Shown: piece after piece, positions 1 through 27,950 of the stretch | How positions within the stretch are numbered: position 1 is the first letter of the stretch | How the letters are laid out: each line of letters opens with the position of its first letter | From: a virus | IMG/VR virus record: IMGVR_UViG_3300036719_002852 | Location: 1 to 27,950 of that record | Strand: one strand, 5' to 3' | Length of the DNA stretch: 27,950 nt | Program-made: the position numbers and the translations under genes | The notes under the pieces: generated by a model | Told to the model about the DNA's origin: nothing | Seen by the model: the letters and a program-made list of their open reading frames with translations, nothing else | Database searches by the model: none

Positions 1-1158
1 AATCAAATCCTGACTACAGATGGAATTGGTCTATACAAGACCACGCTGGCATCCATTATTTCGCCGCTCAATCTGTTCGATAAGTCTCAGGCTCAAACGC
101 TAGGGCAGAACGTCACGATGGCAAGCGGAGCGGATATCGCATTGTCTTCTGGGAGCGTCATGTCCCTCTCTTCTGGAGCGCAGATTGCTCTCTCCAGCGG
201 TGCTCTTTTGACGCTAGGCCAAGACCCTGTTGCAGCATTGGAGGCAGTGCCGAAGCAGTACGTTGACAGCAAGTTCCTGCCATTAGCAACAGGAGGGCTT
301 GTGAGCGGATCGATTTCCATGATTGGAACGTCGTCTGTCCTGACGCTATCCGCTGACCCTCTAACAGCCCTTTCCGCTGCTCCAAAGCAGTATGTGGACA
401 ACCGGATTTCAAGAGAAGTGGCTTCGTTGAGATTTCGCTCAACAACCAATCCTGGAACAGCCAACACTTTAGTTACTTCAAGCAACATTGTTTGCTCTGT
501 AAATCAATCAGCAGGATCTAGCACGGCTACAATTGCTGTTGCAAACCCAGCGTTGTTCAACACGTCCTTTCCGTTCTTCCTGACTGGTCAGTACATTGGC
601 ATAGCAACCGCAGTTGGTGGGCTTACGGCAAAGCTATACGAGATTACATCTGTAAATTATAGCGCAAACACATTTACAATTACTGCTCCAGACACCACTG
701 CAAAAACAGGTTCCACGCAACTTTCATTCGTATACTCAAATCTGACTCCTCCTGCATTGCCGTCCAGATTGGATGCGAACGGAAACAGGAATATCAAGAG
801 CGTTGCTTTGTGCCTTACATCCAGAAAGCACTACATCAATTACTGGTACGACAGTGAAAGCGACGACATGGCAACTACGCCAACGACTACAGCAGGCAAT
901 CCAGCACTTCTGACAACGCACTTGTTTGGAGATGCTATCACCAACACGGGAACAGCTACCGCAGTGCAGTTCATGACTGCTTTGCAAATGCGGAACATAA
1001 ATACAACCGTAAACACAGTGGCAAACATCACTGCTCCTGGATCTCCAGTTGGGTTCGGCCTTACAAGCAAGGGCATCAATGTCGGATTCTTTGTCGATGC
1101 AACGACAGGTCTTCCATACACGAATGTCCACGATGCAAATGTGACCGTATTGCGATGA
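1..1158 (+). CDS. Phage tail fibre / appendage protein, 5' end outside window
   Basis: The reading frame is open from base 1, so this is the C-terminal 385 codons of a longer protein. The ATG at 118 is probably internal. Near its start are short SSGA/ALSSG-type beta repeats. These are followed by two copies of a D-P-x-x-A-L-x-A-x-P-K-Q-Y-V-D motif, which resembles the ATKQYVD repeats of phage tail-fibre and collar appendage proteins. The motif LPLATGGLVSG between them is also typical of these fibres. The rest is Ser/Thr/Ala-rich and beta-like, with no catalytic motif that I recognise. It is followed by a 4-base overlap with the next gene. Fibre identity is inferred from family motifs; the receptor is unknown. 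Confidence 0.75.
   Translation, partial: NQILTTDGIGLYKTTLASIISPLNLFDKSQAQTLGQNVTMASGADIALSSGSVMSLSSGAQIALSSGALLTLGQDPVAALEAVPKQYVDSKFLPLATGGLVSGSISMIGTSSVLTLSADPLTALSAAPKQYVDNRISREVASLRFRSTTNPGTANTLVTSSNIVCSVNQSAGSSTATIAVANPALFNTSFPFFLTGQYIGIATAVGGLTAKLYEITSVNYSANTFTITAPDTTAKTGSTQLSFVYSNLTPPALPSRLDANGNRNIKSVALCLTSRKHYINYWYDSESDDMATTPTTTAGNPALLTTHLFGDAITNTGTATAVQFMTALQMRNINTTVNTVANITAPGSPVGFGLTSKGINVGFFVDATTGLPYTNVHDANVTVLR
223..405 (+). repeat. Two KQYVD-type repeat units inside the tail fibre gene
   Basis: Two 17-codon units start at 223 and 355, exactly 44 codons apart. They read DPVAALEAVPKQYVDSK and DPLTALSAAPKQYVDNR. They mark trimeric fibre repeat boundaries in known tail fibres. Confidence 0.7.
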
Positions 1159-1547
1159 CCGTTTGGGACAAGATTGTTGAAGCAGAACTAGCCGCTGCAA
1201 GGCGGTATCCCAAGCTGTGGAACAATACAAGCGAGCAGGACATACGGAACATACTGAAATTTTACGGACTCCATGGGGGGCTGTTCTACCACATCGAAGA
1301 TGGCGAGGTGCAAGCGGTGATGACCGCTCACCCAGGCTGTAAGCTGCCGGATTGGGAGTGGGACGAGTTCACCAGCGATTGGACGATATTCACGCTGTGG
1401 GCGAGCAACCGGAACGCTTTCGAGCAACTGGTAAACCATGCCATACAGGACAAAAAGCCGGACTTGATTTATGCGGTTCGCGATGGAAACATCGTGGAAA
1501 TAACAGTGCAGAAACTAATAAGACTTTTCTATGGGCGGATCTCCTAA
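1155..1547 (+). CDS. Small phage protein, possibly GNAT-like
   Basis: This 130-aa protein starts at an ATG that overlaps the fibre stop codon by 4 bases (ATGA). It has an amphipathic N-terminal helix, then a beta-rich middle with EDGEVQAVMTAHP and a Trp-rich stretch (DWEWDEF, DWTIFTLWA). The C-terminus is basic. Small GNAT-fold proteins of this size occur beside internal virion genes in several podovirus-like phages, and the strand pattern is compatible. No clear acetyl-CoA binding motif is visible, so function is unassigned. It overlaps the next gene by 17 bases, which suggests translational coupling in the late operon. Confidence 0.7.
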   Translation: MTVWDKIVEAELAAARRYPKLWNNTSEQDIRNILKFYGLHGGLFYHIEDGEVQAVMTAHPGCKLPDWEWDEFTSDWTIFTLWASNRNAFEQLVNHAIQDKKPDLIYAVRDGNIVEITVQKLIRLFYGRIS

Positions 1548-2403
1548 AATCAACATGCCTACTCCACCGAGTTACTCTAGCTCGATGGAAGAAATCTTGC
1601 GTTCCCAGTTGAAGTACGCTCCTGAGATTTACGCTGCCGAAAAGCAATACCAACCACTTTATCAAGCCCTACAAGCACAGCAGGAGCGGCAAGCAGCAGA
1701 AGGCCAAATGGCCTTGATGAAAGACTTGCAGCCAAAGCTATCTGAGCTTGAAGACGCATACTACACGCAACAAGGGTTAGACCAGACACGTCGTTTGCAA
1801 GAGCAAGCACCTGCATACGTCCAAGCATTCCAAGAAGCAGCAGGAACAGCCGATATCACAAAGGGGCTAAAGTCTTATGCAGCAGAACTGCAAGCAAAAG
1901 GCCCTCAATACGATATTTCTCCAGAAGAGCAAAGAGCCATCGATCAGTCAGTAAGATCTGCATATGCAGCCCGTGGGACAGCATTAGGAGACCAAGCAGC
2001 GTTGGGGGAAGTTCTGAACCGTTACCAGTTCCAACGTCAACGCAGACTTGAAGAGGATCAGTTGCGTTCTGCACGACAAATCGAATCCGCAAATATTGCA
2101 GCAGGTTTGCAACAGCAATCCGCTCCAGCCATGCAGGCTTTCTATGGGCAGCCAATGTATGCGGGGAACTTTGCAGGCAACGCCATCCAATCAGCATTGA
2201 TGGGACAATCTCAAGCAGGAGCGCAATACTTCAATCCAGAGTCGCCAACTGGCATGGGAGCAATCTACGGTGCATACAACGCTGGTGTTCAAGGAGCGAT
2301 AGGTCAGGCTCAAGCAAGCGCAGCATCTAGGGCAGGGGGAATGCAAATGGGAGGAGCACTTGGCGGAGCAACAATAGGCGCTATGGGATTGGTCTTTTTC
2401 TAA
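1531..2403 (+). CDS. Putative internal virion / DNA ejection protein
   Basis: This 290-aa protein is rich in Gln, Ala and Glu. Residues about 20-110 form a long helical, coiled-coil-like region with many AQQ and EQ runs. A second helical block around 140-195 is rich in Arg and Gln. The C-terminal 60 residues turn Gly/Ala-rich and end with the hydrophobic segment GGALGGATIGAMGLVFF, which could insert in a membrane. This architecture fits internal core or ejection proteins of short-tailed phages. The assignment rests on composition and on its position between the fibre and other virion genes, not on a diagnostic motif. The next gene starts at a TAATG junction. Confidence 0.6.
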   Translation: MGGSPKINMPTPPSYSSSMEEILRSQLKYAPEIYAAEKQYQPLYQALQAQQERQAAEGQMALMKDLQPKLSELEDAYYTQQGLDQTRRLQEQAPAYVQAFQEAAGTADITKGLKSYAAELQAKGPQYDISPEEQRAIDQSVRSAYAARGTALGDQAALGEVLNRYQFQRQRRLEEDQLRSARQIESANIAAGLQQQSAPAMQAFYGQPMYAGNFAGNAIQSALMGQSQAGAQYFNPESPTGMGAIYGAYNAGVQGAIGQAQASAASRAGGMQMGGALGGATIGAMGLVFF

Positions 2404-3299
2404 TGAAAAATAGAACGGAACATACAATACGGAAAGCCTTGTTGAAGGCAAAAAGACCTGCTGTTCTTTGGAGCGGCGGGAAGGACTCTGGTGTCCTTTT
2501 GGATATCGCGCTAGGCATTCGACCAGACATTGAGGTTATCCACTTCAAGCTGCCATTTTTGCCAGCAAAGTACCAGCATCACCACAAGCTCCAAGAGACC
2601 CTTGGCATCACTGTGCATGACTGGCTTCCATCAAGACTCGCATTGACTCACGGTAACAATCGCATCGATGTGTGTGAAACCTACGATATTGGCAGTGGAG
2701 AAATCAGCGTCATGCGCGGCACTGAGCCTTTCGAGGAGGGCAAGCCCTGGGTGTGTGGACTAGACTGGCTCAACAGACCAACTTGCAAAGCCACAGCAAA
2801 CTTCGACGTTCTCTTGTGCGGACACAAGAGTTGCGACATCGATCCATTGACAGGGAACGTACCTCTGGAGATTGACATGAAGCGTCTGGGAGCATTCACT
2901 GAATGCTGGTATCCTTTACGGGATTGGACAGACGAAGACATCTCAAACTACACACTGTCGAACCACATTCTCTACGACGAAAACCGCTACGATGCCAGGG
3001 TTGTCTCAAAGGAGGATAAATCCCTCAACTCAGACTACATCCAGGCTTGCATGCGGTGCGTTGACAAACGAGAAGGTGATTTTGTTCAGTGTCCGAAACT
3101 ACAAGCAGACATTGAAAACATCTCAAGATTCATCCGGCACGAACAGCAGGTGCATGCCTACTGTAACGTCAGATCTGGATTGCCAGACATGCGGGGCGTG
3201 TTGCAGTCACAAGTGGAGTTGGCCGATCCTCAAGAGGGACAGGTCGGATGCGAGTGGCATCCCGAAGGAGATGCAACGGGAGGATTATCCGCTACTTAA
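2403..3299 (+). CDS. PAPS reductase-like PP-loop ATP pyrophosphatase
   Basis: This 298-aa protein carries the PP-loop SGGKDS at residues 24-29, just after a short strand (AVLW). This is the hallmark of the PAPS reductase / ATP sulfurylase-type adenine-nucleotide alpha hydrolase family, which also includes DndC-like sulfur enzymes. A conserved-looking R-x-W-T-D-E-D-I segment near residue 175 and a Cys pair (ACMRC) near 215 follow the family plan. The last 49 codons overlap the next gene in another frame and do not look like family sequence, so the ancestral stop was probably upstream. In phages such proteins may act in nucleotide or DNA sulfur chemistry; the actual substrate is unknown. Confidence 0.8.
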   Translation: MKNRTEHTIRKALLKAKRPAVLWSGGKDSGVLLDIALGIRPDIEVIHFKLPFLPAKYQHHHKLQETLGITVHDWLPSRLALTHGNNRIDVCETYDIGSGEISVMRGTEPFEEGKPWVCGLDWLNRPTCKATANFDVLLCGHKSCDIDPLTGNVPLEIDMKRLGAFTECWYPLRDWTDEDISNYTLSNHILYDENRYDARVVSKEDKSLNSDYIQACMRCVDKREGDFVQCPKLQADIENISRFIRHEQQVHAYCNVRSGLPDMRGVLQSQVELADPQEGQVGCEWHPEGDATGGLSAT

Positions 3300-3447
3300 A
3301 ACAGTCAACAATAGATGCATTGCTTTGCTAGGCACTTGTGGTGTACAAACAACTTGTTCGATATACAGCAATAGACCGCAGGCTTGCAGGAACTTTCAGA
3401 AGGGCAGTCAACTTTGCTTAGAAGCTAGGAGAAAACTATATGGCTAA
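3154..3447 (+). CDS. YkgJ-like cysteine-cluster protein (zinc/iron chelating)
   Basis: This 97-aa protein has the YkgJ-type signature. It shows CQTCGACC at residues 10-17, then a CSIYSNRPQACRNFQKGSQLC block near the C-terminus. In this family the Cys residues are thought to bind zinc or an iron-sulfur centre. The ATG at 3154 is chosen because the motif follows directly and a short AGG lies just upstream. The frame is open further upstream, but that part overlaps the PP-loop gene and is not family-like. It overlaps the PP-loop gene by 146 bases and the next gene by 8 bases. The pairing suggests a joint redox or sulfur role, which is an inference. Confidence 0.75.
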   Translation: MPTVTSDLDCQTCGACCSHKWSWPILKRDRSDASGIPKEMQREDYPLLKTVNNRCIALLGTCGVQTTCSIYSNRPQACRNFQKGSQLCLEARRKLYG

Positions 3448-3913
3448 ACCACAAATGCTATTCGGGTATCAACCGCCAGCGGCAATGTCCATGATGGGAC
3501 AGGGAGTTGCTGAAGGCATGGCGAAGGTTGGGCAGCTATATGGAGAGGGAATGGCCTCCATGGGGAAGAGCCTTGGGCAAGGCATCACTTCTGCCGCTTC
3601 CGCAATTGCTGACTACAAGCAGATTACTGACTCTGCGAACGCTCTAAAGAAAGCGGTGAAGTCGTTACCCGACGATGATTATGGCTCGAAAGGCTTTATG
3701 ATGTCGTTCTTGGAAGATCCAAGCATTTCGGATTTACAGAAATCCAGGATGGGCGGAGACATGCTTGGGGCGGCGGTCAAGAACATGATGGAGATGCGTA
3801 GAATCCAAGAGATGAACAGAGGCAGGATGGATTTACAAGGCATGAGAGGCGCACAGGGAGGTGCATCGCAGACGCAACCTGTAACATTTACTGAAATGAG
3901 CCTGCACCAGTAA
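3440..3913 (+). CDS. Putative virion-associated protein, Met/Gly-rich
   Basis: This 157-aa protein begins with a Gly/Met-rich amphipathic repeat region (MGQGVAEGMAKVG, YGEGMASMGKSLGQG), continues with helical stretches, and ends with a Met/Arg/Gln-rich tail. The start has a good AGGAG site about 9 bases upstream and overlaps the YkgJ-like gene. I recognise no family. Its place between other internal-protein candidates and its low-complexity helical composition fit a small structural or ejection protein. Confidence 0.65.
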   Translation: MAKPQMLFGYQPPAAMSMMGQGVAEGMAKVGQLYGEGMASMGKSLGQGITSAASAIADYKQITDSANALKKAVKSLPDDDYGSKGFMMSFLEDPSISDLQKSRMGGDMLGAAVKNMMEMRRIQEMNRGRMDLQGMRGAQGGASQTQPVTFTEMSLHQ

Positions 3914-3915
3914 TT

Positions 3916-5430
3916 ATGCAAGAAGAAATTCAAGGATTACTGACAGCACCCCCAACATCCGCAGGAGCATTTCGCGGAGGGCAGATTCCACTGGGCTTTG
4001 ATCCAGCCGCTATTTATCAATACCAGCAAGGAATACAAAAGCCTGGTGCTCCACCGCAAGTTCAAGAGCCAACACCCCAGCAGGAACCTGCTTCTGCTCC
4101 TGTTCAGCAAGCGTTTGATGTTCCTGTATACACGCAGAATTGGGACAAGCCAATTCCACCTATAGTTGTTCGCTTCCAAGAAGGGTTTAACCCTGAAGAC
4201 CCAAGACATATTGCAGCAGAGCAGAAGGCATATGCGGAAGCATACGATGAGGAGAAGCAAGGCACCTATGCATTGCAATTGCTAAACGAACTGCGCTCAA
4301 AAGAACAAACTATCAAATCTGCATCAGAGGCAGTTGCAAAATACTCGCAAGACGTTCAGCGGCTTGAAGCCAAGAAGCAACGAGGAGTTGTAGAACTTCC
4401 AACTGAAGATGGCATGGTGCGGCTTCCAATGGATGCAAAATCGTCCGCAGAAAACCTTCAAAAGCTTGGAGAAGCAAAGAGGAGATTAAAAACTGCGGAG
4501 CAAGAATTGACGAAAGCAAAAGAACCAGCACAGCCAAAAGTAATCAATGTTGAGTTGCCAGCAGCGCAACCTCCGCAGCAACCCCAAGAGACTGAAGCAC
4601 AGGCGCAGCAAGAAACGCTGCCAGAGGCAAAACCAGAGGTTCCAGAAGCTTCGCGGCAAAGACAACGATACGATGCTATTAAAAACAACTTGTATCAACA
4701 AGCGCAGCAAATGATACAAAAAGGGTTAGACCCAAAATCTGTTCAAGATGGATTTAAGCAAGCGATTGAAAGGCTAGACTCGCAATGGAAGCCAGAGCTT
4801 CTTGAGGTAGACGGAGTGCTTTACTCGTATAACACTCCAAGCAAACCAGAAATTGTTCGCGACAATATCAAGCTGGTAGAAAAACCGTTCAACGATATGA
4901 TTGAACGTGTCCGCAAAAACATTGAGAACATTGACCAGATTGAAAGCATGCGGCAGCAGGCGGAGCGAGCTGCAAAACTTAAAGGCCCAGAAAGAACCGC
5001 AATCATTGAAGCACTTCGAGCTTCATTGAAGTCAATCAACACAGCAATCAGCGGCACATCTGACGCTCTTTCTCAAAACGAATATCTGCGTCTTGGTGGA
5101 TCACTGGAGACATGGAACTTCATCAAGGCCATGCAGCCGGATTCTGCTGCTTTATTTTTCACTGCAAATCCAGAAGGCTTTGCAAAATCAGTTGAAGTTC
5201 TACGAAACATGACGGGCAACCGAATGGTTTCAAATTTCAATCAAGCAGAAAAGATTTCAAAAAAATTCCCAGTGTTGCAAACGCTGCTTCCCGACAAGCC
5301 TTCGTACTACAACGAAATCTTGAAGACACACGGCAAAAGCCAGGTCATCGAGAAGAATCGACCACAGCAGCAGCAGGCACAGCCAGTAATCACCAAGCAG
5401 GGAACGCAGTTCACAAGAGTGCCAAGGTAG
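3916..5430 (+). CDS. Gln/Pro-rich coiled-coil virion protein
   Basis: This 504-aa protein has a Pro/Gln-rich N-terminal 80 residues. Two coiled-coil-like blocks follow, at about residues 100-200 (many E, K, Q heptads) and 240-380, separated by a Pro/Gln linker. The C-terminal tail is again Gln-rich. There is no enzymatic motif. It begins 2 bases after the previous stop and is followed 1 base later by the giant polyvalent gene, so it is part of the same late transcription unit. An internal virion, scaffold-like or ejection role is plausible but unproven. Confidence 0.65.
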   Translation: MQEEIQGLLTAPPTSAGAFRGGQIPLGFDPAAIYQYQQGIQKPGAPPQVQEPTPQQEPASAPVQQAFDVPVYTQNWDKPIPPIVVRFQEGFNPEDPRHIAAEQKAYAEAYDEEKQGTYALQLLNELRSKEQTIKSASEAVAKYSQDVQRLEAKKQRGVVELPTEDGMVRLPMDAKSSAENLQKLGEAKRRLKTAEQELTKAKEPAQPKVINVELPAAQPPQQPQETEAQAQQETLPEAKPEVPEASRQRQRYDAIKNNLYQQAQQMIQKGLDPKSVQDGFKQAIERLDSQWKPELLEVDGVLYSYNTPSKPEIVRDNIKLVEKPFNDMIERVRKNIENIDQIESMRQQAERAAKLKGPERTAIIEALRASLKSINTAISGTSDALSQNEYLRLGGSLETWNFIKAMQPDSAALFFTANPEGFAKSVEVLRNMTGNRMVSNFNQAEKISKKFPVLQTLLPDKPSYYNEILKTHGKSQVIEKNRPQQQQAQPVITKQGTQFTRVPR

Positions 5431-5431
5431 T

Positions 5432-8400
5432 ATGCCACAAGAAATATTCATCCCTTCCAAAGGCAAGACGCTCACGTTTGCGGACGACTTCTCTGACCAA
5501 GAGATTGCGGACTACATTGATGCCAACTTCCCACGCTCTGGCGAGGACGTAGCATACGACCTAAAGAACCGCTTGCTTGATCCAGAGTGGAACCCCTCTT
5601 ACGAGGATTTCGAGAAGCTACGGAAATACAACACCGAAAAGGACATCAACACGGCAGAGGTTGTAAGGAACATTGCTGGCGGGATTGTTGAGATGGGAGG
5701 CAATCTGCTCAAGGCTATTCCAGCAGCAGTCTCTGACCCAACGGCAATCCCAGGCAGTGCGGCTAGAGGGCTTGTAAACAACCTCAAAACCTACTCCATG
5801 CTGGCGCAAGGGGGCGTAGACCCAGGCTCTCCTTTGTTCAACATGATGAATGGAGATAGCATCACCGCTTACTCCACATGGCGCGATTCCATCCTTGCTG
5901 CTAGAGACCTGGCCGAAACCAGCAATGCAGCCATTGGGGGAATGCCTGTAAATCCACAGCAAGTGGCGGGAGCAGAGGTCGTCATGGATCCGCTCAACAT
6001 TCCATTTGTGCCAGGACTTAGCGTTGCTGGCAAGGTGGGAGCAAAAGCGGCTGGAGCAGTTGGGCGCACGGCAGAGTTAGCAGGCAGAGGGGTTGCTCAA
6101 ATCGCATCAGTGCCAGAGCGAGCAATGGCCAAAGCCGCTACCGTATTAGCTGGAGTGCCAGAGGATGTTGCTAGAGCAAGCGCAGCGGACTTAGCGACCA
6201 AAGGAGCAATCCTCGATGCAGCCGCAGGAGTGGTTCCTGGAGCATTTGAGCTTCAAGCAGCAAAGCGTGGCGGACAAGCATTGGAAGCAGCAGGGGAAGC
6301 CGTTGGCGCAGCAGCGAGGGCAGCAGAGGCTCCAGCAGGGATGCTCAGTCCCATTGAAGTGGCATTGCAGAACCCAGAGTTATCCAAGGGAGCACGGGCA
6401 ATCCTTACGGTGACTCAACGCATTATCCCACGGGATGCTGCTCTAGTTGCTGGCACGGCAGCAGAAGGGGCACTTATCGGTGGAGCACTTGGCGGAGGCT
6501 TGGGCGCACTGCAAAGCACGGATGAAGAGGAAATCGGAAAGGCTATCGGCGGCGGGATTGCTGCTGGCACGATGATTTCGGGAGGCTTGAAGCTATACGA
6601 TGTCGCTACGGGCAAAGTGGCAAAAGAGCGCGTTGTAAACGATGCGTCGAGGAATATTGCCGAGGCTGCTGCAAGAGGAGAGACAGAAGCTGAATTAGCA
6701 GGACGTGCAGAGTTGTTTGACCGTCTGAGCAACATGGATCGCAAAGGCAACGCCCTTGGGACGTTCATTGCGGTAGACAACCTGATTTCGCAACGTGGAG
6801 GCAAAACGAAGATCGTCGATGGAGACGTGTTGAAAGGCCCAGGAGGAGAGACTGGCTGGAACGCTTATTACGATCCCAAGGACAAAACCATCTACATCAA
6901 CTCCAAAAGCGCGGACGCAACGACGATACCGCATGAGGCAACTCACGCATTCATCTCCGACCTCTTAGCCGACGACATCACTTCTCGCCTATTTACCCGC
7001 GATAGCGATGGACGCTTGCAACCAACGAGCGAAAACACGATTAGTCGCCTTATCGACGGATACCTCAAGGACGCTGACAATATCAAACTCTCTGATGGCA
7101 CGACCGAAGGGCAACGCTTACGCGAGCGACTAGACTCTGCATTCGACCCTGCAACTCCGATTTCGGAACAGGTGAGCAGATTGCGCGACATCACGCACGA
7201 GATTGCAGCACGGTATGCGGAAGAGTGGGTTGCCAAAAAGAATCCACGGGACTTGGTGCAAGGCACAATGCCCACCATTTGGAGCGAGGCAATCACCGCA
7301 GTGCGAGGCAAGCTCGACAAGACATTTGGGAAAGAAACTGGAAACCCTATCCTCGACCCAGTCCTCAAGCGGATATTCGATCCAAAGGAGAGCGGTGTGC
7401 CAGCAAGGGAAGGGGTTACTCTCGACCCTAGAGCACTCGCATATGATTGGGCAGATAAGCGTGGAGCGTTCATGACGCGCTATAGCGTTGGCAGTCCAGC
7501 CCCAGGCAGGAAGCATTGGAGACCTGTATTTAAGGAGGTCAAACAAACCCTTGTAGACAACGGAGCGCAAAAGCCTGACAACGCTTACTATAGCAAGAAC
7601 AACTTGTCTCTCCTTGGCGTAGGAGAGGATGTTATCAACTCGCTGACAACCAGAAACATTGAAACGCAACTGCGCTCAAGTGCCCCGATTGTCGGCACCC
7701 GCGAAGCTGAGATTATCAACAAAGCCATTCGGGCTGCAAAAAGCGGCGAGATGCTGGACATGCGGGATTACATGTCGTTCCTGTACGAAGGATCGGCCGA
7801 GTCCGGCAAAGCACGGCAGGGCAACCCTCTCGACAAGCAGATTGCTGTTATCGACGTGTTCTGGAACAAGGACAACGGGGTTCAAATCCTGGCAATGGAT
7901 ATTGGCTCTGCCATGTCCAATCTGGCTAAGGCTGTAAAGTCCAGAGGCGAAGCGTCAGGGTTTGATTCGATTGCCAAAGCGCAGAAGGCACTCAACCAGT
8001 ACATCAGACACGTCGCTGATTCAGAGTCGAACTTCGATGCTGCCAAGAAGGGTTGGGAGATTGAGGTTGACGGAGTGCCAATTGGCAGACAGGCGCACAA
8101 AACACTGCACCAAGCACTGAATCTGCCGAATGCAGCCAAGGACGCTCCTCCTCCATTTAGGACGGACATCGACATCAGCCGATCTGGCCTCAACCGCATC
8201 TCAGGCGTTGAGTTCATCCTGCCAAGGCGAGTAACTGGACAGGTCATTGAGACGGGCATTTCCACTCCGATTAGCAACAAGGGAGTATCCGCCATCCGGC
8301 GCAGGTTCCAGCCAAAGAGAACGCAGGTTGAGCAACTTCCAAACGGGATGGTTGCCCAGGATGCAGATGGCGCACGCATCGTCAAAACAGACACTTCCGG

Positions 8401-10306
8401 CTACCGCTTGTTCGATCCGCTAGGAGAGAAGATTGGAGTGTTCCGCACATTGGACGCAGCAGCAGAGGCAGCGAGCAATCAAGCAGCGAAAGATTTAAGC
8501 ACCGTCAAGGAGATTCAATATGCCATTCAAGAGCAACGCGCAAAGGAGATATCTGTACGCCAACGAACCCTCTATCGCGAAGCGGTTCGCCAAGGAGACG
8601 CCCAAGGGCAAGAAGTTGCCAGAGCACGTTTCCAACCGCAAAAAGAAGAAGTCTTCGACCAAGTAGCTGTAGCAAACAAGACTGCAAGAGCGGCAGGTGC
8701 AGTAGGAGACCAAGCTGTTACAGTGCAGTGGCTTTCCAGAAATCTGTCACCAAACGAATCGGTATTGAACTTTGGAGCAGGCAGACCGGATAAGAGCGGA
8801 AAATACGGGCACTCCGAGGCTTTAAGGAAAGCAGGAGCGACTGTTTCTGAGTACGACTTTGGACAAAATGCAGTTGGGGCACTTGGCGGTCAATATGACA
8901 CCGTAATGGCTTCCAATGTCTTAAACGTCCAAGGATCCGTAGAGATGCTCAAAGAGACAATTTCTCAGATGGCTTCAGAGGCAAGGCCAGGAGGAAGAAT
9001 TGTTTTCAACTATCCAGATAGCCCAAGGCACTTGGACAACTTGGAGTCTAGATACAAGGCTGCAAAAAAAGCAGGAAACGAAACGGAAGCATCTGCTTTA
9101 AGGAAAGAGAAAAATGCAACAACCGGAGAAGTTGCGCGAGTAATTGAAGAGGTTACGGGAGTTGAGCCAAGAAAAGTTGGGGGAACATCAAAAGAGCCTA
9201 TTTGGGAAGTAAGATTCCAGCCCAAGAAGCGCAAGGCAGATAGACAACCTGCTCGCACGGCAGAAGAGCTTGCAAAAATGGAAGCAGGGATACTTGCTTC
9301 AGCGAAAAGAAAAGCAGATGCGCAAGCGTATGAAATACGCACTCGCATCGAAGGTCGCGGAACTGGCAACTTGGAAACAGAGCGCATGGCAGCAATGGAG
9401 GCTCAAGTGCGAGAAGCCGAGTTGTTTGCCAAGCCAAAGCGTGCAGCATTGTCAGACCAGGAAATCGAGTCTATCCGGCAAGCTGGAGCTACAAAAACGT
9501 ATGTTGAGGCGTTGCTTGGATTTGAGCAGGCTTATACCGACATTACAGGGCAACCGCCAGCAGGGAAAATATATCGAGAAAACGCAATGAAGATGACCAA
9601 GAGGCAACAGGATTCAATCCTGCGTCTCGCGGTATCATCAGACTTACCTCAAGCCAAGTTAGCCATCGAAGCGGCCCGTGAAGCAGCAGATCCATCGGCG
9701 CGTGCAGCCATTGAAAAAATGGTATTGGCTGAAGACGTTGCCAATCAAAGGCAATCGGAAGCATCTGCGAGAATGCAAAATGTTCAAAGCGCAATAAGAG
9801 AAGCGCAGGCAGCAGAAAGGTTTTCTAGGCAAGTCAAATCCAAGAACGCCTCGATTGAGGCAATGAAGCCAACCTTGCGGGAGATGAGAAAATCTGCTCC
9901 AAAAGAAACCGTTGAACCTGCCGCTCAACCTCCGACAATCAAGGATGTTTTACAGAAAAAGCGTGAAGTAAAAAAGGCATCGGAAGATGCCATTGCAGCA
10001 TTGAAGAAACGGGCTGAAGAAGAGATTGCGAAAATTCGACAAGAGACCGAAGCAAAACTTGTTGAGGCAGAAAAAAATGTCACCGCTGAGACAACTAAGG
10101 TAAGCGCAGAGATTGCAGAACAATTCAAGGCACTCAAGAAAGAGATTGCAGTAGCGGACGAGGTCATCTCCAGCGAGACGGAAGCAATCAAGCCATCACG
10201 CATCATCCTCAAGATCAAAGGAAAGTACCGCTTGTACGGAGTAAACGCTGGACTCATTGGAGTCTTCCGCACTAAAGAAGAGGCAATCAAGAGAGGTAAA
10301 AAATGA
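5432..10306 (+). CDS. Giant phage polyvalent protein with peptidase-like and methyltransferase-like domains
   Basis: This 1,624-aa protein matches the plan of phage polyvalent proteins, which are multi-domain proteins injected with DNA. Residues 1-100 are a leader domain. Residues about 330-390 are Gly/Ala-rich and hydrophobic, possibly membrane-inserting. A metallopeptidase-like HEATH motif (HExxH) lies at 501-505, with a second HE at 589-590. Residues about 1110-1215 form a class I SAM methyltransferase-like domain, with NFGAGRPDKSGKYGH as the glycine loop and YDTVMASNVLNV as a later strand. RFQPK-type linkers occur at F959, F1067 and F1262. A YRL...IGVFRT motif occurs at 991 and again at 1599. 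The C-terminal third is coiled coil. The domain calls rest on motifs only. It overlaps the next ORF by 4 bases. Confidence 0.75.
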   Translation: MPQEIFIPSKGKTLTFADDFSDQEIADYIDANFPRSGEDVAYDLKNRLLDPEWNPSYEDFEKLRKYNTEKDINTAEVVRNIAGGIVEMGGNLLKAIPAAVSDPTAIPGSAARGLVNNLKTYSMLAQGGVDPGSPLFNMMNGDSITAYSTWRDSILAARDLAETSNAAIGGMPVNPQQVAGAEVVMDPLNIPFVPGLSVAGKVGAKAAGAVGRTAELAGRGVAQIASVPERAMAKAATVLAGVPEDVARASAADLATKGAILDAAAGVVPGAFELQAAKRGGQALEAAGEAVGAAARAAEAPAGMLSPIEVALQNPELSKGARAILTVTQRIIPRDAALVAGTAAEGALIGGALGGGLGALQSTDEEEIGKAIGGGIAAGTMISGGLKLYDVATGKVAKERVVNDASRNIAEAAARGETEAELAGRAELFDRLSNMDRKGNALGTFIAVDNLISQRGGKTKIVDGDVLKGPGGETGWNAYYDPKDKTIYINSKSADATTIPHEATHAFISDLLADDITSRLFTRDSDGRLQPTSENTISRLIDGYLKDADNIKLSDGTTEGQRLRERLDSAFDPATPISEQVSRLRDITHEIAARYAEEWVAKKNPRDLVQGTMPTIWSEAITAVRGKLDKTFGKETGNPILDPVLKRIFDPKESGVPAREGVTLDPRALAYDWADKRGAFMTRYSVGSPAPGRKHWRPVFKEVKQTLVDNGAQKPDNAYYSKNNLSLLGVGEDVINSLTTRNIETQLRSSAPIVGTREAEIINKAIRAAKSGEMLDMRDYMSFLYEGSAESGKARQGNPLDKQIAVIDVFWNKDNGVQILAMDIGSAMSNLAKAVKSRGEASGFDSIAKAQKALNQYIRHVADSESNFDAAKKGWEIEVDGVPIGRQAHKTLHQALNLPNAAKDAPPPFRTDIDISRSGLNRISGVEFILPRRVTGQVIETGISTPISNKGVSAIRRRFQPKRTQVEQLPNGMVAQDADGARIVKTDTSGYRLFDPLGEKIGVFRTLDAAAEAASNQAAKDLSTVKEIQYAIQEQRAKEISVRQRTLYREAVRQGDAQGQEVARARFQPQKEEVFDQVAVANKTARAAGAVGDQAVTVQWLSRNLSPNESVLNFGAGRPDKSGKYGHSEALRKAGATVSEYDFGQNAVGALGGQYDTVMASNVLNVQGSVEMLKETISQMASEARPGGRIVFNYPDSPRHLDNLESRYKAAKKAGNETEASALRKEKNATTGEVARVIEEVTGVEPRKVGGTSKEPIWEVRFQPKKRKADRQPARTAEELAKMEAGILASAKRKADAQAYEIRTRIEGRGTGNLETERMAAMEAQVREAELFAKPKRAALSDQEIESIRQAGATKTYVEALLGFEQAYTDITGQPPAGKIYRENAMKMTKRQQDSILRLAVSSDLPQAKLAIEAAREAADPSARAAIEKMVLAEDVANQRQSEASARMQNVQSAIREAQAAERFSRQVKSKNASIEAMKPTLREMRKSAPKETVEPAAQPPTIKDVLQKKREVKKASEDAIAALKKRAEEEIAKIRQETEAKLVEAEKNVTAETTKVSAEIAEQFKALKKEIAVADEVISSETEAIKPSRIILKIKGKYRLYGVNAGLIGVFRTKEEAIKRGKK

Positions 10307-10452
10307 AAAAGGACATCCCATTCAAGAACGTCAAAAACATCGACCAAACAGACAAGCGATCTGCACGTGCACTGCACGCAGAGCTAGGCACGCAGAAAGG
10401 CGCAAAGCCTGTTACTGCACACGTTTACAGGGATTCAAAAAAATCCTGTTGA
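10303..10452 (+). CDS. Small basic ORF, 49 aa, translationally coupled
   Basis: An ATG overlaps the stop of the polyvalent gene (ATGA) and opens 49 codons starting MKKDIPFKNVKNIDQTDKRS. The peptide is Lys/Arg-rich, has no membrane segment, and ends in DSKKSC. The overlap style is the same as at other true genes here, which supports translation. No family is recognised. It closes the late region before a short structured gap. Confidence 0.5.
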   Translation: MKKDIPFKNVKNIDQTDKRSARALHAELGTQKGAKPVTAHVYRDSKKSC

Positions 10453-10456
10453 CCAT

Positions 10457-10526
10457 CCAGCGAATTGCTGGCAGTTGTTGAAGCATCAATGCAAGACGCA
10501 TTGGTGCTCGCCAAGGGCAACTTGGC
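10457..10526 (+). promoter_or_regulatory. Three consecutive hairpins between late and replication genes
   Basis: The 94-base gap holds three inverted repeats in a row. CCAGC/GCTGG is at 10457-10471. A 10-bp stem, GCATCAATGC/GCATTGGTGC with one G-T pair, is at 10483-10507. GCCAAG/CTTGGC is at 10510-10526. Each has a 5-base loop. None has a following T-run, so a simple terminator is unlikely. An origin, RNA processing site or regulator site is possible. Confidence 0.5.
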
Positions 10527-10546
10527 TATGACAGGAATAGAACGAT

Positions 10547-11218
10547 ATGCGACTAGTAGAACTCAGTGACGTGTCTGGACTCTCAGACGGAGAGATTGTT
10601 CCAGCGATTAAGGCGACGGTTAAGGCAGTGTTCCCTCCGCGCACAGGACAGGGAAAGCATGGTGAATGGCGAGTGCAGAATGCCATCCTTATTTCCAATG
10701 GAACCGAAGTGCGTGCGTCCTTTTGGAGCATCGATGTCTCCGATCTTAAGGGCAAGGAAGTGACCATCCAGTCACAGGCAGGCAAGCGTGGATTGGAAGG
10801 CATCAAGGTGAAGTACAATGAGCAGAAGAGCGAGAACGAACTCAGCATTACCGACAAGGCACGCATCGATGGAGGAAACGTCACGAATACCACTGGCTCC
10901 AAAGCTTCGGCACCTGCGCCCCAACGGTCTTCGACCCCCGACGTGGATGGCACGCGCAAGCGAGCAATGCAGTTGGCAAACCTCTATTTGGTTGCTCATC
11001 GGGCAGCTAAGTGGATTAAGGATGAGAACGCCGAAGTGGATCTCCCTGCTGCTACCGCTACCCTTTTCATTGCTTTGAACAAGGCGTCTTTGGAGAACAC
11101 AATGCCCATGGTGCCGCTTGACCAGTACAAGGCTGAGACGCCGAAGGCTGAGGCAAAGCCACAGAAAGAGCCTCTGTTCCCAGAGGAAGAACTCACTGAA
11201 GACGACGTGAAGTGGTAA
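10547..11218 (+). CDS. SSB-like single-stranded DNA-binding protein
   Basis: This 223-aa protein has an N-terminal region (about 15-95) with alternating strands, including AIKATVKAVFPPR, GEWRVQNAILISNGTEVRAS and GKEVTIQSQAGKRGLEGI. This pattern fits an OB fold. A flexible Ser/Pro linker follows, then a helical block, then an acidic tail ending EEELTEDDVKW. An acidic tail with a terminal aromatic residue is the usual partner-docking feature of SSB-type proteins, although the final residue here is Trp rather than Phe. It is the first gene of the replication cluster and joins the resolvase gene at TAATG. The fold is inferred, not demonstrated. Confidence 0.6.
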   Translation: MRLVELSDVSGLSDGEIVPAIKATVKAVFPPRTGQGKHGEWRVQNAILISNGTEVRASFWSIDVSDLKGKEVTIQSQAGKRGLEGIKVKYNEQKSENELSITDKARIDGGNVTNTTGSKASAPAPQRSSTPDVDGTRKRAMQLANLYLVAHRAAKWIKDENAEVDLPAATATLFIALNKASLENTMPMVPLDQYKAETPKAEAKPQKEPLFPEEELTEDDVKW

Positions 11219-11697
11219 TGAACTTTGCAGCCATTGACCCAGGGGTGAAGGGGGGAGTTGCGACGTACATCGGAGGCAAGATCGATGCATGGACAATGCC
11301 TTCCTCTCCTGTTGAACTTGCAGACCGTCTGCGTGAGCTAAATCTGTGTGGGGTTTACATCGAGGACGTTCCAAAGTTTACGGGTGTCAAAATCCCAGGG
11401 TCAATGGTTGCAGTCCTCTTCCAGTCCGTTGGCGTTGCGCTAGGCGTATGCGCTGCTCTGAAGTTACCCGTGTTCATGGTAAAGCCCAAGGAGTGGCAAA
11501 AAGCCTGCGGCGTTGGCGGACGGGAAGGGTTATCTCACGCAAAGTGGAAGCAAAAGCTACGGGACATTGCCAAGGCTAGGTTCCCTAGCATCAAAGTCAC
11601 ACTAGAAACAGCCGACGCTCTGCTGATAGCGTCCTCATACATACATGCAAATACACATACAAACAAAGCAGGGTCACAGCATCACGATACGGTTTGA
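11218..11697 (+). CDS. RuvC-like Holliday junction resolvase
   Basis: This 159-aa protein begins MNFAAIDPGVKGGVA, the first strand of the RuvC/RNase H-like fold, with catalytic Asp at residue 7. A second acidic residue follows in VYIED (E49), and a third in ETADALLIA (D133). This is the order expected of RuvC-type resolvases and fits the family's usual length. The ATG at 11218 is chosen over a GTG two codons upstream because it forms a TAATG junction with the SSB-like gene. The role would be resolving branched DNA during replication and packaging. Its 3' end overlaps the next gene by 53 bases. Confidence 0.8.
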   Translation: MNFAAIDPGVKGGVATYIGGKIDAWTMPSSPVELADRLRELNLCGVYIEDVPKFTGVKIPGSMVAVLFQSVGVALGVCAALKLPVFMVKPKEWQKACGVGGREGLSHAKWKQKLRDIAKARFPSIKVTLETADALLIASSYIHANTHTNKAGSQHHDTV

Positions 11698-12100
11698 AGC
11701 TGATGAAGTAATCGTCGAGAAGGAGAAGGCTCACTCAACACTGGAAATTCCAGATGAGTTGGATCTGCCAGAAGAAGAGCCAATCAATCCAAAGTTTCTT
11801 GAGGTACTTCCACCTCGACCGGACGACGCATACCCTTGGTATTTTCCTACAAGGGACAATGCATGGTTTCGCTTAAAAGAGACCGACTACAGGGACTTCT
11901 CTCGTACATACGGACGCGAGCTAATTGAGAAGGAGATGAAGGTCATGCAGGCTTGGCTCTCCAGCAATGCTGGCAAGCTCAAAAGCATGAGGGGGATGAC
12001 AAGGTTCATCAACTCGTGGCTCTCCCGTGCATACGCAAACGCTCCAACAGCCAAACCATCCTTGACCAATGCGGCGCAAAGTGCAGCAACAAGTTGGTGA
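11645..12100 (+). CDS. Putative replication protein upstream of DnaB
   Basis: This 151-aa protein has a beta-like N-terminus (QIHIQTKQGHSITIRFEADEVIVE), an acidic middle, and a helical C-terminus with MRGMTRFINSWLSRA. A G-M-x-R-F-I-N-x-W-L-x-R-A block is common at the ends of phage replication-initiation and helicase-loader proteins. The position directly before DnaB supports such a role. There is no ATPase motif, so a loader of the DnaC type is excluded. The start is preceded by an A/C-rich stretch rather than a Shine-Dalgarno site. The assignment is tentative. Confidence 0.6.
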   Translation: MQIHIQTKQGHSITIRFEADEVIVEKEKAHSTLEIPDELDLPEEEPINPKFLEVLPPRPDDAYPWYFPTRDNAWFRLKETDYRDFSRTYGRELIEKEMKVMQAWLSSNAGKLKSMRGMTRFINSWLSRAYANAPTAKPSLTNAAQSAATSW

Positions 12101-12104
12101 GCCA

Positions 12105-12767
12105 ATGGCACTCGCAGTGCCATCCTGCGACGAAGCAGAGCGTGGGCTTGCAAGCATTGCTCTGAACCACCCGAACGAGTTCCTGCACGCATCGATGGAG
12201 GCAAGGCTGAGTCCAACTGACTTCGCAAACCCATTGTGCAAGATGACCGTGGAGGTTGTCCTTGAGCAGACTGCGCGGAACGCTTCTTGTGATTTGCGGA
12301 TCGTCTTTGAAAAGCTAAGGGAGAAGGACTCGTCTATCCAGCTTGCAGACGCTTCGGAGTTGTACCACTTGTGCGGGGTTGTCCAGGCCATGCCTGAGTT
12401 CATCAACTTGGTTCGAGGCGCAAGCAAGCGCAGAGCCTTGATGATGCTGGCATACCAAGCAGTCCAAGACGCCCAGGGTAACGAGCAACCAACAAGCGAC
12501 CTCATTGCCGGACTCTCCATGAAGGTGGACGCACTCATGCGGGAGACAGTTCCGCCGAAGGCAATGGACACCAAGTCGTTGCTTATAGACGCAGCAAAGC
12601 GGTATCAAGAGGGGGATGACTCCTCAATGCGAATCTCGACGGGGTTCAAAAAAATCGATGATATATGCCCCATTCGATACGGTGACTATGTGGTCATCGG
12701 GGGCGAAACCAAGAGCGGCAAAACAATGCTGGCTCTCAACATCATCAGCAACCTGTTATCAAAATGA
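12105..12767 (+). CDS. dnaB: Replicative DNA helicase DnaB, N-terminal half (Walker A part)
   Basis: This 220-aa protein aligns by eye with the DnaB N-terminal helical domain, the linker, and the beginning of the RecA-like motor. It reads STGFKKIDDICPIRYGDYVVIGG, then the Walker A loop GGETKSGKT at 199-207 and the following helix, and stops at SNLLSK. Everything after the P-loop helix is missing: the VSLEM strand, Walker B and the arginine finger. These occur 1.3 kb downstream in a separate gene. ATG 12105 is used; an in-frame start at 12069 adds 12 residues. Its stop overlaps the next gene's start (ATGA), which argues that the end is genuine. No intein sequence is present. Confidence 0.85.
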   Translation: MALAVPSCDEAERGLASIALNHPNEFLHASMEARLSPTDFANPLCKMTVEVVLEQTARNASCDLRIVFEKLREKDSSIQLADASELYHLCGVVQAMPEFINLVRGASKRRALMMLAYQAVQDAQGNEQPTSDLIAGLSMKVDALMRETVPPKAMDTKSLLIDAAKRYQEGDDSSMRISTGFKKIDDICPIRYGDYVVIGGETKSGKTMLALNIISNLLSK

Positions 12768-13072
12768 AACTCATCAATTACATGGCGCATGAAGTAGACG
12801 CATGCGGAAACAAATATCCACCAAGCGGCATGGTAGCGCGGCTTGCTACAACGCTCAGGAAAGTGGAGGAGGTGGACGGTATCCCCGTCATGGTTGGCGA
12901 ATCTGGCTCAGTCCAGAACTTGCCTCCGCCAAAGGAAGGCGTCCTGTGCATCGTCTCGCAGTACGTCCGTCAGGCATTGCCAGAGCGCAAAGACCTTATC
13001 TCTCCAGCCAAACTGCTTCGCGATCCGAATGGACGTGTTGTTGGGTGTGGAGCATTTGAGCGCAATCGATGA
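12764..13072 (+). CDS. Conserved phage hypothetical protein inside split dnaB
   Basis: This 102-aa protein begins MKLINYMAHEV and contains PPSGMVAR, a central NLPPPKEGVLCIVS strand, VRQALPERKDLISP, and a C-terminal DPNGRVVGCGAF. I know this arrangement from small phage and bacterial proteins of unknown function that share NLP.P..GV.YIVS and D.NGRVVG motifs. It is translationally coupled on both sides (ATGA overlaps), with the DnaB N-half upstream and the exonuclease downstream. Confidence 0.75.
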   Translation: MKLINYMAHEVDACGNKYPPSGMVARLATTLRKVEEVDGIPVMVGESGSVQNLPPPKEGVLCIVSQYVRQALPERKDLISPAKLLRDPNGRVVGCGAFERNR

Positions 13073-13851
13073 GAACAGAAATCATCACCAACATGGAGGC
13101 TTCTGTCTACAGGGCAGAGCCTGGTCTATCCAAGCACGAGTTCACCTCGTTCTGTATTGCGCCGATTGTCTTCAAGCGGAGGAAAGACCACAAGCGCAGC
13201 AGCAAAGCCATGGAGCTTGGCACTGTCATCCACTCGCTTGTTCTAGAGAACAAAGTCGAATACGCAGCATTGCCAGAGGATTCGGACAGGCGCACAAAGG
13301 CAGGCAAAGAGGCTTACCAAAGGTTCTGCGAAGAACACCCGAACAAGTTCGTCATCTCTGCCGAAGAAGAGCGCATGGTGCTGGGAGTGCAGGAGGCTGC
13401 AACTCCAATGATTCGTGAGCTTGTCCAGGGCTGTAAGCGCAAGGTTGTCGAAGCATCGATGTTCTGGGAGCGTGGCGGAGTGCAGTGCAAAGGCCGTCCA
13501 GACCTTATTGTGCAGCATGGGGACAAATACCTCATCGTTGACCTCAAGACCACTACTGGCATTGCAGGGTTTGATCGCAACTTCTTTTCGCTCAAGTACC
13601 ACTGGCAAGCCGCATGGTATATGTACGGGCTGCACAAGGCTCTTGATATCCCGCTGGACTCCATCGAGTTCTATTTTGCCGTCGTTGACACCGAAGACCC
13701 ACACCTAACCCAGGTTGTGATTCCATCGTCCGGCGTGATTGCAGAGGCGCAGGATGCGATTGAGGTTGAGTTGTTTAGGTTTGCTGAGTGCGAGAAGACA
13801 GACACTTGGCCAGGGCTACCCAAGAGGAGGATCATCTATGGAAGAGAATAG
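13069..13851 (+). CDS. RecE-like PD-(D/E)XK exonuclease
   Basis: This 260-aa protein shows the motifs of exonuclease VIII / PDDEXK phage nucleases in order. GTVIHSLV is at 51-58 (conserved His), GRPDLI at 142-147 (metal-binding Asp), VDLK at 157-160, and the YHWQAAWY helix near 177. The role would be 5'-3' resection for recombination, or end processing. The start overlaps the previous stop (ATGA). It sits between the two dnaB halves. No annealing protein was recognised in the window. Confidence 0.8.
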   Translation: MRTEIITNMEASVYRAEPGLSKHEFTSFCIAPIVFKRRKDHKRSSKAMELGTVIHSLVLENKVEYAALPEDSDRRTKAGKEAYQRFCEEHPNKFVISAEEERMVLGVQEAATPMIRELVQGCKRKVVEASMFWERGGVQCKGRPDLIVQHGDKYLIVDLKTTTGIAGFDRNFFSLKYHWQAAWYMYGLHKALDIPLDSIEFYFAVVDTEDPHLTQVVIPSSGVIAEAQDAIEVELFRFAECEKTDTWPGLPKRRIIYGRE

Positions 13852-14122
13852 CAATTGGACGGTCGTTCGCGTGAGCACGGTCATCAGCAAAGCCAAGCTG
13901 CCAAGGCCGAAGATTGTCAGAAACGTAGTCCACAGAGGCACTTACGAGGAATGTATGGAGGCTAAAGAAAAAATCACATTTTCTCTAAAGCCCGTCGATC
14001 AATCGACCGAAGACATAAAGGTAGAGTTCACTGTCGTAAAAAATGGAAGAGACATCACAAGCTCAAGGCAATGGTCAGGTACTAATCGTCTCGTTGGAGA
14101 TGCCAGCGAGTCAAATCCTTGA
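13838..14122 (+). CDS. Small hypothetical protein overlapping the dnaB C-half
   Basis: The ORF (94 aa) has a strong GGAGG site 7 bases before its ATG and overlaps the exonuclease end by 14 bases, so translation is likely. The first 65 residues are basic then beta-like (STEDIKVEFTVVKNG). The last 26 residues overlap the DnaB C-half in another frame and are Ser/Arg-rich without visible structure. The original stop may have lain near 14040. No family is recognised. Confidence 0.6.
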   Translation: MEENSNWTVVRVSTVISKAKLPRPKIVRNVVHRGTYEECMEAKEKITFSLKPVDQSTEDIKVEFTVVKNGRDITSSRQWSGTNRLVGDASESNP

Positions 14123-14645
14123 CCGCCTCATTGCCAAGCAAGCCAACGTCTCATTGCGGACACTGGCTGAAGGAGTGAGGAATGAAGGGGAGTTGCGGCG
14201 CGTTGGCACAGCTATCACTAGCCTTGCGAGGACTGGGCTTGTTGTACGGGACGACCTGTACGATTTAGCCAGCATCTGCGCTACGGCACGGGCCATGGCA
14301 AAGTCAGGCGGGATCAAGGCGATTGTCGTCGATTACATCCAACTGGTGCGCCATGACCTTGGCAAAGATTCCACCCGTGAGAGGGAGGTAGCTGAGGTCT
14401 CCCGTGGATTGCGCCTGCTTGCCATGGAGCTTAAGTGCGTCCTGTTTGCAATCACCCAACTCAACGAGTCTGGCAAGGCACGGGAGTCCAGGGCGATTGG
14501 GCAGGATGCTACGGCAGTGCTCGTAGTGAAAGTCGAAGACGAAGAGTACCGTGAAATCTCCATTCCTATCCAACGTAACGGCCCCTGTGGGGTTAAGACA
14601 TCGCTCCGATTCAACGGACGAACAGCAAGCTTTGTCACTGAGTGA
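14043..14645 (+). CDS. dnaB: Replicative DNA helicase DnaB, C-terminal half (Walker B part)
   Basis: This 200-aa protein starts almost exactly where the N-half ends in a DnaB alignment. GQVLIVSLEM at 11-20 carries the catalytic Glu, VVDYIQL at 95-101 is Walker B, ITQLNES at 137-143 is motif H3, and the QDATAVLVV and QRNGPCG blocks follow. Together the halves make about 420 residues, close to a normal DnaB. An in-frame TAA at 14037-14039 blocks any upstream extension, so ATG 14043 is the only reasonable start. It has no Shine-Dalgarno site and lies inside the preceding gene. About ten residues (MEETSQAQGN) precede the helicase homology. Confidence 0.85.
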   Translation: MEETSQAQGNGQVLIVSLEMPASQILDRLIAKQANVSLRTLAEGVRNEGELRRVGTAITSLARTGLVVRDDLYDLASICATARAMAKSGGIKAIVVDYIQLVRHDLGKDSTREREVAEVSRGLRLLAMELKCVLFAITQLNESGKARESRAIGQDATAVLVVKVEDEEYREISIPIQRNGPCGVKTSLRFNGRTASFVTE

Positions 14646-14688
14646 GTGGCAAGAGGCAACTCAATGCCTATCTCCAGGGGAAGCAGCA

Positions 14689-14781
14689 ATGCTCTTTGAA
14701 GAGATGAAACAGAGAATCCAAGACCTAACGGTCGTAACGCAAACTCTAATAGACAACAGCCATGAAAAAGAAAACAGGTAG
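14689..14781 (+). CDS. Possible 30-aa helical peptide
   Basis: An ATG with an AGGGG site 8 bases upstream opens a 30-residue helical, charged peptide (MLFEEMKQRIQDLTVVTQTL onward). It overlaps the next gene's start by 20 bases. It bridges the dnaB C-half and the helix-turn-helix gene. The frame is open further upstream into dnaB, but there it is a shadow. Low certainty. Confidence 0.35.
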   Translation: MLFEEMKQRIQDLTVVTQTLIDNSHEKENR

Positions 14782-15100
14782 ACCAGCAGTAAGCGACGAA
14801 ATCAAACAGGAGGCTATCCGCATGCGGAAAGCTGGGAAGACCATCCCTACTATTGCCCGTAAGTTCGGATTGCATCCGCAGACCATCTTCAAAATCTGCA
14901 AGGCAGCAGGGCTTGTTCGCAACGGCATCGAGGACAGCAAGGTCATCGGCACGCTCAAAGCAACCATCGAGCGACTGGTTCGGGAGCTTCAAGCAGCGGA
15001 CGAGCGCAGCACTGGGCTTGCAGTGCAGTTGGATGAGTTGCAAGAGAAGTTTGACAAAGAGGCGAGCAAGACGTGGCTGGAGCGGTTAATCGGGTTTTGA
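14762..15100 (+). CDS. Helix-turn-helix DNA-binding protein with coiled-coil tail
   Basis: This 112-aa protein has a basic N-terminus with GRPAVSDEIKQEAIRM and a helix-turn-helix, AGKTIPTIARKFGLHPQTIFKICKAAG (about 24-50), similar to resolvase/transposase-type HTH domains. A coiled coil runs from about 65 to 100. A regulator or replication-site binding protein is plausible. It closes the replication cluster and is followed 2 bases later by a zinc ribbon ORF. Confidence 0.7.
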   Translation: MKKKTGRPAVSDEIKQEAIRMRKAGKTIPTIARKFGLHPQTIFKICKAAGLVRNGIEDSKVIGTLKATIERLVRELQAADERSTGLAVQLDELQEKFDKEASKTWLERLIGF

Positions 15101-15102
15101 TT

Positions 15103-15237
15103 ATGGAAGAGCCAGAAATCATCGAGAAGGAGTGTCCTGTCTGCACTGCGCTTATGGACTGGGTGGACGACCATGATGGCATTAGCCCGTGCGGGGACTG
15201 GGTGTGCCCAGAATGCGAGAAGGAGGTGCAACCGTGA
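15103..15237 (+). CDS. 44-aa zinc ribbon miniprotein
   Basis: This ORF starts 2 bases after the previous stop. It encodes CPVC near residue 11 and CPEC near residue 36, a complete four-Cys zinc ribbon, with an acidic spacer between. Its stop overlaps the GTG start of the next gene, and its last codons supply that gene's AAGGAGGTG ribosome site. The spacing and motif make it a credible small gene. Function is unknown. Confidence 0.65.
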   Translation: MEEPEIIEKECPVCTALMDWVDDHDGISPCGDWVCPECEKEVQP

Positions 15238-15608
15238 GCGACGAATTAGATCTCATGCGCCGAATCTTACATGATGCGCGAATAGAGCTTCTGTGTAAAG
15301 GATTGCGGGATACGCGCATTGACGTAAAAGCAGCAGAGATAGAGCGGTTGAAGCAAGCCTTGCATGACGCACGGATCGAGAACAGCGGACAAGCAGCGGA
15401 GTTGGAGCGGCTCAACGAGGCTAAACGCTGGATACCAATAGCCGAAAGGTCGCCAGAGCTAGGAGTTGACGTAATGGTAATTGACAGGGGTGAGTTGAAG
15501 ATTGCCTGGAGGCATATTAAAGATGGAGAGTGGTCGTCTTTTTCTGCGCTAAATAAAATTTCCCACTGGATGCCACTGCCGCAACCGCCAAAGGAGGAGC
15601 AATCATGA
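15234..15608 (+). CDS. DUF551 protein, first paralogue
   Basis: This 124-aa protein starts at GTG 15234, preceded by a near-perfect AAGGAGGTG site. The N-terminal half is a coiled coil of charged heptads (RILHDARIE, LKQALHDARIE repeats). The C-terminal half is a DUF551 domain, with RWIPIAERSPELGVDVMV, a Trp-rich middle and the closing HWMPLPQPPKE. DUF551 proteins are common in phages and prophages and have no known function. The next gene is a paralogue, and the two overlap by 4 bases. Confidence 0.8.
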   Translation: MSDELDLMRRILHDARIELLCKGLRDTRIDVKAAEIERLKQALHDARIENSGQAAELERLNEAKRWIPIAERSPELGVDVMVIDRGELKIAWRHIKDGEWSSFSALNKISHWMPLPQPPKEEQS

Positions 15609-15919
15609 GAGACGCACTAGATCCAGATCACTGGGTGAATGGCGGGGAATGCGACCATCCGCATCCTGATGCGCTTGCGATGGAGGCACTGGACGCAGAG
15701 AACAAACAACTCCGCGCAGAGGTCGAGCGGTTGAGGGAAGCTCAACGCTGGATTTCGGTGCAGGAGCAGTTGCCGCCAGTAAACACCGCTGTTTTAACGA
15801 GATGGAGAGGCGAGACTTTTAGCGTTGAGTGGAGGTTTCCAAGCGGCGAATGGACTACAGGGGCGTTTGTAACGCACTGGATGCCGCTGCCGGAACCACC
15901 GAAGGAGGTGCAGGGATGA
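15605..15919 (+). CDS. DUF551 protein, second paralogue
   Basis: This 104-aa protein has a shorter coiled coil (LDAENKQLRAEVERLREA) and a DUF551 domain, RWISVQEQLPPVNTAVLTRW through HWMPLPEPPKE. Its C-terminal DNA is closely similar to that of the previous gene, so a tandem duplication is likely. The codons for PPKEVQ carry the AAGGAGGTG ribosome site of the next gene. The start overlaps the previous stop (ATGA). Confidence 0.8.
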   Translation: MRDALDPDHWVNGGECDHPHPDALAMEALDAENKQLRAEVERLREAQRWISVQEQLPPVNTAVLTRWRGETFSVEWRFPSGEWTTGAFVTHWMPLPEPPKEVQG

Positions 15920-16317
15920 GCAACTGGCAACCGATTAAGACAGAGGACCTCGTTCGGCTGTACCGCGAGGGATGGTCATTAAAACTTTTGGGTTGCGATA
16001 ACGTTTACAGCAAACGGGAAAAGCAATCTCGCCTTTTTTACGCTTCGCTGTTCACAAGCGACAACTGGGTTGGAAAACCGCCCGAGAAGAAGTGGGAGGT
16101 CGTGGAGAGAGGGATGAGTTTTTTGGCTGCAATGCATTGGCTTGAGTCAGCGCAGGATGGAATGCGGCGCTTGCGACGTGCAGGCTTCTTAATTGAAATC
16201 GTCGCACATCAAGGGATGCCTTGCTGGGTACATCAAGGAGAGGCTGACAATGCTTGCGTGTTTGACGCAGTGCTTGTCAGCGCAACCGACTGGGAAGGCT
16301 TAGAGGTGGAGAAATGA
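15916..16317 (+). CDS. Hypothetical phage protein
   Basis: This 133-aa protein starts at ATG 15916 with an AAGGAGGTG site upstream and an ATGA overlap. It opens with SNWQPIKTEDLVRLYREGW and contains an internal EGLxFxxAMxWL-like helix (MSFLAAMHWLESAQDGMRRL). It ends in a beta-like stretch (CVFDAVLVSATDWEGLEVEK). The helix resembles small phage proteins of unknown function with an FxxAL/MxxL pattern. No enzymatic motif is seen. Confidence 0.7.
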   Translation: MSNWQPIKTEDLVRLYREGWSLKLLGCDNVYSKREKQSRLFYASLFTSDNWVGKPPEKKWEVVERGMSFLAAMHWLESAQDGMRRLRRAGFLIEIVAHQGMPCWVHQGEADNACVFDAVLVSATDWEGLEVEK

Positions 16318-16706
16318 TCAACCCCGCAGAAATACGGGCGATTGTCGAGAGGATGCGGTCGCAAGGCCGCATCACCTCAGCCGAGCCGGACAAGGCAACC
16401 GACAAGCAATCCTTGTCAGTTCAGACCGTCAACCGGCAGTTGACAGTTGCAAAATGCGACCAGTGCGGGATGGAGTTTGTACCGCTCAACAACCGCAACC
16501 GGAGATGTGGCTCAGCCTGCACAAAGCGAGGAGCGTTGATGATGCGTCGCCGAAGAGGAGGACATCAGCCACTTGGAGACGAGCGGACTTGCGAGCAGTG
16601 CGGGACGAGGTTCCGGCAGATATCCATCTTGCAGAGGCACTGCCGTCCGCTTTGTACCAGGAGAGCAAGAAGTAAACGTGAAGCAAACAAACACAACAAC
16701 AGATAA
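16314..16706 (+). CDS. Protein with two C-x2-C zinc fingers (copy 1)
   Basis: This 130-aa protein starts 4 bases inside the previous gene with a GAGGTGGAG site upstream. Two zinc fingers follow a polar N-terminus. CDQCGMEF...RRCGSACTKR is at about 48-72, and CEQCGTRF...RHCRPLCTRR at about 93-117. The spacing C-x2-C...C-x3-C is like small treble-clef fingers. The C-terminus is very basic, which suggests nucleic-acid binding. It is related to the next gene. Confidence 0.7.
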   Translation: MINPAEIRAIVERMRSQGRITSAEPDKATDKQSLSVQTVNRQLTVAKCDQCGMEFVPLNNRNRRCGSACTKRGALMMRRRRGGHQPLGDERTCEQCGTRFRQISILQRHCRPLCTRRARSKREANKHNNR

Positions 16707-16707
16707 T

Positions 16708-17064
16708 ATGATAGACGCAGAAGAAGCAAAGAGGCTAGTTGCCTCATACATGGCAAAGGGACTCATTATTCCACCACCAAAACTCAAAAAAGAACCGCAG
16801 AACAGGCAGGACTACGGACAAGGAACGTGCGTTTACTGCTCCAAGGAATACAAACGTAAGTCCAAGGACAGCATTTTCTGTAGCCGCACCTGCTACGAGA
16901 CAAAGCGTAGACGGGAAAAACAGGCGCTCAATGGAGCCTTTGAGGAGATTCCCTGCATATACTGCGGAACCAAGTTTCTGCCAAAGAACCGGAACACCCA
17001 ACGCTATTGCACGCCAGAGTGTGCGGTCGAAGCATACAACTCCAGAAGAACAGCAAAGAAATGA
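16708..17064 (+). CDS. Protein with two C-x2-C zinc fingers (copy 2)
   Basis: This 118-aa protein has CVYCSKEYKRK...FCSRTCYETKRRR and CIYCGTKFLPKN...YCTPECAVEAY. These are the same finger type as in the upstream neighbour, so the two are likely paralogues. The start at 16708 follows the previous stop by 1 base and has an A/C-rich leader (CAACAGATAAT) instead of a ribosome site. An in-frame GTG at 16678 with an AGGAG upstream is the alternative. A nucleic-acid-binding role is inferred. Confidence 0.65.
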   Translation: MIDAEEAKRLVASYMAKGLIIPPPKLKKEPQNRQDYGQGTCVYCSKEYKRKSKDSIFCSRTCYETKRRREKQALNGAFEEIPCIYCGTKFLPKNRNTQRYCTPECAVEAYNSRRTAKK

Positions 17065-17339
17065 ACAGACAACAAATACTAGAGATGTGTGAAGATAGGG
17101 ACGTGGAACTCCTGCTCGCTGACGGGCTGGACGAAGCGTTCCTGGGCTTCACCGACGGATGCGAACACATGCCCCCACGGGCAATCTATAGCAAGGAGCT
17201 GTGCGTCAAAGCACTCATGGAGCAGGATGGCATGGAGGAGATCGATGCCATTGAGTATCTGGAGTACAACACCTTCTTTGCTTGGGTTGGGCCACAGACT
17301 CCCATGTTCATCAACACCAGTGAAGAGCTTTACACATGA
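17061..17339 (+). CDS. Acidic hypothetical protein
   Basis: This 92-aa acidic protein begins MNRQQILEMCEDRDVELLLADGLDEAFLG. It has a conserved-looking CVKALMEQDGMEEIDAIEYLEYNTFFAWVGPQTPMF block near the end. The pattern of a helix pair followed by EYLEYNT...A..G..TP.F occurs in small phage proteins of unknown function. It overlaps its neighbours on both sides by 4 bases. Confidence 0.7.
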   Translation: MNRQQILEMCEDRDVELLLADGLDEAFLGFTDGCEHMPPRAIYSKELCVKALMEQDGMEEIDAIEYLEYNTFFAWVGPQTPMFINTSEELYT

Positions 17340-17560
17340 ACCGTACCGAACAACTGCTGGATAGGGCCATGGCTCTCATTGATTCCATGGAGCAAAGATT
17401 GCGGGTGAGACTGCGAGACGACACCATGTCGATGCCTGGGGATAGGTCTGTACTGCTTGAGTGCGACATGCTAAAGTCTGCGGTGTACAAGGAAATCGTA
17501 ATGCCCAAATATGAAAGAGAAAGTTCGTCAAAGAAAACCTGCCACTTACAAAAGCCCTGA
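17336..17560 (+). CDS. Small hypothetical protein, 74 aa
   Basis: This is a helical, Met/Arg-rich protein (LLDRAMALIDSMEQRLRVRL) with a basic Ser/Lys tail. It overlaps the upstream gene by 4 bases (ATGA), and the last 50 bases overlap the following helix-turn-helix gene. No family is recognised. The overlap style supports expression. Confidence 0.55.
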   Translation: MNRTEQLLDRAMALIDSMEQRLRVRLRDDTMSMPGDRSVLLECDMLKSAVYKEIVMPKYERESSSKKTCHLQKP

Positions 17561-18053
17561 GTCGAGGGCAAGGCAGCTTGCGGGGCTACAGCACGTCGTT
17601 CCGTCCGACCATGTTCCAGGGACAGAGATTCAGAACGTGACCCAGCAAGGGCCGTTTGCAACGGTGACCGAGGAGATGCGTCGTCACATCATTGAACTAT
17701 ACATGCAGGGGAACAACACCACTGCTGTTGTGGCTAAGACGGGCTATTCTGCTGGCACCGTTGATGCCATCAAGGCTAGCGCTCTGGACTGTGACTCGCA
17801 ATTTCGTGAGGCGTACTACAAGCACAACCTCAAAGCCAAGCTGCAACGGGTAGCTGAAAGCTCTCTGGATAGGCTCACTGAACTCATGCCAACGCTAACT
17901 GGACGAGATGCTGCCATCACGGCAGGGGTAACCATCGACAAGCTTGTTGCGATTGATCGGACTGCTCCGGACACGCTGCATCAGCATGTTCACATTCACG
18001 GGGCGCAGGACATCTCCAAGATGTTCAACGATGCCTTGAAGCCGAAATCGTAA
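17511..18053 (+). CDS. Helix-turn-helix protein, possible terminase small subunit
   Basis: This 180-aa protein has a basic disordered N-terminus. A helix-turn-helix follows at about 57-85 (MRRHIIELYMQGNNTTAVVAKTGYSAGTVDAIKA, shown here as a region). Then comes a helical segment (LKAKLQRVAESSLDRLTELMPTLTGRDAAITAGVTIDKLVAI) and a His-rich end, HQHVHIHG. HTH plus an oligomerising helical domain and an L..G...DK motif is the usual layout of phage small terminases. It is 5.8 kb from the large terminase, which is unusual but not rare. A transcription regulator is the alternative. Confidence 0.55.
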   Translation: MKEKVRQRKPATYKSPESRARQLAGLQHVVPSDHVPGTEIQNVTQQGPFATVTEEMRRHIIELYMQGNNTTAVVAKTGYSAGTVDAIKASALDCDSQFREAYYKHNLKAKLQRVAESSLDRLTELMPTLTGRDAAITAGVTIDKLVAIDRTAPDTLHQHVHIHGAQDISKMFNDALKPKS

Positions 18054-18074
18054 ATTCAAAATTCAAAATTCAAA
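18054..18074 (+). repeat. ATTCAAA heptad array 1 (three units)
   Basis: Three exact ATTCAAA units begin at the base after a TAA stop (18051-18053). They form most of the short gap before the next start. Similar arrays occur at 18867 and 20518. Confidence 0.8.
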
Positions 18075-18083
18075 AAAATCCAT

Positions 18084-18326
18084 ATGAGAACCGAAGCTCT
18101 AGTTCCGTTCCGCGAACTGCTCTCACGCTACACTGGCATGGATGCGCCTGCCGGACTCGTTGTCCTCTCTAAGCCCTCGCAAGGGGCAGCAGCAGGGCCG
18201 ATACAGCAGATGGGGCATAACCCTGACCAGAGCGGCATCATCCCCAAGGGAGCAGGCATTTACGATGAGAACGGCAAACTGCCGAGTATCAAGGGAGCGG
18301 GGCTGAACTTCATTGCATGGGCATAG
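18084..18326 (+). CDS. Small hypothetical protein, 80 aa
   Basis: This protein has a helical N-terminus (PFRELLSRYTGMDAPAGL) and a Gly/Pro-rich rest (GAAAGPIQQMGHNPDQSG, IPKGAGIYDENGKLP). No family is recognised. Its leader is an ATTCAAA array ending in TCCAT, with no ribosome site. It overlaps the methyltransferase gene by 10 bases. Confidence 0.55.
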   Translation: MRTEALVPFRELLSRYTGMDAPAGLVVLSKPSQGAAAGPIQQMGHNPDQSGIIPKGAGIYDENGKLPSIKGAGLNFIAWA

Positions 18327-18865
18327 AATATGACGTTGTAGTCACAGACCCACCGTGGAGCTATTATGGCTCAAAGGACGGGATGGGAGATGCAGCGAAG
18401 CATTACGACCTCATGACGGATGACGCTATCTGCGCTATCCGCTATCCGCTGGCAAAGCGAGCGGTGTTATTCATGTGGACAACGTCACCGAAGCTACATG
18501 TGGCAATGAAGGCCATCGAGCAGCATGGGTTGCACTTTCGTGGGGTCGCGTTTGTTTGGGTGAAAACCAATGCGGCAGGTAAGCCGATTGGAGCGCAGGG
18601 AGTGCGTCCATCTATCACGAAGCCGTTGACTGAACTGGTGCTTGCTGCCAGCACAGTAGCAAAGGGAAGACCGTTGCCATTGCACAGTGAGAGCGTGTGT
18701 CAGACTATCTTTTCTCCCAGAGGAGCGCATTCAGCAAAGCCAGAGTCCATGCAGGATAGAGTGGAGCAGTTGTACCCAGCCGTAAGGAAGGCCGAGTTCT
18801 TTGCGCGTAGGCATAGAAATGGATGGGACTGCTACGGAGGAGAACTTGGAAACTGGAAAGCTTGA
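18317..18865 (+). CDS. MT-A70 family adenine-N6 DNA methyltransferase
   Basis: This 182-aa protein begins MGIEYDVVVTDPPWSYYG. The DPPW catalytic motif at residues 11-14 is diagnostic of MT-A70/beta-type adenine methyltransferases. FVWVKTN and KPLTELVLAAS in the middle and the C-terminal motif near WDCYGGE match the family. Its compact length is normal for phage members. It probably makes m6A in phage DNA to evade host restriction; site specificity is unknown. The gene is followed directly by an ATTCAAA array and a hairpin. Confidence 0.85.
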   Translation: MGIEYDVVVTDPPWSYYGSKDGMGDAAKHYDLMTDDAICAIRYPLAKRAVLFMWTTSPKLHVAMKAIEQHGLHFRGVAFVWVKTNAAGKPIGAQGVRPSITKPLTELVLAASTVAKGRPLPLHSESVCQTIFSPRGAHSAKPESMQDRVEQLYPAVRKAEFFARRHRNGWDCYGGELGNWKA

Positions 18866-18866
18866 G

Positions 18867-18894
18867 TTTCAAAATTCAAAATTCAATTTTCAAA
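18867..18894 (+). repeat. ATTCAAA heptad array 2 (four imperfect units)
   Basis: Four units in register (TTTCAAA, ATTCAAA, ATTCAAT, TTTCAAA) start 1 base after the TGA stop of the methyltransferase gene. Confidence 0.75.
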
Positions 18895-18956
18895 AAAGTC
18901 TGTTGTATTTCCTAGCCCAACCCAGCTAGTCTCCCGTCTGGGAAGAACGAAAGGTG

Positions 18957-18987
18957 ACTCCCCTGCACGAGTGTGTGGGGGAGTTTT
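18957..18987 (+). terminator. Rho-independent terminator-like hairpin
   Basis: ACTCCCC (18957-18963) pairs with GGGGAGT (18978-18984) across a 14-base loop that contains CAC/GTG, and is followed by TTT. It lies after the methyltransferase gene in a 316-base gap (18866-19181) that has no convincing ORF. Confidence 0.6.
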
Positions 18988-19019
18988 CCCGTTTATAGGG
19001 GGCAGCTCATGGAGTGAGA

Positions 19020-19111
19020 GGCAAGGCTTGGGGTGCGCGTGCGCGATTAATCGATCATCCACGGCAGGTCAACGGGAAAAGAGGGGGCAAAAACTTTTTG
19101 AAAAAAAAGCT
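19020..19111 (+). repeat. Noncoding cassette, copy A
   Basis: This stretch shares ordered blocks with 20697-20784: GGCTTGGGGT (19025), GCGCGATTA (19041), a GGGAAAAG-like G-run, and AAACTTTTT (19091), followed by an A-run and TATACT at 19111. The spacing from the first to the last block is 66 bases here and 62 in copy B. It lies after a hairpin and before the next gene, so a promoter or origin role is possible. No canonical -35/-10 pair is evident. Confidence 0.55.
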
Positions 19112-19172
19112 ATACTGCCCCAGCTCGCCCGCCGATAACCATTACACGCAGGGAGCACAACCCCCCTGCCAT

Positions 19173-19181
19173 ATACAGACA
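19173..19181 (+). promoter_or_regulatory. Leader motif ATACAGACA, copy 1
   Basis: ATACAGACA directly precedes ATG 19182. The same motif precedes ATG 19652 and ATG 20173. It takes the place of a ribosome site. Confidence 0.55.
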
Positions 19182-19442
19182 ATGAACACGACGACAAATA
19201 GGCGTTACTACGCCATGCAGTGGACAATGAATGCAGTGTGCGCCAACACTGGCAAACGTCACGCACGGTACTACTCATTCGCAACCGCATCCGCACGTGA
19301 TGCATGGGCCGAAGGCGGCGCACTATACCGAGGGAGCGGGTACAGAGAGAGCCTGCCAGCATCAGACTCCGAGTTACGGGCGGAGTTGTATCGCGATAGG
19401 GTTGAGGGACGCTGCGGGTTCCGAGTGGAGTGCATTGGGTAA
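19182..19442 (+). CDS. Small hypothetical protein, 86 aa
   Basis: This protein is rich in Arg, Tyr and Ala (RRYYAMQWTMNAVCANTGKRHARYYSF), with an acidic/basic C-terminus ending FRVECIG. No family is recognised. ATG 19182 is chosen because the repeated leader motif ATACAGAC ends 1 base before it; the frame is open further upstream, but that part has noncoding character. It starts an accessory block that lacks Shine-Dalgarno sites. Confidence 0.6.
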   Translation: MNTTTNRRYYAMQWTMNAVCANTGKRHARYYSFATASARDAWAEGGALYRGSGYRESLPASDSELRAELYRDRVEGRCGFRVECIG

Positions 19443-19453
19443 CCAACACGAAT

Positions 19454-19639
19454 ATGGACGAACTACCAACGTGCAGCGTGACAGGCAAACCTATGAGCGA
19501 GGGCTTTTGCTTTGGCGATGGGGAGTGGTATTGTGCCAGCGAGGAGGACGCACTCAAGGCAGTGCAGGAGATGGGCTATGCCACTTTGGACGAGGCTTAC
19601 GATGCCGGAGTTTACTACTGGTCGGAGTGGAACAACTAA
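19454..19639 (+). CDS. Small acidic protein with Cys and Trp residues, 61 aa
   Basis: The protein begins MDELPTCSVTGKPMSEGFCFGDGEWYCASEEDAL. The C-x-V-T-G-K-P-M-S-E-G-F and EWYCASEEDAL arrangement is like small zinc-binding or ParB-fold-adjacent phage proteins that begin with C..tG..l.eG.... and Y....E..l. No firm family can be given. It starts after an A/C-rich leader, 11 bases past the previous stop. Confidence 0.65.
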   Translation: MDELPTCSVTGKPMSEGFCFGDGEWYCASEEDALKAVQEMGYATLDEAYDAGVYYWSEWNN

Positions 19640-19651
19640 CATACAGACTAT
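19639..19651 (+). promoter_or_regulatory. Leader motif ACATACAGACTAT, copy 2
   Basis: This sits immediately before ATG 19652. It shares ATACAGAC with 19173 and ACATACAGAC with 20160. There is no G-rich ribosome site in this gap. Confidence 0.55.
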
Positions 19652-20137
19652 ATGACAACAACACGCACTATTAAAACAGCACTAGCTGAGTTGCAAGCGC
19701 ACGGGTACGACGCACGCCTGTCGAGAGACGGTTGGCTCATAGTCTATGGCCCGTATGGGCCAGATACATACCTCTGGGGAGCATGGTTTTCGCCCAACAA
19801 CGGTAACGACGTAACATGGGGTGAGGTGCCGCAGGAGGTTTTTGACCTTGCCTATTTTGAGGCGCGCACTGCGCTTGATGCGCTGATGCAGCATGGCAGG
19901 TGGTCACACAACGGAGCGTTGGCTCTGTTAAACCACCTTAAAATACATGAAAATCACATCGAAGGGGACGTGAACGTGAACTTTCTAGCAGACAACTGGA
20001 TTGAGTACTCGTCCGCTTTGGAAGCCGCTAAAGAGCACGGCTATGCTGCTCCGGACGAAGACGAGGCTATTGCATGGCTGAGGGCAAGAACGGTTGCCAT
20101 ACCGTTCAATGGCGGGGTTATTGTTGTCCAGTTCTAA
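19652..20137 (+). CDS. Hypothetical protein, 161 aa
   Basis: This acidic protein opens with a helix (TIKTALAELQAHGYDARLSRDGWLIVYGP). It continues with aromatic-rich strands, a helical block around 70-100, and an acidic helix near 145 (PDEDEAIAWLRAR). It ends in the hydrophobic strand GGVIVVQF. No family is recognised. It is preceded by leader motif copy 2. Confidence 0.65.
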   Translation: MTTTRTIKTALAELQAHGYDARLSRDGWLIVYGPYGPDTYLWGAWFSPNNGNDVTWGEVPQEVFDLAYFEARTALDALMQHGRWSHNGALALLNHLKIHENHIEGDVNVNFLADNWIEYSSALEAAKEHGYAAPDEDEAIAWLRARTVAIPFNGGVIVVQF

Positions 20138-20158
20138 CATTAGCACTCTGATCATAAT

Positions 20159-20172
20159 AACATACAGACAAT
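20159..20172 (+). promoter_or_regulatory. Leader motif AACATACAGACAAT, copy 3
   Basis: This lies directly before ATG 20173, and again no ribosome site is visible. It is the third copy of the ATACAGAC core within 1 kb. Confidence 0.55.
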
Positions 20173-20415
20173 ATGAACACACTGGCTTTAGAACACTTTC
20201 AAATGGCGGTCTGCCTAAATGGCAAGTGGTTAGCAATGGAAGACACGCATGGCTATGCAAGCACAATGGATATGCTAACATCAATCCGCACTATACTAAG
20301 TGCGTTTGGAGCGGAGGATGCGCCTGCTTTTTTTACCATAAACGACGATTACACACTGCGAACAACCGCTAGCAAAGTTGATGAAGCTATCAACAATTGG
20401 TGCAGCAACAACTAA
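20173..20415 (+). CDS. Small hypothetical protein, 80 aa
   Basis: The protein begins MNTLALEHFQMAVCLNGKWLAMEDTHGY, followed by a helix and a short beta-like region, and ends NNWCSNN. No family is recognised. Its leader is motif copy 3. The next ORF begins 1 base after its stop. Confidence 0.6.
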   Translation: MNTLALEHFQMAVCLNGKWLAMEDTHGYASTMDMLTSIRTILSAFGAEDAPAFFTINDDYTLRTTASKVDEAINNWCSNN

Positions 20416-20416
20416 C

Positions 20417-20515
20417 ATGGACGAGCAAGAGAACCCTTATGCGCCGTTGGCGTTTGTTATAGTGCTGCTGTTTACTTTGCTAATGCGAGGAAGCGTAGCA
20501 CTAATGCGGGATTGA
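20417..20515 (+). CDS. Candidate small membrane protein, 32 aa
   Basis: The ORF begins 1 base after the previous stop and encodes a polar acidic N-terminus (MDEQENPYAP). A hydrophobic helix (LAFVIVLLFTLLM) follows, then a basic end (RGSVALMRD). This is a clear single-pass profile with an outside-acidic, inside-basic bias. Its TGA is followed within 3 bases by ATTCAAA array 3. It is too short for standard gene finding. Confidence 0.5.
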   Translation: MDEQENPYAPLAFVIVLLFTLLMRGSVALMRD

Positions 20516-20517
20516 AA

Positions 20518-20559
20518 ATTCAAAATTCAAAATTCGAAATTCAAAAACGAAAATTCAAA
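20518..20559 (+). repeat. ATTCAAA heptad array 3 (six units in register)
   Basis: ATTCAAA, ATTCAAA, ATTCGAA, ATTCAAA, AACGAAA, ATTCAAA follow in perfect 7-base register, starting 3 bases after a stop codon. The gap from here to 20818 has no supported ORF. Confidence 0.8.
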
Positions 20560-20630
20560 AACCTCGCACATACATACACGCACCCCTGCGCACCCGCTCA
20601 CCCGTTAGCACCTGCTAGCTCCACCCCGCT

Positions 20631-20664
20631 CCACGGCAGGGAGGCCACAAAGCCTCCCCCGTGG
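20631..20664 (+). terminator. Strong long hairpin, possible terminator
   Basis: CCACGG and GGGAGGC (separated by a 2-base bulge) pair with GCCTCCC and CCGTGG around a 6-base loop, giving 13 base pairs. There is no T-run after it, so termination is uncertain. It occupies the same place ahead of cassette copy B as the 18957 hairpin does ahead of copy A. Confidence 0.5.
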
Positions 20665-20696
20665 GGTTGGTGCGTTTGGATCATGTGGTGCCGCAG

Positions 20697-20784
20697 GGCA
20701 GGGCTTGGGGTCGGGCGCGATTAGCACAGAACGGGGTGGATGCAAGGGCGAAAAGGGGGGAGAAAACTTTTTCTTTTTTTTGCT
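20697..20784 (+). repeat. Noncoding cassette, copy B
   Basis: GGCTTGGGGT (20702), GCGCGATTA (20715), a GCGAAAAGGGGGG run, and AAACTTTTT (20764) occur in the same order and near-equal spacing as in copy A, followed by a T-run. It lies before the next small ORF at 20819. Confidence 0.55.
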
Positions 20785-20818
20785 TAACCTTTGGGCCGAA
20801 CGCGCCGATTAACAGAGC

Positions 20819-20965
20819 ATGGAAGCAAACTTGTTCCTTATTTTGGCCTCACTCGATGCAGTGGGGTGTGCATGCTACGCTGGTAGCCTTTGGGCTTTGC
20901 CGTGGGGTGTCCTTTGCATGGTTTGCTATGGGTTCGGACTAAGTAAAGCTTTCAGCGGTAAATAA
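20819..20965 (+). CDS. Candidate small membrane protein, 48 aa
   Basis: The ORF encodes MEANLFLILASLDAVGCACY and then a second hydrophobic stretch (LWALPWGVLCMVCYGFGL), ending SKAFSGK. It looks like two short membrane helices with a Gly/Ser turn. There is no clear ribosome site. It is preceded by cassette copy B and followed by an AAAC-rich leader. Confidence 0.5.
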   Translation: MEANLFLILASLDAVGCACYAGSLWALPWGVLCMVCYGFGLSKAFSGK

Positions 20966-20993
20966 CAAACAAACAAATAAACAAACAGATAAC

Positions 20994-21416
20994 ATGAAGA
21001 CAAAGGAAGCACTAGTGGAAGCACTTAGGAAGTTCGTCGCTCAACGTAGCGGGATTGAATGGGGTAATTATGGCGGGAGTCGTGAAGCATTTATGGGGGA
21101 TTATCGGCAAATCCTGCGGGACGGGCGGGATGCTCGCGAGTTACTACGTCACATAGAACTGCGGGACTCAATTACAGGTGCAATGTTGGAGCAATCCCTG
21201 ACTGGACGGCTGAGTTATCGCGGCGGCGCGATTGAGTATGTCACTGGACAATATTTCCCAACGGAGTATCGGAGCGCCGTTTGCCGTGCTTTGGCTGAGT
21301 GCCTGTGGCACTGGTTGCGCTACGGCGGCGGGACGTTGGACACTAGCGCGGAAGGTATCCGTAAAACGGCAGTGCGGTGCTTTGGGCGTGGGATTGCAAG
21401 ACGCTGGTTCAACTAA
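20994..21416 (+). CDS. Hypothetical protein, 140 aa
   Basis: This Arg-rich, mostly helical protein contains FVAQRSGIEWGNYGGSREAFMGDYRQILRDGRDARELL and a C-terminal Trp/Arg block (CLWHWLRYGGG, GRGIARRWFN). The IExxNYG...Y and LLxHIxxRDSI patterns resemble small proteins of unknown function common in phages and plasmids. The leader is an A/C-rich tract with ACAGATAAC before ATG. No enzymatic motif is seen. Confidence 0.65.
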   Translation: MKTKEALVEALRKFVAQRSGIEWGNYGGSREAFMGDYRQILRDGRDARELLRHIELRDSITGAMLEQSLTGRLSYRGGAIEYVTGQYFPTEYRSAVCRALAECLWHWLRYGGGTLDTSAEGIRKTAVRCFGRGIARRWFN

Positions 21417-21433
21417 GGAAGGAGGATAACGCT

Positions 21434-22018
21434 ATGAGACCACAACTAATGGTGTCACTGTTGGCAACGTTTGAGGGCATCAACCCTGCGGATTGGTACC
21501 CTTGCGAGTCGTACATTCGCGAGATGATTCCCAAGCCTCAACATGGCTTAAGTCACACTGACGAAGAGGTGTACGAAAGCGAATATGACGAGGGACTTTG
21601 GGAGCGGTTCAACATTGCGCCGGAGGATGAGGATGAGCGGCTCGAAGCTGAAGAGAAGCTGGAAGCTGAAGGCAAATGGAAAGCATGGGATGAGCTAATG
21701 AAGGTGCAGGTTGAGGGTATCGTTCCGCTGGACGATGCGTTGGATTATCTAGACCACATTGGAGCAAGCTTTGAGGATTGCGAGACCATGGGGACGCTTG
21801 GCGGGCCGTTGGGGATTGGGATTGTGCCGGATATGTCATTCCAAACAGAAAGCCAGTTGGTGATCTCATCAATCCGGATCACGCCTTTTTGGTGCGACAA
21901 TGGCGAATGGTCGCCGCTTTCTGAGGCAAGTTGGGAGAGGTTGCGGGACTTGTTTAGGCGCCATGATTTATGGACGCTGCGGAAGATGGCGAATAACAGA
22001 GTGGAGGTGGAAGCGTGA
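21434..22018 (+). CDS. Hypothetical acidic protein, 194 aa
   Basis: ATG 21434 has a strong AAGGAGG site 11 bases upstream. The protein contains a very acidic helical segment at about 45-85 (EDEDERLEAEEKLEAEGK), a possible flexible spacer. The C-terminal beta-like domain has LVISSIRITPFWCDNGEWSPLS. No family is recognised. Its stop overlaps the GTG of the next small ORF (GTGA). Confidence 0.7.
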   Translation: MRPQLMVSLLATFEGINPADWYPCESYIREMIPKPQHGLSHTDEEVYESEYDEGLWERFNIAPEDEDERLEAEEKLEAEGKWKAWDELMKVQVEGIVPLDDALDYLDHIGASFEDCETMGTLGGPLGIGIVPDMSFQTESQLVISSIRITPFWCDNGEWSPLSEASWERLRDLFRRHDLWTLRKMANNRVEVEA

Positions 22019-22110
22019 AGGATGACGTGCTGGCTGTGGTGCTTGGTGCGGTGCTGCTGTGCGTGGTGGCGTTCATGCGAGCGTGCGGGAAGGCAGTGGC
22101 TTTAGGATAA
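22015..22110 (+). CDS. Candidate small membrane protein, 31 aa
   Basis: GTG 22015 overlaps the previous TGA and has a GGAGGTGG site. The peptide has an acidic start (VKDD) and the hydrophobic helix VLAVVLGAVLLCVVAFM, and ends with RACGKAVALG. This is a typical single-pass small phage membrane protein. Confidence 0.5.
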   Translation: MKDDVLAVVLGAVLLCVVAFMRACGKAVALG

Positions 22111-22168
22111 GACGAAAGGAGATTTGGAAGGCGTTAAAGCGTAAGCGTCCACCAAGAATCCCCCGCAA

Positions 22169-22198
22169 GCCTCAGAGGTGTCCCCTCTGGGGCTTTTT
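22169..22198 (+). terminator. Rho-independent terminator
   Basis: GCCTCAGAGG (22169-22178) pairs with CCTCTGGGGC (22184-22193) with one mismatch and a 5-base loop, followed by five T. It ends the 20994-22110 transcription unit and is the best terminator in the window. Confidence 0.8.
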
Positions 22199-22295
22199 CG
22201 TGCCTTGATGCGTCCCGTTTCTGCACTCTAACGCTGCAACCATGTCCAATTCCTGACGCAATACAATGACGCAACATGGATACATGCCATGCTCA

Positions 22296-22315
22296 GCCGA
22301 GCCGAGCCGAGCCGA
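22296..22315 (+). repeat. GCCGA tandem repeat, four units
   Basis: Four exact 5-base GCCGA units are followed by GCGGC. A period of 5 is not coding-compatible, and none of the frames through it looks like a gene. Confidence 0.7.
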
Positions 22316-22511
22316 GCGGCAGCAAAGCAGGTTTACAAATTGCAAAAGGGGGGGAGGGGGTCTCAAATCCGCTTGGCGAGAAAGCCCGAACGCATCCCCC
22401 CGCATAGATTTTTTTTGCCAAATGGCCCCCATTGCCTGTGGGATGTATCCAGCCTCCGCTGGAAACATGGTTGCGTTGCTGCGTGGCACTAGGCTAGTGT
22501 GCGCTCTGCAT

Positions 22512-22922
22512 ATGAGCACATACATCAATAGGAAAATGGCAATAGCGCAGTATGGTGTGGATCCCAGGCAGCATGAATGGGAAGCGCAGCATGTTCAGGA
22601 GCGTCCCAAGGGGACTGGCAAGGAGAAGTGGTATTGGCAGGATGCAGTGGCGAAGTTAGCGAGCAAGGATGAGCCTGCGGAGGGGGAAGGCGTAGTGGTG
22701 CTGGTGGTGCCTGACTTGCCGAAGTTGACATTGCCTTGCAATAAGGAGGAGGTGCTGCACAGCGTGGTTGTGGCAAAGAGGGCGATGAACTTCCGGTTTG
22801 TGATTGGGACAAAGGGGGAGGTTGTGCGGGTGCAGGACAATAAGCGGGTGAAGATTGGGATGCGGTTAGCGGTGCTGAACGTGTCGCCTGGGCAATATGT
22901 GACCAAGGAGGCTGTGCGATGA
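22512..22922 (+). CDS. Hypothetical protein, 136 aa
   Basis: The protein begins MSTYINRKMAIAQYGVD; ATG 22536 is an alternative start. The middle is beta-like, with GVVVLVVPDLPKLTLP and VVVAKRAMNFRFVIGTKGEVVRV. The C-terminus reads KIGMRLAVLNVSPGQYVTKEAVR. The repeated short strands suggest a small all-beta domain. It overlaps the next gene by 4 bases. No family is recognised. Confidence 0.6.
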   Translation: MSTYINRKMAIAQYGVDPRQHEWEAQHVQERPKGTGKEKWYWQDAVAKLASKDEPAEGEGVVVLVVPDLPKLTLPCNKEEVLHSVVVAKRAMNFRFVIGTKGEVVRVQDNKRVKIGMRLAVLNVSPGQYVTKEAVR

Positions 22923-23224
22923 ACGCAGCAGGGGACATGGCTGAGAAGCTTGGGTTGAAGACCAAGCAAGGGCGGGAACTGCTGTATGCTGCTGTGGAGT
23001 TAGTGCAGTTGATGGATCGGAAGCAGCAGGATTACGGGCCAAGGAACATCGATGAGTTTGGGATCTTGGGCGTAGTGGTACGGATGAATGACAAGATGGA
23101 GCGGATAAAGAATCTGCTGCGAAAGGATAAGCAAGCCTCTTGTGAGGCTTATGTCGATTCGTTCAAGGATATGGCAGGATACGCCCTTATCGGTGTGCTT
23201 TTGGAGGAGAAGAAGTGGGGGTAA
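22919..23224 (+). CDS. Nmad1 / DUF1599 family protein
   Basis: This 101-aa protein has the family signature QQDYGPRNIDEFGILGVVVRMNDKMERIKNLL. It ends with DSFKDMAGYALIGVLL, which matches the conserved D..DlagYaii helix. The family was named nucleotide modification associated domain 1 from its genomic links with DNA-modification genes. Its biochemical role is not known. A good overlap with the upstream gene and an AAGGAGG site support the start. Confidence 0.8.
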   Translation: MNAAGDMAEKLGLKTKQGRELLYAAVELVQLMDRKQQDYGPRNIDEFGILGVVVRMNDKMERIKNLLRKDKQASCEAYVDSFKDMAGYALIGVLLEEKKWG

Positions 23225-23304
23225 GAGAAGCGTTCGATTTGGACATAGCTATCTCCATTGCCTGTGCATTGTGCGTAGCTTGTTTCCTATTGCGTAGCAG
23301 GTGA
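23215..23304 (+). CDS. Candidate small membrane protein, 29 aa
   Basis: GTG 23215 lies 10 bases inside the previous gene and has an excellent GGAGGAG site 6 bases upstream. It encodes VGVREAFDLD, then the hydrophobic segment IAISIACALCVACFLL, then LRSR. The Cys-rich single-pass helix with a basic C-terminus is like small holin-type or other phage membrane peptides. Confidence 0.5.
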   Translation: MGVREAFDLDIAISIACALCVACFLLRSR

Positions 23305-23358
23305 GCCAGCGAAGTCGGGTCTTGCGGCAGCAAGAACAGACGAAGCAACGAAGTAACC

Positions 23359-23691
23359 ATGGAATACAAGGAGAGCGCGGAACTTCGGGGTCGCGCCTTC
23401 GCACGCACCCCTGCGCGTACTGCGGCTTATGCCTGCGGGGCATTCGCCCCTTCGAGCATAACCCTTGTACTTGCTAGTGTTGCCATTCTTTCTTTGTCCT
23501 TCTGCGGTAGCAGATTACATCCAGAACCCGAGTGGGAGATGAGAGAGCAGAATAAGCCCCTTCCCATAAAGAAGGAGCTTTTAATGCTTGATAGACAGAT
23601 ACATCCGTCACCGTCGCGGTTTGAATCGCTTCGCATTTTTGCCGTGGCACGAGCAGAGGTTTACCCATCAATGTACTCTAGTCTACTCTAG
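23359..23691 (+). CDS. Doubtful ORF with one hydrophobic segment
   Basis: This frame of 110 codons lies inside the hairpin-rich region. It contains a hydrophobic stretch (SITLVLASVAILSLSFCG) followed by a Pro/Glu-rich tail. That is faintly like a small lipoprotein or spanin, but there is no good lipobox or ribosome site. The N-terminal codons run through GC-rich palindromes, so it may not be a gene. Confidence 0.25.
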   Translation: MEYKESAELRGRAFARTPARTAAYACGAFAPSSITLVLASVAILSLSFCGSRLHPEPEWEMREQNKPLPIKKELLMLDRQIHPSPSRFESLRIFAVARAEVYPSMYSSLL

Positions 23692-23793
23692 CGGACTCCA
23701 CGGAAAGCAGTGCATTTGAGGCACTTCTATTAAGAGCGCGAGGCAAGCTCGCTCTCCTCTCCTTCACTGGTATGACGATTTCACTCGTAGCAT

Positions 23794-23820
23794 GACAGTT
23801 ACGCTGTCTCTATTTGAGAC
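23794..23820 (+). promoter_or_regulatory. Two mutually exclusive hairpins before terminase start
   Basis: GACAG/CTGTC (23794-23808) and GTCTC/GAGAC (23806-23820) share bases 23806-23808, so only one can form fully. Both lie within 46 bases upstream of ATG 23840. Confidence 0.4.
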
Positions 23821-23828
23821 ACCACAAA

Positions 23829-23839
23829 CATACGAACAT
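23829..23839 (+). promoter_or_regulatory. A/C-rich leader before the terminase start
   Basis: CATACGAACAT directly precedes ATG 23840. It resembles the ACATACAGAC leader of the accessory genes and stands in place of a ribosome site. Confidence 0.4.
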
Positions 23840-25549
23840 ATGGACAAAGAGCAAGAGAAAAAGTTCATGGAGCAGATTCTGAAGTTTAAGCAGGAACCGC
23901 ATCCTCTCATTCCGACAGTGAGCCAAGATCAGCGGCTCAAGATGGTGGACAACGTGGGGATTGCAAAGACCCTGGAGCTTCTTGAGATTCGCGAGAACAG
24001 GATCAAGGCAGAGCACACCGATCCCATTCGATATGGGACAGAGTTTGATTCGTGGAAGGATTCGGACAACCTTATGGGTGAGTTCAACGAAATGGTCATC
24101 CTGGGAGGAAACAGGGCAGGCAAGACCGAGTATGCAGCCAAGAGAGCAGCGCAGATGTTCGTTGGAGCAGACGTTGGCGGAATGCCGGACTGGGTCAAAG
24201 AGCGGGTAGAGCGCAGAGGCATCAGGATATGGATGCTCCACACTAGCCACTTCACAAGCGTGTCAGCGCAGCAGAACGTCTTTTACAAGTACCTGCCCAT
24301 TGAACTCAAGACGCTCAGAAAGAGCGTTCACACGCAGATCAACTACAGCCAGAAGAACGGCTTTACGGACAACACGGCAGTGTACATGGGAAACCAAGTG
24401 TGGTTCATGAACTACTTCCAGGACATCAAGGTCATTGAAGGGGGCGAAGTGGACTTCATCTGGTGCGATGAGCTGGTGCCACAGGATTGGCTAGAGACCT
24501 TGAGATACCGTCTTGTCACAAGGAACGGCAAGATGCTCATCACGTTCACGCCGCTGGACGGCTACACGAGTGTGGTCAAGGAATACATCAACTCTTCCAA
24601 GATTACGCATTGGAAACCTTCCGAACTGCTTCCAAACAACAACGTGATTGGAGTGCCAAACGGGCACATGCCATACATGGCAAGAAACGTGTTCGGCAAG
24701 CACGCCTGCATTTGGTACCATTCCAAGGACAATCCGTACAATCCTTGGCACCGAATGAAGGAGACCCTTCGCGGCAAGACAACCAACGAGATTAAGATCC
24801 GCGCATACGGCTGGGCAGAAGCAACAGCAGGAAGCCAGTTCCCATTGTTCAACGACCACAACGTGTTCAGTAAAGACCCAAGAGAGATCGAGGGCACCAA
24901 CTACATGGTTGTAGACCCAGCAGGAGCGCGGAACTGGTTCATGCTTTGGGCAAGAGTGGATAAGAACGGGGTCATCTGGGTGTACAGAGAATGGCCAGAC
25001 CAAAGCTACGGAGAGTGGGCGTTGCCGTGCGAGAAGCCAGATGGCAAACCAGGTCCAGCACAGAGAAGCTCCGCAGGCAGGGGAGTTGACGAGTATTCGT
25101 TGCTCATCCAGACGCTGGAAACAGACGACAAGACACGCGAAGAGATCGTCGAACGCTACATTGACCCCAGAAGCGCAGGGACAGCAGCAATGACCAAGGA
25201 AGGCGGCGTAACGCTCCTTGATATGCTCTCAGACGCTCATGTGCCACTGTACTTCATTCCGGCAGCGTCAGCAAACGTGGATGAGCGTGTCCTCGTCATC
25301 AACGACCTCCTGTGCTATGATAGGGAGAAACCCTTAGAGGAAGGCGTGAACTTCCCAAGATTAATGATTCATGAGAGTTGCCAGAACCTCATTTACAGCA
25401 TGAGAGAGTGGACTGGAGCAGACGGGCAAAAAGGTGCTAGCAAAGACCCTATTGACGCACTAGGATATTTGGTAATGATGAGTCCGCAACATCAGGGAGC
25501 AGCAGACGAGTTCATAAAGGCGGGACAAAAATTTGCAGGAGCGTACTAA
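23840..25549 (+). CDS. terL: Terminase large subunit
   Basis: This 569-aa packaging motor has Walker A GGNRAGKT at 89-96 and Walker B VDFIWCDE at 204-211. Its C-terminal RNase H-like nuclease shows acidic residues in VVDPAG (D359), YIDPRSAG (D442) and SKDPIDALGYLV (D536, D539). The length is typical. ATG 23840 is preferred because the region upstream forms two hairpins and an A/C-rich leader. ATG 23792, in frame, would add 16 residues. It cuts concatemers and drives DNA into the prohead through the portal encoded next, and the two overlap by 1 base. Confidence 0.9.
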   Translation: MDKEQEKKFMEQILKFKQEPHPLIPTVSQDQRLKMVDNVGIAKTLELLEIRENRIKAEHTDPIRYGTEFDSWKDSDNLMGEFNEMVILGGNRAGKTEYAAKRAAQMFVGADVGGMPDWVKERVERRGIRIWMLHTSHFTSVSAQQNVFYKYLPIELKTLRKSVHTQINYSQKNGFTDNTAVYMGNQVWFMNYFQDIKVIEGGEVDFIWCDELVPQDWLETLRYRLVTRNGKMLITFTPLDGYTSVVKEYINSSKITHWKPSELLPNNNVIGVPNGHMPYMARNVFGKHACIWYHSKDNPYNPWHRMKETLRGKTTNEIKIRAYGWAEATAGSQFPLFNDHNVFSKDPREIEGTNYMVVDPAGARNWFMLWARVDKNGVIWVYREWPDQSYGEWALPCEKPDGKPGPAQRSSAGRGVDEYSLLIQTLETDDKTREEIVERYIDPRSAGTAAMTKEGGVTLLDMLSDAHVPLYFIPAASANVDERVLVINDLLCYDREKPLEEGVNFPRLMIHESCQNLIYSMREWTGADGQKGASKDPIDALGYLVMMSPQHQGAADEFIKAGQKFAGAY

Positions 25550-27651
25550 TGACTTACGACAAAGACCCACTAGCGATTGCAGGATCAACTCCAGATATTG
25601 GAGACCTGCTGGACGAGTACAACCGCTCCATGGTGAACTCCAGCCAAGGCAACTTGGCAACCAAGTTTGATAACATCCGCTTTTGCAGATGGAACGGGCA
25701 AACGGACGATGGCAAGAAATGGAGCAAGTGGCGCGAAGAAGGCAGTCCAGCCTGGCCCTTTGAAGGAGCGTCGGACGTAAGATTGCGCCTTGTTGACAGC
25801 ACCTGCAACGAACTCTCAGCCCTCCTTGTCACAGCTTACCAGAGAGCCGACATCAACACCCAGGCAGCTAACCTGCAAGACCTCACGCTTTCCACTATTG
25901 CCAGCAACCTGATGCACTGGGTCAGGGACAACAAGATGGCGAACGAACTCCGCAAAGAAGCGGAACTGGGAGCGCAGTACGCCCTGCAATACGGGTGGAC
26001 AGCATTCTATGTGGGCTGGGAGCAGCACATCAGCAAGCGGCAACAGCCAATCACCATGGAACAGGTGATGATGCTAGCGCAGCAAGCAGGCAGCGAACAA
26101 CTCGCACAGCTTCCTATGCTCATTGTGGAACAGCCTGATGTGGCAGCTTCCATCATTCAAGCGGCCCTTGGCAACGACCTCTCTGAGTGCAAGAAGATGG
26201 TCAAGGAGTTGGCAGCAACAGGAGCAACAAGCTACGACGAAGAGTACGTCTCCCGCAACCTGCCGCTTGTTCAAGCATTGAAGCCGTGGGACGAGATCAT
26301 TTTCCCGCCAGAAACCGCAGACTTGCAGCGTAGCAGGGTTATTTTCCGCAGGACATGGATGTCTGAAGTCGAGTTGCGCGAGAAAATCACCACGGAAAAC
26401 TGGGATCCAGACTGGGTCGAGAGGGCTTTGCAACAGATTGGTAAAAGCAGCACGCTCTACAACATCAACCTGCTCCCCACAACGACCATGCTGGTCTACA
26501 ACGGGGTCAACTACAACAACATGGTTGAGGTGGTGTATGCGTACCAGAAGAGCCTGGATGGCAATGCTCCCTGCATTTACTACACTGTTTTCTGTCCTCA
26601 AGCAGCCAGCAACAGGCGTGAAGACGACGCAAGCTGGGCAATCTACGAGAAACTCGACTACGCGCACGGGGAATATCCCTTTGTAGAGTTCCGAAGGGAG
26701 CAATTACGCAGAGCGATTGCAGATTCTCGCGGTATTCCTGAGTTGGCAATGACCGACCAGGACGAAATCAAGGCGCAGCATGATTCAATCCGCGATTACA
26801 CGGCTTTCGCCACGCTGCCCCCAATTAAGGTGGTCAAACGCATTGGAGCCATCAACAAAGTAGGCCCAGGAGTGCAACTTCCGGTGACGCAGAGGGACGA
26901 TTACACTTGGATGGAGCCTCCAGCAAGAGAGCCAAGCACAGCGTTCAACCTCATTAAGTCAGTGGAGATGCGCCATGCAGCGTACTTCGGAGTAGCCCAC
27001 GAACTGGTCAACCCAGTCCGCACGCAAACCTTGCAGCAGTTGCTCGTCAACAACTGGCTCATGAGCTGGAGAGGCGTGTTCCGCCAAGTTTTCGCTCTGT
27101 GCGCTCAGTACTTGTCACCACAAGAGATCGCTGCCGTCACTGGAGGCTTCCAGATTCCGCAGAACCTGTCCGCTATCCACAACGAGTTCGACATCAACGT
27201 GCGATTCGACGTGAAGGACATGAATCCTGACTTCATCGACAAGAAAATCCAGTTCCTTCAGACCATTAGCCAGATGGACGCTGGCGGAGCAATCGACAAG
27301 AACGCTCTTACTCGCATGATGATTCAAGCTGTGGCCCCAGAAGTGGCAAACCAACTCATCGTGAACCAAGCCCAGGCAAGTCAGCAGATGTACAAGGATG
27401 TGCAGAGCGACATTGCCAACATGCTTTTGGGCAACGAGGCAATTTACACAGAGAACGATCCGGCAGCACAGACCAAGATGCAGTTTGTGCAGGACATCAT
27501 GTCGAAGAACCCAAAAGCGCAAGCCGCATTGCAGCAGGACGAGAACTTCAAGGCTCTATTCGACAACTATGTGAAGAACATCCAGATGAGTCTCATGCAA
27601 CAGCAGAACGCTCAGATTGGTCGCATGGGGGTAAACCAAGTCAATGGATAG
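25549..27651 (+). CDS. Portal protein
   Basis: This 700-aa protein directly follows the large terminase. The N-terminus has RFCRWNGQTDDGKKWSKW and the PFEGASDVRLRLVDSTCNELSALL block, typical of large podovirus-type portals. A hydrophobic helical region around 135-160 follows. The C-terminal third is helical and Gln-rich (barrel-like). It forms the dodecameric DNA-entry ring. The call rests on synteny, size and the characteristic D-x-R-x-R-L-x-D block. Confidence 0.85.
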   Translation: MTYDKDPLAIAGSTPDIGDLLDEYNRSMVNSSQGNLATKFDNIRFCRWNGQTDDGKKWSKWREEGSPAWPFEGASDVRLRLVDSTCNELSALLVTAYQRADINTQAANLQDLTLSTIASNLMHWVRDNKMANELRKEAELGAQYALQYGWTAFYVGWEQHISKRQQPITMEQVMMLAQQAGSEQLAQLPMLIVEQPDVAASIIQAALGNDLSECKKMVKELAATGATSYDEEYVSRNLPLVQALKPWDEIIFPPETADLQRSRVIFRRTWMSEVELREKITTENWDPDWVERALQQIGKSSTLYNINLLPTTTMLVYNGVNYNNMVEVVYAYQKSLDGNAPCIYYTVFCPQAASNRREDDASWAIYEKLDYAHGEYPFVEFRREQLRRAIADSRGIPELAMTDQDEIKAQHDSIRDYTAFATLPPIKVVKRIGAINKVGPGVQLPVTQRDDYTWMEPPAREPSTAFNLIKSVEMRHAAYFGVAHELVNPVRTQTLQQLLVNNWLMSWRGVFRQVFALCAQYLSPQEIAAVTGGFQIPQNLSAIHNEFDINVRFDVKDMNPDFIDKKIQFLQTISQMDAGGAIDKNALTRMMIQAVAPEVANQLIVNQAQASQQMYKDVQSDIANMLLGNEAIYTENDPAAQTKMQFVQDIMSKNPKAQAALQQDENFKALFDNYVKNIQMSLMQQQNAQIGRMGVNQVNG

Positions 27652-27904
27652 TATGACAGAAGAACAGGCTCTAGCATTCAGCTTCACTGGCGAGAACAAG
27701 CTATGGGATAACATCCTAGCTGTTGCAGACTCGTACATTGAGAGAGAAGTGATGTACGCCATCGACAAGAATACCCTGGGAGAAGCCAGAACACACGCTG
27801 CCGGAAGGGCAGACGGGGCTAATGGACTCAAGGAAACTTTGTTATGGTTTAGAGAAGAAGCCCTTAAAAAAAGAGGGTTGACAGATAAAGATTTGACCGC
27901 ATAG
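27644..27904 (+). CDS. Small hypothetical protein after portal, 86 aa
   Basis: This is a helical acidic protein (MTEEQALAFSFTGENKLWDNILAVADSYIEREVMYAID, shown as a region) that ends in a basic/acidic helix. The start overlaps the portal stop by 8 bases; ATG 27653 is an alternative. A portal-adjacent helper or scaffolding role is possible but unproven. Nothing further is seen in 27905-27950. Confidence 0.65.
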   Translation: MDSMTEEQALAFSFTGENKLWDNILAVADSYIEREVMYAIDKNTLGEARTHAAGRADGANGLKETLLWFREEALKKRGLTDKDLTA

Positions 27905-27950
27905 TGCAGTCACTGCCTCCTAGTCTGGGCATAACAAAACAGGCTTGATT

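Follow-up and report, generated by a model that had tools for sequence, protein, structure and literature searches.

How does a phage start the translation of small genes that come and go among its relatives? The question is raised by a stretch of 27,950 nt, positions 1-27,950 of IMG/VR virus record IMGVR_UViG_3300036719_002852 (the window, analysed here at its full length), in which a preliminary description had noted an A/C-rich leader in place of a Shine-Dalgarno (SD) site before six ATG codons. Window proteins matched a Holliday-junction resolvase, a DnaB-like helicase (in two pieces), an exonuclease VIII-like protein and a DNA methyltransferase in PHROGs, and among 10 window proteins searched against Pfam only the MT-A70 protein scored above the cut-off. 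The ORF at 23840 was named terL by eye, from an ATP-binding motif and its position ahead of a portal-sized gene. Its relatives among viral contigs (best 80 of 467) comprised 4 at 100%, 2 at 91-92% and 19 at 84-90%, the remainder being at ~65%. When bacterial genome contigs were searched with terL, a single relative (65%) was found, in a Pedosphaera MAG contig, so a verrucomicrobial host for the phage group is only hinted at.

The repeated word ATACAGAC, described ahead of the ATGs at 19182, 19652 and 20173, is indeed found there: three copies, at 19173, 19641 and 20162, each lie 1-3 nt 5' of the ATG, and these are the only copies on both strands of the window (0.47 expected; three were reached in 1 of 100 shuffles). 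The observation as first made is real and partly confirmed, the looser forms described before three other ATGs having fared unequally. The leader at 20994, ACAGATAAC, is confirmed to be a decayed copy of the motif since all four orthologues in other records (L009, L021, L024 and L206) carry ACATACAGAC; four of the five family members thus retain an intact motif, with a spacer and upstream repeats of variable length. The sites at 16708 and 23840 are unconvincing as motif copies. At 16708, the leader ACAGATAAT is itself the coding end of ORF 16314-16706 (...HNNR stop) and the gene could alternatively start at the in-frame GTG 16678, which is preceded by AGGAG, so that the site is doubtful. At 23840, the leader CATACGAACAT is A/C-rich and SD-less, as described, but the motif is not kept by the orthologues and the site was therefore not counted. 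ATG 23840 is nevertheless a plausible start of terL; ATG 23792 was rejected for this role, because, in those relatives that have an ATA codon, the corresponding ATG falls out of frame, and because the stretch there is a base-paired element. At the short ACAGA ahead of the second small-gene array, CCGATTWACAGAGC is conserved in L009, L021 and L010; its relation to the motif is weak.

Table 1. Coordinates of the start-associated sequences and surrounding features in the window.
Feature	Position	Strand	Remarks
Terminator-like inverted repeat ACTCCCC..GGGGAGT + T run	18957..18984	+	Read from sequence; closes the preceding module
Promoter-like boundary: AACTTTTT, A run, TATACT, GCCGATAACC	19092..19140	+	Putative function
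Hairpin GCAGGG..CCCTGC	19148..19169	+	Separates the promoter-like stretch from the first motif
Motif copy ATATACAGAC	19171..19180	+	1 nt before ATG 19182; gene 19182-19442, 86 aa, opens array A
Small-gene array A	19182..20515	+	5 genes by ORF tiling, 3 with motif
Motif copy ACATACAGAC	19639..19648	+	3 nt before ATG 19652; gene 19652-20137, 161 aa
Motif copy ACATACAGAC	20160..20169	+	3 nt before ATG 20173; gene 20173-20415, 80 aa
Short ACAGA	20812..20816	+	2 nt before ATG 20819; gene 20819-20965, 48 aa, opens array B
Small-gene array B	20819..22110	+	4 genes by ORF tiling; first two ACAGA, last two SD
ACAA-repeat leader with decayed motif ACAAACAGATAAC at its end	20965..20993	+	Before ATG 20994; gene 20994-21416, 140 aa
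terL	23840..25549	+	A/C-rich SD-less leader ACAAACATACGAACAT-ATG; orthologues without motif

The wider motif search suggested in the preliminary description, conducted on both strands of the window and three relatives (~148 kb), revealed an enrichment at starts and hence did not refute the observation. All 18 copies of ACATACAG in this set lie on the coding strand and none on the reverse strand; 17 of them stand just 5' of an ATG (ORFs of at least 25 aa), at a distance of 0-6 nt, and the sole copy not ahead of an ATG is without the final GA. In an unbiased ranking of all 8-mers before ATG, CATACAGA and ACATACAG (a one-base shift of each other) came first, ahead of the SD word, and AGGAGGTG came fourth. 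When compared with its 840 letter permutations, ACATACAG was extreme, with 17/18 copies before ORFs of at least 40 aa vs 255/3784 for the remainder pooled. Copies in relatives are not independent, hence we also tallied distinct families across the four genomes, in which 9/10 preceded an ATG (p ~3e-10). Three of the 17 matches belong to the exoVIII family and lie inside the ORF; these were rejected as coding because the BLAST protein alignment runs through the motif, and leaving them out gives 14/15. Starts were called with a purpose-built gene caller and some small-gene starts were misplaced. Altogether, the occurrence of the motif is strongly non-random.

We then compared the motif with SD sites. 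An SD match of at least 4 was found in none of the 24 motif/ACAGA array genes vs 20/36 other array genes (Fisher p 2e-6), and the genome-wide caller gave the same picture (0/16 motif starts vs 66/194 others, p 0.003). The statement that other genes have strong GGAGG sites thus holds for a minority, these 66 of 194 other predicted starts (window and three relatives). One gene displays a natural swap: the MTWKIQ/MNWKIQ gene is preceded by CATACAGACATT-ATG in L016 and L017 and by GAGGAGGCCAA-ATG (GAGGAGG) in L021 and L025, and between L016 and L021 146/150 gene bases are identical vs 5/20 directly upstream. A second start style of one gene set, as first proposed, is therefore well supported by position, strand, SD exclusion, the unrelatedness of the genes and the SD swap.

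The leaders themselves are ~80% A+C, G-poor, little structured and ACA-dense. The predicted mean MFE between -30 and +30 was -3.2 kcal/mol at motif starts vs -9.5 at SD starts and -13.2 at random ATGs, with predicted unpaired fractions of 0.67, 0.48 and 0.45, respectively. ACA triplets numbered 67 in 16 motif leaders vs 31.6 after shuffling (0/2000 shuffles as high), while SD genes had no excess (50 vs 48.7). Much of the ACA excess is the motif itself, since upstream of the motif it is weak (22 vs 16.3, P 0.07). An alternative pairing site on 16S rRNA was considered and discarded: across eight 16S genes of the Pedosphaera order, which may differ from the true, unproven host, the longest match to the motif was 6 nt in 8/8, permuted motifs paired as well (P 0.63-0.71), and a normal anti-SD was kept in 8/8.

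Both arrays are placed between the MT-A70 gene and terL, an interval that in relatives holds differing small genes, many headed by ACATACAGAC or ACATACAGAT; gene content or order of array A varies among the compared relatives. Clustering of the proteins downstream of the motif gave 19 families, of which ~15 were kept (three were dropped as matches inside longer ORFs, namely terL, exoVIII and MECLDE, and the window gene at 16708 is doubtful). In PHROGs, the array proteins matched weakly or hit families of unknown function, and Pfam gave no match at 0.01 for 10 proteins from relatives (0/10). In six records, tiling ORFs across the two arrays yielded 60 genes, 24 with motif/ACAGA, 20 with SD, 7 coupled and 9 without motif, SD or coupling; the tiling assigned a GTG start to three first genes (an in-frame upstream GTG is a possible start at the first genes of L010, L014 and L021) and fused MTLEQ with MKTTSI in L017. 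Motif genes that follow another array gene are separated from it by 12-36 nt, whereas SD or coupled array genes mostly overlap the preceding gene or begin only a few nt away from it. The motif thus marks genes that need an independent start.

The first gene of array A is preceded by a promoter-like block, a hairpin, the motif and the ATG, in this order, and a block related to the promoter-like boundary lies ahead of array B at 20761-20811. In relatives, the hairpin position is occupied by GACGGG..CCCGTC or AGCGAGG..CCTCGCT. Because the stems differ in three record groups and yet stay complementary, the motif at the first gene of array A most likely lies within transcribed RNA.

The motif also appears to travel with its genes. 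Gene order is MKRT-MKVY-MKTT-MSTN in L014, MSTN-MTLE-MKTT-MKVY-MTWK in L017 and MSTT-MKTT-MKVY-MNPK-MNWK in L021, and where the same gene has different neighbours identity spans the gene, the spacer and the motif, then drops to chance level. In four pairs (MSTNDQ, MKTTSI between L014 and L016, MKVYSV and MKNKVT), 131-150 of 150 gene bases match vs 9-12 of 40 upstream; in the MKTTSI pair of L014 and L021, the leader is a shifted variant with an ungapped match of just 6/20. In L020, only 14 codons of the MKVYSV reading frame are left and the leader is retained. In these comparisons the motif forms the 5' boundary of the moving unit, and the proposal that the genes are of different origin stands in the sense of exchangeable cassettes.

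How far does the word extend? The pattern ACATACAGAN{1,5}ATG matched 7, 6 and 2 times in three relatives (33-45 kb; possibly incomplete records) and 20 times in 13 further records, 7 of which had a match, but not at all in seven 65%-terL records or in the Pedosphaera MAG; the reversed pattern, taken as a control, gave no match in either record set (11 and 13 records). Two 87% terL relatives, L012 (63 kb) and L011 (29 kb), had no match either; both records extend only a short way 5' of terL, and the arrays are possibly absent from them. A scan of the viral collection returned at least 120 stretches with a match, one apiece among the 80 listed. In 58 genomes of the Pedosphaera order, the candidate host order, 31 matches were counted vs 14 for the reversed control, and a signal borrowed from the host was discarded on this count, provided that this order is the host's.

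Some 65% relatives carry comparable small genes with G-free, A/C-rich leaders made of other words, such as AACACACTACAAA-ATG, and ACACACTACAN{0,9}ATG matched five times in 4/9 records of the 65% group and never in three near records. G-free 20-nt leaders made up 1.80% of starts in the 65% relatives vs 0.38% of background 20-mers, and 0.48% vs 0.29% in the near group, where the enrichment is small because the motif itself has a G. The A/C-rich, SD-less style therefore looks older than the particular word, a pattern that favours a general loading mechanism with the word copied within the lineage and by which the word may be less informative than its conservation would imply.

We propose ACATACAGA(C/T), the end of which lies 0-4 nt ahead of ATG, as an SD-independent signal for translation start of small accessory genes in one phage lineage, a reading to which we assign a probability of roughly 0.68. 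The sequences show where the motif stands and on which strand, its exclusion of SD, the low predicted structure, the ACA excess, the end of homology at the motif and the natural SD swap; that the motif acts in translation, and promotes initiation, is what we infer. Because the leader is A+C-rich, G-poor, unstructured and ACA-dense, it could let the 30S subunit load without anti-SD pairing, probably via ribosomal protein S1 and ACA-type enhancer effects. ACA triplets raise translation initiation in enteric bacteria, and the discussion of the same work cites SD-independent ACAA repeats and ACA in S1 ligands (PMC3879156); together with the ACA-rich leaders found here, this leads us to propose S1 as the putative partner of the motif. 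With its own compact start signal, each gene could leave, enter or change place within the arrays and remain translatable. S1 and A/C-richness alone do not explain a near-invariant 9-mer, and the exact sequence would be kept partly through recombination between copies.

The same invariance could instead reflect a trans-acting regulator, a phage protein or a small RNA, that binds the motif as an operator and switches translation of the cassette set. A/C-richness would suffice for loading and yet the sequence is near-invariant while spacer and upstream flank vary, and the word is lineage-specific, judging from its counts in candidate-host genomes and its absence from the seven 65%-terL relatives. 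We consider such a regulator improbable: no candidate emerged from the sequence analysis, the lack of reverse-strand copies of ACATACAG leaves no simple antisense match, and the other A/C-rich leaders in comparable genes of distant relatives suit a general mechanism. A related idea, which we regard as unlikely, is a private initiation code, in which ACATACAGA would be read by a dedicated factor, encoded by the phage or provided by a modified state of the host ribosome, that admits the tagged genes to translation; if so, a gene captured behind the tag would enter the regulon immediately. In a special form of this code, a host MazF-type nuclease would cut ACA by the ATG and create leaderless messages, translated under stress.

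The motif might also be chiefly a junction for recombination, or a relic that hitch-hikes, kept without a role in initiation because the cassettes recombine there or derive from each other, as the homology of shuffled genes stops at the motif in the four pairs and the leader outlives the truncated MKVYSV frame of L020. This too seems unlikely, as a junction needs neither a 0-4 nt spacing to ATG, nor SD exclusion, nor unstructuredness, and in the 20994 family the motif stays intact in 4/5 members while spacer and flanks change. Least probable, and very unlikely, is a promoter or leaderless-transcript element that would have every gene transcribed from its own start: array genes are separated by short gaps, and TACAGA and CATACA within the motif loosely resemble a -10 box by eye, but a shared promoter-like block already opens the arrays, the hairpin with compensating stems precedes the motif and the 0-4 nt spacing would place a -10 box over the start. 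An SD-independent start signal remains our preferred reading, and it would account in a simple way for plug-in arrays of small genes in phages, with relevance to gene callers that score SD strength.

Among known systems, SD-less starts in Bacteroidetes likewise have unstructured A-rich leaders for which S1 was proposed; theirs is a phylum-wide rule with single-position preferences (PMC6847099), whereas SD genes coexist with the motif here (66/194 other starts). The ACA enhancers of the enteric yifK and dppA mRNAs are similarly clustered in the leader near the start, but stand beside an SD and are a GcvB target (PMC3879156), in contrast to the SD-less, fixed sequence shared by many genes here. 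In Citrobacter phage Mordin, 8 hypothetical genes are preceded by a 26-bp start repeat that resembles the motif in its CCAACA start and A/C-rich 5' part; this repeat differs in sequence and holds an SD-like CTGGAGAA (PMC4611695). In the searched literature, which includes few subscription journals, we came across no account of a start-associated repeat that lacks an SD.

The closest parallel is provided by the Start-Associated Sequences (SAS/ESAS) of cluster K mycobacteriophages (PMC3203893) and cluster EF Microbacterium phages (PMC7302621), phages unrelated to the present group. Like the motif, SAS are short asymmetric repeats a few nt before ATG, in one orientation, rare in host genomes and of unproven function, and they precede non-structural genes of many families, as with the ~15 array families here. 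What start-associated repeats do in phages has been an open question since 2011, and a survey of 188 cluster K phages from 2025 continues to ask for experimental proof of SAS function (PMC12699233). As described, the cluster K, EF and Mordin repeats contain an SD or SD-like part and in this way overlap the ribosome-binding site, which makes an effect on ribosome binding hard to isolate; the motif is SD-less, short and naturally swapped with SD on one gene, so the question becomes directly testable. Cluster K SAS consist of GGGATAGGAGCCC with an SD core AGGAG, at 11-19 copies per genome, and their ESAS are upstream 17-bp imperfect inverted repeats (PMC3203893); here the word is ACATACAGA, with SD in 0/24 genes and 2, 7 and 6 matches in three possibly incomplete relatives of 33-45 kb, and in place of ESAS, which are absent, a 6-7 bp hairpin with compensating stems precedes the first genes of array A only. 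The motif works like SAS and the Mordin repeat, but stands outside the cluster K set by its sequence, SD core, copy number and extended repeats.

Upstream of terL, the terminase gene name given by eye to ORF 23840-25549, lies a conserved structured element, in which pairing was kept in 96.1% of cells across 17 relatives. In the same relatives, both-sided changes were found in 28 cells versus a shuffle mean of 8.5, and none of 500 shuffles reached as high a count. Its second hairpin reads GTCTC-TATTT-GAGAC, and elsewhere the stem is GGTTC..GAACC, GTGACC..GGTCAC or GCAACC..GGTTGC. A search of Rfam returned no match for the element. One possible role is that of a packaging site, another that of a leader RNA.

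Arrays A and B, the small-gene arrays between the MT-A70 gene and terL, each open with a related boundary block composed of a G-rich stretch, AAAACTTTTT, a -10-like hexamer and GCCGATTA; the blocks are likely a lineage-specific promoter. AATTCAAAATTCAAAA-type repeats past the final stop codon of a module are present in relatives too. CATACATAC-ATG, which also precedes an array B gene in the related record L010 (at 7131), is possibly a G-to-T variant of the A/C-rich start motif.

Features in the window and their positions
Feature	Position	Context or basis
DnaB-like replicative helicase, two ORFs	12105-12767; 14043-14645	PHROG 19
Two adjacent ORFs	16314-16706; 16708-17064	by eye
Conserved structured element	23767-23820	upstream of terL; pairing across 17 relatives
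Two related boundary blocks	19070-19140; 20743-20811	open arrays A and B
CATACATAC-ATG	11636-11647	before ORF at 11645
AATTCAAAATTCAAAA-type repeats	18053-18077; 18874-18896; 20515-20557	3' of module's last stop codon

By eye, the two adjacent ORFs look like paralogous zinc-ribbon proteins; for the second, PHROGs matches were weak (HNH and unknown). The helicase is broken just past the Walker A half, its pieces covering PHROG 19 positions 158-378 and 379-578, and an exonuclease VIII-like ORF sits between them, an order kept in all seven sequences listed (six distinct records, L029 being contained in G005), including relatives with ~65% terL identity.
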